DNA of 64,000 bases from Anaerolineae bacterium (GTDB lineage Bacteria; Chloroflexota; Anaerolineae; Aggregatilineales; Phototrophicaceae). Location: contig JAJDZQ010000103.1 of NCBI GenBank assembly GCA_022824565.1, positions 1 through 64,000 on the forward strand, given 5' to 3'. Position numbers and translations under genes: made by a program. This document shows positions 1 through 64,000 of this stretch, in pieces (positions within the stretch are counted from its first letter, which is position 1; each line of letters begins with the position of its first letter). The notes under the pieces were generated by a model, which saw nothing but the letters and a program-made list of their open reading frames with translations, was not told where the DNA came from and made no database searches.

Positions 1-5
1 TCGAC

Positions 6-1466
6 TCAGTTTGCCATCTGCGCGAACAAAGCCTTCAGAGCCTGATAAGCCGCCAGGTAATGTTGGTATTGCTGCGCATAATGTTGATTGTGCTGCGTTT
101 GTGGCTGCAAAATCCGCGATTGTGCTGCTGGCGCGATCGCAAAGTCCTGGGCTGTGCCTTGCGCAACCTGCGCCGCTCGCAATGCGCCCTGCAAACCAGC
201 ATTTTCCGCGGCTGGCGGCAGATGCACAGGCAGTCCCAGGATATCGGCGAAAAGCTGATTCAAGTTGTCGTCGCGCGCCCCGCCGCCTATCAAGGTCAGA
301 TGCGCGGGCAATTGAGGCGAAAGCGCCGACAAGGTGTGGCGATATGCGAAGATCATCCCTTCCAGCACAGCCCGAGCCAGTTGCGGACGCCCGGTATCGG
401 CGGCGATACCCACAAATGCGCCGCGCGCCAGTGGATCGTTGAAAGGGGCCCGTTCGCCTTGCAGATAAGGCAAAAACACCAGCTTGCCTGGCTGGCATGC
501 GGCAGCCTGCGCGATGAGTTCAGCATAGTCTGCGCTGTCAAAGACATCGCGCAGCCAGCTGAGGTTGCCGGCGCTGGTCATCATGGGCACGACCTGGATG
601 AAATGCCCGCGCCGCGGATGCGCCAGGTTCATCACGCCAGCCGCCGCATCGCCGATTTCCCGCGCGCTGAAGCCCACCCAGCCGCTGCTGCCGACATAGG
701 CATAGGCAGGACCAACCTCGCCACAGCCCGCGCCGATGGTGGCTGCCCCGGCATCGCCCGGGCCTAAATGCACAGGCGTCCCCGCGGGCAAGTCCAGTTG
801 CTGCGCCGCCACAGCCCCCAGCACACCCACTTGCGCGCCACCCGGCACGACCTGCGGCAGCAATGGCAGCGCCCAGCCCAGCTCCAGCCTGCGCAATGTC
901 GCCGTGTCCAGCATTTTTCCCGCCGCCAGCTGCCACAATCCTGTGGTAGCGGCTGTGGTGCTGTCCGATGCTCGGCTGCCACACAGACGGGCTGCGATAG
1001 CGTCTGCCCCGCCCAGCAGCAGATGCGCGGCGCGCGTGATGCTTTGTCGTTCATGCCGCCACAGCCAGCGCAACTTCGCCAAGAGGCTGCCGGCATTTTG
1101 TTGTGCGCCGGTCAGGCTGGTCAGCTCGGCTTCGCTAATCAGCGCGTGAATCTGTTCGATTTCGGCGCGGGCGCGGGTATCGCTGTACAAGATGACCGGG
1201 CGGATGTCCTGCCCGCTTTCATCCAGCAGTACGACATCCTGCATCTGCCCGGTCAATGCGATGCCAGCCAACCGCCTCGGCGACAAATCCCGACAGCAGT
1301 TGCGCACCGCCTGCCACCACTGCTCGGCAGCCTGCTCGACAACACCGCCTGTTCCACGCATGGTCGGGTAGGCGGCGCTGGCAGCATCGAGAAGGCGGTT
1401 GTCGTGGATGAGCGCGGCTTTGGCGCTGCCAGTGCCGATATCAAAGACCAACCAGGGTGCGTTCAT
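6..1466 (-). CDS. FGGY-family carbohydrate kinase (xylulokinase-like)
   Basis: This 486-residue protein should phosphorylate a pentose or related sugar with ATP in the cytoplasm. The N-terminal ATPase fold starts with DIGTGSAKAA (residues 9-18); TGQMQD (about 72-77) and LYSDTRA (about 93-99) match the sugar-binding part of xylulokinases, and a GGGARDD loop near residue 400 belongs to the C-terminal ATPase half. The length fits the family. The start is the ATG at 1466, which gives an ATGA overlap with the upstream permease stop; an in-frame upstream start would only run into that gene. Coupling to an RbsC-type permease suggests uptake followed by phosphorylation of one sugar. The exact substrate cannot be read, so xylulose is only the best guess. 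Confidence 0.85.
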   Translation of the reverse strand: MNAPWLVFDIGTGSAKAALIHDNRLLDAASAAYPTMRGTGGVVEQAAEQWWQAVRNCCRDLSPRRLAGIALTGQMQDVVLLDESGQDIRPVILYSDTRARAEIEQIHALISEAELTSLTGAQQNAGSLLAKLRWLWRHERQSITRAAHLLLGGADAIAARLCGSRASDSTTAATTGLWQLAAGKMLDTATLRRLELGWALPLLPQVVPGGAQVGVLGAVAAQQLDLPAGTPVHLGPGDAGAATIGAGCGEVGPAYAYVGSSGWVGFSAREIGDAAAGVMNLAHPRRGHFIQVVPMMTSAGNLSWLRDVFDSADYAELIAQAAACQPGKLVFLPYLQGERAPFNDPLARGAFVGIAADTGRPQLARAVLEGMIFAYRHTLSALSPQLPAHLTLIGGGARDDNLNQLFADILGLPVHLPPAAENAGLQGALRAAQVAQGTAQDFAIAPAAQSRILQPQTQHNQHYAQQYQHYLAAYQALKALFAQMAN

Positions 1467-2479
1467 GCCGCCTCGCCTCGCTCTGGCAGCAGGCGCCGCA
1501 GCCATTCGGGCACGCGCAAACCCTGCTGCGACAAGCTGCTCAGCGTAACCGCCAAGATGATGATGACGCCCGTCAATATCTGCTGGATGTAGGTGTCGAT
1601 CTGCATCTGTGTCAAGCCGTTGGCCAGCACGCCCAAAATCAGCACGCCAACCAGGGTGCCCAGCACATTGGGCTGCGCTTCTTCATGCATGGTCATGCCC
1701 AGGAAGACCGCCGCGATTGCTTGTAACATCAAACCTTCGCCTTGGGTTGGATGGGCTGTCGAGAGGCGGCTGAAGAGCATCAAACCGGCCACGGCCGCGC
1801 CCAAACCGCTGATGACAAAGCTCAACATACGCAGCCGGGCGATGCGTATCCCGCCAAAACGCGCTGCTTCGCGGTTGCCGCCGATGGCATACAAGCGCCG
1901 CCCAACAATGGTGAAGCGCAGAATGACGAAGACCAGCGCCAGCGCCAGCGCCGCCAGCAAAGTCAAATTGGGGATGGTGAGCTCGCCGATGACGATCGCG
2001 CCGCGCCCGAAACTGGAAAACTCGGCGGGGATCACCCGTCCATAGATTGACGCGCCACCACTGGTATACAAAGCCAAGCCACGGAAGACCGTCAGTGTGC
2101 CCAAGGTCGCCACAAATGCCGAGATGCCCACGCCCGCCACCAGCAGCCCGTTGAGCGCGCCGCCCGCCACGCCCACCAGCAATGCCAGCGCGACCGCCTG
2201 CCCCACGCCCCCGCCATTTTGAAAAGCGCTGCCCGCCACAATCCCAACCAGGCTGGCCATCGCGCCCACGCTGAGATCGAAGTCGCCCGTCACCATCACG
2301 ATGGTCATGGTGAAAGCCACCACGCCCAGAATACTCATCTGGCGAGTGATATTGACCCAGTTGGGCAGGGTCATGAAGGTTTGCGGACGCTGCGTCCAAA
2401 AGAAGAATACGATCGCCAGGAAGCCGATCAAAGTGCCATAACGGCGCAAGAAAGAAGACAGATGTGGACGCTGTGACAA
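1463..2479 (-). CDS. ABC sugar transporter permease, RbsC/XylH type
   Basis: This is a polytopic inner-membrane permease of the ribose/xylose ABC importer class. The GDFDLSVGAM signature follows the first two membrane spans, and about eight to ten hydrophobic segments are visible. The start is taken as TTG at 2479, preceded by AGGA at a 6-nt spacing, giving 338 residues. The open frame continues upstream to 2596, but that part translates the C-rich intergenic repeat and is unlikely to be protein. No ATPase or periplasmic binding protein lies beside it, so it is an orphan permease that needs partners encoded elsewhere. It is translationally coupled to the downstream FGGY kinase. Confidence 0.85.
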   Translation of the reverse strand: MSQRPHLSSFLRRYGTLIGFLAIVFFFWTQRPQTFMTLPNWVNITRQMSILGVVAFTMTIVMVTGDFDLSVGAMASLVGIVAGSAFQNGGGVGQAVALALLVGVAGGALNGLLVAGVGISAFVATLGTLTVFRGLALYTSGGASIYGRVIPAEFSSFGRGAIVIGELTIPNLTLLAALALALVFVILRFTIVGRRLYAIGGNREAARFGGIRIARLRMLSFVISGLGAAVAGLMLFSRLSTAHPTQGEGLMLQAIAAVFLGMTMHEEAQPNVLGTLVGVLILGVLANGLTQMQIDTYIQQILTGVIIILAVTLSSLSQQGLRVPEWLRRLLPERGEAA

Positions 2480-2549
2480 GGTATATCCTGTTGCGGACGG
2501 TCGCCAAGGCTGCCAACTAGCCAGCCGCCAGATTGTAACGCATCTGGCA

Positions 2550-2636
2550 AGCCCACCCCCAGCCCCTCCCCAACAGGTTGGAGAGGGTAGCCGCACCCCA
2601 CCCCCAGCCCCTCCCCGACGAGTCAGGGAGGGGAGT
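2550..2636. repeat. C-rich intergenic repeat, two tandem copies
   Basis: Two near-identical copies of a CCCACCCCCAGCCCCTCCCC unit (about 2552-2573 and 2597-2618) are followed by a G-rich partner (agggaggggag), so the segment can fold into strong hairpins. Related C-tract/G-tract sequence occurs at 42583-42742 and 61810-61924, always between genes. It separates murQ from the permease and makes up most of the 240-bp gap there. Confidence 0.6.
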
Positions 2637-2642
2637 CAAAGC

Positions 2643-2667
2643 GGGCGAGTCGCCGCCTCGCCCCTAC
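2643..2667. repeat. Short hairpin repeat (GGGCGAG...CTCGCCC)
   Basis: A 25-bp unit with perfect 7-bp arms GGGCGAG and CTCGCCC around a 7-nt centre, followed by CCTAC. The same unit with one change (g to a in the loop) lies at 55051-55075, and a diverged relative is inside the element at 11206-11450. All copies are intergenic. Confidence 0.6.
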
Positions 2668-2719
2668 GCGCTGCTATCGAGGAGGGTGAACCTGTCGGGA
2701 GGGGGGTGAACGAGGGGGT

Positions 2720-3604
2720 TCATTCGCCGATCGCCTGGCGCAGGCTGCCTTTCGCTTCTTTCAGCAATTTTAGCGCTTCGTTATAGTCCAGGTCTCGCCG
2801 CTGCATCGTTACGGCTGTTTTGACTTCGTTGTTCGCAGAGCGGAGCAATCGCCGCGCCGCCGCTTCATCCAGCCCGGTCAGGCGCATAACCAGCCCGGTC
2901 GCCCTCGTCAACAGCTTGGCATTGGTAACTTTGACATCGACCATCAGGTTGGCATAGACCTTGCCCAAGCCGATCATGCTGGCGGTACTGAGCATGTTGA
3001 GGATCATCTTTTGCGCGCTGCCGGCTTTTAGGCGCGTCGAGCCGGCGATGACTTCGGGCCCGACATCCACGTTGATGGCGATATCGGCGAGGGCGGCGAC
3101 AGGCGTATTGTGGTTGCAGGCGATGGCGATGCTGCGCGCGCCGATGCTGCGGGCAAACTCTAACGCGCCGATGACATAGGGCGTGCGTCCACTGGCGGCG
3201 ATGCCACAAACGACATCGGCGCTGGAGACGCCTCTCGCTCGCAGGTCGTCTGCCGCTGCGGCATGATCATCTTCCGCGCCTTCGATAGACCGCAGCATGG
3301 CTTCTGCGCCGCCGGCAATCACCCCCTGCACCAACCTGGGCGCTGCGCTGAAGGTCGGCAGGCATTCAGCCGCGTCCAACATGCCCAGCCGCCCGCTCGT
3401 GCCAGCGCCGACATAAACAAGCCCTCCGCCTGCTTGCAACGCCGCCACAATCAGCTCCACCGCCCGCGCGATATCGGGCAGGGCAGCCTGCACAGCCGCC
3501 GCCACTTTGGCATCTTCGCGGTTGATCAGCGTCAGCGCCTCCAGCACAGGCAGCTTGTCAATGTCGCGCGTATTTTCATTGGTCTGTTCGGTCGTCCAAT
3601 TCAC
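2720..3604 (-). CDS. murQ: N-acetylmuramic acid 6-phosphate etherase
   Basis: MurQ cleaves the lactyl ether of MurNAc-6-phosphate, yielding GlcNAc-6-phosphate and D-lactate, in cell-wall recycling. The SIS domain shows GAGTSGRLG (residues 66-74), the catalytic-type glutamate E80 in DAAEC, and E111 in EGAED, equivalent to E. coli E83 and E114; IAASGRTPYV and STRLKAGSAQK are also family blocks. The chosen start is GTG at 3604, which forms a GTGA overlap with the kinase stop and has GGAGAG just upstream, giving 294 residues. An ATG at 3616 would add four residues. The kinase, NagZ and serine hydrolase upstream in the same run support the recycling role. Confidence 0.95.
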   Translation of the reverse strand: MNWTTEQTNENTRDIDKLPVLEALTLINREDAKVAAAVQAALPDIARAVELIVAALQAGGGLVYVGAGTSGRLGMLDAAECLPTFSAAPRLVQGVIAGGAEAMLRSIEGAEDDHAAAADDLRARGVSSADVVCGIAASGRTPYVIGALEFARSIGARSIAIACNHNTPVAALADIAINVDVGPEVIAGSTRLKAGSAQKMILNMLSTASMIGLGKVYANLMVDVKVTNAKLLTRATGLVMRLTGLDEAAARRLLRSANNEVKTAVTMQRRDLDYNEALKLLKEAKGSLRQAIGE

Positions 3605-4518
3605 GCGTCTCTCCATTCCAGTTGCGCCAGCAGAGCCGCCCCGTTGGCCGGGCTGTACAGCGCTTTCGGCCGTCCGGGCAATTTGAGTTGCCGAGTGATG
3701 GCGTCGGAAAGGGCATTGTCCGTAGCCAGCAAGCCGCCAGCAAAGGCAATGGGCGCGCCAGGATAATCCAGCCGGCTGCGCAGCGACTCGACTTGCCTCG
3801 CCAGATGCTCCGCCGCCGTCGCGACCAGCCTGTTCGCCTCGCAATTGCCAGAGCGCGCCATGTCCAGCGCGAGCCGAGCCAGGCCCGCGACGCGCGCTGC
3901 CTTCGCTTCGTTGCCTCGATACAGCCAGCCGACCAGGTCGCGCGCATTTGCCAAAGCCAATTCATCAAGGCAAGCCGCGCCCAGTTCAGTCAAGCCGCTC
4001 CCTTGGTCATGCGCCGCGATGATGCCACGCAGCAGTTGCCTGCCAATCCAATAGCCGCTGCCCTCATCGCCCAACAGATAGCCCCAGCCACCGACCTGAA
4101 GCTGGGTCCCGTCTGGCGCGCAGCCAAACACCGCGCTGCCCGTCCCCGCCAACAGCAGGATGCCATGCCGCCGTCCCAAAGCGCCAACCAGCGCAATCTC
4201 CAGGTCGGAACTGGGCACGATGCGCGAGTCTGGCAATACGGGCGCAAGCGTTTCCAACAGCCAGTCCCGGCTGTGCAGGTTGCTGGCGCCAGCGATGCCG
4301 ATGCCCGCCGCGGCGATTCGTTTTGGCGAGATGTCTGCCTGCTGCAACGTCGCCCGCACCAGCTCGCGAATGTGCGCCTGTGCTCTTTCGCGCCCGATAA
4401 CACTGGGATTCGCCGGTCCCGCGGATAGCGTGACAATGGTCGCGAGGCGCGCATCCACAACGGCTATGCGCAGGTTGCTGCCGCCGCCGTCGATGCCTGC
4501 GTAGAGCGCGTCGTTCAT
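3601..4518 (-). CDS. N-acetylglucosamine/N-acetylmuramic acid kinase, BadF/BadG family
   Basis: This 305-residue ASKHA-fold sugar kinase starts with the phosphate-1 motif GIDGGGSNLR (residues 8-17). It keeps D105 in SSDLEIA, AGTGSAVFG (about 124-132) and GDEGSGYW (150-157), all typical of bacterial GlcNAc kinases of the BadF/BcrA group. Some members (MurK of Clostridium) phosphorylate both GlcNAc and MurNAc. Since NagZ upstream would release these sugars and MurQ downstream needs MurNAc-6-phosphate, a MurK-like dual role is the simplest inference. The start ATG overlaps the serine hydrolase stop as ATGA, and the stop overlaps murQ as GTGA. Confidence 0.9.
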   Translation of the reverse strand: MNDALYAGIDGGGSNLRIAVVDARLATIVTLSAGPANPSVIGRERAQAHIRELVRATLQQADISPKRIAAAGIGIAGASNLHSRDWLLETLAPVLPDSRIVPSSDLEIALVGALGRRHGILLLAGTGSAVFGCAPDGTQLQVGGWGYLLGDEGSGYWIGRQLLRGIIAAHDQGSGLTELGAACLDELALANARDLVGWLYRGNEAKAARVAGLARLALDMARSGNCEANRLVATAAEHLARQVESLRSRLDYPGAPIAFAGGLLATDNALSDAITRQLKLPGRPKALYSPANGAALLAQLEWRDA

Positions 4519-5714
4519 GCGCGGTCGATCGCCGCAACGATGAGGTCATGCGCGGCCCGGCGGAAAGCATGGATGCCAGCGGGGTCGCGTCCATGGTACA
4601 CGCGGTTGCTGAGCAAAGCGCAGACCAGTTGCCGCTCGGGGTCGATCCACAGCGAGGTGCCGGTGAAGCCCGTGTGTCCATAGGCAGCGCTGCTGTAGCG
4701 GTCGCCGGCTGATGAGTCGTCCGCGGCTTTGAGCATCCAGCCCAAGCCCAGGCGATATTGCCCACGAACCTGCTCTTGCGTGGCCAGTCTGCGTAGCTCT
4801 TCGCTGATGGGCAGGCGCCGGTCGCCACATAGCCAGGCACAGCCAAATCGCGCGACATCGCGGGCGGTCGCAAACAGACCGGCGTGTCCGGCGATGCCGC
4901 CCAAGCCACAAGCATTTTCATCGTGTACCTCGCCCCAGGCGCGGCGCATCCGCCAGTGACTATCTAGCTCGGTCGGCGCAATCCGTTCCCGCGGGATGCC
5001 GTTCTGCACGGGATTATAAGTGAAGCTGGCCAAGCCCAGGGGCTGCGTTATCAGGGCGCGCACCGCTTCGTCCAGCCGCCCGCCAAACAAGCGCGCCACT
5101 GCCTCGCCCAGCAGCATGATGCCCACATCGGTATAGCGGACTGTGTCGCCGACCGTGCCGGCAAAGGGAAACGCGACCAGGGCCGCCAAGCCCCGCTGCC
5201 AGCGCGCCTGGTCATAGGCTGCGCCCGGCACAGGTGGCGAAGGTGGTCCCGCCGCGGCCAGCAGGTAGATGGCTCGCCAGGGCGCAAGTCCCGAGCTGTG
5301 CGTGAGCAAGTGTTTGAAGGTGACTGTGCTGGGGTCGACCGTCAACCCGTCAAAGCGAGTTTCGGCGGGGAGGAAGGCGCGCGTGTGTGGATCTTGCCCG
5401 CCAGCGATGGCGCGCGGATTGACCCGACCAAACTCCGGGACCACCGAGACCAGCGCATCGTCCAGGGCAACGGCGCCCGCCTCCACCAGCGCCAAAAAAC
5501 TGACTTCGACCAGCAGCTTGCTCACGGATGCCAGGTCAAAGAGGGTGTCGGTCGTGACGGGCAGCCGTTTCATCGGCGCATCGAGCCAGCCCCAGCCAGC
5601 CTCCAGCACGACCTCGCCACGATGAACCACACATAGCCCCAGCGCGGGGAATGTTCGTGGCAGGTGCTCTGTCAACAGGCTGTCAAACGCGGCAGCTTTC
5701 AGCGAGATCGTCAT
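4515..5714 (-). CDS. Serine hydrolase, class C beta-lactamase/penicillin-binding-like fold
   Basis: This 399-residue protein carries the three marks of the beta-lactamase superfamily: SVSK (nucleophile S63, K66), a Y194-T-D196 motif in place of YxN, and HTG (347-349) in place of KTG. HLLTHSSGL and GHAGLFATARD are blocks of the beta-lactamase (PF00144-type) group. No signal peptide is evident, which argues against a secreted resistance enzyme. Its place between NagZ and the amino-sugar kinase suggests a cytoplasmic esterase, amidase or peptidase acting on muropeptide fragments. That role is inferred. Both ends overlap their neighbours as ATGA. Confidence 0.85.
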   Translation of the reverse strand: MTISLKAAAFDSLLTEHLPRTFPALGLCVVHRGEVVLEAGWGWLDAPMKRLPVTTDTLFDLASVSKLLVEVSFLALVEAGAVALDDALVSVVPEFGRVNPRAIAGGQDPHTRAFLPAETRFDGLTVDPSTVTFKHLLTHSSGLAPWRAIYLLAAAGPPSPPVPGAAYDQARWQRGLAALVAFPFAGTVGDTVRYTDVGIMLLGEAVARLFGGRLDEAVRALITQPLGLASFTYNPVQNGIPRERIAPTELDSHWRMRRAWGEVHDENACGLGGIAGHAGLFATARDVARFGCAWLCGDRRLPISEELRRLATQEQVRGQYRLGLGWMLKAADDSSAGDRYSSAAYGHTGFTGTSLWIDPERQLVCALLSNRVYHGRDPAGIHAFRRAAHDLIVAAIDRA

Positions 5715-7234
5715 CCAATTTCGACCGACAACTGTCCGCGCGCTTGATAATCTCCGCAGATGGCATCGACTGCCGCAATCAACGACGGGCGGCTATCGCC
5801 ATTTGTACAGATGATGGTGTCGGCATTGGGCAGCAAGCCCGCATCGTATGGATTGCGCGCGCAAACCAGCAGAACCCGTTGCGAGCGACTAACGATGGCT
5901 TGGGCGCGTTGCAATTGCGCTGGTTGCAGATGGGCATTGCGCGTTAGCAAGATGACTGTGTCGCTTTCGAACAAGCTTGCTGGCAGCGATGCGAGGTCAT
6001 TGGGGTCGAGCACATGGCAATCGGTATTGGGCAATCGCCGTGCCAGATAATCCGAGAATAGGCGCTGCGACTTGGCCTCCACCGCATCGGATACGCGCCC
6101 AGCGGCAAATTCTACCGCAGCAACTCGCGACTTGCGCAAGCTCGAAAGCGCCGTACCTGCCTTGAGCAGCGCCAATCCCGCGCGCGCCGCCTGCTTCGCC
6201 AATGTCCGATGCGCCTGGCAATCCACGACATGCAAGGCCGGCGCATCTGCCTGGCGATAAGGTTGTTGCATGGATTCGATGCGCATCAGCGATTCGTCAA
6301 TGCGCGCTTCGCTGATTCTGTTCGTCTGCGCAGCCGCCAGCACAGCCTCATACGCTGCAGCTTGCCGAGCGCGAGTGTGCGAAAACAGCGGTAGATCGAC
6401 ACCCGCCAGCACGCTGCGCACAGCCGATTCGCCTGCGCCCACCTGGTCGGTTATGGCTTTCATCTCCATGCAATCGGTGCAGACAGCGCCAGTGTAGCCC
6501 AATTCTCCGCGCAGCAAATCGCTTACGATGCGCCGCGACAGGGTGGCTGGGCTGTCGGCATCCAGCTCGTCGTAAATCACATGCGTCAGCATCACGCAGG
6601 CGACACCGGCAGCGATCGCCCTGCGGAATGGCAGCAGGTCTTCTGCGTACAAATAAGCCAACGAGCCGCAGACCCGCGCCAGGCCGACATGCGTGTCGAT
6701 GACCGTGTTGCCCAGCCCGGGAAAGTGCTTGACCGTCGCCGCAACGCCACTGCGCTGAAAGCCGCGCACCTGCGCCGCCACCAGGTCACTGACCAACTCA
6801 CTGTCGCGCCCGACCGATCGCGTGCTGACCGAAGGATTGTCGCGTTGATGGGCAATATCTGCGACTGGCGCGAAGTTCCAGTTGATGCCCAGCGCCGCCA
6901 GCTCGCGCCCCAACATGGCTGCGACTTCTTCGGCAAGCCACGGATCTTGCGCCGCGCCCAAAGCCATATTGCCCGGGCTTTCGCTGAAGCCGTCGCGCAG
7001 ACGGGCGACGATGCCGCCTTCTTGATCGATGCCTACCAAAATAGGCAAAGGCGCGGCAGCCCGGCACTCGGCGACCAGCTGCTGGACTTGCGCTGGCGAT
7101 TGCACATTGCGAGCGAACAAATAGATGCCGCCAATGCGCCCACGCGCCAGCCAGTCCAAAATATAGGGGGGTGGACGCAAGCCAGCGAAGCCCACCATCA
7201 TCATACGCCCGACCTTCTGCGCCAGAGTCAGCAT
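5711..7234 (-). CDS. nagZ: Beta-N-acetylhexosaminidase, glycoside hydrolase family 3
   Basis: This GH3 enzyme should remove terminal GlcNAc from muropeptides. The TIM-barrel domain has the NagZ signature KHFPGLGNTVIDTH (169-182), which supplies the Asp-His acid/base pair (D180, H182), IDQEGG (69-74) for substrate binding, and the nucleophile D254 in CTDCMEMKAI. At 507 residues it is longer than proteobacterial NagZ (about 340) and has a C-terminal domain like Firmicutes NagZ. The start ATG at 7234 overlaps the MFS stop as TGATG; the longer open frame upstream lies inside the transporter gene. No clear signal peptide is seen, so a cytoplasmic site is likely, with the adjacent transporter possibly bringing in the substrate. 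Confidence 0.93.
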   Translation of the reverse strand: MLTLAQKVGRMMMVGFAGLRPPPYILDWLARGRIGGIYLFARNVQSPAQVQQLVAECRAAAPLPILVGIDQEGGIVARLRDGFSESPGNMALGAAQDPWLAEEVAAMLGRELAALGINWNFAPVADIAHQRDNPSVSTRSVGRDSELVSDLVAAQVRGFQRSGVAATVKHFPGLGNTVIDTHVGLARVCGSLAYLYAEDLLPFRRAIAAGVACVMLTHVIYDELDADSPATLSRRIVSDLLRGELGYTGAVCTDCMEMKAITDQVGAGESAVRSVLAGVDLPLFSHTRARQAAAYEAVLAAAQTNRISEARIDESLMRIESMQQPYRQADAPALHVVDCQAHRTLAKQAARAGLALLKAGTALSSLRKSRVAAVEFAAGRVSDAVEAKSQRLFSDYLARRLPNTDCHVLDPNDLASLPASLFESDTVILLTRNAHLQPAQLQRAQAIVSRSQRVLLVCARNPYDAGLLPNADTIICTNGDSRPSLIAAVDAICGDYQARGQLSVEIG

Positions 7235-8430
7235 CAGCTTGCCCCCCGTTTTTCGCAGGACATTCGCGCCTCGAAGCGCAGCATCAAAACATAGATGATC
7301 ACCGAAAGCGCCGCGCCAATCAAAATGAACAGGCTGATGGACTCTGCCCCGACATGCTCGGCGAAGATGCCGCCCAAGCCCGAAAGCGCCGCCCCGCCCA
7401 AAGCCGCAAAGCCGACCTGGAAGCCGATGGCGTTTGCCGCATGCTCGACGCCGACGCGCGCATAAGTCTGCGAAATCAAAATGGGGAATATGGCCGCCAA
7501 GCCAAAACCGATGCCCAGCATGCCCACAAAGCTGAGCGCCTCGTTGGGATTCAAAAATAGCAGCGCCGCGCCTGCCAGCGAACAGGCAAAGCAGATCGTC
7601 AGCAGCAGTCGGTCGCCCAGGCGCATGGCCAGCAAGCCCATCAAAATTCGTCCGATCGTGAAGCTGCCCCAATAGGCGCTGACCCAGCTGCTGGCGACTT
7701 CTTGTGGCAGAGCGCGCGCTTCGGTCAACAGGGTGTTCGCCAGCTGCCCGGTGCCAATTTCGATGCCGCCGTAGACGAAGAAGAACAGCAAACCAACGAT
7801 GACGATGGGGCGGCGCAGGCTCTCGCTCAACGGCTGACGTTTTATTTTTTGACTGTCCCGATGCTCGCTGCCTTGCAGTTTCCACAGGGGCAAAGTCAAC
7901 AGAATCACCCCACCCAGCAGCAACACGGCAACGCCAGCCACAATATAACTGGATTGCCAGGCACCGCCTTGATCGAGCACAAAAAAGGTGACGACCGCCG
8001 GCGCAATGGTCAAGCCGATGCCCCAGCAGGCATGCAGCCAGTTCATCTCGCTTGTGCCATAGTTCGAGCCAACAAAATTGTTCAAGCCAGCGTCGATTGT
8101 GCCCTTGCCAACGCTCGTGAAAATGGCGACCGCCAGCAGCAACAGCCACACCGGCGCAAGGGCATAACCCAACAGCCCGAAGCCAGCGAAAGCCATGCCG
8201 CCAACCAGCACGGCTCCCAGCGAGAAACGGCCGATCAGCGCGCCATTCAAGAAAGCCGCTACCAAGCCGCCCAGCATGGCCGCCGGCGCCAGAGCCGCTA
8301 GCGAATCGTGCGAAACGCCGAATGTGGCTTGCATGTATGTCCAGGCGATATTGAGCAAGCCGCTGGCGATGCCGATGACGATGAATACCAGGTAGGCGAC
8401 CAGGATGGGGAAGGTCTTCGTTAGGCTCAA
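7234..8430 (-). CDS. Major facilitator superfamily transporter, sugar-type
   Basis: A membrane protein of about 398 residues with some twelve hydrophobic segments, a basic cytoplasmic loop near the middle (GSEHRDSQKIKRQ) and an FGGAL/FucP-like layout (GTIDAGLNNFVGSNY), as in sugar MFS carriers. It is the first gene of the recycling run and couples to nagZ by TGATG, so uptake of a muropeptide, anhydro-sugar or amino sugar is a fair inference. Starts are ambiguous: TTG at 8430 follows GAGGGA at a 9-nt spacing, while the longer frame opens at TTG 8463 without a ribosome-binding site. The gap to the divergent gene at 8479 is short and must hold both promoters. Confidence 0.82.
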   Translation of the reverse strand: MSLTKTFPILVAYLVFIVIGIASGLLNIAWTYMQATFGVSHDSLAALAPAAMLGGLVAAFLNGALIGRFSLGAVLVGGMAFAGFGLLGYALAPVWLLLLAVAIFTSVGKGTIDAGLNNFVGSNYGTSEMNWLHACWGIGLTIAPAVVTFFVLDQGGAWQSSYIVAGVAVLLLGGVILLTLPLWKLQGSEHRDSQKIKRQPLSESLRRPIVIVGLLFFFVYGGIEIGTGQLANTLLTEARALPQEVASSWVSAYWGSFTIGRILMGLLAMRLGDRLLLTICFACSLAGAALLFLNPNEALSFVGMLGIGFGLAAIFPILISQTYARVGVEHAANAIGFQVGFAALGGAALSGLGGIFAEHVGAESISLFILIGAALSVIIYVLMLRFEARMSCEKRGAS

Positions 8431-8478
8431 ATTGGCAGGTCCCTCATGATTTGACCAGCGCAATCATACCGCGTATGC

Positions 8479-9588
8479 TTGTTTTCAAGTAGCCTCGTCC
8501 ACCAAGCTGCGAGCCGTCTCTTGTCCAAGCTGCCCAATCTGCCCGACATAATCGAAGTGCGCCCGGATGAGCGCTTCGACGAGGCGCGCCTGGCAGAATA
8601 CCTGCGTGGCAAGCTGCCTGGCGCAGAAGGCGAGCTGGCCGTCAGACAATTCGGCGGCGGCAAAGCCAACTTGACCTATCAGCTACGTTTTTCCAGCGGC
8701 GCGGACTATGTGCTGCGCAGGCCGCCCTTGGGTCCGATTGCGCCGTCGGCGCATGATATGGCTCGCGAATATCGGGTGCTTTCGGTCTTGCATCGCGCCT
8801 TTGCCTTTGCGCCGCGCTCGTGGCTCTATTGCGAAGACCCGGCCGTGATCGGCGCTCCTTTCCAGGTTATGACCCGCTGCCAGGGCATTGTCGTTCGTGA
8901 GCATCTGCCAGCGCAATATGCCCACGACCCGTCTGCGCCGCGCAAAATGAGCAGAGCCCTCGTGGATGCGCTGGCGGCTTTCCACACGGTGGATTATGCC
9001 GCGTTGGGATTATCGCAGCTGGGCAAGCCGGCCGGTTTCATCCAGCGGCAAGTCGAGGGCTGGCAGCGACGTTGGCAGCGCGCCAGGCTGGATGACGACC
9101 CGCAAGTCGACTGGATCTATCGGTGGCTGAGCAGCCGTCTGCCAAAAAGCAGCGCGTGTTCGCTGGTGCACAACGACCCCAAGCTGGACAACACGATGTT
9201 CGCCGCGGACGATGCGGGCCGCGTGGTCGCCATCCTCGACTGGGATATGTGCACATTGGGCGACCCCCTTTCAGATTTGGGCGCGCTGCTGACCTATTGG
9301 ACCCAGCCTGACGATCCACCAGGTGTCCGCGCGATCGCCATGATGCCGGCTGGCGAACACGGCTTTTTGAACCGCGACGAGCTTGTCCAGCGCTATGCCA
9401 GCAGCAGCGGCAGCGAGATTAACGATATCCGTTTTTATCATGTGTTGGGCATTTTTCGCCTCTTGGTGATCTTGCAGCAGATATACATCCGCTATGTGCG
9501 CGGACAGACGCAAGATCGGCGCTTTGCCAGCCTGGGCGATGCGGTCGCTGCGCTAACGCACTGGGCGCTGAAGATCGCCAGCGACTAA
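8479..9588 (+). CDS. APH/choline-kinase-fold phosphotransferase, ACAD10/11-like
   Basis: A 369-residue kinase-like protein with the catalytic loop HNDPKLDN (231-238) and the metal-binding DWDMCTLGDP (254-263) of the aminoglycoside phosphotransferase fold. The GGGKANLTYQL lid near residue 60 and the DPLSDLGALLTYW tail are hallmarks of the subgroup fused to or partnered with acyl-CoA dehydrogenases (ACAD10/11), where the kinase phosphorylates hydroxy-acyl substrates. No acyl-CoA dehydrogenase is adjacent, so the substrate is open. The start (TTG 8479) is uncertain because no clear ribosome-binding site precedes it; TTG 8521 is an alternative. The gene converges on the acyltransferase with a 4-bp overlap of stops. 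Confidence 0.82.
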   Translation: MFSSSLVHQAASRLLSKLPNLPDIIEVRPDERFDEARLAEYLRGKLPGAEGELAVRQFGGGKANLTYQLRFSSGADYVLRRPPLGPIAPSAHDMAREYRVLSVLHRAFAFAPRSWLYCEDPAVIGAPFQVMTRCQGIVVREHLPAQYAHDPSAPRKMSRALVDALAAFHTVDYAALGLSQLGKPAGFIQRQVEGWQRRWQRARLDDDPQVDWIYRWLSSRLPKSSACSLVHNDPKLDNTMFAADDAGRVVAILDWDMCTLGDPLSDLGALLTYWTQPDDPPGVRAIAMMPAGEHGFLNRDELVQRYASSSGSEINDIRFYHVLGIFRLLVILQQIYIRYVRGQTQDRRFASLGDAVAALTHWALKIASD

Positions 9589-10313
9589 ACGAATTCCAGC
9601 AGATCGCTGCTGGCCTGCTCGAGATCGCTGTAATAGCCACGCAGATAGGCGTATTCCGGCGGGATCGTAGTCGCGAGCTGGTACATGGCTTCGGTGATCA
9701 TCTGCGCCAGTTCTGGGCGGGGGATGCGCTTGCGGTCGCCGCGGCGGAAGCGGAAAGGCGCGCCAAAAACGACCTTTGCATAGGCTCTGCGCGCGCTTTT
9801 GAGCCGTGTCCGCCAATCTTCTGCACCACAAATGGCTGCTGGCACGATGACCGCATCGGCTTTGGTCGCTACGAAGGCCAAGCCTTCTTTCGCCCGCTGC
9901 AAGCCGCCCGGATGCCGCGTGCCTTCTGGCGCCATCAGCACCATCTGTTCGTTCTGCAGCAGCGCGATGGTCTGCAAGAGCGCCTTGCGGTCATATTCGC
10001 CGCGCGAAATCGGATAATGTCCCCATTGCCGCAGCAGCCAACCGACCACGGGGATGCTGAAATTCTCGATCTTGGAAAGCGAAATGGTGTGCCGAAACGG
10101 GATGGATGCCGTAACCACGATGGCATCGAGATACGAAACATGGTTGATCATCAGGCAGGTTGATCCCTGGCGCGGGACATGATGCACGCCTGCCACCTCG
10201 ACCCGGCAGAAACTTGGCAGCACAGCCCGCAGCAGCGGATGCAAAATGCGGCGGCGCTTGTCATAGTGCGGCTGCCGCGCGATATAGTCTGCGATCGTGA
10301 GTTCCGCCGACAT
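9585..10313 (-). CDS. 1-acyl-glycerol-3-phosphate acyltransferase-like (PlsC family)
   Basis: This 242-residue membrane-associated acyltransferase has the HX4D motif in NHVSYLD (57-63) and the substrate-binding EGTR (130-133), both required in PlsC-family enzymes that make phosphatidic acid. Downstream, VIVPAAICG is the usual fourth block. The start is ATG at 10313, which overlaps the RluB stop as TGATG. Its tail lies over the stop of the plus-strand kinase. Coupling to a pseudouridine synthase has no obvious functional meaning. Another member of the PlsC superfamily with a different acceptor is possible. Confidence 0.85.
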   Translation of the reverse strand: MSAELTIADYIARQPHYDKRRRILHPLLRAVLPSFCRVEVAGVHHVPRQGSTCLMINHVSYLDAIVVTASIPFRHTISLSKIENFSIPVVGWLLRQWGHYPISRGEYDRKALLQTIALLQNEQMVLMAPEGTRHPGGLQRAKEGLAFVATKADAVIVPAAICGAEDWRTRLKSARRAYAKVVFGAPFRFRRGDRKRIPRPELAQMITEAMYQLATTIPPEYAYLRGYYSDLEQASSDLLEFV

Positions 10314-11089
10314 CACTGTCGGGCGTTTCGCTTGCGGGCGCGGCGTTTGCGGCGTATTTCGGCTAGCGCCGGCGCTGGCTGCAGCATAAAGTCGATTTCA
10401 TCGTCTGCGAGCTGATACCAGGTGCCTTTGCGCAAAGTCCCCAAGCCCAACTGGCCGATATGCGTGCGCACGATGCGAATGACAGGATGCCCCAGCGCCC
10501 CGGCCACCCGGCGGATCTGCCGCTTGCGGCCCTCGACCATCACCACGCGCAGCACTGTCGAGCGCTTCGTCGATGGCAGCACCTTGACCGAACAGGCGGC
10601 TGTGCGGCTGTCGTCCAGCCAGATGCCGCTCTCCCACTTCTCCAGCGTCGCCCGCGTGACCTTGCCCTTGACCGTGACTTTGTAGGTCTTGGTGTGCTCG
10701 TAGCGCGGATGGGTGATGCGGTTTGCCAGCTCGCCATCATTCGTCAAGATCATCAAGCCTTCGCTGTCTACATCCAGCCTGCCGATAGTGAAAAGGTGCC
10801 CCGGCACCTCAACAAGCTCGCGGATGGTTGGCCGTTCGTCGCCAGCTTCTGCCCGGTTGGTGCTCAATATGCCCTTGGGTTTGTTGAGCGCAATGGTGAT
10901 GGGCTTGGCGGGCGCGCCGATTCGCGAGCCATCCACAACGATGACATCCCGCGCTGCATCGGCTTTTGCGCCCAGCGAGACGACCGCGCCATTCACCTGC
11001 ACCCGTCCCTGGCGGATGATCTCTTCGCAGGCGCGCCGCGAACCGATATCGGCTTGCGCCATGATTTTTTGCACGCGTTCACTTGGCAA
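10313..11089 (-). CDS. rluB: 23S rRNA pseudouridine synthase, RluB/RsuA family
   Basis: An N-terminal S4 RNA-binding domain (VQKIMAQADIGSRRACEEII, about residues 6-25, through QVNG) is followed by a RsuA/RluB/E catalytic domain with GRLDVDSEGL (103-112); D106 is the catalytic aspartate. EGRKRQIRR and the GTLRKGTWYQL tail complete the family pattern. The likely substrate is 23S rRNA near the peptidyl-transferase centre, but RsuA-type 16S activity cannot be excluded. The very basic C-terminus (RRKRRARKRN) suits RNA contact. The start at TTG 11089 is chosen because the family begins a few residues before the S4 helix; no strong ribosome-binding site is seen. Confidence 0.9.
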   Translation of the reverse strand: MPSERVQKIMAQADIGSRRACEEIIRQGRVQVNGAVVSLGAKADAARDVIVVDGSRIGAPAKPITIALNKPKGILSTNRAEAGDERPTIRELVEVPGHLFTIGRLDVDSEGLMILTNDGELANRITHPRYEHTKTYKVTVKGKVTRATLEKWESGIWLDDSRTAACSVKVLPSTKRSTVLRVVMVEGRKRQIRRVAGALGHPVIRIVRTHIGQLGLGTLRKGTWYQLADDEIDFMLQPAPALAEIRRKRRARKRNARQ

Positions 11090-11205
11090 GGTCGCAGCTT
11101 TCCTGTTTCTCTATGCCATTATGATAAGCGGGCAGTTTGCCGCGCGCTAGGGCAAGCCTGGTGAGCCTGGATGGCCAATTCGGTCAACATAAGTCGTCAA
11201 ACTTA

Positions 11206-11450
11206 TACACAGAGGGCACAGAGGGCACAGAGAACACAGAGGGGGGAAGTAAAACCAATATAGTAATACAACAATATGAAGGAACAGCGTAGGGGCGATA
11301 CTTGTATCGCCCACATGGGCAACGGAGGCTTATTGGGCGAGGCGAGTCTTGCTCCTACATGTTCTGATTAAAAGCGGCGTTGTCCGTTTGTCGCATGACT
11401 AATTTTGGCTTACTTCTGTGCCCTCTGTGTTCTCTGTGTTCTCTGTGTTA
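11206..11450. repeat. Interspersed element with inverted arrays of a 9-bp CACAGAG unit
   Basis: This fills most of the 393-bp gap 11090-11482. The left arm (11206-11242) is a run of 9-bp units of type CACAGAGNN; the right arm (11416-11450) is the same run inverted (CTCTGTGNN). Between them lies a perfect 9-bp palindrome with a 2-nt centre (GGGCGATAC/GTATCGCCC, 11293-11312) and a second GGGCGAGGCGAG stretch. A smaller element with the same ends is at 16093-16205 and a fragment at 21514-21538. No transposase is encoded. It resembles a non-autonomous or REP-like element. Confidence 0.7.
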
Positions 11451-11482
11451 AATGAGTAGTCGAGACGATTGCCCCGGTACGC

Positions 11483-13105
11483 CTAGTCGGATTGCTTGTC
11501 GGTGACGATAAATTGCAGCGGGATGCCCAGCAGCAGCCTTGTCTGCGCCACCAGGGTCGGCAGCGCTACCACAAAGAGCGTCAGCACCAGCATGAAGGGG
11601 ATGCTCAACAATTCCAGCAGCGACTCGGCCAGTGTATACGGCGCGATCCGTGGCGGACGGATGCGATAATCTTGCACCTGGAAGACGACCACCAGCAAAA
11701 GCATGACCAGGCCCGAGACAGAAAGCAGCAGCCAGGCCGGATGACTGGTCGCGATGCCATGCAGCAGGTAGCTCAGTTTATCGCTGGCTTCGATCATGCC
11801 TTGCACTTGCACTGGCGCGATATCCGGATGAAAAAAGACGGGCAACTGCGACCCTACTGTCAAGATGATCCAGCCCGCGCCAGCCAGCAGAATGTCGTGA
11901 GCGATGCGCAACAGCAGCTTCAGCGAATTGCCCGAGACAACCTGCGGATTTTCGATCAGCTTCGCCAGCATATAGCCGACTTCTTTGCTGCCCCAGGCGT
12001 GTCGAAGCGTCTGGCTATAGCGATTGCGGATGGAGTCGATGATATTGGCGCCGGTGGTGGAATCGGCCAGGAAGGGCAGGTAAATGTGCTCCAACGTAAC
12101 CTGCCCACCCGTGGCGAAGTAGGCTTTGATCAACATATGCCATTCATCGGCGATCACATCTGTATCCCAGTTGCCGCTCTGTTCCAACAGGTTCAAGCTG
12201 AGCGAATAGGACGACATGGGCATGGCCATCCACCAGGGCGCGGCCAGGTAGGCCAGCTCGAAGGCTGTCGCATAGGTATTGATGATGCGCATGAGTGGAT
12301 TGACCTGCCAGATATTGCCGTGATAGCGGATCGGCGCCTGCCAAAACTTGCGGTGGCGGTCTTCGCTGATAGCGAATTGATAGGTCAGCGCGGCAAAATG
12401 ATTTTTGTGCCAGCGCGTATCGGCATCCATGGTGGTCACAACGATATGATCGGTGTCCAGCCCGTAGTCGGCGACGATATTCTCGAAGAAGCGGTTGACC
12501 GCCCAGGACAAATTGGCAGATTTGCATTGCATCTCGCCCAGCAGCCCGCGCGGATGCAAGGTGAAATGCACTTTGGCGAAGTGATCGGCATATTGCGCGT
12601 GCAGACTCTGCGCCTTTTGATAGCTGCCTGGCTCGGCGGCTTCCATCGCCAGCAGCACCGAAATCTGCGTGCGCGCATTGTGCTGTTGGCTCAGGCTGTC
12701 CAGGGTACGATGCAGCAATTTCATCGACTCGTTGTAGTTGGGAATGATGACCAGATGATGAACGCGCTCCCATTCCAGCGAGGTCGGCCTGCGCTCGTCC
12801 AGGTAGCGTTGATGCCAGTCGACTGCTTCCCATTCGTGGATGCGCCGCATACCCATGGCGTTGGCGATGCCCGCCAGCAAGAATCGCAGCGCCGTATAAC
12901 AAGCCACCAGCGCGGCTGTCAGCATCAGCGTCAAAGGAAAGGCGACTGCGCTGGAAATCGAAACCAACAGCGCCAACCAGGCGATGAAGCCGGGGATGCC
13001 ATCCAGCACGCGCTCTGGGATAGGCGGCAGTGGCGCGCCACTCCAGATAGAGCGACCGACTTCAGAAGGACGGGGTGGGCGGGGGTTGCCGGACAGATAG
13101 GGCAT
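11483..13105 (-). CDS. Membrane glycosyltransferase, family 2-like
   Basis: A 540-residue integral membrane protein. Two hydrophobic spans (about 38-80) precede a cytoplasmic GT-A domain with VIIPNYNE (119-126), the metal-binding DAD (227-229) in TTMDADTRWH and an acidic D320-E321 (ADEWHM) where processive GT2 enzymes keep their base region. Several more spans follow towards the C-terminus (about 400-530). It probably transfers or polymerises sugar at the inner face of the membrane, but the donor, acceptor and product are unknown. It follows ddl and murF on the same strand, hinting at an envelope role. The ATG at 13105 is the only good start. Confidence 0.82.
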   Translation of the reverse strand: MPYLSGNPRPPRPSEVGRSIWSGAPLPPIPERVLDGIPGFIAWLALLVSISSAVAFPLTLMLTAALVACYTALRFLLAGIANAMGMRRIHEWEAVDWHQRYLDERRPTSLEWERVHHLVIIPNYNESMKLLHRTLDSLSQQHNARTQISVLLAMEAAEPGSYQKAQSLHAQYADHFAKVHFTLHPRGLLGEMQCKSANLSWAVNRFFENIVADYGLDTDHIVVTTMDADTRWHKNHFAALTYQFAISEDRHRKFWQAPIRYHGNIWQVNPLMRIINTYATAFELAYLAAPWWMAMPMSSYSLSLNLLEQSGNWDTDVIADEWHMLIKAYFATGGQVTLEHIYLPFLADSTTGANIIDSIRNRYSQTLRHAWGSKEVGYMLAKLIENPQVVSGNSLKLLLRIAHDILLAGAGWIILTVGSQLPVFFHPDIAPVQVQGMIEASDKLSYLLHGIATSHPAWLLLSVSGLVMLLLVVVFQVQDYRIRPPRIAPYTLAESLLELLSIPFMLVLTLFVVALPTLVAQTRLLLGIPLQFIVTDKQSD

Positions 13106-13172
13106 GGCACTTGCTTTGACTGCTGGTTGCGCCTGTCGCGCTTATCATAACATAGGCAGCATCGCCGACAAA

Positions 13173-14363
13173 CTAGCCCTTGCGCTTGGCACCCTTGCTG
13201 CCTCGCTGGCTGGCTATGGCTACCAGATCGGTCTGATAATCGTAGGTATTGCGGCGTTTTTCGACATGCGCTGCGCGAGCCAACTGCACAAGCTGTTCCA
13301 AGACCTGGGCGCGGCTGCGACCGGCTTCGTGCCAAAGGTAAAATGCCAGCGAGCCCGGCATGGTGTTGATTTCGTTGAGATAGACCTCGCCTGTCTGCGG
13401 ACGCACCAGGTAATCGATGCGCGCGATGCCGCGGCCGTCGACAGCCTGGAAAGCAGCGATGCTCAAAGCCTGGATGCGGGCACCCAGCTCTTCGTCTATC
13501 GGCGCGGGGATGATGCGGTCGGCGCTTTTCATGCCTTCTCCGCCGCGCAGGTACTTGTCTTCGTAGGAAAGGAAGTCATCCCAGCCGAGCGGTTGTTCCA
13601 GGGGCGAGGCTGCAAAGTCATCGCCATAGCCCATCACGGCGCAGTTGATCTCCACGCCGTCGGTCAGGGCTGGCTCGACCAAGATGCGCCGATCAAAGCT
13701 GGCGGCGACATCCAGGCTGGCGCGCAGCAAATTCTCGTCATCGGCCCGCCCAATGCCGATGCTCGAGCCCAGGCAGGCTGGTTTGATGAAAAGAGGAAAG
13801 TCGAAGCGGTCGCGAATCTGCGCCACAATATCATCAGGAGCAGCGCGCCAGGCTTCCCGCGTAACCCACAGGTCGTCCAGCACCGGCACGCCCGCTTGCC
13901 GCAGCGCCACCTTGGTCATGATTTTGTCGTTGCTAAGCGCAGAGCCGAGCGTCGCGCAGCCAACATAGGCAATATCCGCCAGCTCCAGCAAACCCTGCAG
14001 GTTGCCATCTTCGCCATGCGAGCCATGCAGCGCGGGGAAGACCACATCAATACGCTGGACGCGGCTGCGGCTGAATCGGCCCGCCAACGGATTGATGATC
14101 AAGCCGTGATGGCGTGTATCGGGCGAAAGCAAACAGGCTTCGATGCCGGGCTTTTCTAGCAGCGCATCGTCACGAAAGTTTTCGAGCTGCAGCAGCGGCG
14201 CGCCCGTGAACCAGCGTCCATCGCGAGTGATGTAGATCGGCACGACTTCGTAACGATCGGCTGGGAAGGCCGCCATAATCTGCTGCCCGGTTACGATAGA
14301 CACATCGTGCTCCACGCTGCGTCCGCCGAAAAAGACGGCGACAATGCTGCGGCGGCTGCTCAT
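13173..14363 (-). CDS. ddl: D-alanine--D-alanine ligase
   Basis: This ATP-grasp ligase joins two D-alanines for peptidoglycan precursors. FFGGRSVEHDVSIVTG opens the protein, HGSHGEDGNLQG is the characteristic second block, KPACLGSSIGI lies in the ATP-grasp domain, and NEINTMPG holds the metal-binding Asn/Glu. The 396-residue length is slightly above the usual 310-370. The start is ATG at 14363, with AGGAG at a 7-nt spacing; the longer open frame overlaps the murF end. It lies 16 bp after the MurF-like gene, whose product would attach the dipeptide. A D-Ala-D-Lac ligase is possible from this family but nothing here (no vanH/vanX) suggests it. Confidence 0.95.
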   Translation of the reverse strand: MSSRRSIVAVFFGGRSVEHDVSIVTGQQIMAAFPADRYEVVPIYITRDGRWFTGAPLLQLENFRDDALLEKPGIEACLLSPDTRHHGLIINPLAGRFSRSRVQRIDVVFPALHGSHGEDGNLQGLLELADIAYVGCATLGSALSNDKIMTKVALRQAGVPVLDDLWVTREAWRAAPDDIVAQIRDRFDFPLFIKPACLGSSIGIGRADDENLLRASLDVAASFDRRILVEPALTDGVEINCAVMGYGDDFAASPLEQPLGWDDFLSYEDKYLRGGEGMKSADRIIPAPIDEELGARIQALSIAAFQAVDGRGIARIDYLVRPQTGEVYLNEINTMPGSLAFYLWHEAGRSRAQVLEQLVQLARAAHVEKRRNTYDYQTDLVAIASQRGSKGAKRKG

Positions 14364-14379
14364 CGGCTGCTCCTCGCGT

Positions 14380-15984
14380 TCAATAGGTATCGGGCAAGTC
14401 ATTCAGAAACAGCACGGCATCACCGGCGCGCAGATGCTGCTGATACCAGGTTACCGACTGCTCCAAGGTGTCGACGACATGCACGCGCGCGCGATCAAAA
14501 TCAGTCGTCTCGATTCCATGCAAGATCGGCGCGGTTTGCGACTTTCCCACCAAGATGATATCCGTGGCATATTCGGCCGCCAGCCTACCCAGCTTGCGGT
14601 TTTCGCTCTCTTGCAGCGGTCCCAGCTCGACCATGCCCGGTGTAATCAGCAGCCTTGCGCCCGCCTGGTGCATGCCCAAAAGTTTCAATGCGCCAATGAC
14701 GCCTTTGGGGTTGGCGCTGTAGGCATCGTTGATGATGGTGATGCCGGCGGCGGTCGTCTCGCGGACGAGGCGGCTTTCGGCTGGCTGCAAGCTGGGGATG
14801 CGCCCGGCGATATCGCGCAGGGAGATGCCTTCGCGCCGCGCAATTGCGATGCACAGCAGCAGGTTGGTCACATTGTGCTCGCCGTGCAAGCGCGTCTCAA
14901 TCTGGGCTGATTCGCCGCTGGCCACCTCTATCGCGCGGAATGACAGACCAGCCAGGTTTTCGCAGATGTCCTGCGCCAGCCAGGTTACGCCTTGCGCGCG
15001 CGCCTCGTGCAGCGACAATTCGTGGCTGACAGCCAGGCGCGTGGCTGGATAACCGCGTTTGTGCATCGCGCGGATGTAGGTGTTATCCCAGTTGAAAACA
15101 GCGACTCCATCGGGCGGCAGGTTGGCGATCAGCTCGTATTTTGCCTTCTGCACATTCTCCAGCGAGCCAAATCGTTCCAGATGCTGCGGTCCAATCTCGG
15201 TGATGATGGCGATATCGGGCGGCGTCAGCTGGCAGATGCGCGCGATCTCGCCAGGCACATAGGCACCCATCTCGCTGATGAAGATTTCTGTACGATAGTC
15301 GTCCGCCAGGTCGCGGTTGATGGCCAGCGAAATGCCCATCAAGGTGTTGTAACTTTTGGGCGTGGCATACACCTGATAGCGCAGGCTGAGGATGTCGCGC
15401 AAGAAAGACTTGGTGGTCGTCTTGCCATAACTGCCGGTGATGCCGATGACCCTGGGCTGGGTCTGCGCGAGCACCTTGGCCGCCTGGCGCAAATATCGCC
15501 GTCGCAGCAAGGCATCCAGCGGAGTCAACAGCCGCTTGGACATCACCAGCCAGACCGGCGCGAGCAGCCAAACCGCCAAGCCCACGCCGCCGATGATCGG
15601 GATTGGCGCGCCGACCGCCCAAACAACAGCCATGGGCAGGGCGCACAAGCTATACGCGGCAGCCAGGATTCGTTTGACGCGCGCGGTCATCACCAGCGGC
15701 TTTTTGCTTGTGCCTGTCGACTTCGGGAAGACAGCGGCCAGCGCAAATAGGCTGCCGGCCAGGCTGTCGTGTAGATGGTCGGCGAGAATCGCCAGCCCCA
15801 CGCCCAGCAAGCCAAGGGCCAGCGGACGCAACGGCAGGCAGCGCGACCGAGCAGCCAGCATCCAGCGCAGATAACGGCGGCTCATATACTCTTCGATCTG
15901 ATAAAAGCGCGCTTGCTGGCGCAGCCGCAGCCAAGTGCCGACCAGCCAAATCAAGCCGACCAGGGGCGTCCAGTCGTTTTGCAT
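14380..15984 (-). CDS. murF: MurF-like Mur ligase with N-terminal membrane domain
   Basis: The C-terminal two thirds are a Mur ligase: P-loop GITGSYGKTTTK (181-192), the EMGAYVPGEIARI block, IGPQHLERFG and GEHNVTNLL, ending in FLNDLPDTY. This should add D-Ala-D-Ala to UDP-MurNAc-tripeptide. In place of the usual MurF N-terminal Rossmann-like domain, residues 1-155 carry at least three or four hydrophobic segments (about 6-20, 54-87, 105-148), so the ligase is predicted to be membrane-tethered. The start ATG at 15984 follows AGGA with a 6-nt spacing, giving 534 residues. Location upstream of ddl supports the MurF assignment; another MurF elsewhere cannot be excluded. Confidence 0.82.
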   Translation of the reverse strand: MQNDWTPLVGLIWLVGTWLRLRQQARFYQIEEYMSRRYLRWMLAARSRCLPLRPLALGLLGVGLAILADHLHDSLAGSLFALAAVFPKSTGTSKKPLVMTARVKRILAAAYSLCALPMAVVWAVGAPIPIIGGVGLAVWLLAPVWLVMSKRLLTPLDALLRRRYLRQAAKVLAQTQPRVIGITGSYGKTTTKSFLRDILSLRYQVYATPKSYNTLMGISLAINRDLADDYRTEIFISEMGAYVPGEIARICQLTPPDIAIITEIGPQHLERFGSLENVQKAKYELIANLPPDGVAVFNWDNTYIRAMHKRGYPATRLAVSHELSLHEARAQGVTWLAQDICENLAGLSFRAIEVASGESAQIETRLHGEHNVTNLLLCIAIARREGISLRDIAGRIPSLQPAESRLVRETTAAGITIINDAYSANPKGVIGALKLLGMHQAGARLLITPGMVELGPLQESENRKLGRLAAEYATDIILVGKSQTAPILHGIETTDFDRARVHVVDTLEQSVTWYQQHLRAGDAVLFLNDLPDTY

Positions 15985-16092
15985 GGAGATTCCTTGCATG
16001 CCACCACCAGCGCATTATACGGCGAACTGCCTGTGGGGCAACTCGCGCGTGTGTTTGCCTGACGAGCGAAATCTGCACTGTACTGCGAAATT

Positions 16093-16205
16093 TTTACACA
16101 GAGGGCGCAGAGGGCACAGAGGTCACAGAGAGGCAATTCACTCGGATTTCTCGGTCTACTCAACAACCTCTGTGTTCTCTGTGTTCTCTGTGTCCTCTGT
16201 GTAAA
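16093..16205. repeat. Compact inverted-repeat element of the CACAGAG family
   Basis: Perfect 12-bp terminal inverted repeats, TTTACACAGAGG (16093-16104) and CCTCTGTGTAAA (16194-16205), bound inverted arrays of the same 9-bp units as the element at 11206-11450, with about 33 bp between the arrays. It lies between murF (start 15984) and the end of the alpha/beta hydrolase gene, 3 bp from the latter's stop, and may act as a strong hairpin in the hydrolase transcript. Confidence 0.75.
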
Positions 16206-16208
16206 TTC

Positions 16209-16985
16209 TCAATCGCTGCGAAAGAGCGCATCCATGATGCTGGCTGTGCGCTCGGGGAAGTCCAGGTAGGCATAATGTCCCGCGCCAGGATGCACGATTA
16301 GCGCAGCGTCTGGCAGGGCATTTTCCAGCTTGCGCCCCATCCACAGCGGCGTTTCTTCATCCGCATCGCCCCAAATCAGCACGGTCGGGTGTGCCGCGCG
16401 CCGGGCATATGCCAGCAAGTCTTGTTCCACAATGTTCACCAAGGTCCCGCGCATGATGGGCGATGCCTGCACAAAGTCGTCGGAACCATACTGTTGGTTG
16501 TAGCGCTTGCGCAGGTTTTCGGCGGTGGACCTTGCGCCAATTTTCTGCAAGCTGCTGCGCGCGCTCCGAACCAGGCCAAGCCGCAGCCGTTGCCCGATGC
16601 CGGGCTCGGGTTTGATGCCGGCGCTGTTGGAAAGCGTCATTTTGTTTATTCGCTGGGGATGGTCTGCCGCCAGCATCAAGCCAATGCGCCCGCCCAGCGA
16701 GTGCCCAAAATAATGCGCGCATGGCACATGATAAGCATCCAGGAATGCCAGGCAGCATTCGACATAATCGCGCACATGCCAGGCTTGGGCAGGTTCTGCG
16801 CTTTCTCCGAAGCCGGGCAGGTCCAGCATGAGGCAGCGATAGCCTTGTCGGCTCAGCCGGGCTGCCAGCGGAACCAGCGTTTCGATGCTTGCGCCCCAGC
16901 CGTGCACCATCAACAGGGGCGCGCCCTCGCCGATGACCGCTTGGCGTATGTCAATGCCGTCTATGGCGATTCGGCTGGTCTGCAT
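16209..16985 (-). CDS. Alpha/beta-fold hydrolase
   Basis: A 258-residue soluble alpha/beta hydrolase. The oxyanion-hole HGWG (28-31), nucleophile elbow GHSLGG (94-99, S96), acidic residue in WGDADEETP and histidine in GAGHYAYLDFP give a complete catalytic triad. A cap region of about 70 residues follows the elbow. The substrate is unknown; the family includes esterases, epoxide hydrolases, haloperoxidases and C-C hydrolases. The start is the ATG at 16985, 8 nt after the radical SAM stop; the longer open frame runs back into that gene. It is probably cotranscribed with the radical SAM gene. Confidence 0.87.
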   Translation of the reverse strand: MQTSRIAIDGIDIRQAVIGEGAPLLMVHGWGASIETLVPLAARLSRQGYRCLMLDLPGFGESAEPAQAWHVRDYVECCLAFLDAYHVPCAHYFGHSLGGRIGLMLAADHPQRINKMTLSNSAGIKPEPGIGQRLRLGLVRSARSSLQKIGARSTAENLRKRYNQQYGSDDFVQASPIMRGTLVNIVEQDLLAYARRAAHPTVLIWGDADEETPLWMGRKLENALPDAALIVHPGAGHYAYLDFPERTASIMDALFRSD

Positions 16986-16992
16986 CGCATGT

Positions 16993-18915
16993 TCAGCCAA
17001 TGGCGCTGAGTGGGATTTCGACCGGGCGTTTTTGCCCGCGCTGGTCGATAGGCGTAACGGGCGGGCATTCCCAGGCGAGGTCGTCGGTTGTCGACCGTTC
17101 TTTAGCGAACTTGGGCAAGATGCCACAGGCGAAGCACTTGTCACGACAATCGACGCGCGTCTCGTGGCGGATGCTCATCAAATAATCTTCTTGCAGGAAT
17201 TTCTTGCGCAAGCCGACATCAATGTGATCCCAAGGAAAGACTTCGTCCAGGTCGCGCTCGCGGAAGTTATAGAAGTCCGGGTCGATGCCCGATTCGTCAA
17301 AGGCTTGCAGCCAGCGCGCGTGCTTGTGCTGGTCTTGCCAGGCGTCGAACTTGCAGCCCAACTGCCAGGCGCGGCGGATAACGCGGGAAAGGCGGCGGTC
17401 GCCCCGGCTCAGCCAGCCTTCGAACTCGCTGTCGTCATAGGTATTCCAGCGCAGGTGCATGCCGCCGCGGCGCATCTGCCGCTTTAGCAGGGCTTGTTTG
17501 CGCTCGACACTTGCGCGGGAATCTTGCGGCACCCACTGGAAAGGCGTATGCGGTTTGGGGATGAAGGTGCTGACGCCGACATTGAGTGTGGCTTTCTTGC
17601 CCAGGAGCTTCGTGCCTTCGCGCAGGGTGCGTCCACACAAGTCGATGATCGCCTGGACATCGTCCACGGTCTCGTCGGGATGGCCAATCATGAAATAGAA
17701 CTTGATGGTGCGCCAGCCACGCGAATAGACATCGCGCGCTGTCTGGATGACCTGGTCGTCCGACACATATTTATTGATCAGGTCGCGCATCTTTTCGGCG
17801 GCGGCTTCGGGCGCAAAGGTAAAGCCGCTGCGGCGTGTGCCACCGATCTTTTCCAGCAGGTCGGCGCTGGCGCTCTCGATGCGCAGGCTGGGCAGGCTGA
17901 GGCTCATGCCAGCGTCCTTGTAGACACGGTTGACTTCTTCGGCCAATTCCTCGACCCATACATAGTCGGATGAGGACAAGCTGAGCAGGCTGATTTCTTC
18001 AAAGCCGGTGTAGCGGACGATTTCGTCTATGGCCGCCATGATCTCGGCGACTGGCCGTTCGCGGACCGGGCGCGTAACCATGCCGGCATGACAAAATCGG
18101 CAGCCGCGCGTGCAGCCGCGCATAATTTCGATAGGCGCGCGGTTGTGCACGGTGTCGATATTGGGCACGATGAAGCGGGTAAATGGTTTGGGCAAAGTGA
18201 GTACGATGCGCTTCAGCACCCGCGCTGGGATGCCCGGCTGGTTGGGCGTGACGCTGCGCACAGTGCCGTCTGTGTGATAGTCCACATCATAAAAGCGCGG
18301 CACATACAGGCCTTGAATGCGCGCAATTTGCCGCAGTTGTTCCTCTCGGGACCGCCCGCGCAGCCTGCCCAACATGTCCGCGATCTCGACGATAACCTCT
18401 TCGCCTTCGCCGATCACGAACGCATCGATAAAATCTGCCATCGGCTCGGGATTGAAACAGGCGTGCCCGCCAGCGATCACCAGCGGATAGCTTTCATCGC
18501 GGTCGCGGCTCAATATGGGCAGTCCAGCCAGGTCGAGCAGATTGATGGCGTTGGTATACAGCTGTTCATAGGGCAAGCTGATGCCCAGCAGGTCAAAGTC
18601 GCGGATGGGGCGCTTGCTTTCCAGGGAATACAACGGGATGTCGTTTTCGCGCATGACCGCTTCCATATCCAGCCAGGGCGAGAAAACGCGCTCGGCCAGC
18701 ATATCATCGCGTTGGTTGACCTGGTGATACAAATTCATGATGCCCAGGTTGGACATGCCCAGGTCGTAGATATCGGGGAATGCCAAGGCCACTTTGACAT
18801 CGGCGCGCGCCCAGTCTTTGACGACGCTGTTGTATTCGCCGCCGACATAGCGCCCCGGTTTTTCGACAGTCAGCAAGTGTCGTTCGATACTTTGCTCGAT
18901 GGAACCAGGCTGCAT
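16993..18915 (-). CDS. B12-binding-like/radical SAM protein (TIGR03960 type, YgiQ-like)
   Basis: A 640-residue protein with an N-terminal Rossmann-like region of the B12-binding type (KVALAFPDIYDLGMSN, LLGISLPYEQ) and a radical SAM core whose cluster cysteines are C268, C272 and C275 in CTRGCRFC. A C-terminal segment with further cysteines (CRDKCFACGI) follows. In many bacteria this family is encoded beside or fused to a DUF2344 (TIGR03936) protein; here that partner lies at 20808-21470, separated by DinB and psuG. Its reaction is not established. The ATG at 18915 is a good start, and a promoter is visible upstream. Confidence 0.9.
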   Translation of the reverse strand: MQPGSIEQSIERHLLTVEKPGRYVGGEYNSVVKDWARADVKVALAFPDIYDLGMSNLGIMNLYHQVNQRDDMLAERVFSPWLDMEAVMRENDIPLYSLESKRPIRDFDLLGISLPYEQLYTNAINLLDLAGLPILSRDRDESYPLVIAGGHACFNPEPMADFIDAFVIGEGEEVIVEIADMLGRLRGRSREEQLRQIARIQGLYVPRFYDVDYHTDGTVRSVTPNQPGIPARVLKRIVLTLPKPFTRFIVPNIDTVHNRAPIEIMRGCTRGCRFCHAGMVTRPVRERPVAEIMAAIDEIVRYTGFEEISLLSLSSSDYVWVEELAEEVNRVYKDAGMSLSLPSLRIESASADLLEKIGGTRRSGFTFAPEAAAEKMRDLINKYVSDDQVIQTARDVYSRGWRTIKFYFMIGHPDETVDDVQAIIDLCGRTLREGTKLLGKKATLNVGVSTFIPKPHTPFQWVPQDSRASVERKQALLKRQMRRGGMHLRWNTYDDSEFEGWLSRGDRRLSRVIRRAWQLGCKFDAWQDQHKHARWLQAFDESGIDPDFYNFRERDLDEVFPWDHIDVGLRKKFLQEDYLMSIRHETRVDCRDKCFACGILPKFAKERSTTDDLAWECPPVTPIDQRGQKRPVEIPLSAIG

Positions 18916-18972
18916 ATTTTCGCGCTTTCAATTCTTCCCATTGCGCCGCTGAAATTGTGCGATTACCTTGAC

Positions 18973-19002
18973 AGTATAGTGTATGCGCCAGAGTCGTGGC
19001 AA
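18973..19002 (-). promoter_or_regulatory. Predicted housekeeping promoter for the radical SAM gene
   Basis: On the minus strand, -35 TTGCCA (19002-18997) and -10 TATACT (18978-18973) are separated by 18 bp, about 60 bp upstream of the ATG at 18915. Confidence 0.5.
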
Positions 19003-19376
19003 GGCTGCCGCGGCGAGATCCCCAGGCAATCGCGTCAGAATAGATCCTTGCGCATGGTATTAGCCGCGAAAAATAACCACCGAGTACGGCGAGGCTTCAG
19101 TTGAGTATACCGAGAGTGAAGCGATGATTATTCACTGCGATGATGCAGCCTGCAAACCGACTTCGGGTTGACTCGAATTCCCTTTCCGCCGTAAGGTCAG
19201 TCTTCAACACCGCAATTGTACAAAGCACAGCCTTTATTCACATAGCTCTTATCAAACCCTCGGTGTACTCTTCTATTGCTCGGCGCACTCGCTGGTAAAT
19301 GAATATATGCGTTGGCTCTGGTTGAGAATCACTTTTGTGCAGAAGCAGCGGTGGCTATCGGGAAGGGACAAAGCGC
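19003..19376. other. Non-coding gap between radical SAM gene and DinB gene
   Basis: No open frame, tRNA-like fold or repeat family member is recognisable here. It holds a TTGTACAA palindrome (19216-19223), a motif also found in three other intergenic regions of the window, and AT-rich stretches near 19230-19320 that may contain the DinB promoter. Confidence 0.4.
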
Positions 19377-19877
19377 ATGAATCCGTTGGCAATCAAAACC
19401 TTGTTTGACTATCACTATGGGATGTATGACCGTATCTGGGATATCATGCAGGAATTGAGCCCGCAACAATTTGTGCAGGAAAAAGATTACTCCTTGCGGT
19501 CGTTGCGCAACCAACTGCTGCATGTCATCGAGGTGGACAATCGCTGGCTCGCGCGGTTGCAATCCCTGCCGCTGCCCGACTTTCTGCACGAGAGCGATTT
19601 TCCCGACCAGGCTGCTCTGCGCCCAACCTGGGATTCAATCCGCAAGGCTGTCCTGGCCTATATCCTGGAGCTGACGGCTGCCGACCTGGAAGAAGCCGTG
19701 GAGTTGCATTTTCCGCAGCGAGGCGGCCGTCATCGCAACCTGCGCTGGCAGATTCTGCTGCATGTGGTCAATCATGGCACCGACCACCGCGCGCAAATCC
19801 TGGCGCTGCTGCACGAGTTGGGCGCGCCAACCCTCGAGCAAGACCTGATCTTGCATCTCTGGTCGACTGCGAGCTGA
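19377..19877 (+). CDS. DinB-family four-helix protein (DinB_2-like)
   Basis: A 166-residue, mostly helical protein of the DinB/YfiT fold. The metal-binding histidines appear in LLHVIEVDNRW (about residue 49) and in LLHVVNHGTDHR (about 126-137), the two signature blocks. Such proteins are putative metal-dependent transferases, often thiol-linked or stress-induced; the reaction here is unknown. The start ATG at 19377 follows GGAAGGGA. It stands alone on the plus strand and runs convergently into psuG with 5 bp between stops. Confidence 0.85.
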   Translation: MNPLAIKTLFDYHYGMYDRIWDIMQELSPQQFVQEKDYSLRSLRNQLLHVIEVDNRWLARLQSLPLPDFLHESDFPDQAALRPTWDSIRKAVLAYILELTAADLEEAVELHFPQRGGRHRNLRWQILLHVVNHGTDHRAQILALLHELGAPTLEQDLILHLWSTAS

Positions 19878-19882
19878 GGGGG

Positions 19883-20800
19883 CTAGACCTGGCTCAGCGC
19901 CAGCGCAATCTGCCCGGCGATGCGCGCATTGTTCAGCAACAGCGCGATATTGGCAGACATGGACTTGCCTGCGGTCAATTCGCTGACGCGCCGCAGCACA
20001 AAGGGCGTGATGTCCTTGCCAGCGATTGCCTGCGCCAGCGCTTCGTCTGTCGCCTGCACGATGGCCACTTCGGCGGTTTCCGCGTCCAATGCCTCTGCGG
20101 CTGGTACGGGGGCGACGATCAACACGCCATGCATCGCGCCCAGGCGCCGGCCAGCGTCTATGATGGCGGCGGCTTGTTGGGCAGAGTCAACGCGTTGGTC
20201 GATCGGCAGGTCGCTGCTTTGGGAATAGAAGGCGGGCAGCCAGTCTGTCGCATAACCAAGCACGGGCACGCCCTGCGTTTCCAGCACTTCCAAAGTCAGC
20301 GGCAAATCTAGGATTGACTTTGCGCCCGAAGAAACGACAGCCACCGGCGTTCGCCCAAACTCGGTCAGGTCCGCCGAGACATCGTGGGGATTGCCGCGAT
20401 GCACGCCACCGATGCCACCGGTCGCGAAGACTTCGATGCCCGCCAGCGCCGCAACAATCATGGTGCCGGCCACGGTGGTCGCGCCATGCTGCCCCAGCGC
20501 GGTGACGATCGGCAGGTCGCGCCGGCTGCATTTGCGGACTGTGCCCGCCGCCATCCCCGCCAGCACTTCAATCTGCTCGCGAGTCATCCCAATCGTGATG
20601 TCTCCGCCCAGCACAGCGATGGTAGCGGGGAGCGCGCCAGCATCGCGCACAGCTGCTTCCATGCCCAGCGCCGTCTCGATATTTAGCGGGTGGGGCAAGC
20701 CATGCGTGATCAATGTCGATTCCAATGCGACCACCGGCCGCCCGGCTGCCAGGGCTGCCCGAACATCGGGGCGGATATGTAGCTCTTGCCTTGCGCTCAT
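19883..20800 (-). CDS. psuG: Pseudouridine-5'-phosphate glycosidase
   Basis: PsuG reversibly splits pseudouridine 5'-phosphate into uracil and ribose 5-phosphate. VALESTLITHGLPHP, the RKCSRRDLP block with the Schiff-base-region lysine, GGIGGVHRG and SSGAKSILDLP are all family-specific. The length, 305 residues, is standard. The usual partner kinase PsuK is not adjacent, so pseudouridine salvage would need a kinase from elsewhere. It follows the DUF2344 gene by 7 bp on the same strand and is likely cotranscribed. The ATG at 20800 is well placed. Confidence 0.95.
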   Translation of the reverse strand: MSARQELHIRPDVRAALAAGRPVVALESTLITHGLPHPLNIETALGMEAAVRDAGALPATIAVLGGDITIGMTREQIEVLAGMAAGTVRKCSRRDLPIVTALGQHGATTVAGTMIVAALAGIEVFATGGIGGVHRGNPHDVSADLTEFGRTPVAVVSSGAKSILDLPLTLEVLETQGVPVLGYATDWLPAFYSQSSDLPIDQRVDSAQQAAAIIDAGRRLGAMHGVLIVAPVPAAEALDAETAEVAIVQATDEALAQAIAGKDITPFVLRRVSELTAGKSMSANIALLLNNARIAGQIALALSQV

Positions 20801-20807
20801 GGTGCCC

Positions 20808-21470
20808 TCATTCGGCTAGCATATGCAGTCGTCTGCGGTGGATGCTGTTGTGTAGGCCGTCCAGGTCCAGCAGCTCCAGCAGGTGATCGGGACGCAGGTT
20901 GCCGCGGTCGCCCACCGACAGATGCGCCAACAAGTCGGCTTGGTCGTCTATTGCCAGCGACAAGATCAGCGGCCGCACATCCATGACGCTGCGTTTGCGC
21001 CGACGCCTCCGCTCGACAACGATGGTCTCTTGACAGAGCAACTCGTCGATTTTGCGCTGCAAGCTGGCGCGCTCGAGCGCATCGTGAAAGCGAATGCGGT
21101 ATTCGGCGCTGCTAATCCGCGATTGCAGGGAAGAGCTGCGCGGGTCGACTTCTGTGATTGCCGCGATAGACAAACCCTGTGGCGACACCGCCAACAGTTG
21201 CTCGCGCAGACTCGCCTCGCAGAAGTTCAGCCGCTCGCGCAGGGAAATATCCAAAATCTCACATTCGCTGGAGATGCCCAGGGGCAATGGCATGGCTAGC
21301 GAGATGCGCGGACGGGTGTTAAAACCGCGTGTATACAGCAACGGCAGGTCTGCGCGCCGCAGCACCCGTTCCCAGATCTTCGCCATATCCAGGTTGCTGG
21401 TATAGCGCAGTGGACCGGCTTTGCCAAATGTGATGCGCAGCCGCTGCACGACCGGCGACAAGTGTGTCAT
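20808..21470 (-). CDS. Radical SAM-linked protein, DUF2344 (TIGR03936 family)
   Basis: A 220-residue protein starting VVQRLRITFGKAGPLRYTSNLD, typical of DUF2344, with AGLPL/YTRGFNTRPRISLAMPLPLG-like blocks (RADLPLLYTRGFN, PRISLAMPL). It is known as the companion of the TIGR03960 radical SAM protein, which is present at 16993-18915. Its function is unknown, though a role in RNA modification or ribosome-linked chemistry has been suggested from gene context in other genomes. The start ATG at 21470 lies inside a 27-bp sequence that is repeated at 21748-21774; the longer frame to 21533 translates repeat DNA. Confidence 0.85.
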   Translation of the reverse strand: MTHLSPVVQRLRITFGKAGPLRYTSNLDMAKIWERVLRRADLPLLYTRGFNTRPRISLAMPLPLGISSECEILDISLRERLNFCEASLREQLLAVSPQGLSIAAITEVDPRSSSLQSRISSAEYRIRFHDALERASLQRKIDELLCQETIVVERRRRRKRSVMDVRPLILSLAIDDQADLLAHLSVGDRGNLRPDHLLELLDLDGLHNSIHRRRLHMLAE

Positions 21471-21774
21471 TTGTCGCGCCTTTGTGCTTCTAACAAAGGG
21501 TTCAGAACGATTGCCACAGAGGCACAGAGGCACTGAGGTTTTCGTTTTATTGATTTGAATCTCGTGTTTCTTTCGGCTCTACCCCAGCTCGACCGTCTGT
21601 GTCTACCTGGCGATGTCCTCCCCAAAGCATCAGAGAAGGGGAATAGCCATGGCGGATTTGCGGAATTCAGTGCTAGCCACGCAAGCGTAAAATCACGCCA
21701 AAAACCTCCCTCCATTGATATGGGGGGACCGAGGGGGGTAGACAACAGCGACAAGTGTGTCATTTGTCGCGCCT
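21455..21774. repeat. 27-bp direct repeat pair flanking a 266-bp non-coding segment
   Basis: Identical 27-bp copies lie at 21455-21481 and 21748-21774. Each contains an imperfect palindrome, GCGACAAGTG-tgt-CATTTGTCGC. The first copy includes the start codon of the DUF2344 gene; the second repeats that start and opens a short minus-strand frame beginning MTHLS that reads only through repeat DNA. Between them are a CACAGAG-family fragment (21514-21538) and C/G-tract sequence. The pair may be a duplicated operator, or the scar of an insertion next to the gene start. This covers most of the 370-bp gap 21471-21840. Confidence 0.7.
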
Positions 21775-21840
21775 CTCTGGAATTTCGACCGCAATTCCGC
21801 TAGACTATTGTAGGGCAATACAAGCCGTGTTGGAAGGTGA

Positions 21841-22284
21841 ATGAGTTCGCAGCAGCAGGCAAGTGAGCGCTTGCAGAGCAGACTTGTGTGGCTGGGCATC
21901 CGCGTGCCTTTTCTGTTGACGCTGCTTATGATGCTGGCTGGTGTGGCTGCGGTGCTGATGCTGCCCGCGCCCGAGCAGGTTGCGCTGGTGGCAGACGCCA
22001 TGCTGATATTGCTGGTGCTGTGTCCAGCGGTTGTCTTGCTGTTTGCGCTGCTGATTGGCGCATTGGCGCTGATTGTTCTACTGCGCCGTTGGGGGACGCG
22101 CGCTCGTTCGCCCTTGCGCCGGCTCGAGGCGCTGACGGCGTCGGCTCATCAGCGCGTCGATGGCTGGCTGAGCGGCGTGGATGGACATGTGCTGGATTGG
22201 GTTGTGCGCCTGGAGCCGCTGCGCAGCCTGCTAACCCTGTTTGACGCTCCTGCGCAGAATAGCGAAAACGAGGCAGATTTATGA
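21841..22284 (+). CDS. Small membrane protein of unknown function
   Basis: A 147-residue protein with two long hydrophobic segments (about 22-46 and 49-80) followed by a basic stretch (LRRWGTRARSPLRR) and an acidic tail, so the C-terminal half is predicted to be cytoplasmic. No family is recognised. GGAAGGTGA precedes the ATG. Its stop overlaps the next start as ATGA, so the two small membrane proteins are made together. A protein of similar plan lies at 31334-31813. Confidence 0.7.
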   Translation: MSSQQQASERLQSRLVWLGIRVPFLLTLLMMLAGVAAVLMLPAPEQVALVADAMLILLVLCPAVVLLFALLIGALALIVLLRRWGTRARSPLRRLEALTASAHQRVDGWLSGVDGHVLDWVVRLEPLRSLLTLFDAPAQNSENEADL

Positions 22285-22541
22285 TTGAGCAGCAACAAGA
22301 CGAAACCAAGCTGGAAGTGGCAAGATCGCGCATATTGATGACCGGATTGGGATTGGGCGCGCTGGTGGGCTTGCTGTCCAGCTATTTGTATGCACGCTCT
22401 GCCGAAGAACATGCCAATGCAGAAACGGGGGCGGTCGAATCGATATCGACCGGGCAGGCGCTGGCGGTGCTGCTGGCGGTGCTGGGTGTGGTTCGGCAGA
22501 TCGCCGCTTTGGGCAAGCCAGACAAAAAGCGCAGGAAATAA
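22281..22541 (+). CDS. Small two-span membrane protein of unknown function
   Basis: An 86-residue protein with two hydrophobic segments (about 19-40 and 57-76), a charged N-terminus (MIEQQQDETKLEVARSR) and a lysine/arginine-rich end (GKPDKKRRK). It is translationally coupled to the preceding membrane protein and ends 4 bp before the SRAP gene. No function can be assigned. Confidence 0.7.
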   Translation: MIEQQQDETKLEVARSRILMTGLGLGALVGLLSSYLYARSAEEHANAETGAVESISTGQALAVLLAVLGVVRQIAALGKPDKKRRK

Positions 22542-22545
22542 GCGG

Positions 22546-23235
22546 GTGTGCGGACGCTATACCCTCAGCGCCGGTTCGGAAGCCATCCAGCAGGCATTTG
22601 CCCTGGATAGCGCAGGCAACTGGGGAGGTCCCCGCTATAACATCGCCCCGATGCAACCTGTGGCTGTCATCACCGACCGGCAACCCAAAGCGCTGTCCCT
22701 ATGTAGATGGGGCCTCGTGCCCGTCTGGGCGAAAGACCCCAAAATCGGTAGCCGCATGATCAACGCGCGTTCTGAAACTGCGCACGAAAAACCCTCATTC
22801 CGCAGCGCATTCAAACGCCGCCGCTGCCTAATCCCCGCCGATGGCTATTATGAATGGGCGCGGCAGGGCGGGCGCAAAACGCCTATGTACATCCAGCATG
22901 CCCAGCGCGACATCTTCGCTTTTGCGGGCTTGTGGGAAAGTTGGGATGATCCGCAGGGCAAGCGGTTGAATACCTGCGCAATCCTGACCACCGCAGCCAA
23001 TGCGCGCATTCGGCACATCCATCAGCGCATGGCCGTCATGGTCGAGCCGGCTGATTATGACTTGTGGCTTGCGCCGCGTGAATTGGCATCAGGCGAATGG
23101 CAGCCCTTGATGAAGGTCCCCCGCGCTGAGCAACTGACATACCACGAAGTATCTACACAAGTGAATACTGTGCGCAACGATCATCCCGCGCTAATCGCGC
23201 CTGTGCAATCAATCAAATCCGACTTGCTGTTGTGA
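22546..23235 (+). CDS. SRAP-domain protein (HMCES/YedK family)
   Basis: SRAP proteins form a covalent thiazolidine bond with abasic sites in single-stranded DNA and shield them. The protein starts at GTG 22546 so that the catalytic cysteine is residue 2 (M-C-G-R-Y), exposed after Met removal; AGGAAATAAG lies just upstream. RYNIAPMQPV, WGLVPVWAKD, INARSETAHEKPSF, RRCLIPADGYYEW and the histidine in HQRMAVMV complete the conserved set in 229 residues. The longer frame upstream overlaps the small membrane gene and would bury the cysteine, so it is rejected. It converges on the ExoVII-like gene, forming a DNA-repair-flavoured neighbourhood. Confidence 0.93.
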   Translation: MCGRYTLSAGSEAIQQAFALDSAGNWGGPRYNIAPMQPVAVITDRQPKALSLCRWGLVPVWAKDPKIGSRMINARSETAHEKPSFRSAFKRRRCLIPADGYYEWARQGGRKTPMYIQHAQRDIFAFAGLWESWDDPQGKRLNTCAILTTAANARIRHIHQRMAVMVEPADYDLWLAPRELASGEWQPLMKVPRAEQLTYHEVSTQVNTVRNDHPALIAPVQSIKSDLLL

Positions 23236-23241
23236 TTCTAC

Positions 23242-24300
23242 CTACAGCGGCGCGCGCAGCAGAAGTACCCCCAGCGCAATAATAGCGGCGACAATCACGA
23301 TCACCGATGCAATAATCACCAACGTATTCAAAGCGCTGCGAGTTTTCGCCGGCTGGAGGTTGTTTGGGGCCGGCGCTGCGGCGGCATAGTCGTCTGCTTC
23401 GGCATGCACAAGCCAGCCGGGCGCTTCGGGCGGGAAGTCGCTGGCGGCATGCACAGGCCAACCGGGCTCTGCCGGCGGGTAGTCGCTGGCGCTCAAACAG
23501 TGCTTCGCCAGAAAGAGGGCGGCGGCAGTCGGTGTGGCAGCGGCGTGATCGGCGACTTGGTCGGACAAGGTTTGGTCGCGGTGATGTCCGATGCCCGTTA
23601 CGACAAATGTCTGGCATTGGCTGATGGCCTGGGCGACCAGGAACGATTCAAAAGCGGCAAAGTCGTCACTGCGTCCGCCGCCGCGAATGATGGCTATGGC
23701 GTCGATATCGGCAGTCGCAGCCAGCGAGTGGATGGCATCGACGATCAATTGTGGGGCGCGCTCGCCTTGCAGCAGAACATACTCCCACTTCAACGGCGCC
23801 AGGACATTTCGCTCGCCCGCACTTTGATAGGCAGTTTCAAAGTCGCCGATGGCGCGGCTGCTGCGCCCGGTGATGCAGCCTATGCGGCGGATTCGCTGGG
23901 GTGGCGGTCGTCTCTGCGGCGGATACAAGCCCGCAGCGCGCAGTCTGTTGATGGCTGGTTTCTTGGCGGTCGCGGAGGCGCTCAAACGCATCGCTTGCAC
24001 AGCAATCTGCACGATCGACGCAGGCGCATAGAAACGCACATCGCCATAGACTTCGACTTCCAGGAAATTTTCCAGTTCAAACTGGATATTGCCGCGGCGT
24101 TCTTCGTGCAGCATGCAGCGGATGCGCGTCTTGTCATCGACCAGGTCGAAGTAACAATGCCCGAGGTCGGATTGGTGGAAACGTTGGATTACGCCGCCGG
24201 TCCAGAAGAATTGCTCGAGCGTCTCGGCTTCGACGATGCTGCGCAGGGCGCGGTTTACTTGCGCGATGCTGCGCCGATCTTCGGCGGGCTGCTTTGCCAT
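23242..24300 (-). CDS. Exonuclease VII large-subunit-like protein with C-terminal membrane anchor
   Basis: Residues 8-105 match the OB-fold DNA-binding domain of XseA (AQVNRALRSIV, GHCYFDLVDD, IRCMLHEERRG). Residues 115-265 match its nuclease core with IIRGGG (204-209), GHHRD (238-242), DQVAD (247-251) and TPTAA (256-260). The protein then departs from XseA: the long coiled coil that binds XseB is absent. In its place are two copies of a PP..PGW.VHA repeat (about 275-300), a Pro/Ala-rich linker and a membrane segment (326-348). At 352 residues it is about 100 shorter than E. coli XseA. Its start overlaps the ftsK stop as TAATG, so it should be made with FtsK. No xseB lies nearby. Activity is unproven. 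Confidence 0.82.
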   Translation of the reverse strand: MAKQPAEDRRSIAQVNRALRSIVEAETLEQFFWTGGVIQRFHQSDLGHCYFDLVDDKTRIRCMLHEERRGNIQFELENFLEVEVYGDVRFYAPASIVQIAVQAMRLSASATAKKPAINRLRAAGLYPPQRRPPPQRIRRIGCITGRSSRAIGDFETAYQSAGERNVLAPLKWEYVLLQGERAPQLIVDAIHSLAATADIDAIAIIRGGGRSDDFAAFESFLVAQAISQCQTFVVTGIGHHRDQTLSDQVADHAAATPTAAALFLAKHCLSASDYPPAEPGWPVHAASDFPPEAPGWLVHAEADDYAAAAPAPNNLQPAKTRSALNTLVIIASVIVIVAAIIALGVLLLRAPL

Positions 24301-26900
24301 TATCCCAATCTCGCTGAATTGCCGGGTTGATAGCGACTGAGCACAAATTGCAACGGATCGGCCTCGGGCGGGATGATCACCTGGCGGCTGCGTCCCGCAT
24401 TCGTCTCTTCGCCGATTGCGCCGAGTTCTTCCAGCAAGTCGATGATGCGGGCGGCGCGCGGATAACCGAGGCCCAGTTTGCGCTGAATCAACGAGGCCGA
24501 TGCCTCGCCACTGGCTGTGACCAGGCGCAGCACATCTTCCAGCCTGGGGTCGGTCTCGCTGAGAAATTGCCGGCGTTTCAAGGCAGCTTCCCAGGGCGCG
24601 CTGCGATTGGCTGGCAGCACACTGGCTTGCTTGCGCAGGGTCAACTCATCGCGCCAATGCTGGACGACTTCGCGCACATCGTCCTCAGAAACGAAGCAGC
24701 CCTGCAGACGTCGCGGCGCAGCGGCATCTGGCGACAAGAAGAGCATATCGCCGCGCCCCAACAGGTTTTCTGCGCCAACCCGGTCGATAATCACGCGTGA
24801 ATCACCGCTGCTGGCCACCGCAAATCCGATGCGCGCCGGGAAGTTGGCTTTGATGACGCCGGTGATGATATTGACGCTGGGTCGCTGCGTGGCGACAATC
24901 AGATGCATGCCCACCGCTCGCGCCTTTTGTGCCAGGCGCGCAACCGACTCTTGTGTTTCTTCTGGGTTGGTGAGCATCAAATCGCCGATTTCGTCTATCA
25001 AAATGACGATGCGCGGCAGTCGATCGGTCGCTGGTCCATTGGCAGCCAGGGCGGCGTTGTATTCATCAAGGTGCTTCGCGCCTTTTCGTTCCAGCAATTT
25101 GTAGCGCCGTTCCATCTCGCGCACGCACCAGTTTAATACGCCCACGATGCGCTCGGGCACAATCTCTACGGGACCCAGCAAATGGGGGATGCCATTGAAG
25201 CGCGCAAGTTCTACCATCTTCGGGTCGAGCATCACCAGGTTCAGTTCGGCTGGCGAAAATTGCATCAGCAGCGAAGTTGCAATGGCCGCCATACAAACCG
25301 ACTTGCCAGAGCCTGTCGCGCCGGCGATGAGCAAGTGTGGCATTTGCGCCAGGTCGAATGCGACCGGCCAGCCCGTCACATCTCTGCCCAGCGGGATGCC
25401 CAGAGCAAGCCCGGCTGCTGATTGCTGGCGATAGGCCTCGCTTTGCATCACATTGCGCAGCGCGACCGTGCTGGGCTCGCGGTTGGGCACTTCGATACCC
25501 ATGAAGTTCGTGCCGGGCACAGGCGTTTCCATGCGCAGCCGTTTCGCCGCCAGCGCCAAAGCCAGATCCCGCGAATACCCGGCGATCTTGCTCATGCGGA
25601 TGCGCTCTGTGCCATCGTCTTTGTGTGGCTGCAGGGCATAGCGTGTCACTGTTGGACCCACTTGCACCTCTGCGACCGTGACATCGAGATCGAATTCCAG
25701 CAACGTATTCTCAATCAGCCGCGCATTGTGTTCGGTCTCGTCGGCGTCGGGCATTTGTAGGTCCAGCGCGGTCAAGCTATCGATGGCAGGCAGCGAGTTG
25801 CGCCAGACTTCCGCGTTGTCGATTTGGGCATTATGGTTTCGCTTTGTGGCATTGCGCGCGCGCCGCTTTGCCACAGTCCCGTTGGTTTTTGGGCTTTCGT
25901 TCGCCGCTGGCTCGGCAAAATCGGCTGCTGGCGGCTCGGCAGTTGGCGTCTGCTGTGGACGAGGCGGATTGGGGCGGACGCGCTCGACCACGGGGGTTGC
26001 TGGAACGCCAGTTGCTTGCTGCGATTGCGATTGATTGGGCAGGCTGTCTGGATTGGGTCGGATGCGCATAATGGGCTTTCGATAGCCGGGCTGATCGACC
26101 AATTGCTTGTACAGCTCTTGCAGATGGTCGTTTGCAGGCGGCGTTGCGGGGTCTGCGCGATCACTTGCCAGTTGCAGTCGCTCGCCCAGCCGCGCCAATG
26201 CCCTGGTCAATGTGCTGCCGCGCAAGCCCAGCGCAACGATGCTGCTGACGCCCACAACCAGCCCGAAGAGACCCAGCGCCAGCTCTCTGCCCATAATCCA
26301 ATAGAAGGGATAACTCAGTCCCCAGCCGATCATGCCGCCGCCGCCGCCCGACCGCGCCAATGCTCGCAATTCGCTGTCTCCGCTGCCAAGATGCAAGATG
26401 GCCAGCAAAGACAAGAAGGTCAGCTCCAGCGCCAGCATACGCCCGGCTGTGAGCGAGATGCGGATGCCGGCTTTGGGCAGCCACAATACCGCGCCCATGG
26501 CAAAAAGCGCGCCTGCCACAAATACCGCGCCGTCGCCGCACAGCGAGGTCAACATATCTGCCCAGCTGACAGCCACCAACGCATCGCCAGCCACAAATAG
26601 CGAAAAGAACGACAAGCTGCCGAAGACGATCAGCGCGAAGCCGACGACTTCGCTGATCCAGGGCGGCATGCTTTCGCGCAGGTCTTGCCAAAAGTCGAAT
26701 TCTGGCGGCGCATCATCCAACGCGCGGATCACTTCGTCGGCCGATGTCTGTGGCGCTGGCCTATAGGCATCGTTTGGATTGGACGATGACGATGACGAAT
26801 TGCTTGGCTGCTGCACTCGCGTACTCGCAGATTTTCTCTTGGCTGGCTGCCCACCAGTATACTCAGGTTTGGCCGGCGCGATGGGCAAAATAACGGTCAA
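24300..26900 (-). CDS. ftsK: DNA translocase FtsK/SpoIIIE
   Basis: An 866-residue FtsK: a Ser/Asn-rich N-terminus, about four membrane spans between residues 70 and 240, a Pro/Gln-rich linker, then the motor. Walker A GATGSGKS (about 525-532), Walker B ILIDEIGDL (about 630-638) and ATQRPSVNIITG are present. The winged-helix gamma domain closes the protein (LVTASGEASASLIQRKLGLGYPRAARIID). It pumps DNA at the division septum. The start is TTG at 26900, 8 nt after the upstream stop and preceded by GAGG; further upstream the frame lies within the regulator gene. Its stop is coupled to the ExoVII-like gene, an unusual partner. Confidence 0.95.
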   Translation of the reverse strand: MTVILPIAPAKPEYTGGQPAKRKSASTRVQQPSNSSSSSSNPNDAYRPAPQTSADEVIRALDDAPPEFDFWQDLRESMPPWISEVVGFALIVFGSLSFFSLFVAGDALVAVSWADMLTSLCGDGAVFVAGALFAMGAVLWLPKAGIRISLTAGRMLALELTFLSLLAILHLGSGDSELRALARSGGGGGMIGWGLSYPFYWIMGRELALGLFGLVVGVSSIVALGLRGSTLTRALARLGERLQLASDRADPATPPANDHLQELYKQLVDQPGYRKPIMRIRPNPDSLPNQSQSQQATGVPATPVVERVRPNPPRPQQTPTAEPPAADFAEPAANESPKTNGTVAKRRARNATKRNHNAQIDNAEVWRNSLPAIDSLTALDLQMPDADETEHNARLIENTLLEFDLDVTVAEVQVGPTVTRYALQPHKDDGTERIRMSKIAGYSRDLALALAAKRLRMETPVPGTNFMGIEVPNREPSTVALRNVMQSEAYRQQSAAGLALGIPLGRDVTGWPVAFDLAQMPHLLIAGATGSGKSVCMAAIATSLLMQFSPAELNLVMLDPKMVELARFNGIPHLLGPVEIVPERIVGVLNWCVREMERRYKLLERKGAKHLDEYNAALAANGPATDRLPRIVILIDEIGDLMLTNPEETQESVARLAQKARAVGMHLIVATQRPSVNIITGVIKANFPARIGFAVASSGDSRVIIDRVGAENLLGRGDMLFLSPDAAAPRRLQGCFVSEDDVREVVQHWRDELTLRKQASVLPANRSAPWEAALKRRQFLSETDPRLEDVLRLVTASGEASASLIQRKLGLGYPRAARIIDLLEELGAIGEETNAGRSRQVIIPPEADPLQFVLSRYQPGNSARLG

Positions 26901-26908
26901 AAGCGCCT

Positions 26909-28816
26909 CTATTGCTGCTGCTCTTGCTGCAAGATCAGGTCGGTGACGGCTTGTATGGCCACGCGCTGTTTGCGATAGAGATCGGCTTCGCTCATACTCA
27001 AGCGTCGCGCCACTTCGCGGACCTTGCGATTTTCCAAAAAGCGCAGCTGCAAGATGTTGTAGAGCGTCCATTCGGGGCTCATCATTTTGCGTTCGCCTTG
27101 CGGGCGCAGTTCGCCAATCGAGTCTTCCAGCAGCTTGCGCAGCGCATTAACCGGCGTCAGCCCACTCTGGCGGATGCGGCTTTGCACCACCTGCAGCTTG
27201 ATGAGGTTGCTCTGGGTGATGCCGCTGCCACCCCAATAATGTCGCAGCGCCGCGCGCACCTGCTCGAACAATTCGTCGCGCTCGGGCAGGTTGCTGTGGT
27301 TCGGCCAGGCAGGATTGGCTTGCCGATATTCCAGCTGCAGCGCTCGTGACCGCGTCATTTGGAATTGCGGCAGCAAGCCTTCCATCAGGTTGTACATCTC
27401 GGTCTGCAGGCGCATGTCGTCCAGGCTGGTTTCGACGCGCCGTATGAATGCGTGCAGATGACCGCTGGCGATCTCGTCTGCCAGTTCATCGCTGCCGTTG
27501 CGCAAGCCCAAAATCCCGATGGGCAGGGTTTGCGTTCCCTCTGCGCCAAAGCGATTGCTGTGCAGCGCGATCAACGCATATTCGCGCCAGTGCAACAAGT
27601 TGGCCAGCTTGGCTTCGTCCGCAGGCCCCCCGATCTGTTCGAGCAGCTGCGTCTCTTCCAGCAAATCTGCCTCGGCAAAGTCCAGGCTGCCGACTTTGCT
27701 GATGAATTCTGGCTGGGCGCGCTCGAAGCTGATGACAAAGGCGCGGTCGATGCGCAGGTAGTCGCAGATTGATTCGGTTGTCGCCGCAACCAGTTGGCTG
27801 AGGTCGCGGTGGGTCAACACACGGTCGCCGAGTGTCTGCAATTTGCTAATCTGCTCGCCATCTTCATCGCGATAGATAAAGAACTTTTCGATGTAGGGCA
27901 GGGCGAGCGAAACGAACCACTGCCACAGCAGCACCGCGCCAACCACGGCCGGGGCGGTAAAGTTGTCGCCGCGCAAGCTCAATATGCGCGTTGCCTGCGC
28001 GGTGAAGTTGACGACCGCCAGCGCGATCAAGCCAGTCGCGGGTCCGCGCAGCAAAAAGTCCAGCAGTTGTTTTTTGACCAGTCGATCGGGGATATCCGAG
28101 CCAAAAAAATAGAGGGGATAGGACAAGAAGAGCAGCATCAATATGATGACGATGTTGGCTGTGTTGATGAGCAGCAAGCCAAAAAGCGAAAATTCATCGC
28201 CGGGGTTCAGCAAGACCGAATAGGGGAAAATACCCAGCGCGGGCGTGAGGAATGCGATCTGCAAATAAGCCATGCGGCGGGCGCTGGCGCTGGTCAGACA
28301 GCGTTTGCGCGCTCGTTGCACATTGTAGAAAGCGAAGCTGGTCGCCAGTCCAAAATACAGCAGGTACAAAGCGAACAACGGCGCGGCGACAATGCTCAGC
28401 TCGCCATTGGCCAGCACAAACTGAAACAACGAATCGGAAAGCGCCGCTGCCAGCAAGAAGCCCGTGCCAACCAGGTAGAGCAGACGCAGCGCGCGCCGTC
28501 GCCGCCCGCGGGATGGCAGGCCCGTCGTCGCCAGCAGCGCATCGGACAGGTGCGCCAAAGCCGCCGGCACGAAAGCTATGCCAATCCATTGCAAGCGCGT
28601 GGCGATTTCGTGCGCAGTGTGCTCGGGCTCGAGCGAAATGAAGGCATCGGCGACATAGGCGACAGTCACGCAAGCCAGCACCGCCGCGCCCGCCTTGGCC
28701 ACGCGATTGTTCAAATTGCGCGTCAAGTTGAAGAGCAAAAGCGATACAGCGGTCAGGGCATTGCCAGCCGTCAAGGTCTCGTTGACCGTCAGCAGCAATT
28801 CTGTCAGCAAATCCAA
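26909..28816 (-). CDS. Membrane sensor-regulator: 7TM + GAF-like + C-terminal HTH
   Basis: A 635-residue protein with about seven to nine hydrophobic spans in the first 310 residues, resembling histidine-kinase N-terminal 7TM sensors. A GAF-like region follows (about 330-470, with DRVLTHRDLSQLVAATTESICDYLRIDRAFV). No H-box or ATPase domain is seen. The end instead has a helix-turn-helix-like segment (NRKVREVARRLSMSEADLYRKQRVAI, about 600-625). It therefore looks like a one-component membrane-bound transcription regulator. Signal and targets are unknown; the ftsK gene starts 8 nt downstream and is presumably cotranscribed. The start is the first in-frame initiation codon after the acetyltransferase gene. 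Confidence 0.75.
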   Translation of the reverse strand: MDLLTELLLTVNETLTAGNALTAVSLLLFNLTRNLNNRVAKAGAAVLACVTVAYVADAFISLEPEHTAHEIATRLQWIGIAFVPAALAHLSDALLATTGLPSRGRRRRALRLLYLVGTGFLLAAALSDSLFQFVLANGELSIVAAPLFALYLLYFGLATSFAFYNVQRARKRCLTSASARRMAYLQIAFLTPALGIFPYSVLLNPGDEFSLFGLLLINTANIVIILMLLFLSYPLYFFGSDIPDRLVKKQLLDFLLRGPATGLIALAVVNFTAQATRILSLRGDNFTAPAVVGAVLLWQWFVSLALPYIEKFFIYRDEDGEQISKLQTLGDRVLTHRDLSQLVAATTESICDYLRIDRAFVISFERAQPEFISKVGSLDFAEADLLEETQLLEQIGGPADEAKLANLLHWREYALIALHSNRFGAEGTQTLPIGILGLRNGSDELADEIASGHLHAFIRRVETSLDDMRLQTEMYNLMEGLLPQFQMTRSRALQLEYRQANPAWPNHSNLPERDELFEQVRAALRHYWGGSGITQSNLIKLQVVQSRIRQSGLTPVNALRKLLEDSIGELRPQGERKMMSPEWTLYNILQLRFLENRKVREVARRLSMSEADLYRKQRVAIQAVTDLILQQEQQQ

Positions 28817-28951
28817 ATCAGTTGCGCCTCTATGCCGGGTAATCGAAGCCCAAGGTGCCTGCGCCGAAGCGCCTGGGATTTTCTGCGGCAGCGACGCCTG
28901 TCACCAATCATTGTACAAGCATAGGCGAAATGTGCAGCCGCAGCGGCGCGC

Positions 28952-29542
28952 TCAAATCGACAGGCTAAAGAAGAGAGCGATCTCACGATTGGCAAAGTGA
29001 TGGTCGTTGAAGCCACAAAAAGCGAATCCCTGCGCCTGGGCAAAGCGGATGGCGGGATAGTTGGTGGTGGGTATCTCAAAGATGATCTGTTGCAAGCGAA
29101 ATTCACTCGCCCATATCCGCGCCACATGCACCAGCCGAGCGCCCAGGCTGCGCCGCCGATGCAGCAGGTCGACGACCAGGTCTTGCAGATAGGCGACTCG
29201 CCCGCTCATATCCAGACGCATGGTTATATAGCCCACGATCTGTCTGCTGAGTGGGTCTTCGACCACGACAAAGCAGTTGTCCTGCCGCAGAGCCATCCAC
29301 AGTTGCCGCTCGTCCACCGGGTGCTGGGAAACCAACTGGCGGGGGAGCCGTTGTCTGCGGCAGTTGACCTGGATATCGTCTCCGCCGTCGTCCACATGCA
29401 TCTGCCAAACATAATCGGAGTGAAAGCTGGCATCCAGCTCCAGGCAGCGGGGCAGATCGTCTTCAATCGCATCGCGGAAAATGAGCTTGGCTGGGTCCAG
29501 ACCAGGGCTTTGCACGGGGACATGTCCATCAATGTTGAGCAT
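28952..29542 (-). CDS. GNAT-family N-acetyltransferase
   Basis: A 196-residue acetyltransferase. IVGYITMRLD, VAYLQDLVVDLLHRRRSLGARLV (acetyl-CoA pyrophosphate loop, R-R-x-x-G-x-R variant) and AIRFAQAQGFAFCGF form motifs C, A and B of the fold. The substrate is unknown. The chosen ATG at 29542 follows GCAGG; the longer frame reaches into the rpoD terminator. It lies downstream of that terminator on the same strand. A TTGTACAA palindrome (29627-29634) about 85 bp upstream may belong to its promoter. Confidence 0.8.
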   Translation of the reverse strand: MLNIDGHVPVQSPGLDPAKLIFRDAIEDDLPRCLELDASFHSDYVWQMHVDDGGDDIQVNCRRQRLPRQLVSQHPVDERQLWMALRQDNCFVVVEDPLSRQIVGYITMRLDMSGRVAYLQDLVVDLLHRRRSLGARLVHVARIWASEFRLQQIIFEIPTTNYPAIRFAQAQGFAFCGFNDHHFANREIALFFSLSI

Positions 29543-29590
29543 ATTGAACCTGCGCTTCCTCAGCGAAGTCTGGGCGGCACATTGCGCCAC

Positions 29591-29624
29591 AAAGAAAAAA
29601 ACCTCACCACGATCCAAGTGAGGT
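29591..29624 (-). terminator. Intrinsic terminator of rpoD
   Basis: On the minus strand, a perfect 7-bp stem (ACCTCAC/GTGAGGT, arms at 29624-29618 and 29607-29601) with a 10-nt loop is followed directly by a run of seven T. It lies about 50 bp after the rpoD stop at 29677. Confidence 0.85.
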
Positions 29625-29676
29625 CATTGTACAAGACAACTGCCGAGCGGGCTTGGTTATGCAGGTGGAATTGCCA

Positions 29677-31014
29677 TTAAACTTCGTACAGGTAATCCCG
29701 CAAGATGACATGTGCAGATGACTGCCGCAGTCGATTGAGCGCCTGGGCTTCTAGCTGGCGGACGCGTTCACGGGTGACGCCGATGGTGTTGCCCACTTCT
29801 TCCAGCGTATAGACGCGGCCATCGGCCAGACCATAACGCAGACGCAAGATTTGCGCTTCGCGGTCGGGCAGTTTGTCCAGCGCTTGCTGCAATTGCGTGT
29901 GCAGCAGATGCGTGGTGACTTCTTCCGATGGTGCCGGGCTGTTGCTGTCTTCTACGAAGTCGCCAAAGCTGGAATCTCCCTCGTCGTCGATCGGCGATTC
30001 CAGGCTGACCGGCCTGCGCGAGATTTCCAGCAGGTTTTCTACCTTGTCGGGCGTCGTGTCCATCTCACGCGCGACTTCGGCAGGTGTGGCATCGCGGCCG
30101 AATTCTTGCTGCAGCTGCAATTGCACGCGGCGCATGCGGTTGAGCTGGTCGCCCATGTGCACAGGCACACGGATAGTCCGCCCCTGGTCGGCGACAGCGC
30201 GGCTGACTGCCTGGCGGATCCACCAGGTCGCGTAGGTGCTGAACTTGTGCCCGCGCTGATATTCGAACTTGTTGGTGGCGCGGATCAAACCGATATTGCC
30301 TTCTTGGATCAGATCAAGGAAGGGCACGCCGCGTCCGATGTATTTCTTGGCCACGCTGATGACCAGCCGGGCGTTGGCGCGGATGAGATGCTCCTGGGCT
30401 TGTTCGCCATCCATCATCGTCTCGCGCAGCAATTGCTCTTCGCTCCAGCTCAAGACCTCGAACATCTGGCTGTCGGCGTCATTCAGTCGTTCACGCGCGA
30501 ATTCTGCCGCTTCCATGCGCTTCGCCAGCAGGACTTCTTCGGTGGCGGTGAGCAGCGGCACGCGGCCAGCCTCTTTGAGATACAAGCCGACGACATCATC
30601 GGTATCGAGCGCCGCTTGATAGCCAGCATCGGCGGTGAGGTCTTTGCGCAGCACGCGATAGAGCGTTTCGCGCTCGTCCTTTTGCTCGATATCTTCGTCC
30701 GCTTCGTCGATCAAAGCCTCGGCCATCGGCTTGACATCGGCTGCGTCGTCATCGTCAGCGGCTTTGGTCGGCTCGGCGACGAGCTCCACGCCCGCTTCGA
30801 CCAAGCCGTCCATCAAGTCATCGAGCAAATCGACATCGTTTTCGACATCGGGCACCAGCCGCAAGATGTCGTTATGCGTAACAAAGCCGCGTTCGTTGGC
30901 GCTATGCACAAGCTGCTTGTGCAGACGACCCACAAGCTCCTTGCGCGCTTCGTCGCGCCCATTCAGATTCGTTACGCTTTCTCGCACTGCTTCCACTGAC
31001 TCGCCTTTCCACAT
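29677..31014 (-). CDS. rpoD: RNA polymerase primary sigma factor (sigma-70, RpoD/SigA)
   Basis: A 445-residue sigma factor. A short region 1.1-like domain (about 25-85) and an acidic linker precede region 1.2 (DVVGLYLKEAGRVPLL), region 2 (LIRANARLVISVAKKY, DLIQEGNIGLIRA, KFSTYATWWIRQAVSRA) and region 4 (LPDREAQILRLRYGL, LEEVGNTIGVTRERVRQLE). The complete set marks the housekeeping factor that reads TTGACA/TATAAT promoters, which fits the promoters seen in this window. The ATG at 31014 is used; GTG at 30996, with AAGG upstream, is an alternative. A strong promoter lies about 200 bp upstream and a clear terminator follows. Confidence 0.95.
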   Translation of the reverse strand: MWKGESVEAVRESVTNLNGRDEARKELVGRLHKQLVHSANERGFVTHNDILRLVPDVENDVDLLDDLMDGLVEAGVELVAEPTKAADDDDAADVKPMAEALIDEADEDIEQKDERETLYRVLRKDLTADAGYQAALDTDDVVGLYLKEAGRVPLLTATEEVLLAKRMEAAEFARERLNDADSQMFEVLSWSEEQLLRETMMDGEQAQEHLIRANARLVISVAKKYIGRGVPFLDLIQEGNIGLIRATNKFEYQRGHKFSTYATWWIRQAVSRAVADQGRTIRVPVHMGDQLNRMRRVQLQLQQEFGRDATPAEVAREMDTTPDKVENLLEISRRPVSLESPIDDEGDSSFGDFVEDSNSPAPSEEVTTHLLHTQLQQALDKLPDREAQILRLRYGLADGRVYTLEEVGNTIGVTRERVRQLEAQALNRLRQSSAHVILRDYLYEV

Positions 31015-31215
31015 GACCGATTGGCAACCCAACACCAGGTTGACTTGCAACTTGCAGCAAACTCACTTATCTGCCAAGAGTTGAAGCTAATGATTATTCA
31101 GCAGTCTTCGACACCGCCTGTTCACATAGTCTAATACACAGTGGCGGCAGAATTTACGGACTATTCTGGCTGGCTTACATTGGTTCGCGGAAAAATGGTC
31201 GCGCTCCCAGCAGCC

Positions 31216-31244
31216 AATGTAAACCCAATTTTGACCTTTGTCAA
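31216..31244 (-). promoter_or_regulatory. Promoter of rpoD
   Basis: On the minus strand, a perfect -35 TTGACA (31244-31239) and -10 TACATT (31221-31216) are spaced 17 bp. The predicted start near 31209 gives a leader of about 195 nt. The -10 lies inside one arm (31214-31222) of a 9-bp inverted repeat, TTACATTGG/CCAATGTAA, whose other arm is at 31175-31183, downstream of the transcription start. Confidence 0.75.
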
Positions 31245-31333
31245 GTTTTTCACAAAGTCCAATTTGTGTGTCGCTCGTCCAGTCTATGCTACACTGTGCG
31301 CATTCATTCAGGCAAACAAAGCGGCGGTGCCTC

Positions 31334-31813
31334 TTGCTCAGCCGATCTCGCGAACCATCCCACGACCTGCTCAAGTTGATGTTGGGGGTCGCGCTGGTCT
31401 TCCTGCTGGCTTTGGCATTGCTGGTGCTTTCGCCATTGCTGCTCATGTACGGCGCGGTCAATGATATCACGCCGCTCGCTTCGCTCAGTAGCGGCCTGCA
31501 ACTGCTGGCGGTTGGGCTGCTGGTCGCGACATTGCCACTGGCTGGCGCGCTGGGATTGGCCGGCATCACACTGGATTCGCTTTCCAGCCTGTTGATCAAA
31601 CGCAAGCGCAAGCTGAAACGGCAAACAGACCTGTCGGCGCGATCGGCTTTCCTCGCCGACTTGTCCCGCGCAGAACGCGCCCGCCTGCGGCAGAAACTGG
31701 CGGCAGCTCGTCTGATGATCCGCGAAGATGGCGTCTTAATCCCGCGCGACAGCCAACCCTCAGCCGCTGACGACAAAGCCGATACTTCGTGCAACTTGCA
31801 CAACCAGAATTGA
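31334..31813 (+). CDS. Small membrane protein of unknown function
   Basis: A predicted 159-residue protein with two hydrophobic spans (about 15-40 and 52-80) followed by a strongly basic segment (IKRKRKLKRQ) and a helical, charged tail. The plan resembles the protein at 21841-22284. The start is uncertain: TTG 31334 is favoured because promoter-like sequence (TACACT at 31289-31294) occupies the upstream part of the open frame; ATG 31379 is an alternative. It is divergent from rpoD and lies just upstream of the arg promoter. No family is recognised. Confidence 0.6.
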   Translation: MLSRSREPSHDLLKLMLGVALVFLLALALLVLSPLLLMYGAVNDITPLASLSSGLQLLAVGLLVATLPLAGALGLAGITLDSLSSLLIKRKRKLKRQTDLSARSAFLADLSRAERARLRQKLAAARLMIREDGVLIPRDSQPSAADDKADTSCNLHNQN

Positions 31814-31839
31814 AAAATGCCTAAGGATTCAGCCTCGCG

Positions 31840-31868
31840 TTGACATTGCGCGCGGGCGACACTACACT
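31840..31868 (+). promoter_or_regulatory. Promoter of the arg-car operon
   Basis: A perfect -35 TTGACA (31840-31845) and -10 TACACT (31863-31868) are spaced 17 bp, predicting a start near 31875 and a leader of about 195 nt before argC. A 7-bp hairpin (CGCATCC 31874-31880 with GGATGCG 31899-31905) would form at the extreme 5' end of the RNA and abuts the ribosome-binding site of the leader peptide. Confidence 0.82.
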
Positions 31869-31920
31869 GCTGGCGCATCCACATTTGAAATCTACTTTGG
31901 ATGCGGAAGGATATGTTGGC

Positions 31921-31986
31921 ATGACCAGGCGCAGGCGCAGGTTCTATACAAGAATGGAGATCGGCGCAGACCTGCCTGGTTGCTGA
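31921..31986 (+). CDS. Arginine-rich leader peptide of the arg operon attenuator
   Basis: This short ORF encodes 21 residues beginning MTRRRRRFYTR and ends at TGA 31984-31986. Codons 3-7 are five consecutive arginine codons, AGG CGC AGG CGC AGG, and codon 11 is AGA. GGAAGGA (31905-31911) stands 9 nt before the ATG. It sits between a consensus-like promoter and an intrinsic terminator directly ahead of argC, the layout of leader peptides in amino-acid attenuators. AGG and AGA appear scarce in neighbouring genes, which favour CGC, so stalling would be sensitive to charging of less common tRNA-Arg species. The peptide itself need have no function. Translation is predicted, not shown. Confidence 0.85.
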   Translation: MTRRRRRFYTRMEIGADLPGC

Positions 31987-32046
31987 AGCGATGTCGGACT
32001 TGAAACAGTGCCCAGCCGCGCCCTGATCTCGAAATGGTCGGGGCGT
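31924..32046 (+). promoter_or_regulatory. Predicted arginine-responsive transcription attenuator (alternative RNA folds)
   Basis: Three pairings compete. 1:2 pairs the arginine codons with the end of the leader ORF: ACCAGG (31924-31929) with CCTGGT (31975-31980), CAG (31932-31934) with CTG (31972-31974), and GCGC (31935-31938) with GCGC (31964-31967). 2:3, the antiterminator, pairs GAGATC-GGCGC (31957-31967) with GCGCC-ct-GATCTC (32018-32030), 11 bp with a 2-nt bulge. 3:4 is the terminator. A ribosome stalled on the arginine codons blocks strand 1, freeing strand 2 to pair with 3, so transcription continues. Without stalling, 1:2 leaves 3 free to form the terminator. The logic is read from the sequence; function is inferred. 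Confidence 0.82.
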
Positions 32047-32050
32047 TTTG
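32018..32050 (+). terminator. Intrinsic terminator of the arg leader (attenuator stem)
   Basis: A stem of about 10 bp, CGCCCTGATC (32019-32028) with GGTCGGGGCG (32036-32045), including two G-U pairs, has a 7-nt loop and is followed by TTTTGATTTAT. It lies 20 bp upstream of the argC start and shares its 5' arm with the antiterminator. Confidence 0.85.
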
Positions 32051-32069
32051 ATTTATGGAGTGCGCAGTG

Positions 32070-33071
32070 ATGAAACCAATCTATGCGGGAGTTTATGGCG
32101 GTTCGGGTTATGCGGGCTTGGACCTGGTCGAGATTCTGTCTGGGCATCCCGTCATTGAGCTGGTCTTCGCCACTTCCAACAGCTACCAGGGCGAGCCGGT
32201 GCCAGGCGCAGAGCTGTGTTTTGTCCGGCCCGATGAAGCGCCGCTGACGGCTGTCGATGTCATCTTCCTGGCGCTGCCACACAAGGCATCGGCCAGCATG
32301 GCCAAACGCGGCATCGAGGCGGGTGTCAAAGTTGTCGATTTGTCTGCCGACCTGCGCCTGTCCACGCCCGAAGCCTACGCAGCCCACTACCACACGCCGC
32401 ATCCGCATCCCGAGCTGCTGCCAGCGCCGTATGGATTGCCCGAGATCAACCGCGCCAATTTGGCTGGCGTCGATGTGGTCGCCACGCCCGGCTGTTACCC
32501 GACGACAACCTTGCTGGGGCTCTATCCTCTCCTGCGGCACAACGCGCTTTCTGCCGATGCGCCTGTCATCGTAGACGCAAAATCGGGCGTGACCGGCGCA
32601 GGCCGCAAACCAGCGCTGGCCACGCACTTCGCCGAAGTCTACAGCAACCTCGTCCCCTACAAGACCGGGCGCAGCCATCGACACATCGGCGAGCTTGAGC
32701 AAGAGGCGCACAAGCTGATGCCGCGCATGGGTCCCATTATTTTCTGCCCGCATCTGCTGCCCGTCGATCGCGGTTTGATGGCCAGCATCTATGTCACGCT
32801 GGCTGACTCGTTCAACAGCAACCAGGCGCAGGCTCTATTTGCCGAAGCCTATGCAAACGAGCCGCTCGTAGACTTGCTGCCGCCGGGCGAACAGGCGACT
32901 CTCAAACACGCCGTCAAGACCAACCGCTGCGCCATCAGCATCACGCCCGTGCTGGAAAAATATCTGCATATCACCAGCGTCACGGACAACCTGCGCAAGG
33001 GCGCGGCCAGCCAGGCGGTGCAGAATATGAACCTGATGTTTGGCATCGACGAGACCACGGGGTTGCTGTAG
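32070..33071 (+). CDS. argC: N-acetyl-gamma-glutamyl-phosphate reductase
   Basis: ArgC reduces N-acetylglutamyl phosphate to the semialdehyde with NADPH, the third step of arginine synthesis. The N-terminal GGSGYAGLDLV is the nucleotide-binding loop, and the active-site cysteine C142 sits in TPGCYPT. SHRHIGELEQE and CPHLLPVDRGL are further family blocks. The start is taken as ATG 32070, with GGAG 9 nt upstream, giving 333 residues; ATG 32055 and GTG 32067 are in frame. It is the first structural gene after the attenuator and overlaps argB by one base (TAGTG). Confidence 0.95.
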   Translation: MKPIYAGVYGGSGYAGLDLVEILSGHPVIELVFATSNSYQGEPVPGAELCFVRPDEAPLTAVDVIFLALPHKASASMAKRGIEAGVKVVDLSADLRLSTPEAYAAHYHTPHPHPELLPAPYGLPEINRANLAGVDVVATPGCYPTTTLLGLYPLLRHNALSADAPVIVDAKSGVTGAGRKPALATHFAEVYSNLVPYKTGRSHRHIGELEQEAHKLMPRMGPIIFCPHLLPVDRGLMASIYVTLADSFNSNQAQALFAEAYANEPLVDLLPPGEQATLKHAVKTNRCAISITPVLEKYLHITSVTDNLRKGAASQAVQNMNLMFGIDETTGLL

Positions 33072-33850
33072 TGCGCCAGCCTGTCAATGTCATCAAAATC
33101 TCGGGCCATTACCTGGATGACGAGGGGCTGTTGGGGCAATTCGCCCGCAGTGTGGCGCGCGCGGACGAGCGAGTGGTCATCGTGCACGGTGGCGGCACCG
33201 AGATTACGCAGCTGCAGCAAAAGCTGGGGATTGCCCCGCGCTATGTCGATGGTCTGCGCGTAACCGATGCCGAGTCGCTGGCGCTGGTCGAGATGGCGCT
33301 GTGCGGCACGGTCAACAAGCGACTGGTGCGGCATCTGTTGACGGCTGGCGTGGATGCGCAAGGCTTGTCGGGTGTGGATCGTGGCTTGGTGCGCGCGCGG
33401 CAGATGCAACACGACCAGGTCGATATGGGCTTTACGGGCACAGTCGTTGCTGTGCGGGCACAAATCCTTTGCGACTTGTTTGCGCTGGACGTAACACCGG
33501 TGATTGCGCCGGTCAGCCTGGGCGAGTCCAGCAATTTCAACCTGAATGCCGACCCCGTGGCAGGCGCGATTGCGGCGGCGCTGGGCGCGGAAACGGTCGT
33601 GTATATTTCAAATGTCGCCGGCGTCCAGGCGCATGGCGATCTCATCAAAAAATTGACGCGGCGGGAAGCAGAAGGACTAATCGCCAGCGGCGTCATCTCG
33701 GGCGGGATGATTCCCAAAGTGCGGTCGGCTCTGGATGTGCTATCATCGGGCGTGCGGCGCGCGGTGATCACCGACCTGGCGGGTTGGGCGAGCGGCGGCG
33801 GCACCAGCTTTGTGACGGAAGAAAACGAACGAATGGTCAGCGAGGGATAA
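33071..33850 (+). CDS. argB: Acetylglutamate kinase
   Basis: An amino-acid kinase of 259 residues that phosphorylates N-acetylglutamate. VHGGGTEI (substrate loop), DGLRVTD, NLNADPVAGAIAAALGAE and GGMIPKV match the NAGK family. The N-terminal nucleotide motif reads IKISGHYLDD where most members have KxGG, a small departure that keeps the lysine. It lacks the N-terminal helix typical of hexameric, arginine-inhibited kinases, suggesting control may be at expression rather than by feedback; this is an inference. It starts at GTG 33071 (TAGTG with argC) and couples to argD by TAATG. Confidence 0.92.
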   Translation: MRQPVNVIKISGHYLDDEGLLGQFARSVARADERVVIVHGGGTEITQLQQKLGIAPRYVDGLRVTDAESLALVEMALCGTVNKRLVRHLLTAGVDAQGLSGVDRGLVRARQMQHDQVDMGFTGTVVAVRAQILCDLFALDVTPVIAPVSLGESSNFNLNADPVAGAIAAALGAETVVYISNVAGVQAHGDLIKKLTRREAEGLIASGVISGGMIPKVRSALDVLSSGVRRAVITDLAGWASGGGTSFVTEENERMVSEG

Positions 33851-35052
33851 TGTCAATCACAGCAGATGTCATTCAAAAAGACAAAGACTACAGCGTGCCG
33901 GTGGCGGCCCGTCCAGACTTCGTGCTGACGCGCGGCGAGGGCGTTACTGTTTTTGACGCCGCTGGCAAAGCCTACACCGACTGGGTGGCTGGCATCGCCG
34001 TCAATGCGCTGGGTTATGGCGATGCAGAATTGCAAAAAGCGGTGGCTGCGCAAATGGACACGGGCTTGATCCATGTCAGCGGCTTGTATCACACCCAGCC
34101 CATGGTCGAACTGGCGCAGGCGCTCTGCGACATGTCATTCGCCGACAAAGCCTACTTCTGCAATAGCGGGGCAGAAGCGGTGGAAGGCGCGCTGAAGTTC
34201 GCCCGCAAGCATGCCTATGTCAATGAACGCGCCAACAAGACCAAGGTCGTCAGCTTCAGCGATGCCTTTCATGGCCGCACGATGGGCGCGCTGGCCGTGA
34301 CGCCAAAAGCAAAATACCAGACGCCGTTCAAACCCATGGTGCCGGGCGCGGTCGTTGGCGAATTCAACAACATCCAAAGCGCGCGCGAGTTGATAGACGC
34401 CGACACAGTCGCGGTGATTGTCGAGCCGATCCAGGGCGAAGGCGGCATCAATGTGGCCAGCGCCGAGTTCATGCAGGCTTTGCGGACGCTATGCGACGAG
34501 CACGATGCCGCGCTGATCTTTGATGAAATTCAATGCGGTTTGGGCCGCAGCGGCGACATGTGGGCGCACAGCATCGCTGGCGTTTCGCCAGATATCATGG
34601 TGCTGGCGAAACCGCTGGCCGGTGGCTTGCCCATTGGCGCGATTCTGACGACGGACGCAATCGCGAGCGCCATGAGCCCGGGCGATCACGGCTCGACCTT
34701 TTCTGGTGGGGCAGTGGTGATGCAAGCTGCGCAGGTCGTAATCAAGCGCATCGCCAGCGAGGGCTTCCTGGAGCATGTGCGCGAGGTCGGCGAGTATCTG
34801 CTGGAACGGCTGGCAGAGCTAAACAGCCCGCATATCGTCGATGTGCGCGGACGCGGCCTGATGGCTGGCATCGAACTGGATATTGCGCCCGGCGGCATTG
34901 TGCAAGCCGGCTACGAGCAGGGTCTGCTGCTGGTCAGCTCGGGCACAAATGTCATTCGCTTCGTCCCGCCGCTGATCGTGCAAAAGGCGCATGTAGATGA
35001 GTTGGTCGACAAGCTGACGCAGATTCTGGAGGCGATTGATGACGGCGATTAG
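33850..35052 (+). CDS. argD: Acetylornithine aminotransferase
   Basis: A 400-residue class III PLP aminotransferase making N-acetylornithine from the semialdehyde. NSGAEAVEGALKFAR binds PLP phosphate, SFSDAFHGRTMGAL follows, EPIQGEGGIN and IFDEIQCGLGRSG are signature stretches, and K254 in LAKPLAGGLPIGA forms the Schiff base. The start is ATG 33850 (TAATG with argB); the open frame continues upstream inside argB. The gene ends 14 bp inside argJ. Related aminotransferases acting on ornithine or 4-aminobutyrate are excluded mainly by the operon context. Confidence 0.95.
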   Translation: MSITADVIQKDKDYSVPVAARPDFVLTRGEGVTVFDAAGKAYTDWVAGIAVNALGYGDAELQKAVAAQMDTGLIHVSGLYHTQPMVELAQALCDMSFADKAYFCNSGAEAVEGALKFARKHAYVNERANKTKVVSFSDAFHGRTMGALAVTPKAKYQTPFKPMVPGAVVGEFNNIQSARELIDADTVAVIVEPIQGEGGINVASAEFMQALRTLCDEHDAALIFDEIQCGLGRSGDMWAHSIAGVSPDIMVLAKPLAGGLPIGAILTTDAIASAMSPGDHGSTFSGGAVVMQAAQVVIKRIASEGFLEHVREVGEYLLERLAELNSPHIVDVRGRGLMAGIELDIAPGGIVQAGYEQGLLLVSSGTNVIRFVPPLIVQKAHVDELVDKLTQILEAIDDGD

Positions 35053-36262
35053 CCCTTCGATTGACAAGGTGGCCGGCTTCCAGGTCGCTGGCGTAGCTGC
35101 GGGGCTCAAGAAAGATGGCGCGCTGGACCTGGCATTGGTCGTCAGCGAGAGCGATTGTGTGGCGGCTGGCGTCTTCACGCGCAACAAGGTCAAAGCCGCT
35201 CCGGTGCTGCTGGATATGCAGCGGCTGGCAGAAAATCCTACCAGCATACGCGCGGTGGTGACAAACTCGGCTTGCGCAAATGCCTGCACGGGCGCCCTCG
35301 GCCTGGAAAATGCGCGAACGACAGCCGGTCTGGTGGCGGATGCGCTGCCTGTCTCGGCTGAACAAGTGCTGGTCATGTCGACCGGCGTCATCGGCGAGCA
35401 CCTGCCCATGGGGGCTATCGCGCGCGGCATAGCCCTAGCCAGCGCCAGATTGAGCGATGACTGGGCGGCGACAGCGGCAGCCATCATGACCACCGACACG
35501 CGCCCCAAACTGGCATCGCTGCAAGTCGAAGGCGCTGGCGGCAGCTACACAATCGCCGGCATCGCCAAGGGCGCAGGCATGATCGCGCCGGATATGGCCA
35601 CCATGCTCAGCGTGGTCGTCACCGATGCCGCGCTGGAACTGGGCGAGCTGCAAAATGCGCTGAGCACAGCCACGCAACAGAGTTTCAACCGCATTGTCGT
35701 CGATGGCGATACCAGCACCAACGATACCGTGCTGCTGCTCGCCAATGGCCAGAGCGGCGTGCCTGTCGAGGATGCCGACGACCTGGCGGCTTTTCAAGCG
35801 GCGCTGGATGCTTTGACGCGCTACCTGGCGCAAGAAATCGTCCGCGATGGCGAAGGCGTCACCAAGTTCGTCACGCTGGATATCGTCAATGCCGCCACTG
35901 TCGCCGCTGCCGAACAGATTGGCCAGACCATCGGCGCATCGCTGCTGACCAAATCGGCATTTTATGGCAGCGATGCCAACTGGGGGCGGATTGTGGCGGC
36001 GGCTGGTCGCGCTGGTTGCGACTTTGACCCCGATCGCAGTTCGCTGTGGGTGGCGGCTGGCGAGTCTCCGCCAGAGCCGGGCTTGCAGATTTTCGCTGGT
36101 GGCATGCCGGCCGACTATCAAGAGGCGGAAGCGGCAGCCATCATGTCCGCGCCAGCCATGACCTTCAAGCTGGATTGTGGGCTGGGGCGGGGCAGCGCCA
36201 CGATCTGGACCTGCGATATCAGCCACGAATACATCTCCATCAACGGCGACTATCGCTCCTGA
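35039..36262 (+). CDS. argJ: Bifunctional glutamate N-acetyltransferase/ornithine acetyltransferase
   Basis: ArgJ moves the acetyl group from acetylornithine back to glutamate, allowing the cyclic arginine pathway. The autocleavage site is in IAPDMATMLS, with T188 as the new N-terminal nucleophile of the beta subunit. TNSACANACTG forms the oxyanion-hole region, and GDTSTNDT and YGSDANWGRI are family blocks. Length is 407 residues. The start ATG 35039 follows GGAGG at 6 nt inside the end of argD. No argA is present here, consistent with the ArgJ route. Confidence 0.95.
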   Translation: MTAISPSIDKVAGFQVAGVAAGLKKDGALDLALVVSESDCVAAGVFTRNKVKAAPVLLDMQRLAENPTSIRAVVTNSACANACTGALGLENARTTAGLVADALPVSAEQVLVMSTGVIGEHLPMGAIARGIALASARLSDDWAATAAAIMTTDTRPKLASLQVEGAGGSYTIAGIAKGAGMIAPDMATMLSVVVTDAALELGELQNALSTATQQSFNRIVVDGDTSTNDTVLLLANGQSGVPVEDADDLAAFQAALDALTRYLAQEIVRDGEGVTKFVTLDIVNAATVAAAEQIGQTIGASLLTKSAFYGSDANWGRIVAAAGRAGCDFDPDRSSLWVAAGESPPEPGLQIFAGGMPADYQEAEAAAIMSAPAMTFKLDCGLGRGSATIWTCDISHEYISINGDYRS

Positions 36263-36274
36263 CGGAGGGCAGAC

Positions 36275-37396
36275 ATGCAAGCGGCGCTTGTGCTAGAAGA
36301 TGGGCGGGTCTTCCCCGGCGAGGGTTTTGGCGCGCAAGGCTGTGCAACCGGCGAGATCGTTTTCAATACATCCATGACCGGTTACCAGGAAATCCTCACC
36401 GATCCATCGTATTACGGCCAGATTGTCGCGATGACTGTGCCGCATGTCGGCAACACCGGCATCAACCTGGAAGATCCAGAATCGCGCAGGGTTTGGGTTT
36501 CGGGCTTCATCGTGCGCTCGTTGAGCCCGCTGGTGAGCAATTGGCGGAATCGCGGCGATCTGGCGACTTACCTCGGCGAACGCGGCATCATCGGCATGAC
36601 TGGCGTCGCCACCCGGGCTCTGGTGCGGCATATCCGCGAATGTGGCGTGATGCGCGCTGTCGTTGCGCATGGCTCGCTGGCGGATGACAAAGTAGCGCTG
36701 GCCGAAATCGCGCGCAATTCGCAAGATATGTCCGGCGCGAATCTGGTGGATGCGGTGACGGCGGAGGCAGCCTACAACTGGACGCAGGGCAGCGACGCGC
36801 AATGGTATGGCGTGCACGAAGACAACAGCGGCGGTCCCCTGATTGTCGCTTATGATTTTGGCATCAAGCGCAATATCCTGCGCATGCTGGCCGATCGTGG
36901 CTTGCGGGTGGCTGTCGTGCCAGCCCGCACCTGCCCGGCGGATATCTTGAAAATGCAGCCGGCTGGCGTCTTCCTCAGCAACGGTCCGGGCGACCCTGCT
37001 GCTGTCGGATACGCCATCGCCAATGTGCGCGCGCTTTTGGGGGCGCTGCCGATATTTGGCATCTGTCTGGGGCATCAAATCTTGGCGCTGGCGCTGGGTG
37101 GCAAGACAGAAAAGATGCGCTTCGGGCACCGTGGCGGCAACCAGCCCATAAAAAATCTGGACAGTGGCGCAGTCGAAATTGCCGCGCACAATCATGGCTT
37201 TGCGGTTTCGGCAGAGGGCGAACTTGGCGGCGGCGAGATCACCCACCTTAACCTGAACGACAACACAGTCGCTGGCTTGCGGCATCGTGGTCTGCGCGCT
37301 TTCAGTGTGCAGTACCACCCAGAGGCTTCGCCCGGTCCACACGATTCTTTTTATCTATTTGACGAATTTGTCGACGAAGTCGCTGCAAACGTCTAA
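36275..37396 (+). CDS. carA: Carbamoyl-phosphate synthase small (glutaminase) subunit
   Basis: CarA hydrolyses glutamine and channels ammonia to CarB. The 373-residue protein has the N-terminal CPSase domain ([26 protein letters not shown]) and a class I amidotransferase domain with the nucleophile C264 in GICLGHQ and the histidine in [18 protein letters not shown] lies 6 nt before the ATG. Its place after argJ makes carbamoyl phosphate supply part of the arginine unit, although the same product feeds pyrimidines, so arginine-responsive control would affect both. Confidence 0.96.
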
Positions 37397-37403
37397 AACG
37401 CCG

Positions 37404-40400
37404 ATGCCCAAACGAACCGACATACACAGCATCATGATCATCGGCTCGGGACCCATCGTCATCGGGCAAGCCTGCGAATTCGACTACAGTGGCGCGCAAG
37501 CCTGCAAAGCGCTGAAATCGCAGGGCTATCGTGTTGTGCTGGTGAACTCCAACCCGGCTACGATCATGACCGACCCCCAACTTGCCGACGCCACCTATAT
37601 CGAGCCGCTGACCGCCCAGCTGTGCGAGATGATCATCGCGCAAGAACGCCCAGACGCGCTGCTGCCCACAGTCGGCGGACAGACCGCTCTCAACCTGGCT
37701 GTGCAGCTACAGCAGAAGCGAGTCTTGGACCGCTATGGCGTCGAGTTGATCGGCGCGAACTTGACCAGCATCCAGTTGGCAGAAGATCGGCAACTTTTCA
37801 ACGACACCATGCGCGAGATTGGCCTGCGCGTGCCCGAAAGCCGCGTCGTGAACAGCGTCGATGGCGCGCTGGACTTCGCAGACGAGATCGGCTATCCGAT
37901 TTTGATCCGACCGTCCTACACCATGGGCGGGGCGGGTGGCGGCGTCGCGTATGATGCCGAAGAACTGCGGGGAGTCGCAGCCAATGGCATCCATCAAAGC
38001 CCGGTCGGCGAAGTGCTGGTCGACCGCAGCCTGCTGGGCTGGAAAGAATATGAGCTGGAATTGATGCGAGACGCCAAAGGCAATTTCGTGGTGGTCTGCT
38101 CCATAGAGAATCTTGATCCCATGGGCGTGCACACCGGCGACAGCATCACCATTGCGCCCGCGCAGACCCTGACCGACAAAGAAATCCAGCGCCTGCGCAA
38201 TATGTCGCGGCAGATTTTCGACCGCCTCGGCATCACCACGGGCGGCGCGAATGTGCAATTTGCCATTGACCCGGTTGCGGGCGATGCAGTCGTCATTGAA
38301 ATGAATCCGCGCGTTTCACGGTCTTCTGCGCTGGCCAGCAAAGCTACAGGCTTCCCTATCGCCAAGATTGCCGCGCTGCTGGCGGTAGGCTTTACATTGG
38401 ACGAGATCCCCAACGACATCACGCAGCAGACACCAGCCAGCTTCGAGCCATCTTTGGACTACATCGTGGTGAAAATCCCCCGCTGGGACTTTCGCAAGTT
38501 CGCAGGTGCCGACCCCGTGCTGGGTCCGCAGATGAAAGCGGTTGGCGAGGTGATGGCTATCGGACGCACCTTCCCCGAGGCGCTGCAAAAAGCTGTGCGC
38601 GCGCTGGATATTGGCATGGACGGCTTCGTCAGCGAACCCGACGCGCAGACAAGGCCAGAGGCATTACGCGTGCCCACTGCCCAACGGCTCTTCCAGGTGG
38701 CGGCGGCGCTGGCGGATGGCTTCGGCATTGAGGACATCGTGGCCGAAACGCAGTTTGACCCCTGGTTCGTGCAGCAAATGGGCGAATTGATGCGCGTGTA
38801 TGGCACGATTGCGGGCGAAGGGCGGCGGCTGAGCGACATCTGCGCGGACGAGATGCGCCATCTAAAACAAGTTGGCTTCAGCGATGCGACCCTGGCGCGG
38901 CTGTTGCGCACAGGCGAGGCAGCGGTCAGGCAGCGGCGAAAAGAACTGGGAGTTTCGGCAAACTTCTATCGAGTCGATACCTGCGCGGCAGAATTCCCGG
39001 CGCACACGCCCTACCTGTATTCCACATATGAGATGGGAGACGAATCTGCGCCGACCGACGCGCGCAAAGTGATGATCCTGGGTGGCGGACCCAACCGTAT
39101 CGGCCAGGGCATCGAGTTTGATTATTGCTGCGTGCACGCCTGCTTCGCGCTCAAGGAATTGGGATACGAGACCATCATGGTCAACTGCAATCCCGAAACA
39201 GTCAGCACCGATTACGATACAGCCGACCGGCTTTACTTCGAGCCGTTGACCGCCGAAGATGTCATGAATATCGTCGACCGCGAGCAGCCCGCGGGCCTGC
39301 TGGTGCAATTTGGTGGGCAAACGCCATTGAATATCGCCGGCGAGCTGGAGCGGCTGGGCGCGCCCATCTGGGGCACATCGGTGGATACGATTGACCTGGC
39401 AGAAGATCGCCAACGGTGTCAGGCGCTCATGCAACAGCTCAATATCGCGCAGCCGGCCGGCGCCATCATCACGACACGCGCAGAAGCCACCGCAGCCGCC
39501 GCAACGATCGGTTATCCCGTGCTGGTGCGTCCCAGTTATGTGCTGGGCGGGCAGGGCATGGCGATCGTGTTTGACGAAGCGCAGTTGTTGGCCTGGCTGG
39601 ATGAACATGTCCAATGGCATGGGCATCGCGTTTTGATCGACCAATTTTTGGACGATGCCTACGAAGTTGATGTCGATGCCCTTGGCGACGGCGAGCAAGT
39701 GACCATCGGCGGCATCATGCAGCATATTGAGCAGGCCGGCGTGCACAGCGGCGATTCGGCTTGTGTGCTGCCGCCCTACAAAATCAGCTATTTTCACCTG
39801 GATATCATCCGCGAACACACGCGGCGCATTGGTTTGGCGCTGGGGGTGCGCGGCTTGTTCAATATCCAATTCGCCGTCAAGGACGACCAGGTTTATGTGC
39901 TAGAAGTCAACCCGCGCGCCAGCCGCACAGTGCCCTTCATCAGCAAAGCGACCGGTCAGCCACTGGCTCGCTATGCGGCGCAAATCGCTTGTGGGCAGAC
40001 CCTCTCGGCGCTGGGATTCACAGAAGAACCGCCGGTATCCGGCTTCTTCGTCAAAGAAGCTGTCTTCCCTTTTCAGAAGTTCCCGGGCGTCGATACGCGC
40101 TTGGGACCAGAAATGCGCTCCACTGGCGAAGTGATGGGACATGCTGCGACATTCAGCCACGCCTTTGTCAAATCGCAGTCGGCGGCGGGTCTGCCTTTGC
40201 CAACGGCGGGTAGTGTGTTCATCAGCGTCAACGACTTTGACAAAGCCGCTGTCGCCAGGCTGGCGCGGGATCTGGCGCGCTTGGGCTTTGCCCTGGTCGC
40301 CACAGACGGCACCGCCAGTTGGCTTGGGCAGATCGGATTGCAGGTTGCGCGCATAAACAAGCTTTCGCAGGGCTCGCCCCATGTGCTCGATGCGATGCGC

Positions 40401-40610
40401 GCAGGCGAAATTGACCTCATCATCAACACGCCGCGGGGTGGGACAGCCCACGAAGACGGCGCGACCATTCGCAGCCAGGCTTATGCGCTGGGCATCCCCA
40501 TCGTCACCACCATGAGCGCAGCGGCGGCCACTGCGCAAGGCATCAAACATCTGCGCGAGAAGCCGCTCAGCGTGCGCAGCCTGCAAGCTCATTACGCGCT
40601 GGTCAACTAG
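37404..40610 (+). CDS. carB: Carbamoyl-phosphate synthase large subunit
   Basis: A full-length 1068-residue CarB with duplicated ATP-grasp halves: [19 protein letters not shown] in the first and [17 protein letters not shown] in the second, each followed by RPSY motifs. A C-terminal MGS-like allosteric domain (about 940-1068) follows. It makes carbamoyl phosphate from bicarbonate, ammonia and two ATP. The ATG at 37404 is 7 nt after the carA stop and only a weak ribosome-binding site is seen, consistent with coupling. The longer open frame upstream lies inside carA and is rejected. Confidence 0.96.
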
Positions 40611-40625
40611 ACGGAGGGCGGGCAA

Positions 40626-41186
40626 ATGCCGGCAGCCTATCAGAAGTACCTTGCCGAAGTGCTGATTGACGAAGCGACGCTGCAAGAACGCATCGCCCAG
40701 CTCGGCGAGCAGATCAGCCGCGACTATGCCGATTGCGAGGATCTGCTGCTGCTGTGCATCCTGAAAGGCGGCGTCATGTTTTTGACCGACCTGTCGCGCC
40801 ATATTCATGTTCCGCACATGATCGACTTCATGGCGGCCAGCAGCTATGGCATGGGCGCGCGCAAAACGGCTGGCTCGGTGCGCATCGACATGGATTTGAA
40901 GATGGATGTGCGCGGCAAACATGTGCTGGTGGTCGAAGACATTATCGACAGCGGTCACACCTTGGCATTTGTGCTGAAGACCCTAATAAATCGCCAGCCA
41001 GCCAGCCTGCGCCTGTGCGCCCTGCTCAACAAGCAGTCGCGGCGCGAAGTAACTTTGGATGTCGACTACATCGGCTTTGAAATCGAAAACAAGTTCGTGT
41101 TTGGCTATGGGCTGGACCTGGACGAACACTTCCGCAACCTGCCCTTTGTCGCTGTCGCCAACGCCGCTGCCTTGACCGATGCGTGA
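40626..41186 (+). CDS. hpt: Hypoxanthine phosphoribosyltransferase
   Basis: A 186-residue purine salvage enzyme converting hypoxanthine (and usually guanine) with PRPP to the nucleotide. ILKGGVMFLTDL and the PRPP loop VLVVEDIIDSGHTL (about 99-112) are diagnostic, and DYIGFEIENKFVFGYGLD is the HPRT C-terminal block, which separates it from PyrR. GGAGGGCGGGCAA precedes the ATG, 15 bp after carB. Membership in an arginine operon is unusual; it may simply ride along. Confidence 0.93.
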   Translation: MPAAYQKYLAEVLIDEATLQERIAQLGEQISRDYADCEDLLLLCILKGGVMFLTDLSRHIHVPHMIDFMAASSYGMGARKTAGSVRIDMDLKMDVRGKHVLVVEDIIDSGHTLAFVLKTLINRQPASLRLCALLNKQSRREVTLDVDYIGFEIENKFVFGYGLDLDEHFRNLPFVAVANAAALTDA

Positions 41187-42549
41187 CCACCCTGCGCGTC
41201 TGGCCTGGCCAGAATTCGTGCGCGACCTCGCCGATCTGCTGCGCGCGCGCGGCTTGCAAACCCCTGTCTACCTGGTTGGCGGCGCAGTGCGCGATGCCTG
41301 GCTGCGCAAGCCCACTGACGACATTGATATCGTTGTGCAAGGCAAAGCCATCCCCCTGGCGCGGCGCGTGTGCGACTGGCTGCGGGCGGATATCTATGTG
41401 ATGGATCGCGAACGAGGCGTGGCGCGCGTCTTTGTGAAAGCGGCGGAACGGACAATCAGCCTGGACTTCGCCGATCAACGCGGCGCGACTCTGGCAGACG
41501 ACCTGCGCGATCGAGATTTCACGATGAATGCCATGGCTGCCGACTTGCTGGGCGATATCGGCGCGCTAATCGACCCGCTGGCTGGCGAGAGCGATTTGCG
41601 AGCCAGGATTCTGCGGCGCTGCTCGCCCAGTTCGATCGCAGCCGATCCCATTCGTGGCCTGCGCGCGGTGAGATTGAGCGCGCAATTCGATTGTAAGATT
41701 GAGCCCGCCACAGTCGCCGACATACGCCGTTGTGCCAACTCACTCCGCCAGAGCTCGGCTGAGCGCATCCGTGACGAATTCTTCAAATTGCTGGGTTTGC
41801 GGCGAGCGGCGCGTGGCTTGCGAGTCCTGGAGCGCCTGGGGCTGCTGCCATTGATCGTGCCAGAAATCCCGCCGGCCGATTTGCCTCGCTGTCTGGCGCA
41901 TGTGGAACGACTGTCGGCGCTATTGACCGCTATCAGCCGCCTGCGCACCGACAATACAGCCGCGGCCTTTGACCTGGGCATGCTGGTGATCCAGCTCGAC
42001 CGCTTCCGTTCCCACTTGCAAGCGCACCTCGACCAACAGTACGGCAACGGACGCAAGCGCGCTCAGCTGCTGGTGCTGGCTGCGCTGCTGCAAGATGGTG
42101 GTCATGCCGCGGCAGTCGCAGATTCGCTGCGCCTCGGCACAAACGAAGCGCGACTTCTCGGTCAGGCGGCCGGCAGCCAACTCGTCAGCCGGGCCTGGCC
42201 TGTCAAGCGGCTCGAGCAGCATCGTTTTTGGCAGCGACTGGGCGATTGCGGCATCGATGCCTGCTTGCTGGGCGCGGCGAAACTGCTGGCGAGCCAGGGC
42301 GTGGCGCTCGATCAAGACGACTGGCTGCAGCGCGTCGACGAGATTACGCAACTGCTGGATGGCTGGTTTAACCACTACGATACATTGGTCAAACCCAAGC
42401 CCTTGCTGACGGGCCATGATGTAAAAAACCTGCTCGGCATACAGACGGGTCCGCAGATCGGCGCGACACTGGCGGCTCTGCGCGAGGCACAAGTGCTTGG
42501 CGATGTGTCTACGCGGGACGAGGCGCAAACATTTGTTGGGCGGCTATGA
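41179..42549 (+). CDS. cca: CCA tRNA nucleotidyltransferase/poly(A) polymerase family protein
   Basis: The N-terminal nucleotidyltransferase domain has LVGGAVRD (32-39) and the catalytic carboxylates D48 and D50 in DDIDIVV, followed by RDRDFTMNAMA, IDPLAGESDL and DPIRGLRAVR, the tRNA-binding neck of class II enzymes. Length is 456 residues. It adds or repairs the 3' CCA of tRNA; poly(A) polymerase or a specialised CC- or A-adding role cannot be excluded by sight. The ATG at 41179 overlaps the end of hpt by 8 bp, so it is part of the same transcript, which places a tRNA-maturation enzyme behind an arginyl-tRNA-sensing attenuator. Confidence 0.92.
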   Translation: MRDHPARLAWPEFVRDLADLLRARGLQTPVYLVGGAVRDAWLRKPTDDIDIVVQGKAIPLARRVCDWLRADIYVMDRERGVARVFVKAAERTISLDFADQRGATLADDLRDRDFTMNAMAADLLGDIGALIDPLAGESDLRARILRRCSPSSIAADPIRGLRAVRLSAQFDCKIEPATVADIRRCANSLRQSSAERIRDEFFKLLGLRRAARGLRVLERLGLLPLIVPEIPPADLPRCLAHVERLSALLTAISRLRTDNTAAAFDLGMLVIQLDRFRSHLQAHLDQQYGNGRKRAQLLVLAALLQDGGHAAAVADSLRLGTNEARLLGQAAGSQLVSRAWPVKRLEQHRFWQRLGDCGIDACLLGAAKLLASQGVALDQDDWLQRVDEITQLLDGWFNHYDTLVKPKPLLTGHDVKNLLGIQTGPQIGATLAALREAQVLGDVSTRDEAQTFVGRL

Positions 42550-42582
42550 GCTTCTTGCTTCGCATGCAGGGGGCAGATTTTC

Positions 42583-42742
42583 TACCCCATCCCCGGCCCT
42601 TCCCCATATCAATGAAGAAGGGAGACTCGTCGAGAATCCGGTGCAAACCTTGCTAAGCTGCAAGAAATTGAGCTTCAGATTTCATATTCTCTGCATGCGC
42701 TCCCCCTCCCTGATGCTTCGGGGAGGGGGTTGGGGGGCTGGG
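42583..42742. repeat. C-tract/G-tract intergenic repeat between convergent genes
   Basis: Between cca (+) and rsmD (-). It holds a CCCCATCCCCGGCCCTTCCCC-like stretch (about 42585-42605) and a perfect 9-bp hairpin, CCCCCTCCC (42702-42710) with GGGAGGGGG (42721-42729). No T-run follows the stem. It resembles 2550-2636 and 61810-61924 and could slow polymerase from both sides. Confidence 0.55.
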
Positions 42743-42745
42743 CGC

Positions 42746-43309
42746 TTATTGATCTGCAAATTGCCAAAATAGCAGCATGGTCCGCCCATATTTGCGCTGG
42801 TCGATCTGCTGCAATCGCACGAATCCAGGCGCTGGCTGGAGCTCTTTGGGATCGATCTGAACGATGACCAGGCAGGCCGGGTCGTGCCAGGCCGGGTTAT
42901 TTTCCAGCGCCCGCAATGTCTTCAGCCACAGGCCACGATATTGCGGCGGCGCAACAAAGATGAAGTCGTACGGCTGGTCTGGCGCATCATCCAGGATGGC
43001 AAACGCGCTGCGGCGGATGACCCGCGCCTTATCTGCCAATTTCGTGCGCTGCAGATTGGCGCGGATTGTGCCCAGGGCGGCTCGGTCGGTCTCCACAAAT
43101 TGCGCCTGCCTTGCGCCGCGGCTCAGCGCTTCGATGCCGACGCTGCCCGTGCCAGCAAAAAGGTCCAAGAAGGCGGCATCGCGGATTTGTGTGCCAATGA
43201 TGCTGAACAGCGCCTCTTTGACGCGGTCCATAATCGGGCGCGTGCCAGCGCCGGGCACCGCTTTCAATCTTCTGCCGCGCGCGCTGCCGGCGATGACTCG
43301 CAGGGACAT
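42746..43309 (-). CDS. rsmD: 16S rRNA (guanine(966)-N(2))-methyltransferase
   Basis: A 187-residue Rossmann methyltransferase that should modify G966 of 16S rRNA. SLRVIAGSARGRRL opens the protein as in RsmD, DLFAGTGSVGIEALSRGA (49-66) binds SAM, and the catalytic motif reads VAPPQY (119-124) in place of the more common DPPY. That change replaces the Asp of the target-base clamp, so activity on the same base is likely but not certain. The start ATG 43309 lies 2 bp after the upstream gene's stop. Confidence 0.9.
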   Translation of the reverse strand: MSLRVIAGSARGRRLKAVPGAGTRPIMDRVKEALFSIIGTQIRDAAFLDLFAGTGSVGIEALSRGARQAQFVETDRAALGTIRANLQRTKLADKARVIRRSAFAILDDAPDQPYDFIFVAPPQYRGLWLKTLRALENNPAWHDPACLVIVQIDPKELQPAPGFVRLQQIDQRKYGRTMLLFWQFADQ

Positions 43310-43311
43310 AG

Positions 43312-44301
43312 CTAGGCAGGGCTTTCCACAGCGCTGCGCACGGCGCGGATGTTGGACAAAGGCGTGGTGATCATGCCGCTGCCACTGCCGCCGATGATCA
43401 GCCGCCGCGATTTACATTGGCGGACGGTTTGCTGGATGGCAGAACGCAGCAAACTTGGCGTGCCCAGCAGCAACTCATCGTCGCTCAAGCCGCCGCAGAT
43501 TGCGCTGGAATAGGTGTTGCGCGCAGCTTCCAGCGCCGTCCCGGCCGCTTGTATATCCCAATTCATCGCCTGGAAGGGCAGCACGTCAATCAGCCCCAGC
43601 ATGGGCGATGCTCCGGCGACCTGCACGATATTCAGCCACCAGTGCCCGGGCAAGCCAGCCAGGATGTTGCGGATGTGCGGCAGCGCGATTGACGCATATT
43701 CCGCTTCTGCCATGATGTCGTGGCTGGCAAATTCGGTGACGAGAAAGATGCCAGCGACACTATCGAGCTTGGCCAGCGCCTCGATAAAGCGCAGGGTGCT
43801 TTCGGTCAACTGCGTCAACCCGCTGCGCAGGCGGTCGGGACGCAAGCGCAAATCGCGCAGCAGTTTCTGCGGACCCGCCAGTTGCGCCGCCTGCACCAGG
43901 GGGCTGTAGATGGTCTGCACGAGCGGCGTAGCGTCCGATTGCAGCGCCTTGCCCACCATGCGCAGGCACTCAACCTGCTGTGCCAAAGCGCCACGGTCTG
44001 GCGTCAAGGGGCGCAACTCGGTCCAGTCCAGCGAGCGCCGCACGGTCCGCTTGGTGATCTCGCGGAGACCACGGGCATCGCCCCGCCAGGCATCGCTCAG
44101 GCCATAATCGCTGACCAGAAAACTGCGCGACGGCATGGCGCGCACGAAGTCCCAATTGTAGTCGTACTGATAATCTATGATGGAACGAGCCAAGTCGGTG
44201 AAGCGCTGGTCGTCGCCGGGAAAATGACGCCACAGCGCCGCCGGCACACGGTCAACAGCCTCATTCGCCAGCGCCCGCTCCAGGCGCTCCCGCTTGCGCA
44301 T
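43312..44301 (-). CDS. Uroporphyrinogen decarboxylase (HemE)-family protein
   Basis: A 329-residue protein of the URO-D fold, starting KRERLERALANEAVDRVPAALWRHFPG and including SPLVQAAQLAG-type and AICGGLSDDELLLGT blocks. The true HemE arginine-rich start (RQAGR) is not visible, so it is probably one of the family's other branches, such as corrinoid or methyltransferase-like members, rather than the haem enzyme. No haem or cobalamin gene is beside it. It ends 2 bp before rsmD and is likely cotranscribed. Confidence 0.8.
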   Translation of the reverse strand: MRKRERLERALANEAVDRVPAALWRHFPGDDQRFTDLARSIIDYQYDYNWDFVRAMPSRSFLVSDYGLSDAWRGDARGLREITKRTVRRSLDWTELRPLTPDRGALAQQVECLRMVGKALQSDATPLVQTIYSPLVQAAQLAGPQKLLRDLRLRPDRLRSGLTQLTESTLRFIEALAKLDSVAGIFLVTEFASHDIMAEAEYASIALPHIRNILAGLPGHWWLNIVQVAGASPMLGLIDVLPFQAMNWDIQAAGTALEAARNTYSSAICGGLSDDELLLGTPSLLRSAIQQTVRQCKSRRLIIGGSGSGMITTPLSNIRAVRSAVESPA

Positions 44302-44306
44302 GCCGC

Positions 44307-44660
44307 TCAGGTTTGCGACACAGCCTCGATGCGCTGTTTGAGCATGCGCGAGAGCATCATGTAGCGGTCGTCGAAGTTCGTTTCCAGGTTGTTGCCGTGT
44401 TGGTGCCCTTCGGCATGCGAAGTCTGTATGACGGCAGAAAGCGCGCTTTCGGTGATGCCCAGCGCCTGTTCATACGCTCTCGCCGCATCGGCATGCTCGC
44501 CGCTGGCTTGGTACGACAAGCCCAGGCCATACAGCGCGTCCACACTTTCGGGGTGGGTTGCCAAGATGTCGTTGAACATCTGGATGGCGCTATCGTTGTC
44601 ATTGTCGCGGTGCATCCGCCAAGCCTGACCGATTTTTTCCGCTGCTGGCATCGTGGACAT
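44307..44660 (-). CDS. Small tetratricopeptide-repeat protein
   Basis: A 117-residue soluble protein with about two TPR helix pairs (AIQMFNDILATHPESVDALYGLGLSYQASG and DAARAYEQALGI region). AAAGGAG sits 7 nt before the ATG at 44660, which decides the start. It is 5 bp upstream of the HemE-family gene. TPR units usually mediate protein contacts; the partner is unknown. Confidence 0.8.
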   Translation of the reverse strand: MSTMPAAEKIGQAWRMHRDNDNDSAIQMFNDILATHPESVDALYGLGLSYQASGEHADAARAYEQALGITESALSAVIQTSHAEGHQHGNNLETNFDDRYMMLSRMLKQRIEAVSQT

Positions 44661-44807
44661 CTGATTGCTCCTTTGCCGCCTTCGCGCTGCCCTTCTTTCT
44701 TGCATTATAACGCGTTGTCGCCGCGCTGCCATTGTCAGCCCGTGGCTTGTTGCCCGCGCGGGCCGGTGCTATGCTTCCGCCCATCTTGAGAACCGGTTGC
44801 TTGCGCC

Positions 44808-45272
44808 ATGCTCATCCGCGAGGCTATTCCTGCAGACTTGCCAGCCGCCAGCCAGCTGTGGTATGAGCGACAATGCCTGTTGCAGCAGAGCGAATCGCTC
44901 ATCCAGTTTGCGCCCGATGCGCTGGCGATGTGGCAGCGAGGCGCCAGCGACTGGCTTGCCGACGACAAAGCCGCCATGTTTGTCGCGGAAGTGCGAGACG
45001 AGTTGGCTGGATTTGTGGCGGTGGGCATTCGCGCGGGGGCAGCGGGATTGCGGCCCGCCTGGCTGGGCAGGCTATTGGCGATGGCTGTCGACTTGCACCA
45101 GCCGCATGCCGCATTGAGCAGCCAGCTACTGGAACGGGTCGGCATTTGGCTGCGCCGGCATGATGTCGATGCGCTGGAGATTGACGCCCCAAACGGCTAT
45201 CCGGTCGAAGCGGCTTTTTGGCATGGGCGGGGCGCTCGTCCGCGTTCCAAGCGCTATTGGCTGCCATTATGA
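44808..45272 (+). CDS. GNAT-family acetyltransferase-like protein
   Basis: A 154-residue protein starting IREAIPADLPAASQLWYE, a common GNAT opening, with FVAEVRDELAGFVAVGIR as motif C/D. The acetyl-CoA loop (R/Q-x-x-G-x-G/A) is not clear, so it may be inactive or divergent. It overlaps the next acetyltransferase by ATGA, and the two might work as a pair. Confidence 0.65.
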   Translation: MLIREAIPADLPAASQLWYERQCLLQQSESLIQFAPDALAMWQRGASDWLADDKAAMFVAEVRDELAGFVAVGIRAGAAGLRPAWLGRLLAMAVDLHQPHAALSSQLLERVGIWLRRHDVDALEIDAPNGYPVEAAFWHGRGARPRSKRYWLPL

Positions 45273-45751
45273 TCCGCCTGGCGCAGCCATCCGATGTCCA
45301 GCGCATCAGCCAATTGTGGGCGCAGATGGTGGCTTTTCACGCCCAATTGGACGCGGCAACTTTTCGCCCAGCCGCCGATGGTGCAGCCTTATACGCGCGC
45401 TTTATCGAAGACCGCCTGCACGACTCTTTTGCGCGCATCCTGGTGGCAGAAGTCGATGGCGAACTGGTCGGATACATCAGTGGCGGCATCGCCGATATCA
45501 CCAACGAAATGTTTGAATCGCTGCGCTGTGGATTAATCACAGAACTATTCGTCTGTGTGGAAAAGCGCCGACAGGGAGTGGGACGCCAGCTGCTGGAGCG
45601 GCTGATGTTGTGGTTTCGCGCCTGCGATGTAAGCAGCTTTGAATGGGTTACCAGCGCTCATAACCCGAGCGCGCTGGCATTTTGGAGGACTGTGGGCGGC
45701 GAGGTTACCTTGCTGCGCATGCGAGCAGAAATCCCCGGAGAAGACTCATGA
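45269..45751 (+). CDS. GNAT-family N-acetyltransferase
   Basis: A 160-residue acetyltransferase with a clear acetyl-CoA loop in ELFVCVEKRRQGVGRQLLERL (R-R-x-G-x-G) and the C-terminal NPSALAFWRTVGGE. The substrate is unknown. The start ATG 45269 and stop each overlap their neighbours as ATGA, so it is tightly coupled to the preceding GNAT-like gene and to the AlaX-type editing gene; acetylation of an aminoacyl or amino-acid compound is a loose guess from context. Confidence 0.83.
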   Translation: MIRLAQPSDVQRISQLWAQMVAFHAQLDAATFRPAADGAALYARFIEDRLHDSFARILVAEVDGELVGYISGGIADITNEMFESLRCGLITELFVCVEKRRQGVGRQLLERLMLWFRACDVSSFEWVTSAHNPSALAFWRTVGGEVTLLRMRAEIPGEDS

Positions 45752-46455
45752 CCGACTATCTGTACCTGCGCGACAGCTACTTGCGGACTTTCAGCGCAGT
45801 GGTGACCGACCACGATGTCGGGCAAAGCGGCGTCTTGCTCGACCGTACAACTTTCTATCCCGGCGGCGGCGGGCAAGAACCCGATCGCGGCTGGCTGCGC
45901 ACGGACGGCGGCGAATTCCGCATCAAGACGACACGGCGCGGCGGCTGGCATATCGTGGCTGGCGAGCTGCCGCCCATCGGCGCGATTGTGCAGGCGGAGC
46001 TGGACTGGCCGAGGCGCTACCAGATCATGCGCACGCACACAGCCATGCACATCCTCTGCGGCGTCATTTGGCGCGACTATCAAGCCAGCGTGACCGGCGG
46101 CAACATGGCTGTGCTGTCGGCGCGTATGGACTTTGAATTTGAACGGCTGTCACCCGATACTGTGCGCGATATTGAAGACAAGATTAACCAAGAAGTGGCC
46201 AAGGCCCGCCCCGTCAAAATTGACATCCTGCCGCGCGAAGCAGCCTTCCAAATCCCCGATCTCATCCGCACAAAAATAAACCTGCTGCCGCCAGGCATCA
46301 CCGAAGTGCGCACGGTCGAAATTGTCGGCTTGGATTTGCAAGCCGATGGCGGCACGCATGTCGCCAACACCAACGAAGTCGGCAGCATCAAAATCAGCAA
46401 ATACAAGAGCAAAGGCGGCATCAACAAACGGCTGTATGTGGAGATCGGCGACTGA
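45748..46455 (+). CDS. AlaX-type alanyl-tRNA editing protein
   Basis: A 235-residue free-standing homologue of the AlaRS editing domain, which hydrolyses misacylated Ser- or Gly-tRNA(Ala). FYPGGGGQEPDRG, the zinc motif HTAMH (HxxxH) and DGGTHVANTNEVG are the key blocks. In the last one the position usually held by a zinc-binding cysteine in AlaRS (CGGTH) is Asp. The length fits the medium AlaX class. It couples to the GNAT gene upstream (ATGA) and the unknown gene downstream (TGATG). Presence a few kb from ileS gives a loose translation-quality theme. Confidence 0.88.
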   Translation: MTDYLYLRDSYLRTFSAVVTDHDVGQSGVLLDRTTFYPGGGGQEPDRGWLRTDGGEFRIKTTRRGGWHIVAGELPPIGAIVQAELDWPRRYQIMRTHTAMHILCGVIWRDYQASVTGGNMAVLSARMDFEFERLSPDTVRDIEDKINQEVAKARPVKIDILPREAAFQIPDLIRTKINLLPPGITEVRTVEIVGLDLQADGGTHVANTNEVGSIKISKYKSKGGINKRLYVEIGD

Positions 46456-47180
46456 TGCGCTGCTTGCATCCCGTCCAGGCACACGAAAGTTTCGTTGCGG
46501 GTGGGCGTTATCACTTCAGCAAACGCGGCGCTCCGCTGCAAAAGAGCGAAACCTGGACGATTCACGCGCATCCCGACGGCGAGCAATTTGTCCGCGTCGA
46601 TGCCGATTCGCTGCGCGAAGCAGGCCGGTCGGTCTTGGCGGAGGCGCTGCTGGACCAGGCTGGAGGGTTGGCGCGGCTGGATATTCGCTATGAAAACGCG
46701 CATTTTCCAGGCGGCGTTCGCGATCTGCGCGCCACTTATCAACTGGCGGATGGCTACCTGCAGGTTGGCTATGAATTGAATGGCGCAGAACGCCAATACC
46801 GCGAGTTGGAGCTGCCGCCCGGCACGTTGATTGATGTGCCGCTGCTGCCATTTCGTGGCCGCGCGATCGCTGTGTTGGCTGCGCAGGGCAATGCGCCGAC
46901 CTGGCTCTTCGTGCCGGTTTTCGACTATGCCAAGTTGCTGCCCGGCACATTGCAGCAGGTGGTATCGCCAGTTGCCGCGGCCGGGACCGAGACGCTCATG
47001 CTGGGCAAACGTTCGATTGCCACGCGGCGCTTTCGGTATCATGACCAGGCGGCTGCCTATTGGCTGGACAAACACGCGGTGATCATCCGCCGCATCAGCG
47101 CTTTTCAACAACAAGAAATCGTCGTGCAAATAAGCAACTATGTCGCGCCGCCGGGGCAACTGGAGGCGGCTAAATGTTGA
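46455..47180 (+). CDS. Hypothetical protein
   Basis: A 241-residue protein with no recognised family. It appears soluble and rich in beta strands, with no signal peptide or membrane span. Notable stretches are HESFVAGGRYHFSKRG near the start and AAAYWLDKHAVIIRR near the end. It starts at the AlaX stop (TGATG) and overlaps the first membrane TPR gene by 7 bp, so it is part of the same run. Confidence 0.65.
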   Translation: MRCLHPVQAHESFVAGGRYHFSKRGAPLQKSETWTIHAHPDGEQFVRVDADSLREAGRSVLAEALLDQAGGLARLDIRYENAHFPGGVRDLRATYQLADGYLQVGYELNGAERQYRELELPPGTLIDVPLLPFRGRAIAVLAAQGNAPTWLFVPVFDYAKLLPGTLQQVVSPVAAAGTETLMLGKRSIATRRFRYHDQAAAYWLDKHAVIIRRISAFQQQEIVVQISNYVAPPGQLEAAKC

Positions 47181-48160
47181 AGCGACTGCAGATCTTCTTG
47201 GGTCCGCGCAACTTCCGCTTTTTGCTGGGCTTGCTGGCTGCCACGGGCTTGGCGAGCCTGGCGTTGACGGCAATTGGCGGCGATCAAGGTTGGGCGACTG
47301 CGTTGCAGACTGTGTTGCTGCTGGTCTTTCTTTTGGGCGCGTCGGGCCTGATTCTCAGCCGACTGCCCAGCGAGGAACGCAAACGTTGGCTCGGTGTAGC
47401 GCTGCCGGCGCTGCTGGCGATGTGGATTGGCAGCTTGGTCGCGCCGCAGCTAAACGGGTTGTTTGTGGGCGCGGGCTTGGGCTGGATCGTCGCTGGCCTA
47501 TTTATCTTCCGCCGCACGGGTTCGGGCCATGTCAAGGCGGCTATCAAAGCCATGCGCAAAAGCGATTATGCAGCCGCTATCGCCGCCATGAACGCGCAGA
47601 TTGCCGAAGAACCCCGCGCAGCCGAACATTACCGATTTCGCGCCGAACTGCATCGCCTGGCGGACAGGCTGCCAGCCGCGCGCAAGGATTATCGACGGAT
47701 GGTCGAACTGGAACCGGGCTCGGCTGTGGCGCACAACGGCCTCGCGGAAGTCGAGCTGCAGGCGGGGCGTTATTTGCAAGCGCGTGAAGCGGCGCGCAAA
47801 GCCCAGGAACTTGCGCCGGACGAATGGGTAGCCGCTTACAATCTGGGCATGATTGAAGACCGTCTGCACGATAGCCACGCCGTGATTCGTCACATCGAAG
47901 CGGCGCTGGCAGCAAAAATGCCCGATTCTCGACATCGGCTCTTGGCGCATTTATACTTGTGGCGCGCGCATAGCCGGCTGGATGATGTTGTTGCTGCGGA
48001 TGCTGCGTTGGCAGCGCTGCGGCGGGAGCGCGCGGGCCAAGAAGAATGGCAGGTTATCATGAGCGCAGACGAGGCGAAGGCGCTGCGAGCGGTGCTGGAA
48101 GACGATATTGAACAGGCGCGCCAACTGATCGCTGGCGAGCCGCTATCCATACCAGGCTAG
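47174..48160 (+). CDS. Membrane-anchored TPR protein 1
   Basis: A 328-residue protein with about four hydrophobic segments in the first 115 residues, then cytoplasmic or extracellular TPR helices (AIAAMNAQIAEEPRAAEHYRF, DYRRMVELEPGSAVAHNGLAEVEL, AREAARKAQELAPDEWVAAYNLG). Function is unknown; this is a scaffold type. It is followed by two further genes of the same plan, suggesting duplication and a shared complex. Confidence 0.78.
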   Translation: MLKRLQIFLGPRNFRFLLGLLAATGLASLALTAIGGDQGWATALQTVLLLVFLLGASGLILSRLPSEERKRWLGVALPALLAMWIGSLVAPQLNGLFVGAGLGWIVAGLFIFRRTGSGHVKAAIKAMRKSDYAAAIAAMNAQIAEEPRAAEHYRFRAELHRLADRLPAARKDYRRMVELEPGSAVAHNGLAEVELQAGRYLQAREAARKAQELAPDEWVAAYNLGMIEDRLHDSHAVIRHIEAALAAKMPDSRHRLLAHLYLWRAHSRLDDVVAADAALAALRRERAGQEEWQVIMSADEAKALRAVLEDDIEQARQLIAGEPLSIPG

Positions 48161-48169
48161 GAGCGAACG

Positions 48170-49057
48170 ATGTCGCTGCGACGGTTATTGGCCTGGGTTG
48201 CGGTTTTTGTCTGCGTTGGACTGGCCGCGCTGGGCTTTATCATCTTCGTAATCGGCATGTTGATCGAACTGGCGGATGGCATCACCCAGCCGCTCGAGCC
48301 CTATTTGTCGCCAGTTGCGCAGATGTCGCTGGCCGGCTTGTGTTTGTCGGCGAGCATGATCTTGCTGGGCTTCTTTTTGGTGGGCATCCTGCTGGCGCGG
48401 CAGTCGCGGCGTTATGGCGCGGGCTATGGCGAGGCTTATCGACTCATACAGAATATGCAATTTCCGCAGGCGATCCAGTTGCTAGAGCGCGTGCTGGCTG
48501 GCGGCAAGATCACGCCTGACCTGCTGATGCTGCTAACCAGCGCCTATGCGTACAATGGCCAGCTGGCAAAAGCGCAAGAAACTGCCGATCGCGCTGTGCA
48601 GCTTTTCCCCGGCGATGCGGGCGCGTATATGACTTTGGCGAATGGCTATCGGATGCAAGCCAGTTATGGCGAGGCGGCGCTGGCATTGCAGACTGCCGCG
48701 CAGCTTTCCCCTACGCAGCCGATTATCTGGGCAGAACTGGGCTTTGTGCAGCAGTTGGCGGGCGAACACGACTCAGCCATCGAGTCCTTCAAACATGCCG
48801 CGCTCTATTCCATGCCGTCCATGTATGCTGTGCGCGTCAACTATTATCTGTCGAAGCATTTTCAAAAACTGGGCGAAGAGGATGATGCCCGCGGCGCGAC
48901 CAATCGGATGATCGACACGCGACATGGCTTGCAAGCCTGGAAGTCGACCCTGCGCGCCCTGGAAGGCACGGCTTATGGCAGCCTGCTCAATTATGAACTG
49001 GAAAAGATCGAGGTGGCGATCGGCGAGGCGCAGTCGGTGAGCAAGCAACCGGCATGA
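48170..49057 (+). CDS. Membrane-anchored TPR protein 2
   Basis: A 295-residue protein with two clear spans (about 8-33 and 50-76) followed by TPR units (AIQLLERVLAGGKITPDLLMLL, ETADRAVQLFPGDAGAYMTLAN, ALQTAAQLSPTQPIIWAELGF). GGAGCGAACG precedes the ATG, 9 bp after the first TPR gene, and the stop overlaps the third as ATGA. Partner and role are unknown. Confidence 0.8.
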   Translation: MSLRRLLAWVAVFVCVGLAALGFIIFVIGMLIELADGITQPLEPYLSPVAQMSLAGLCLSASMILLGFFLVGILLARQSRRYGAGYGEAYRLIQNMQFPQAIQLLERVLAGGKITPDLLMLLTSAYAYNGQLAKAQETADRAVQLFPGDAGAYMTLANGYRMQASYGEAALALQTAAQLSPTQPIIWAELGFVQQLAGEHDSAIESFKHAALYSMPSMYAVRVNYYLSKHFQKLGEEDDARGATNRMIDTRHGLQAWKSTLRALEGTAYGSLLNYELEKIEVAIGEAQSVSKQPA

Positions 49058-49860
49058 TGCTGCGTCATTTTTTGCGAGATTTGACGCGGCGCAGCCCGGA
49101 ATGGGACAAACAGACGCGTCTTGCGGTGATGATGGCGCTAGCGCTGCTGGTGATCTTGCTGGCTGCGGGGTTGGCAGGTCCGCCGCAATTGCAGTTGCCA
49201 GCGCGCATCGGCGCATTTGGCTTGCTGGTCACGCTGCAGTTGCTCTTTTTGTGGGGCAACCGCCGCGATGTTTCGCCTTATCATCAGGCGCAGCAGCATT
49301 TTATCGCGGGCGACTATGCGGCGGCTCGGTCGCTGCTCGAGTCGCTGCCCGAACACGGACGCGAGTCGGTCGATGCCTTGGTTTTGCTGGGCAACAGCTA
49401 CCGAAATCTGGGACAATTTGAGCAGGCTGCACGAGCTTTGCAGCGCGCGTTGGACAACAAGCCGCGGCATCACCTCGCGCTCTTCAGCATGGGCAAATTG
49501 CTGATGATGCAGGGAAAGTATCCTGCCGCTAGGGATTTCATCGAGTCGGCTTTGGCAGCTGGCTCGCCAGATATCGTGCGCCTGGAGCTGGGACAGTGCC
49601 ACTTCCTGGGCGGCGACGAGCCAGCCGCGCGGCAACAATTTATCGCCGTTCGCCCACATTTGCAGGGCTCGCCCGAACAGGTTGCCTTGCTGGAAAGCTA
49701 CTTGCACCAGTTGGGAGTCGCCCAAGCGCCGGATGTCGAGAGCGAAACCATCCAGTATTGGCGCCACGAAGCGCAGAAAGCCGCCAACACGGAATACGGC
49801 GAGCACCTGCGCCAACTCGTGCGCGCCTGGGCAGCGACCAGTAGCCAGCCAGCCGCTTGA
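49054..49860 (+). CDS. Membrane-anchored TPR protein 3
   Basis: A 268-residue protein with two spans (about 22-42 and 50-68) and TPR units (ARSLLESLPEHGRESVDALVLLGNSY, AARALQRALDNKPRHHLALFSMG, ARDFIESALAAGSPDIVRLELG). It is the last of three adjacent genes with an N-terminal hairpin of spans and C-terminal TPRs. It ends 76 bp before ileS, a gap too short to exclude readthrough. Confidence 0.8.
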   Translation: MMLRHFLRDLTRRSPEWDKQTRLAVMMALALLVILLAAGLAGPPQLQLPARIGAFGLLVTLQLLFLWGNRRDVSPYHQAQQHFIAGDYAAARSLLESLPEHGRESVDALVLLGNSYRNLGQFEQAARALQRALDNKPRHHLALFSMGKLLMMQGKYPAARDFIESALAAGSPDIVRLELGQCHFLGGDEPAARQQFIAVRPHLQGSPEQVALLESYLHQLGVAQAPDVESETIQYWRHEAQKAANTEYGEHLRQLVRAWAATSSQPAA

Positions 49861-49936
49861 CTTCCACCCTTTCGCCGCTTGGCAAGTTCAGCCATAATCG
49901 CTGCCGAATCCGTTTGTCTGCGGGGACTATGCGCGC

Positions 49937-52900
49937 ATGTTTAGGGCAGTCGATACCAGGGTCAACAGCGAGTCGATCAACCGGCTCGAGCAGCAGCAAC
50001 TGGACTTTTGGCGCTTCAACCGCATCTTTGAACGCACAACGGAAGGGCGCGACGACGCTCCCCGCTATGTCTTCTATGAAGGACCGCCCACAGCCAATGG
50101 CAAACCGGGCAGCCATCATGTGCTGGCGCGCGCATTCAAAGACATGTTCCCGCGGTACAAGGTCATGCAAGGCTTTTATTGCCTGCGCCGCGGCGGCTGG
50201 GATACACATGGCTTGCCGGTCGAAATCGAGGTGGAAAAAGAACTGGGCTTCGACAGCAAAGCGCAGATTGAAGAATACGGCGTCGCCGAGTTCAATGCGC
50301 GCTGCCGCGAAAATGTCTTCCGCCACATCAATGAATGGGAAAAACTGACCGAACGCACCGGGTTTTGGGTCAACCTGGATGACGCCTATGTGACCTTTTC
50401 CAATGATTACATCGAAAGTGTTTGGTGGATTCTCAAGCAATTTTGGGATAAAGGTTTGCTATATCGTGGCTACAAGGTCGTGCCCTACAGCCCCTCATCG
50501 GGCACGCCGCTCAGCAGTCACGAAGTCGCGCAGGGGTACAAGACCATCACTGACCCCAGCGTTTTTGTGCGCTTCCCGCTGCGCGACAGACCCGGCGTGT
50601 ATATGCTCGCCTGGACGACCACGCCCTGGACTCTGCCCGCCAATTCTGCGTTGGCTGTTGGCGCAGATGTCTCGTATGTCTTGGTCGAAGGTCCTGCGCC
50701 CGACGGCGAAGACACCGAGCAGCTGATCCTTGCCGAAGCGCTTTTGGAACAGGTGCTGCGCGATCCAGCCGCCTACCGCGTTGTCGACCGCATGAGCGGC
50801 AAAGACCTGCTGGGCTGGCGTTATCAGCCGCTGTATACATTCTTGCCTGTCGAGCAGGATTATGCCTATGTGGTGGCTGCCGATTATGTCAGCACCAGCG
50901 ATGGCACCGGTATCGTGCATACGGCGCCAGCTTATGGCGTGGATGACCTGGCGACGGGCCGCAAATACGACCTGCCCGTGCTGATTACGGTCGATGAAAG
51001 CGGCTGCTTTGTCGATGCGGTTTCGACCTTTCGCGGCATGTGGTTCAAAGATGCCGACCGCCATATCATCGCCGACTTGTCCGAGCGCGGTTTGATGTAT
51101 CGGCGCGAAACCACCGAACACAGTTATCCACACAACTGGCGCGATGGCTCGCCCTTGATGTACTTCGCGCGTGAAACCTGGTTCATCGATACGCTCAAGT
51201 ACAAACAGACCATGGTCGACTTGAACCAGACTGTCAAATGGGTGCCGCAGCATGTGCGCGACGGCCGCTTTGGCAACTGGCTGGACGACTTGAAAGAGTG
51301 GTCGCTGGGCAGAGAACGCTATTGGGGCACGCCGCTGCCCGTCTGGCTGGATGATACCAACGGCGACATGATCTGCGTGGGCAGCATCGGCGAGCTTGGC
51401 GAACTGGCCGGCAAAGATCTTAGCGAGTTGGACCTGCACCGGCCCTTTGTCGACGACATCACATTTGAAAACCCGACCGGCGAAGGTGGCACGATGCGCC
51501 GTGTGCCCGAAGTCATCGATGTCTGGTTCGACAGCGGTGCCATGCAACTGGCGCAATGGGCGTTTCCACAACACAACCGCGACATCCTCGAAGAGCAGCA
51601 TCCCGCCGATTACATCTGCGAGGCGGTCGACCAAACGCGCGGCTGGTTCTATAGCCTGCATGCCATCTCTGCCATGCTCTTTGAGACAGTCGCATTCAAG
51701 AATGTGATATGCCTGGGGCACATCCTGGACGAAAATGGGCAGAAGATGTCCAAGAGCAAAGGCAATATCGTCGATCCCTGGACAGTCCTGGAGCAGACTG
51801 GCGCCGATGCCTTCCGCTGGTATCTGTACACCTCGGGACCGCCTGGCGAGCCGCGGCGCTTTTCTATCAATCTGGTCAACGAAGTCATCAAGAAGTTTTG
51901 GTCGACATTGTGGAATACCTATGGCTTCTTCGTGACTTATGCCAATATTGATGGCTGGCTGCCCGATCAACCCGCGCCCGAACCCGCGCAGCGCGACTTG
52001 CTCGACCAATGGCTATTGGCCGAATTGCACAAGCTAATCAAGGTCGTGACCGACGCCTTTGAGGACTACGACGCGACCAATGCCACCCGTCCCATCGAGG
52101 ACTTTGTCGAGCGCCTCAGCAATTGGTATGTGCGCTTGAGCCGCGACCGCTTCTGGAAGAGCGAAGCCGACAACAGCAAGCTTTCTGCCTATGCCACCCT
52201 GTACGAAGCGCTCTGCACTATCGCGCAGTTGCTCGCGCCGACCATGCCCTTCCTCAGCGAAGAGATGTATCGCAATCTGGTTGCCGAGCAATTCAAGGCG
52301 TTGCCAGAAAGCGTACACCTTTCGCAATGGCCCCCGGTCGACGAATCGCTGCTGAACGACGCGCTTGTGGACGAGATGGCGCTGGTTCGGCGCTTGGTCA
52401 GCCTTGGTTTGGCAGCGCGCAACGCGGTTCAGCTGGGTGTGCGGCAGCCGTTGGCCAGCGCACAATTCGCCTTGCGCGATGTTGCCGAAGCGCAGGTGGT
52501 CGGGCGTCACGCCGCTTTGATCCGATCCGAGTTGAACCTCAAACGACTCGATGTGATGGGCGCGGACGAAGCTGGCGAAATGAGCGCGACCACGCACTAT
52601 CGGTTGAACCCGCTGCCGCGCTTTCTGGGGCGCAAGTTCGGCAGAGACTTCAAAACTGTACAGGCTGCCTTGCGCGATGGCGAGCAGGATTTTGTACGTC
52701 CCTACGCCCTGCAGCTGCTGGACGGACAGGATATCACCCTGGAGCTGGACGGGGCGCAATTTGAGATCTTGAACCAGGAATGCGAAGTCAAGGTCAATGT
52801 CGAGACACCGCCAGGCGCTGTAGAAGATGGCGGCTATATGGTCATCCTGGATACGCAGCTGACGCCCGACCTGGTGGCGGAGGGCTTGGCGCGCGAATTG

Positions 52901-53140
52901 ATCCGCCGCATCCAGACTCTGCGCAAACGCGCCGACTTCGCCCTCGACGACCGCATTGATATCGTCTACTGCGAGGCCAGCGATGAGGTTGACGATGTGC
53001 TGCAACTGTATCGCGGCTACATCAGCTCTGAGACGCTGGCCGACTCACTGCAGTCGGGCAGGTTGTCTCCCGCTTATGTGAGCGAGACCGTTGATGTCAA
53101 AGGTCAAGTGGTCACCATCGGCGTTCGGCGCGCGCGTTAG
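49937..53140 (+). CDS. ileS: Isoleucine--tRNA ligase, eukaryote-like type
   Basis: A 1067-residue class I synthetase. The HIGH region reads GPPTANGKPGSHHVL (49-63), the form found in eukaryotic, archaeal and some bacterial (mupirocin-insensitive, IleS2-type) enzymes rather than the DIHIGHALN of E. coli. KMSKS is at 603-607. The editing domain (TTTPWTLPANSALAVG) and the anticodon-binding region are complete. The long C-terminal extension with an ELDGAQFEILNQE stretch is also typical of this type. ATG 49937 starts the first family block at a normal distance. No T-box is seen upstream. Confidence 0.95.
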   Translation: MFRAVDTRVNSESINRLEQQQLDFWRFNRIFERTTEGRDDAPRYVFYEGPPTANGKPGSHHVLARAFKDMFPRYKVMQGFYCLRRGGWDTHGLPVEIEVEKELGFDSKAQIEEYGVAEFNARCRENVFRHINEWEKLTERTGFWVNLDDAYVTFSNDYIESVWWILKQFWDKGLLYRGYKVVPYSPSSGTPLSSHEVAQGYKTITDPSVFVRFPLRDRPGVYMLAWTTTPWTLPANSALAVGADVSYVLVEGPAPDGEDTEQLILAEALLEQVLRDPAAYRVVDRMSGKDLLGWRYQPLYTFLPVEQDYAYVVAADYVSTSDGTGIVHTAPAYGVDDLATGRKYDLPVLITVDESGCFVDAVSTFRGMWFKDADRHIIADLSERGLMYRRETTEHSYPHNWRDGSPLMYFARETWFIDTLKYKQTMVDLNQTVKWVPQHVRDGRFGNWLDDLKEWSLGRERYWGTPLPVWLDDTNGDMICVGSIGELGELAGKDLSELDLHRPFVDDITFENPTGEGGTMRRVPEVIDVWFDSGAMQLAQWAFPQHNRDILEEQHPADYICEAVDQTRGWFYSLHAISAMLFETVAFKNVICLGHILDENGQKMSKSKGNIVDPWTVLEQTGADAFRWYLYTSGPPGEPRRFSINLVNEVIKKFWSTLWNTYGFFVTYANIDGWLPDQPAPEPAQRDLLDQWLLAELHKLIKVVTDAFEDYDATNATRPIEDFVERLSNWYVRLSRDRFWKSEADNSKLSAYATLYEALCTIAQLLAPTMPFLSEEMYRNLVAEQFKALPESVHLSQWPPVDESLLNDALVDEMALVRRLVSLGLAARNAVQLGVRQPLASAQFALRDVAEAQVVGRHAALIRSELNLKRLDVMGADEAGEMSATTHYRLNPLPRFLGRKFGRDFKTVQAALRDGEQDFVRPYALQLLDGQDITLELDGAQFEILNQECEVKVNVETPPGAVEDGGYMVILDTQLTPDLVAEGLARELIRRIQTLRKRADFALDDRIDIVYCEASDEVDDVLQLYRGYISSETLADSLQSGRLSPAYVSETVDVKGQVVTIGVRRAR

Positions 53141-53255
53141 TTCCTCCCTCCTCTTCTTTGCGCGCAGGGCAGGCCCAGTTTTTTGGATGACGATGTGGTG
53201 TAGCGGATTAGCTAAATCTCCCAAGCGAATCCGCCAGTGTTGCCTTCAACTGCTC

Positions 53256-53283
53256 TTGCAGACAATTCCCACTATGCTATAGT
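53256..53283 (+). promoter_or_regulatory. Predicted promoter of the first PucR gene
   Basis: -35 TTGCAG (53256-53261) and -10 TATAGT (53278-53283) with a 16-bp spacer, about 100 bp before the ATG. A TTGTACAA palindrome at 53292-53299 overlaps the expected transcription start, a position suited to an operator. Confidence 0.5.
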
Positions 53284-53383
53284 TGTCAATATTGTACAAA
53301 TCTGCGGGCCATCGCGAACAATGCCAAATGGCTAGCCCCATAATTTTCGCTTGCACTGGCCGGCAAACATCCAGGATTTGGTC

Positions 53384-55021
53384 ATGTCGGATAAAAATAC
53401 AGCCACCTTGCAATCTCTGCTGCGCTATTCGCTGCCGCTTGGCGCAAATCTCATCGCTGGCGACCCAGAAACGCAGGTGAATTGGGCGGTTACGATCCGC
53501 GCGCAGCCACCGGTCTTCCCGGATATCTATGGGGGCGAGCTGGCGCTGGTTTCGATGGATGTGCTGCGCAGCTTTGACAGCCGGTTGACCTTGGCCAGTG
53601 TGCTGCGCCAGTTGGTCGCAGTCGGTGTGAACGCGGTGCTGGCGACTGGCGCGGCACAATCGGAAGCCATCCAGGCAGCCAATGAATGCGGCGTGTCGCT
53701 GTTGAATGTCCCCGCAGATACCAGTTTGACCACGGTCGAGCGCGCTGTAAATTCGCTGATACTCAATCAGTCGGCGCGGTTGACCGAGCGCGCAATCGAA
53801 ATCCAGCGGCAGCTGACTCGCCTGGCTGCCGAAAATCGTGATTTGCCCAGCCTGTTGCAGGTGATGTCGCGTTCGACTGGCAAGGCGTTGGTCGCGCATG
53901 ATGGCGCTGGCCAGTTAATCGCCCAGGCGCTGCCCTATGTCGGACGTCGCAGCTTCAACGGGCAAACGCAAACGGCCGCGCAACTCGCCGATTTTCAAGA
54001 TTGGCTGGGTCATGAAGCGCCATCCAGCCAAGGCGTAATCAGCGCCAGCCCACTGGGTTATACGACTGTGCTCCAGGTAGAAAAGCGCGTCGCTGGCTAC
54101 CTCTCGCTGGTGGATAGCGCAGCCAGCTTGACCGAGTTCGACCGACTGGTGCTGACTTATGGCGCTGATGTTTGCGCGATTGAAATGGCAAAGAACCGCG
54201 CAATCGCCTCGGCTGTCGAACAAACGCGCGGCGACTGGATCCAGATGTGGCTTAGTGGCACGCCAGCCGATGATGATTTGCTGCGTGTGCGCGCCCAGCA
54301 AGCCGGTTTCGCCGCTGAGACAGCCTATGCGACGGTGGTCTTCCGCGCGGGCAACGAATCTGGTCAATCGCGGACTTTGGCGTCGCTCGTTTCGCTCGTC
54401 CGCGATGACATGTCGCGCCGTCAACTGGAAGGCGCTGTGGGCAGCTATGTCGATGCCATCGTGGCGCTGTACCCGATTGACGAAGCCGACAGCAGTTCCC
54501 TGTCCAGGCTGCGATCGCTGGTCGAGTCGCTGCGCGATCAATTGGCAACGCGCGCGCCGCGAGAGCCGGTCGCCGCAGGCATCAGTCGCACCGTAACAGG
54601 CCTTTCGGCTCTGCGTGATGCCTACCGCGAAGCCAAAGACGCCATCGGCATCGCCTGCCAACTGGGCGAGCACGAATCCGCCACTTTCTATGGCGACCTG
54701 AAGCTCTATCAACTGTTGCTGGCTTTGAAAGAGCGCAATCTGCCGCAATTGCAGCAATTTCATGTCGATGCCCTGGGCCCATTGCTAGAGCACGACCGCA
54801 GCAGACGCAGCGAGTTGGTGCGCACTTTGACGGGATTCTTCGCGGCAAATGGCAATCTGGCGCGGGCAGCCCAAGAGCTGGATGTGCACCGCAATACACT
54901 GGTCTACCGGCTGGAGCGCATCGCCGATCTCACCAAGCTCGACCTGGACGACGCCGATAACCGCCTCATCTTGCACCTGGCCTTGAAGACGCAGCGCGTA
55001 TTGGCCACCATCCCGGAGTAA
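53384..55021 (+). CDS. PucR-family transcriptional regulator
   Basis: A 545-residue regulator with an N-terminal PucR-type sensory domain (about 15-150), a middle region with a GGDEF-like/CdaR-type fold and a C-terminal HTH (GNLARAAQELDVHRNTLVYRLERI, about 490-515). Such proteins sense small nitrogenous or other metabolites. AGGA stands 8 nt before the ATG at 53384. It converges on gltB, and a paralogue lies on gltB's other side; nitrogen control of gltB is an attractive but unproven link. The two paralogues differ enough to bind different ligands. Confidence 0.88.
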   Translation: MSDKNTATLQSLLRYSLPLGANLIAGDPETQVNWAVTIRAQPPVFPDIYGGELALVSMDVLRSFDSRLTLASVLRQLVAVGVNAVLATGAAQSEAIQAANECGVSLLNVPADTSLTTVERAVNSLILNQSARLTERAIEIQRQLTRLAAENRDLPSLLQVMSRSTGKALVAHDGAGQLIAQALPYVGRRSFNGQTQTAAQLADFQDWLGHEAPSSQGVISASPLGYTTVLQVEKRVAGYLSLVDSAASLTEFDRLVLTYGADVCAIEMAKNRAIASAVEQTRGDWIQMWLSGTPADDDLLRVRAQQAGFAAETAYATVVFRAGNESGQSRTLASLVSLVRDDMSRRQLEGAVGSYVDAIVALYPIDEADSSSLSRLRSLVESLRDQLATRAPREPVAAGISRTVTGLSALRDAYREAKDAIGIACQLGEHESATFYGDLKLYQLLLALKERNLPQLQQFHVDALGPLLEHDRSRRSELVRTLTGFFAANGNLARAAQELDVHRNTLVYRLERIADLTKLDLDDADNRLILHLALKTQRVLATIPE

Positions 55022-55050
55022 ATGTCGAACAATCTCTATTTTGGGATTTC

Positions 55051-55075
55051 GGGCGAGTCACCGCCTCGCCCCTAC
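55051..55075. repeat. Short hairpin repeat between convergent pucR and gltB
   Basis: A second copy of the 25-bp GGGCGAG...CTCGCCC unit seen at 2643-2667, differing at one loop base. It is the only structured sequence in the 73-bp space between two convergent stops and may act as a bidirectional terminator. Confidence 0.55.
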
Positions 55076-55094
55076 CTGGGGTTACGCGGGTTGG

Positions 55095-58000
55095 CTAGCT
55101 TTCGTTGACGATTTTGTGCGCCATGGGCGGCGCGATCTTGACGAAGTGATCGCCCGGACGCCGCAGCAGCGCATACAGCGGCTCGGCAGCCCGCGACTGA
55201 TGATTCTCTTCCAACGTGCGGATGTAGGCATTCAGTAGCTCGCGCAGATCGTCTTCGCCTTCGTCGTCCAGCGGAACGATCTGCACGACCGAGCCAGCGG
55301 CGATGCGATTGCGAATCGCGTCAATGGTCAAGCCCATCTTTGGCTGCACGCGCTGATAAACGACGCCACCGGTCATGCCGGCGCACATCCAGGGACCAGG
55401 ATCGCCCAACACAACTGCCCGTCCCGACGTCATATACTCGAAGGCATAGCCCTTGAGGTTGGCGCGTGCACCCAAACCGCCCAGCGAGTCGGTAAGCGGC
55501 TCGCGGATTTCGCCACCGAAGACGACATCGGCGCCACTCATGCGGATGCAGGCGCGGGTATCGGCATCGCCCTGTACGATGAACAGACCGCCCTGCGCGC
55601 CATACGCAAAACTCTTGCCCACCGAGCCATCCAGCCGCTTTCCGTTGTGATTCAAGCCTTTGAGGATGGCGACTTTGCTGCCCGCGGCGCATTTGCCAAC
55701 GCCATCCTGCGCGCCGCCTTCCACCAGCACATTGACGGGGTCATCGATGAAAGCGGCCAGTCCGTTGCCGGGAATGGCAGAATTGCTGAAGCTGAGGTTG
55801 ATCGCGCGGATGCGATTCGCCTGTGGAATAGCCTGGCGTTTGATCGCGCCAGCCAGATGTGTGCCCAGCGCGCGGTCCATCGCCATCACCTGCTCGTCGT
55901 CATAGGTCAGCTCATAGTCGCCTCTCGCCACATATTCACCGACGATATCCGTGATTTGCTTGCTGACGGTGTTGCGAGGCCGGCTAATGCGGCGGCCACC
56001 GGGCTGGGCGGGCGTCTTCTGCGCGCGCGGCACCGACTTCAGCAGTCCCCCCAAATCTATGCGATCGTGATGCGAACGTTGATAGAGCAGGTCGGCGCGC
56101 CCGACGATCTCTTGCAAGTTGCTGATGCCCATTTTCGCCAGCCACTTGCGAATATCGTCTGCCAATTCGTCGAACATTTTGACAATGCTGTGGGCAGAGC
56201 CGCGCTCTTCAAAGGGCCGGAAGGCTTTGAAATTGCGCTTTTCGGCTTCTTCTGCGGTTTTGACATGCGTGGTGATGCCGACATGGCAGGTGCCATCTTG
56301 GCAACCGCGGCAAATCGTGCAGCCCACCGCCACCATAGCCAGCGTCGCAAAGCCGACTCGGTTGGCACCCAGGCAGACCATCTTGATGACATCTCGCCCA
56401 CTTTTCATGCCGCCATCGACCCAAAGCTCGACATCATCCCGCAAGCCGCTTTCGATCAAGTGGCGATGCGCCAGCCACACGCCGATTTCGGCCGGCAGCC
56501 CGACATGCCGCAGGGCATGCGCGCGCGCCGCCCCCGTTCCGCCGGTGTAACCCGTGATCGTGATAATGTCTGCGCCGGCTTTTGCCACGCCCACCGCGAT
56601 GATGCCGATGCCCGGCACGACCGGCAGCTTGACCGATACCTTGGCGTGCGGGTTGGCGGTCTTTAGCTCGTCAATCAACTGCGCCAGGTCTTCGATGGAA
56701 TACAAATCGTGGTTGTTGCTGGGCGAAATCAAGCCGACGCCCGGCGTGGTGCTGCGGACAGCCGCGATCTGCTCGGTGACTTTGTAGCCGGGCAGATGAC
56801 CGCCTTCGCCTGGTTTTGCGCCTTGGCCGATCTTAATTTCAATGTAGTCGGCAGCATTCAAAAAGGCGATGTTCACGCCGAAGCGCCCCGATGCCACCTG
56901 TTGTCCGCGATTGCGGGGGTGTTTGCCCAGCAGGTCGTGCACTTCGCCGCCTTCGCCATTCATGCAGATGATATTGAGCAAGTGCGCCGCTTCGGCATAC
57001 GACCGATAAGCCAGCTCGCCCTGCGATCCGAATGACATCGCGCTGATTAGCACCGGCATATCATAGCCGGCTATGCTGATGTCGACTTCTTCGGGCGCGA
57101 TGTGCCGCTCGCTTTCTTTCAGCCCCAGCACATGGCGCAACGACACCGGCATATTGTCTTCCAGCTTCAGCAAAGCCTCTGTGTATTCGTCGAAGTCCAG
57201 CTCGCCATGCGCGACAGCTTCGGCTTTCTTCCACATCTTGGGATAAAAGCGCTCGGGGTTTTTGAGTCGGGCGCGCACTTCGCCACGGAATTCCTGGGCG
57301 CGCGCCTGGGCGTCATCATGCAGCATGCCCCAGGTCAAACCGCGGCCAGTCGAGCCGAAGTAGTTGGGAGTGCCCAACAGGTTGGCGATATTGCGCGACA
57401 AGCCGATCGAACTGAAGCTGTGTCCATACCCGCGCAGCTCGTGACAGCCAACAGTCGAGGTAATTTTTTGCAAACCCGCGTACACGGCTTTGAGCGTGTT
57501 GCCCAGCGCGATCTCCACTTTTTCGGGTATCAGCGGTTTGCGACTGCCGCGCGGCGCAGTGCCCAGGCTGACGGCGTACATGGCATAGGGCAGGATGGCA
57601 TTCGCACCCAGGCTCAGGCAAATCGCGAGGTCGTGCAAGTCTCGCAGCGCGCCAGAACGGACAACCAGCCCGCTGCGCCGGCGCAGATTGGGGTTGTGGT
57701 CAGCTTGGCGCAGCGCTTTGTCCACGGCAGCCACAGCCAGCAGCGGGTCAATATACAATTCTTCGCCCGCGGCGATTGCGCTGTCGTCCAGGATGATGCA
57801 CTGCGCGCCCGCAAGCACGGCGTCAATAGCGCGCGCCTGCAGCGCCTCGACCGCTTGGTCGACATTGATATCAGCCGGGCAGCCCATCGACAGGCATTCC
57901 AGCTTGCCGGCGAACATCTCCGCCAGGTCTTCGATCAGCAGGGTGCCCTGTTTAGCAGCGATATCGCGCAGCAGTTCGGCATCGGAAAATTCTGGCGGCG

Positions 58001-59801
58001 CTTCGAGCAGCAGCGGGATCTGCAAGCGGACCAACCTGTCGTTCTGATCACGCCCGCTGGCGACCTCGGGCCGGCAGCCTATCAGCACCTGCGAAGAAAA
58101 TTGCGCTTGCTCGCGTTCACGGTCGATAGACGGGTTGGTCACGACCGCGATGGTTTCTTTGAAGAAGTCGGCCAGGTTGGCGCGCGTATTGCTCAGGGCC
58201 GCCAGCGGACCATCCCAGCCCAGCGAGCCAATCTGCTCCTTGCCATTCTCGGACAGCGCCTTGACGATCTCGACATGATACCGTTCCCACCCGAAGCCCG
58301 ACATGACAGCCGCATTGGTTTTGATCGGCGCTTGCGTCCACGGCAGCTTGACGGCGGTCGCTGGCGCTGCTTGGGTGCGTTCCAGCACGGCGACCGGCGC
58401 GGCCTGCGCTTGCAAACCAATGCCACCGCCATTGGGCTGTGGGTGCAGGGGATAGCTGGTCATGTTTGGCAGGGCAGCACCATCGCCATTGGAGTGCCAG
58501 ATGCCGCCGGCCGCCGGGCTGTCGGGCTGGCGATCGCGATAGCGGCTGTAGACATATTGCTGGATAGCGGGGTAGTCCATGACTTCGATTTCTTGCCCGC
58601 TGCGAACACGCATGGCGATCTTCTCGCCGGGCGCCATCGGTTTGGGGCTGACAGACATGGAATCTAGCGCATAGACGCCGCGCTCGGAGGTGATGAAATG
58701 CTCTTTTTCTGTCTCGCCATACCACAAGGGCCGCAAGCCCAGCGCATCGACACTGAAAACAGCCTGGTCGCCGAGGCGGGCCACGACAGCGGCCGGTCCT
58801 TGCGCGAATGGTCCAAAGGCTTGGCGCAGTTCAGCGTACATTTCGTGGATTTCGGGCGCAGACTGGATCAAGTCGTGCTCAAAGGGCGGGAAAATATGCT
58901 CCATCGCCTCGACCAGATCCATGCCTTTGCGCATGCACAAGGCGTAGATGGTACGGTCGATATCCTGTGAATCGGAGCCGTTTTCGACCATGGGGATATC
59001 CAGCATTTCCGACTCCAGGCGGAAGCGCGAGATGGTGTTGAACTCGCCATTGTGGCCGATCAGGCTGAAGGGCTGGGCGCGCTCGAATATCGGGTTGGTG
59101 TTTGTGCTGTAGCGGGCATGCCCCATGGTGATTGACGAGGCATAGTCGGGATCGCGCAATTCTGGATAATAACGGCGCAGGATCTCGATGGTGCCCTGCA
59201 CTTTGTAGACGACGCTGTGCGCGGAAAAAGAAGGAAAATGCACTTGCAGCTCTCGCTCCAGCTGCACTTGCAGTTCAAATAACGCGCTGTTGAGCTCGTC
59301 CGAAGCGACTTGGCCGTTGATGCCGGCGATCTGCCAAAATACCGGCTCGTTCTTCTCGGCATTGGGTCCCAGCACTTGTGGATTCACCCGTCCGGCGCGG
59401 TCGATGAGGATATGCAAGCCAGCTTCGCTCACCTGATGGCAAATCTGATCGACGATGTATTGGGCGCGGTTGCGGTCGTGCGCCGGGATCATCACATGCG
59501 CCACCCAGAAGTTGCGGTCGGTCGCCAGGGAAGAGCGCAGACCAGCCGCAGCCAGCCACTTCGTCCACAACTGTCGTGGGATATCGGTGAGCACGCCCAC
59601 GCCATCGCCTTCGCCATTGATGTAACCCGTGCGGTGGCCCATGCGCGTCAACGCTTCGATCGTGCGCTTGACATTGCCATGCGTGGCTTGACCGCCCTTG
59701 CGCACAGAGCAAATCAAAGCGCAGGCATCGCGGTGCTCACGGTCTATCGGGTGCAAGTCTGCGAATGGATCGGTCGGCGCTGTCATCATTTGCGCATTCA
59801 T
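55095..59801 (-). CDS. gltB: Glutamate synthase large subunit
   Basis: This 1568-residue enzyme transfers the amide of glutamine to 2-oxoglutarate. Class II amidotransferase domain: propeptide of 26 residues, then nucleophile C27 (DACALICSV), with MGHRTGYINGEGDGVG. The central and FMN domains follow (SAMSFGSQGELA, GEGGEVHDLL, GQGAKPGEGGHLPG, TGYTGGTGAA), then a [3Fe-4S] site in CTICRGCQDGTCHVGI (about 1159-1174) and a C-terminal beta-helix domain. AAGGA lies 6 nt before the ATG at 59801. No gltD is adjacent, so the electron donor (ferredoxin or a distant GltD) is unknown. Two PucR regulators flank it. Confidence 0.94.
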   Translation of the reverse strand: MNAQMMTAPTDPFADLHPIDREHRDACALICSVRKGGQATHGNVKRTIEALTRMGHRTGYINGEGDGVGVLTDIPRQLWTKWLAAAGLRSSLATDRNFWVAHVMIPAHDRNRAQYIVDQICHQVSEAGLHILIDRAGRVNPQVLGPNAEKNEPVFWQIAGINGQVASDELNSALFELQVQLERELQVHFPSFSAHSVVYKVQGTIEILRRYYPELRDPDYASSITMGHARYSTNTNPIFERAQPFSLIGHNGEFNTISRFRLESEMLDIPMVENGSDSQDIDRTIYALCMRKGMDLVEAMEHIFPPFEHDLIQSAPEIHEMYAELRQAFGPFAQGPAAVVARLGDQAVFSVDALGLRPLWYGETEKEHFITSERGVYALDSMSVSPKPMAPGEKIAMRVRSGQEIEVMDYPAIQQYVYSRYRDRQPDSPAAGGIWHSNGDGAALPNMTSYPLHPQPNGGGIGLQAQAAPVAVLERTQAAPATAVKLPWTQAPIKTNAAVMSGFGWERYHVEIVKALSENGKEQIGSLGWDGPLAALSNTRANLADFFKETIAVVTNPSIDREREQAQFSSQVLIGCRPEVASGRDQNDRLVRLQIPLLLEAPPEFSDAELLRDIAAKQGTLLIEDLAEMFAGKLECLSMGCPADINVDQAVEALQARAIDAVLAGAQCIILDDSAIAAGEELYIDPLLAVAAVDKALRQADHNPNLRRRSGLVVRSGALRDLHDLAICLSLGANAILPYAMYAVSLGTAPRGSRKPLIPEKVEIALGNTLKAVYAGLQKITSTVGCHELRGYGHSFSSIGLSRNIANLLGTPNYFGSTGRGLTWGMLHDDAQARAQEFRGEVRARLKNPERFYPKMWKKAEAVAHGELDFDEYTEALLKLEDNMPVSLRHVLGLKESERHIAPEEVDISIAGYDMPVLISAMSFGSQGELAYRSYAEAAHLLNIICMNGEGGEVHDLLGKHPRNRGQQVASGRFGVNIAFLNAADYIEIKIGQGAKPGEGGHLPGYKVTEQIAAVRSTTPGVGLISPSNNHDLYSIEDLAQLIDELKTANPHAKVSVKLPVVPGIGIIAVGVAKAGADIITITGYTGGTGAARAHALRHVGLPAEIGVWLAHRHLIESGLRDDVELWVDGGMKSGRDVIKMVCLGANRVGFATLAMVAVGCTICRGCQDGTCHVGITTHVKTAEEAEKRNFKAFRPFEERGSAHSIVKMFDELADDIRKWLAKMGISNLQEIVGRADLLYQRSHHDRIDLGGLLKSVPRAQKTPAQPGGRRISRPRNTVSKQITDIVGEYVARGDYELTYDDEQVMAMDRALGTHLAGAIKRQAIPQANRIRAINLSFSNSAIPGNGLAAFIDDPVNVLVEGGAQDGVGKCAAGSKVAILKGLNHNGKRLDGSVGKSFAYGAQGGLFIVQGDADTRACIRMSGADVVFGGEIREPLTDSLGGLGARANLKGYAFEYMTSGRAVVLGDPGPWMCAGMTGGVVYQRVQPKMGLTIDAIRNRIAAGSVVQIVPLDDEGEDDLRELLNAYIRTLEENHQSRAAEPLYALLRRPGDHFVKIAPPMAHKIVNES

Positions 59802-59882
59802 GGTGTGTCCTTCGGGGTACCTAGTCAAAAAGCGATTCCCGGCAAGCAAAACGAGGCGCGACTTTCCGCCATCTATACGCCC

Positions 59883-59911
59883 ATCCTAGCAGAATGGCGG
59901 CGAATCGGCAA
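59883..59911 (-). promoter_or_regulatory. Predicted promoter of gltB
   Basis: On the minus strand, -35 TTGCCG (59911-59906) and -10 TAGGAT (59888-59883) are spaced 17 bp, giving a leader of about 75 nt before the ATG at 59801. Confidence 0.5.
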
Positions 59912-59984
59912 CTCGCGCGCTTTAGAAGGAACTATGGACATATACGCCAATCCTTTGTGCAATTTGCATAGGTGAAAGCTGATT

Positions 59985-60009
59985 GACGCCTCGGCTATCA
60001 CCAGGCGTC
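59985..60009 (-). terminator. Candidate terminator hairpin after the second PucR gene
   Basis: A perfect 7-bp inverted repeat (GACGCCT/AGGCGTC) with an 11-nt loop starts 3 bp beyond the pucR stop at 60013. No T-run follows, so termination may be weak or factor-dependent, leaving some readthrough to gltB possible. Confidence 0.45.
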
Positions 60010-60012
60010 TGT

Positions 60013-61659
60013 CTATTCCAGCCCCAGCAGCCGCCGGATGGTGAGCGCCAAATGCAGCGCCAGGCGAGTTTCGGGGCGGCTCATGTCGATGCCCGCGATC
60101 TCGTTGATGCGATTCATGCGATAGAGCAAGGTATTGCGATGCACAATCAGCGATTCTGCCGTTTGCGACAAATTGCCGTGGCAGATGAAGAACGCTTCTA
60201 GGGTCTTGACGAGATCGGCATTTTGGCGGGCGTCATAGTCGCTAATCTTGCCCAAGGTGTGCGCGCAGAAGTCGTTCAGCTTTTCGCGGTCGCTCAGGCT
60301 CATGATCAACTGGTACACGCCCAGGTCGCCAATAAACAGCGGGATTTCGGTCTGCAGGCGCACTGCTAGCTCGTTGGCTTGCACCGCATCGCGATAGCTG
60401 GAGCGCCAGGCATTGACATCGCGCGCCACTTGGCCGAGGCCGATTGCCGCGCGGCTTTGTGGAAGTTGCCGGCTGATTTCGTGGCTGAAGGCTTCGGCAA
60501 GCGCCAGGCTGTTGTCGATAGGATTCTTGTAATCGGTCGCGTGGAAGACGACAACTTCGCGCTCGCGTTCGCGGATCCAGACCAGGGCTGCGGCGGCCTG
60601 GGCGGCAATGGTGGTATTGACGATCGTTTCTAGCCGGCGCAATGATGGTTTGCTCGCCCCGCGCCAAGCCAGCACAAAAGCCACATGGGTGCGCGTCATG
60701 TCATGCTGAAAGCGCTCGCCCTGGCGGATCGCTTCTTGCGGGCTGACATCACCCAGCAGCAGTCGGTCCAGAAAGGTGCCGCGCAACCGTTTTTCTGTTT
60801 CGTTGACGGCTTTCTGCTTGGCCATTTCCAGCGCGCAGGCTGCCGCGCCATGTTCACAGATTAGCTGGTCAATCTCGTCCAGTTCGCGTTCGCGCCCTAT
60901 GATGGAAAGATACCCGCGCCCGAGATTGCTGGTGATGATCGGCGCGATCAGCCTGGCCACGCCAGACACGGGCAGCGCTTGCAGCAGCACCGGCGGGTCG
61001 ACCTCGACAACACGGTGGCGGTCGTGCAACTCGACTGGCAGGTTGTCTTGCTTCTTGAGGAAGAACTCGATGTCGTCCCAAAAGCCGACGAATTCTGGCT
61101 GCAGCTTTTGTGAGATAGGCTGCAGACGTTTGTCGTGAACGATGACATTTTTCTTGCTCAAGCGCGCCATAGCCGCCAGCAGCCCGTCCATGCCTGCGTT
61201 GCGCGATGAGATCTGCGTCAGTTGACGATAAATCTGTGTGCCGCGCCTTTCGATCTGCCCTTTGCGGTCGACCAGCAGGCTCACGATCGTGCGTTCGACT
61301 TCGCGAATGCGCATGTCGTCAGCCAGCGCCAGCACCGGCAAGTTTTGCGCCTTCGCCACCGCCAGCGCTGTTCCGCTCATCTCGCCATATACCGCCACAC
61401 CAGCCGCGCCAACCCGCACCGCCCACTGGATTAACTCGATATCGCTATGCGCTTTGGATGGATTGCTCACTGGCGCAATCAAGATGAGCTCGCGCTTTTG
61501 CACGAACTTGGCGTCAATATCGTCTTCGGGATAGATAATCGTCGTCCAGGCTACCGGCTGGTCGAGCAAGCCCTCGCCAGAAATGATGCGGGCGCTCAAA
61601 GGCAATGCCAGCTTGCGGATCTCTTCGATTGTCAGGCTGTGTGTTCGGTTTAGGGGCAT
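60013..61659 (-). CDS. PucR-family transcriptional regulator
   Basis: A 548-residue regulator with a canonical N-terminal PucR domain (TIEEIRKLALPLSARIISG through AVYGEMSGTALAVA), a linker, a CdaR/GGDEF-like middle and a C-terminal HTH (GNLSQTAESLIVHRNTLLYRMNRI). It is a paralogue of the protein at 53384-55021. The start is ATG 61659; the long in-frame extension upstream translates repeat DNA and is rejected. It points toward gltB with a hairpin between. Ligand and targets are unknown. Confidence 0.9.
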   Translation of the reverse strand: MPLNRTHSLTIEEIRKLALPLSARIISGEGLLDQPVAWTTIIYPEDDIDAKFVQKRELILIAPVSNPSKAHSDIELIQWAVRVGAAGVAVYGEMSGTALAVAKAQNLPVLALADDMRIREVERTIVSLLVDRKGQIERRGTQIYRQLTQISSRNAGMDGLLAAMARLSKKNVIVHDKRLQPISQKLQPEFVGFWDDIEFFLKKQDNLPVELHDRHRVVEVDPPVLLQALPVSGVARLIAPIITSNLGRGYLSIIGRERELDEIDQLICEHGAAACALEMAKQKAVNETEKRLRGTFLDRLLLGDVSPQEAIRQGERFQHDMTRTHVAFVLAWRGASKPSLRRLETIVNTTIAAQAAAALVWIREREREVVVFHATDYKNPIDNSLALAEAFSHEISRQLPQSRAAIGLGQVARDVNAWRSSYRDAVQANELAVRLQTEIPLFIGDLGVYQLIMSLSDREKLNDFCAHTLGKISDYDARQNADLVKTLEAFFICHGNLSQTAESLIVHRNTLLYRMNRINEIAGIDMSRPETRLALHLALTIRRLLGLE

Positions 61660-61809
61660 GGCGCTGTCCGTCTTGGCATCAGCGCGCGCATCACCAGCGC
61701 TGCCAGGAGCAGCCTGCGCACAATGGCCAATGATAGCTTGGATAGAGTATACAGGGTCTTGGGCAAGTTGCCCAGTATTGCGGATTGTCGAATGCTGTGG
61801 ACACGCTAT

Positions 61810-61924
61810 CAAGCCCCCATCCCCCGGCTCCTTCCCCCAGGACGAGGGCAGGGGAGTTTTCAGCGATGTCAGCTGGTTTTGAAGCCCCTCCCTCATATTG
61901 GGGGAGGGGTTTGGGGTGGGGGGC
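61810..61924. repeat. C-tract/G-tract repeat with palindromic hairpin
   Basis: In the 305-bp gap between the unknown cassette and pucR. It contains CCCCCATCCCCCGG-type sequence (61811-61837) and a hairpin, CCCCTCCC (61883-61890) with GGGAGGGG (61900-61907), followed by TTTGGGG. Upstream of the pucR start a TATACT (-10-like, minus strand, near 61752) lies in otherwise featureless DNA, but no good -35 is seen. Confidence 0.55.
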
Positions 61925-61964
61925 GGATTGGTGGCATCTCCGCGATTCAGACCACCCCCTTGGC

Positions 61965-62387
61965 TCAGTCCTGGCGGTGTCCGGCGAGCTTTTCGTAGGC
62001 GCCCGACCAGGTAGACGGGTCGCGTGTCATCCGGTTGAGCTGGATGTGAGCGACTCGTGGCAGCAGCTTGATCATCGCTTCGGGCAGCAGCTGCCAGTTG
62101 CCGTCTTTGACCAACTTCTCGATGCTTTGCGCCTCCAGCGATGCCCACCACCACTTCTGCTGAAAGTCATCGGCTTTTTTCCAATAGCCGCGTTTTTCCC
62201 AGGCGCGCGTCGATTCTTCGACAGTGTCGTCAATCACCCGCAGGCAATAGACCAGCGCTGCCACCATGTCTTTGGTTTCCGGCGACACTTCGCGCTGCTG
62301 GCTGAGCCTTCGCAAGATCTCGGCGATGGTGCGCAACTGCGCATTGCGGCGTTTGCCCGGGCTGTTGGTGTTGATGACGCGGGACAT
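61965..62387 (-). CDS. Hypothetical protein, third gene of unknown cassette
   Basis: A predicted 140-residue, largely helical protein (IAEILRRLSQQREVSPETKDMVAALVYCLRVID, then a Trp-rich stretch QQKWWWASLE). No membrane span or known motif is visible. The start ATG 62387 is 10 nt after the preceding stop and has no clear ribosome-binding site, which suggests coupling. It is the last gene of a same-strand trio. Confidence 0.65.
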   Translation of the reverse strand: MSRVINTNSPGKRRNAQLRTIAEILRRLSQQREVSPETKDMVAALVYCLRVIDDTVEESTRAWEKRGYWKKADDFQQKWWWASLEAQSIEKLVKDGNWQLLPEAMIKLLPRVAHIQLNRMTRDPSTWSGAYEKLAGHRQD

Positions 62388-62397
62388 GGGCGGGCTT

Positions 62398-62823
62398 TCA
62401 GACGCCGTGGAAAGGGCGAATGCCGCGATAAATGCGCACGCCACCGATGGTCTTCAATATGGTTGCTGCAGCGCGCCCGGTGATCTCCGCCAGTTCCAGC
62501 GCGTTCAGCGGGCGGTTGCCATTGATCAGCAGCGCGCGGAAGACGCTGTCGATCAAGCCGATGTGCTCGGGGAAGAGGTCGGCTTGCTGCGCCGATTCTG
62601 TCAGCGCCAAGCCCAGTCGGTCGCGTTGAAAAACCTCGCCGGTCTGGGGATCGACATAGTCAAAGACTTCTTGCAGGTCGCCTTCCGCCAAGGTGTTTTG
62701 CTGCTCGGGCGTCAGATGCGTGAGCAGATAGACTTGCAGGTCATCGCGGCTTTGCTCCCACCAGTCGTAGTCGATAGCGAATTTGGTCTCGACGCTGGGC
62801 TTGATCAGGTAATTGAGCGCCAT
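62398..62823 (-). CDS. Hypothetical protein with C-terminal winged-helix-like segment
   Basis: A 141-residue protein. The C-terminal third (NRPLNALELAEITGRAAATILKTI) looks like a helix-turn-helix or winged-helix unit; the rest is acidic and helical. AGGAAGG lies just before the ATG, 16 bp after the first gene of the trio. A DNA-binding role is only a possibility. Confidence 0.65.
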   Translation of the reverse strand: MALNYLIKPSVETKFAIDYDWWEQSRDDLQVYLLTHLTPEQQNTLAEGDLQEVFDYVDPQTGEVFQRDRLGLALTESAQQADLFPEHIGLIDSVFRALLINGNRPLNALELAEITGRAAATILKTIGGVRIYRGIRPFHGV

Positions 62824-62839
62824 GCGCCTTCCTCTGTGC

Positions 62840-64000
62840 TTAGTGGCTCAGCTTCCAGTAATTGCCACCCACATACTCAAAGTCGGGGCTGGAAAGCAGC
62901 GCGGCGAACATGGGCGCGGGCGGGCAGCGCCGCAAGATATTGAGCGTGCTATAGAGCACCTTGGCATGCACCGTGCCTTGCGGATTTTGGCGGCTGAGCT
63001 CGTGGACGAGGCTGCGCAGCAAGCGGAGCAAAGCGACCTGCTTGGTCTGGATATCTTTGCCCAATTTGTCGACTTCTGCCAGGTTGCCAACGCCTACAAT
63101 AATCATTTCGTCATAATCTGCGCCGACAGCCCGTTTGGCGGTCTGGAAGCGCAGTCGGTCGTCTTCGGTGCGGTTCGCCAGCGGGATCCACTCGGTGCGC
63201 GGACGGTAACTATCAAATTCAATTTCGATGCGAGCGGGGTCGTCTGTGCGGTTGAGATAGGCATACGCGCCGACCGGCAGATGATGCTTCTGATATAGCG
63301 GCGACAAACCAAACACATACTTGTGCTCGTGCACCACCCAGCAGCGATATTCGCTTTTGTCCAGCAGATCAACGAGCGTGACGGCGATGCGCGGCGTCTT
63401 GGCATCGGGGAAGATGTGCCGCGTTTCAGAATTGATGGGCAATGTGCCGACGCGCCGATGCGGATAAATCAAGGTAATGCTGACTTCATCTTCTGGGCGC
63501 GGCGATGTCAGCGGCGAATGCTCGTCATCCAGGTCATATTCCAGCTGCAGCATCTCTCGAGTCAGTTGGCGACGGTCGTATGCCAGCGGCGCATATTGCA
63601 AAATCGCCGGCACTTGCAAGACCATGCGCGGCAGCAGCGATTTGAGATGCCACAGAACTTGCCCGGCTGGTCCCACTTCGTCGAAGCGCTCGTCGTGATT
63701 CATCGCATAATTCAGCGAAAAAATCTGCAAGGGGATGGGCATATCACCCAGACCGCCAATCTCGGCCAAGATCTGCTGTGGGCTCAGCGGTCCGCCAGCA
63801 TGCATATCCAGCACAGCCTCGGCCAGATGCAAATGCCCGATATCGACCTCAATCATCAGCTCGCGCACGAACCAGGTGCCGGCGATACGCACGAGATCGG
63901 GGTTGCGCTCGAGCGAGTCGTTGACTTGTTCGACAATCGTCGTCTGCGGGTCGCGAATGATGTCATCCAACGTGTAGTCGGCTTTCAACTGGCTGGGGTG
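62840..64000 (-). CDS. Hypothetical protein, first gene of unknown cassette (5' end outside window)
   Basis: The frame is open to the window edge, so at least 386 codons are present and the true start may lie beyond 64000; a TTG at 63988 is a possible start. The N-terminal half is helical and winged-helix-like (LSPQQILAEIGGL, VGPAGQVLWHLKSLL); the C-terminal half looks like alpha/beta. No family is recognised. It leads the trio with the two small hypothetical genes. Confidence 0.65.
   Translation of the reverse strand, partial: HPSQLKADYTLDDIIRDPQTTIVEQVNDSLERNPDLVRIAGTWFVRELMIEVDIGHLHLAEAVLDMHAGGPLSPQQILAEIGGLGDMPIPLQIFSLNYAMNHDERFDEVGPAGQVLWHLKSLLPRMVLQVPAILQYAPLAYDRRQLTREMLQLEYDLDDEHSPLTSPRPEDEVSITLIYPHRRVGTLPINSETRHIFPDAKTPRIAVTLVDLLDKSEYRCWVVHEHKYVFGLSPLYQKHHLPVGAYAYLNRTDDPARIEIEFDSYRPRTEWIPLANRTEDDRLRFQTAKRAVGADYDEMIIVGVGNLAEVDKLGKDIQTKQVALLRLLRSLVHELSRQNPQGTVHAKVLYSTLNILRRCPPAPMFAALLSSPDFEYVGGNYWKLSH

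Follow-up and report, generated by a model that had tools for sequence, protein, structure and literature searches.

A probable arginine-sensing ribosome-mediated transcription attenuator ahead of argC in Anaerolineae and Herpetosiphon

The window analysed here, a stretch of 64,000 nucleotides (G000:C137) from a 3.46-Mb draft genome of a Chloroflexota bacterium (class Anaerolineae as GTDB uses the name), carries argC, argB, argD, argJ, carA and carB on one strand, with neighbouring genes either overlapping or separated by gaps of no more than 12 nt (Table 1). Gene order and these short gaps suggest that the six genes belong to one operon. Because argC to carB are co-oriented and tightly spaced, a single leader in front of argC would govern most of the arginine pathway together with carbamoyl-phosphate synthesis. 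The start codon listed for argC is the probable one, as indicated by relatives whose proteins begin with MK.I.AG. A second argC-like gene (G000:C38:13-1002, 37% identity), which has counterparts in nearly all relatives, was also found in the genome and possibly belongs to a LysW-type lysine/arginine pathway.

Table 1. Features of the argC leader and of the downstream genes in the window.
Feature	Positions	Strand	Basis
Putative promoter of the leader transcript, sigma-70-type, TTGACA-17-TACACT	31840-31868	+	Sequence and genus conservation
Shine-Dalgarno GGAAGGA of the leader ORF, 9 nt 5' of its ATG	31905-31911	+	Sequence
Leader ORF, 21 codons, MTRRRRRFYTRMEIGADLPGC followed by a stop	31921-31986	+	Sequence; Arg-run ORF at 49 of 50 argC loci of the order
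Five tandem Arg codons, AGG CGC AGG CGC AGG (putative regulatory codons)	31927-31941	+	Sequence
Antiterminator 5' strand (segment 2), GAGATCGGCGC	31957-31967	+	Duplex with 32018-32030
Antiterminator 3' strand (segment 3), GCGCCCTGATCTC, common to the terminator 5' arm	32018-32030	+	Pairing
Predicted intrinsic terminator, hairpin 32019-32045 and U-rich tail 32046-32054	32019-32054	+	Folding
argC with Shine-Dalgarno GGAG (32057-32060); probable start ATG 32070	32057-33071	+	TIGR01850, 319 bits
argB, overlapping the argC stop	33071-33850	+	TIGR00761
argD	33850-35052	+	TIGR00707
argJ	35036-36262	+	NF003802/TIGR00120
carA	36275-37396	+	TIGR01368
carB, presumed last arg/car gene of the operon	37404-40610	+	TIGR01369

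The first-pass annotation had read the region upstream of argC as an arginine-sensing attenuator, and the promoter, Shine-Dalgarno sequence, ORF, antiterminator and terminator that it had placed there were all confirmed when checked letter by letter. The -35 (TTGACA, 31840-31845) and -10 (TACACT, 31863-31868) hexamers are separated by a spacer of 17 nt, and a TTGAC-N17/18-TA...T promoter occupies the corresponding place in 31 of the 32 loci of the genus. A sixth Arg codon of the leader ORF is found at 31951-31953. The duplex between 31957-31967 and 32018-32030 has a calculated energy of -19.2 kcal/mol with a 2-nt bulge, and the terminator stem comprises 10 bp (-17.3 kcal/mol) and is followed by TTTTGATTT. 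The terminator hairpin ends only 11 nt from the argC GGAG, where effects on initiation are possible, and it could be argued that switching between the two structures makes the argC ribosome-binding site accessible or inaccessible, with no transcription termination being involved. Such translational attenuation appears very improbable, given that the hairpins are GC-rich and directly followed by a U-run in all families, and that several families have 40-130 nt between the terminator and argC, a distance over which the argC start could not be hidden.

If the leader were regulatory, arginine-run ORFs followed by terminators should be found upstream of argC in relatives, and this was the case. We examined the argC upstream regions of 50 loci from the same order, in which seven families carry the leader. 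A short ORF with an Arg cluster, followed by a hairpin and a U-run before argC, was present in 49 of them; the sole exception was locus L035, from the same family, in which the leader was not found. A fixed rule, demanding an ATG-initiated ORF of 8-50 codons with no fewer than 4 Arg within 6 codons and with its stop located 50-260 nt upstream of argC, retrieved 35 of these 50 loci (40 if any start codon was admitted), while among the controls it was satisfied by 3 of 73 regions upstream of argC in other phyla and by 1.85% of first-order shuffles. The control matches of the type MTRDAREVERKKVGF...ARRRKQFSKR from other phyla were discarded as leaders, since they look like the C-terminal end of ribosomal protein S9 extending into the argC upstream region. 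The number of Arg per 8 codons reached 4.2 in the leader frame, whereas the two remaining frames had 0.69 and 0.47. Among relatives, the Arg codons interchange synonymously (AGG/CGC/CGT) and the remaining peptide differs between families, which is how selection acting on the Arg codons, and not on the peptide, should look. In many relatives the leader ORF begins with GTG or shows no obvious Shine-Dalgarno sequence, and their start codons are thus tentative. In families f3, f4, f7, f8, f42 and f73, proline or similar residues frequently interrupt the Arg clusters (PRRxRR, RRPRRRP, RLRRPRT), which may be read either as a source of extra pausing or as a mere reflection of RNA pairing.

These comparisons bear on another explanation of the locus, a plain terminator of an upstream transcript accompanied by an Arg-rich ORF arisen by chance from AGGCGC repeats. 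The genome is GC-rich, and AGG/CGC repeats do yield arginine in one frame. Nevertheless, the frame-specific enrichment, the synonymous changes, the rarity of such ORFs in shuffled sequences and in other phyla, a conserved promoter located between any upstream gene and the leader, and the conserved pairing with the terminator arm described below leave this explanation with practically no probability, and the comparison across relatives rules out a chance origin of the Arg-rich ORF.

The attenuator reading further predicts that two mutually exclusive structures are maintained. In an alignment of 32 sequences from the genus, the antiterminator helix contained 5 pairs changed on both sides, a value that none of 500 shuffles reached, and its true register gave more paired cells than every slid version. 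The terminator was found at the same position in all 32 genus loci, with 88% of its cells paired. Between families the sequences differ almost totally, yet within each leader the segment is complementary to the terminator arm of that same leader: GAGAUCGGCGC/GCGCCCUGAUCUC in the window, GAGGUUCG/CGAACCUC in family f8, GGGGUUCG/CGAGCCCC in L042 of that same family, GUUCAGGUCUGG/CCGGACCUGAAC in L034, UACGGGUUCGG/CCGGACCCGUA in L043 and pairs of the AUAGGUCUGGA/UUCAGACUUGA type in family f7. Since per-locus shuffle tests are weak for short GC-rich arms, we resorted to swapping arms between families. The own duplexes of 20 leaders added up to -439.0 kcal/mol, against -304.0 ± 14.3 kcal/mol for the swapped ones, and 0 of 20,000 permutations were as low, for a set whose class-level representatives had partly been picked after their pairing was seen. 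For this reason the test was repeated with unselected, first-listed members, one for each of seven families, and just 2 of the 5,040 permutations attained so low a total, one of these being the true arrangement. The covariation to be expected of the proposed alternative pairing is thus seen as pairing retained while the sequence changes, both within the genus and between families, and argues for an antiterminator mutually exclusive with the terminator.

The stalling geometry described for the window, in which a ribosome held on the Arg codons stops short of the antiterminator strand, turned out to hold generally. The distance from the first base of the last Arg codon to that strand is 16-18 nt here and has a median of 17 nt (quartiles 13-19) over 49 loci. 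As the leading edge of a stalled ribosome reaches about 12-15 nt, a stall at any Arg codon would leave the antiterminator strand free. In several families this strand overlaps or adjoins the leader stop codon, so a ribosome located there would mask it; in the family of the window, some 14-16 nt separate its end from the stop codon, and masking would be partial. Folding predictions agree with an ordered process. The RNA from 31954 to 32034, the part that a ribosome halted on the last Arg codon would leave exposed while the terminator is still incomplete, folds as the antiterminator. RNA extending through 32046 prefers the terminator, which is still the minimum-energy fold of the full-length RNA with a ribosome on the last Arg codon, and switching must therefore be kinetic, as in known attenuators. 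The first-pass annotation had also proposed a competing 1:2 fold, pairing the Arg codons with the end of the ORF. This protector fold does form in the window (z = -1.8), but it found no support as a general feature, with a mean z of -0.46 over 49 leaders and values below -1 in just 15 of them.

Sequence comparison provides the elements, their conservation, their spacing and the conserved alternative pairing, and from these we infer a start site, translation of the leader, stalling and a change in readthrough, as follows. The transcript would begin near 31875, and the leader ORF would be translated while the RNA is being made. With ample arginine, the ribosome would pass the Arg codons, reach the stop codon and cover or disturb 31957-31967, whereupon 32019-32045 would fold as a terminator and RNA polymerase would stop before argC. 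Under a shortage of charged tRNA-Arg, the ribosome would halt with one of the Arg codons at 31927-31941 in its A site and, its leading edge lying about 12-15 nt ahead, it would stop before 31957; the free 31957-31967 segment could then capture 32018-32030 as it emerges, no terminator would form and the operon would be transcribed. The 49 of 50 leaders, the pairing kept across families, the stall geometry and the absence of ArgR from the genus (see below) all support the attenuator interpretation put forward initially, and we consider it very probable that the leader places argC-argB-argD-argJ-carA-carB under ribosome-mediated transcription attenuation in response to charged tRNA-Arg.

An arrest peptide offers a different account of the same stall. 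The nascent Arg-rich peptide itself, perhaps together with free arginine, would hold the ribosome, in the manner of the fungal arginine attenuator peptide or TnaC, with no need for a shortage of charged tRNA. Arginines are positively charged, and many members of the class mix Arg runs with Pro (PRRxRR, RRPRRRP, RFPRIRRP), as might suit a peptide of this sort. However, it is only the number of arginines that is conserved, as RRRRRF, RRRPFTR, RRERRSRP, RRQSRRTP and RLRRPRT all occur, whereas the arrest peptides that we know of have fixed key residues. Moreover, the C-terminal part of the leader peptide tracks the RNA pairing instead of peptide identity, and the geometry suits a stall on any Arg codon. 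We therefore judge an arrest peptide very improbable and favour the sensing of charged tRNA-Arg through the codons themselves.

Arginine genes of bacteria may also be controlled by ArgR, whose distribution was analysed with the profile PF01316. No match was obtained in G000 or in 33 other genomes of the genus, while 9 of the 14 control genomes gave a match in the same search. The rest of the order yielded no more than weak and partial matches, in family f8 and in one f2 genome. In the f8 genomes G043, G049, G054 and G059, which also carry the leader, a 112-aa ORF aligns with positions 24-68 alone of the ArgR DNA-binding profile, just above the cut-off. The search was extended to 36 further Chloroflexota genomes. 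ArgR was matched in none of the 24 that come from leader-bearing lineages outside the order, and a clear ArgR was present in three genomes of family f69 (G198, G205 and G235), within about 5 kb of argC; the two usable f69 argC upstream regions showed no Arg-codon leader. The leader and ArgR are distributed reciprocally, with small numbers on the ArgR side.

To delimit the spread of the leader beyond the order, we applied an automatic test that demanded an Arg-run ORF, a terminator and a significant antiterminator together. It was passed by 23 of 63 loci of the class and by all 6 loci of Herpetosiphonaceae, which belong to a different class of the phylum, and by none of 15 loci from other Chloroflexota families or of 73 argC loci from other phyla. 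By this test no leader was detected in families f19, f22, f32, f37, f39 and f53 of the class, nor in families f58 and f63 of other classes. Many argC leaders in other families of the class show the same parts. The Herpetosiphonaceae argC leaders (L208, L204-L206, L209 and L211) are built in the same way, and their terminator is very stable. One of the Herpetosiphonaceae argC leaders lies in the cultured type strain Herpetosiphon aurantiacus DSM 785 (recognised by its plasmid record CP000876.1), where it encodes the peptide MKKQMLTNLFSPALRLRRPRTNEVRWACAVCAA, and this makes the claim directly testable.

The upstream regions of argF, argG, trpE and ilvB were examined through family searches. In three relatives, argG is preceded by an independent Arg-codon leader with its own antiterminator and terminator, the peptides being MKTLSNINRRLRRRTRK (L242, genome G033), one ending in SRLRRRIRRLHIGLAENFGVC (L241, G039) and MKWMLNIVNSRFGRGRRTGKDQSG (L237, G036), each followed by a stop. 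A comparable leader was not found for argF in 16 genomes, nor a convincing Trp-codon leader at 9 trpE loci, and ilvB yielded one leader candidate only. The latter (L281, family f18) is a 36-codon ORF rich in Ile/Val/Leu, MAFSSVVLSLIVIVLILRGLLRLGG..., that may be a branched-chain amino-acid leader. With trpE lacking a convincing leader and ilvB giving a single candidate, a general habit of attenuation in this lineage found no support.

The leader shares its plan with the trp, his, leu, ilv, thr and phe attenuators: a short ORF carrying a run of end-product codons, the first biosynthetic gene just downstream, and an antiterminator and an intrinsic terminator that share a strand. It differs from them in being arginine-specific, in its occurrence in Chloroflexota and in its absence from Rfam 15, which gave no match at the gathering threshold in the window or in seven relatives, the best sub-threshold match being meaningless. 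ArgR-controlled arg operons have the same target genes and physiological aim, but rely on a DNA-binding repressor. The fungal arginine attenuator peptide (arg-2/CPA1) is likewise encoded in an upstream ORF and confers an arginine response on an arginine-pathway gene, but it is eukaryotic, has a conserved peptide, arrests ribosomes at high arginine and involves no terminator. The specificities listed for leader attenuators are His, Leu, Thr, Trp, Ile/Val and Phe, in a survey that took in five Chloroflexi (PMC3766115), and such attenuators are described as known only in Proteobacteria, Actinobacteria and, newly, Firmicutes (PMC2965389). None is named for arginine in the portion consulted of an actinobacterial attenuator survey (PMC1262725).

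Two other kinds of arginine-sensing bacterial leader are described in the open-access literature. In Salmonella, pausing on tandem Arg codons of ORF34 in the speF leader senses arginine, and low arginine raises expression; this leader differs in that it controls ornithine decarboxylase and not arginine synthesis, has two Arg codons, and acts through RNase G susceptibility, Rho-dependent termination and ribosome-binding site structure, with no intrinsic terminator switch (PMC6386406). A leader of the speF/ORF34 type (ORF34/DUF2618) was considered for the present locus and rejected, as argC lies downstream, the HIRRT core is absent from the peptide and an intrinsic terminator is present. In Staphylococcus aureus, Arg codons in the short ORF of rbfL sense arginine limitation by ribosome pausing, detected in vitro by toeprinting at +13 from the Arg codon; rbfL differs in blocking the rbf ribosome-binding site at low arginine, in targeting a biofilm regulator and in having no terminator (PMC13009471). 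In this literature, which was the scope of our search, neither kind acts on arginine biosynthesis via an intrinsic terminator, and we found no arginine-specific attenuator of arginine biosynthesis, in agreement with the first-pass annotation, to which none of this kind was known. Its suggestion that the leader may be new for this lineage stands insofar as no earlier report was found, but the leader is found widely across the class as well as in Herpetosiphon, and in some relatives it also stands before argG. The mechanism is a known one; as far as could be checked, the amino-acid specificity, the phylum and the use without ArgR are new.

We lean towards the broader view that Arg-codon attenuation is the main control of arginine biosynthesis in most Anaerolineae (as defined by GTDB) and in Herpetosiphon, where it would replace ArgR and act on the argC operon and, in several lineages, on argG too, as an old regulon on the scale of the phylum. 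The leader also shows one regulatory logic preserved across families though nearly every base of the RNA changed, and this near-complete turnover may well explain its absence from covariance-model libraries. If the attenuator reading is true, arginine would join the few amino acids made under the control of leader-peptide transcription attenuation, such attenuators would extend to Chloroflexota, and a lineage devoid of ArgR would gain a regulator.
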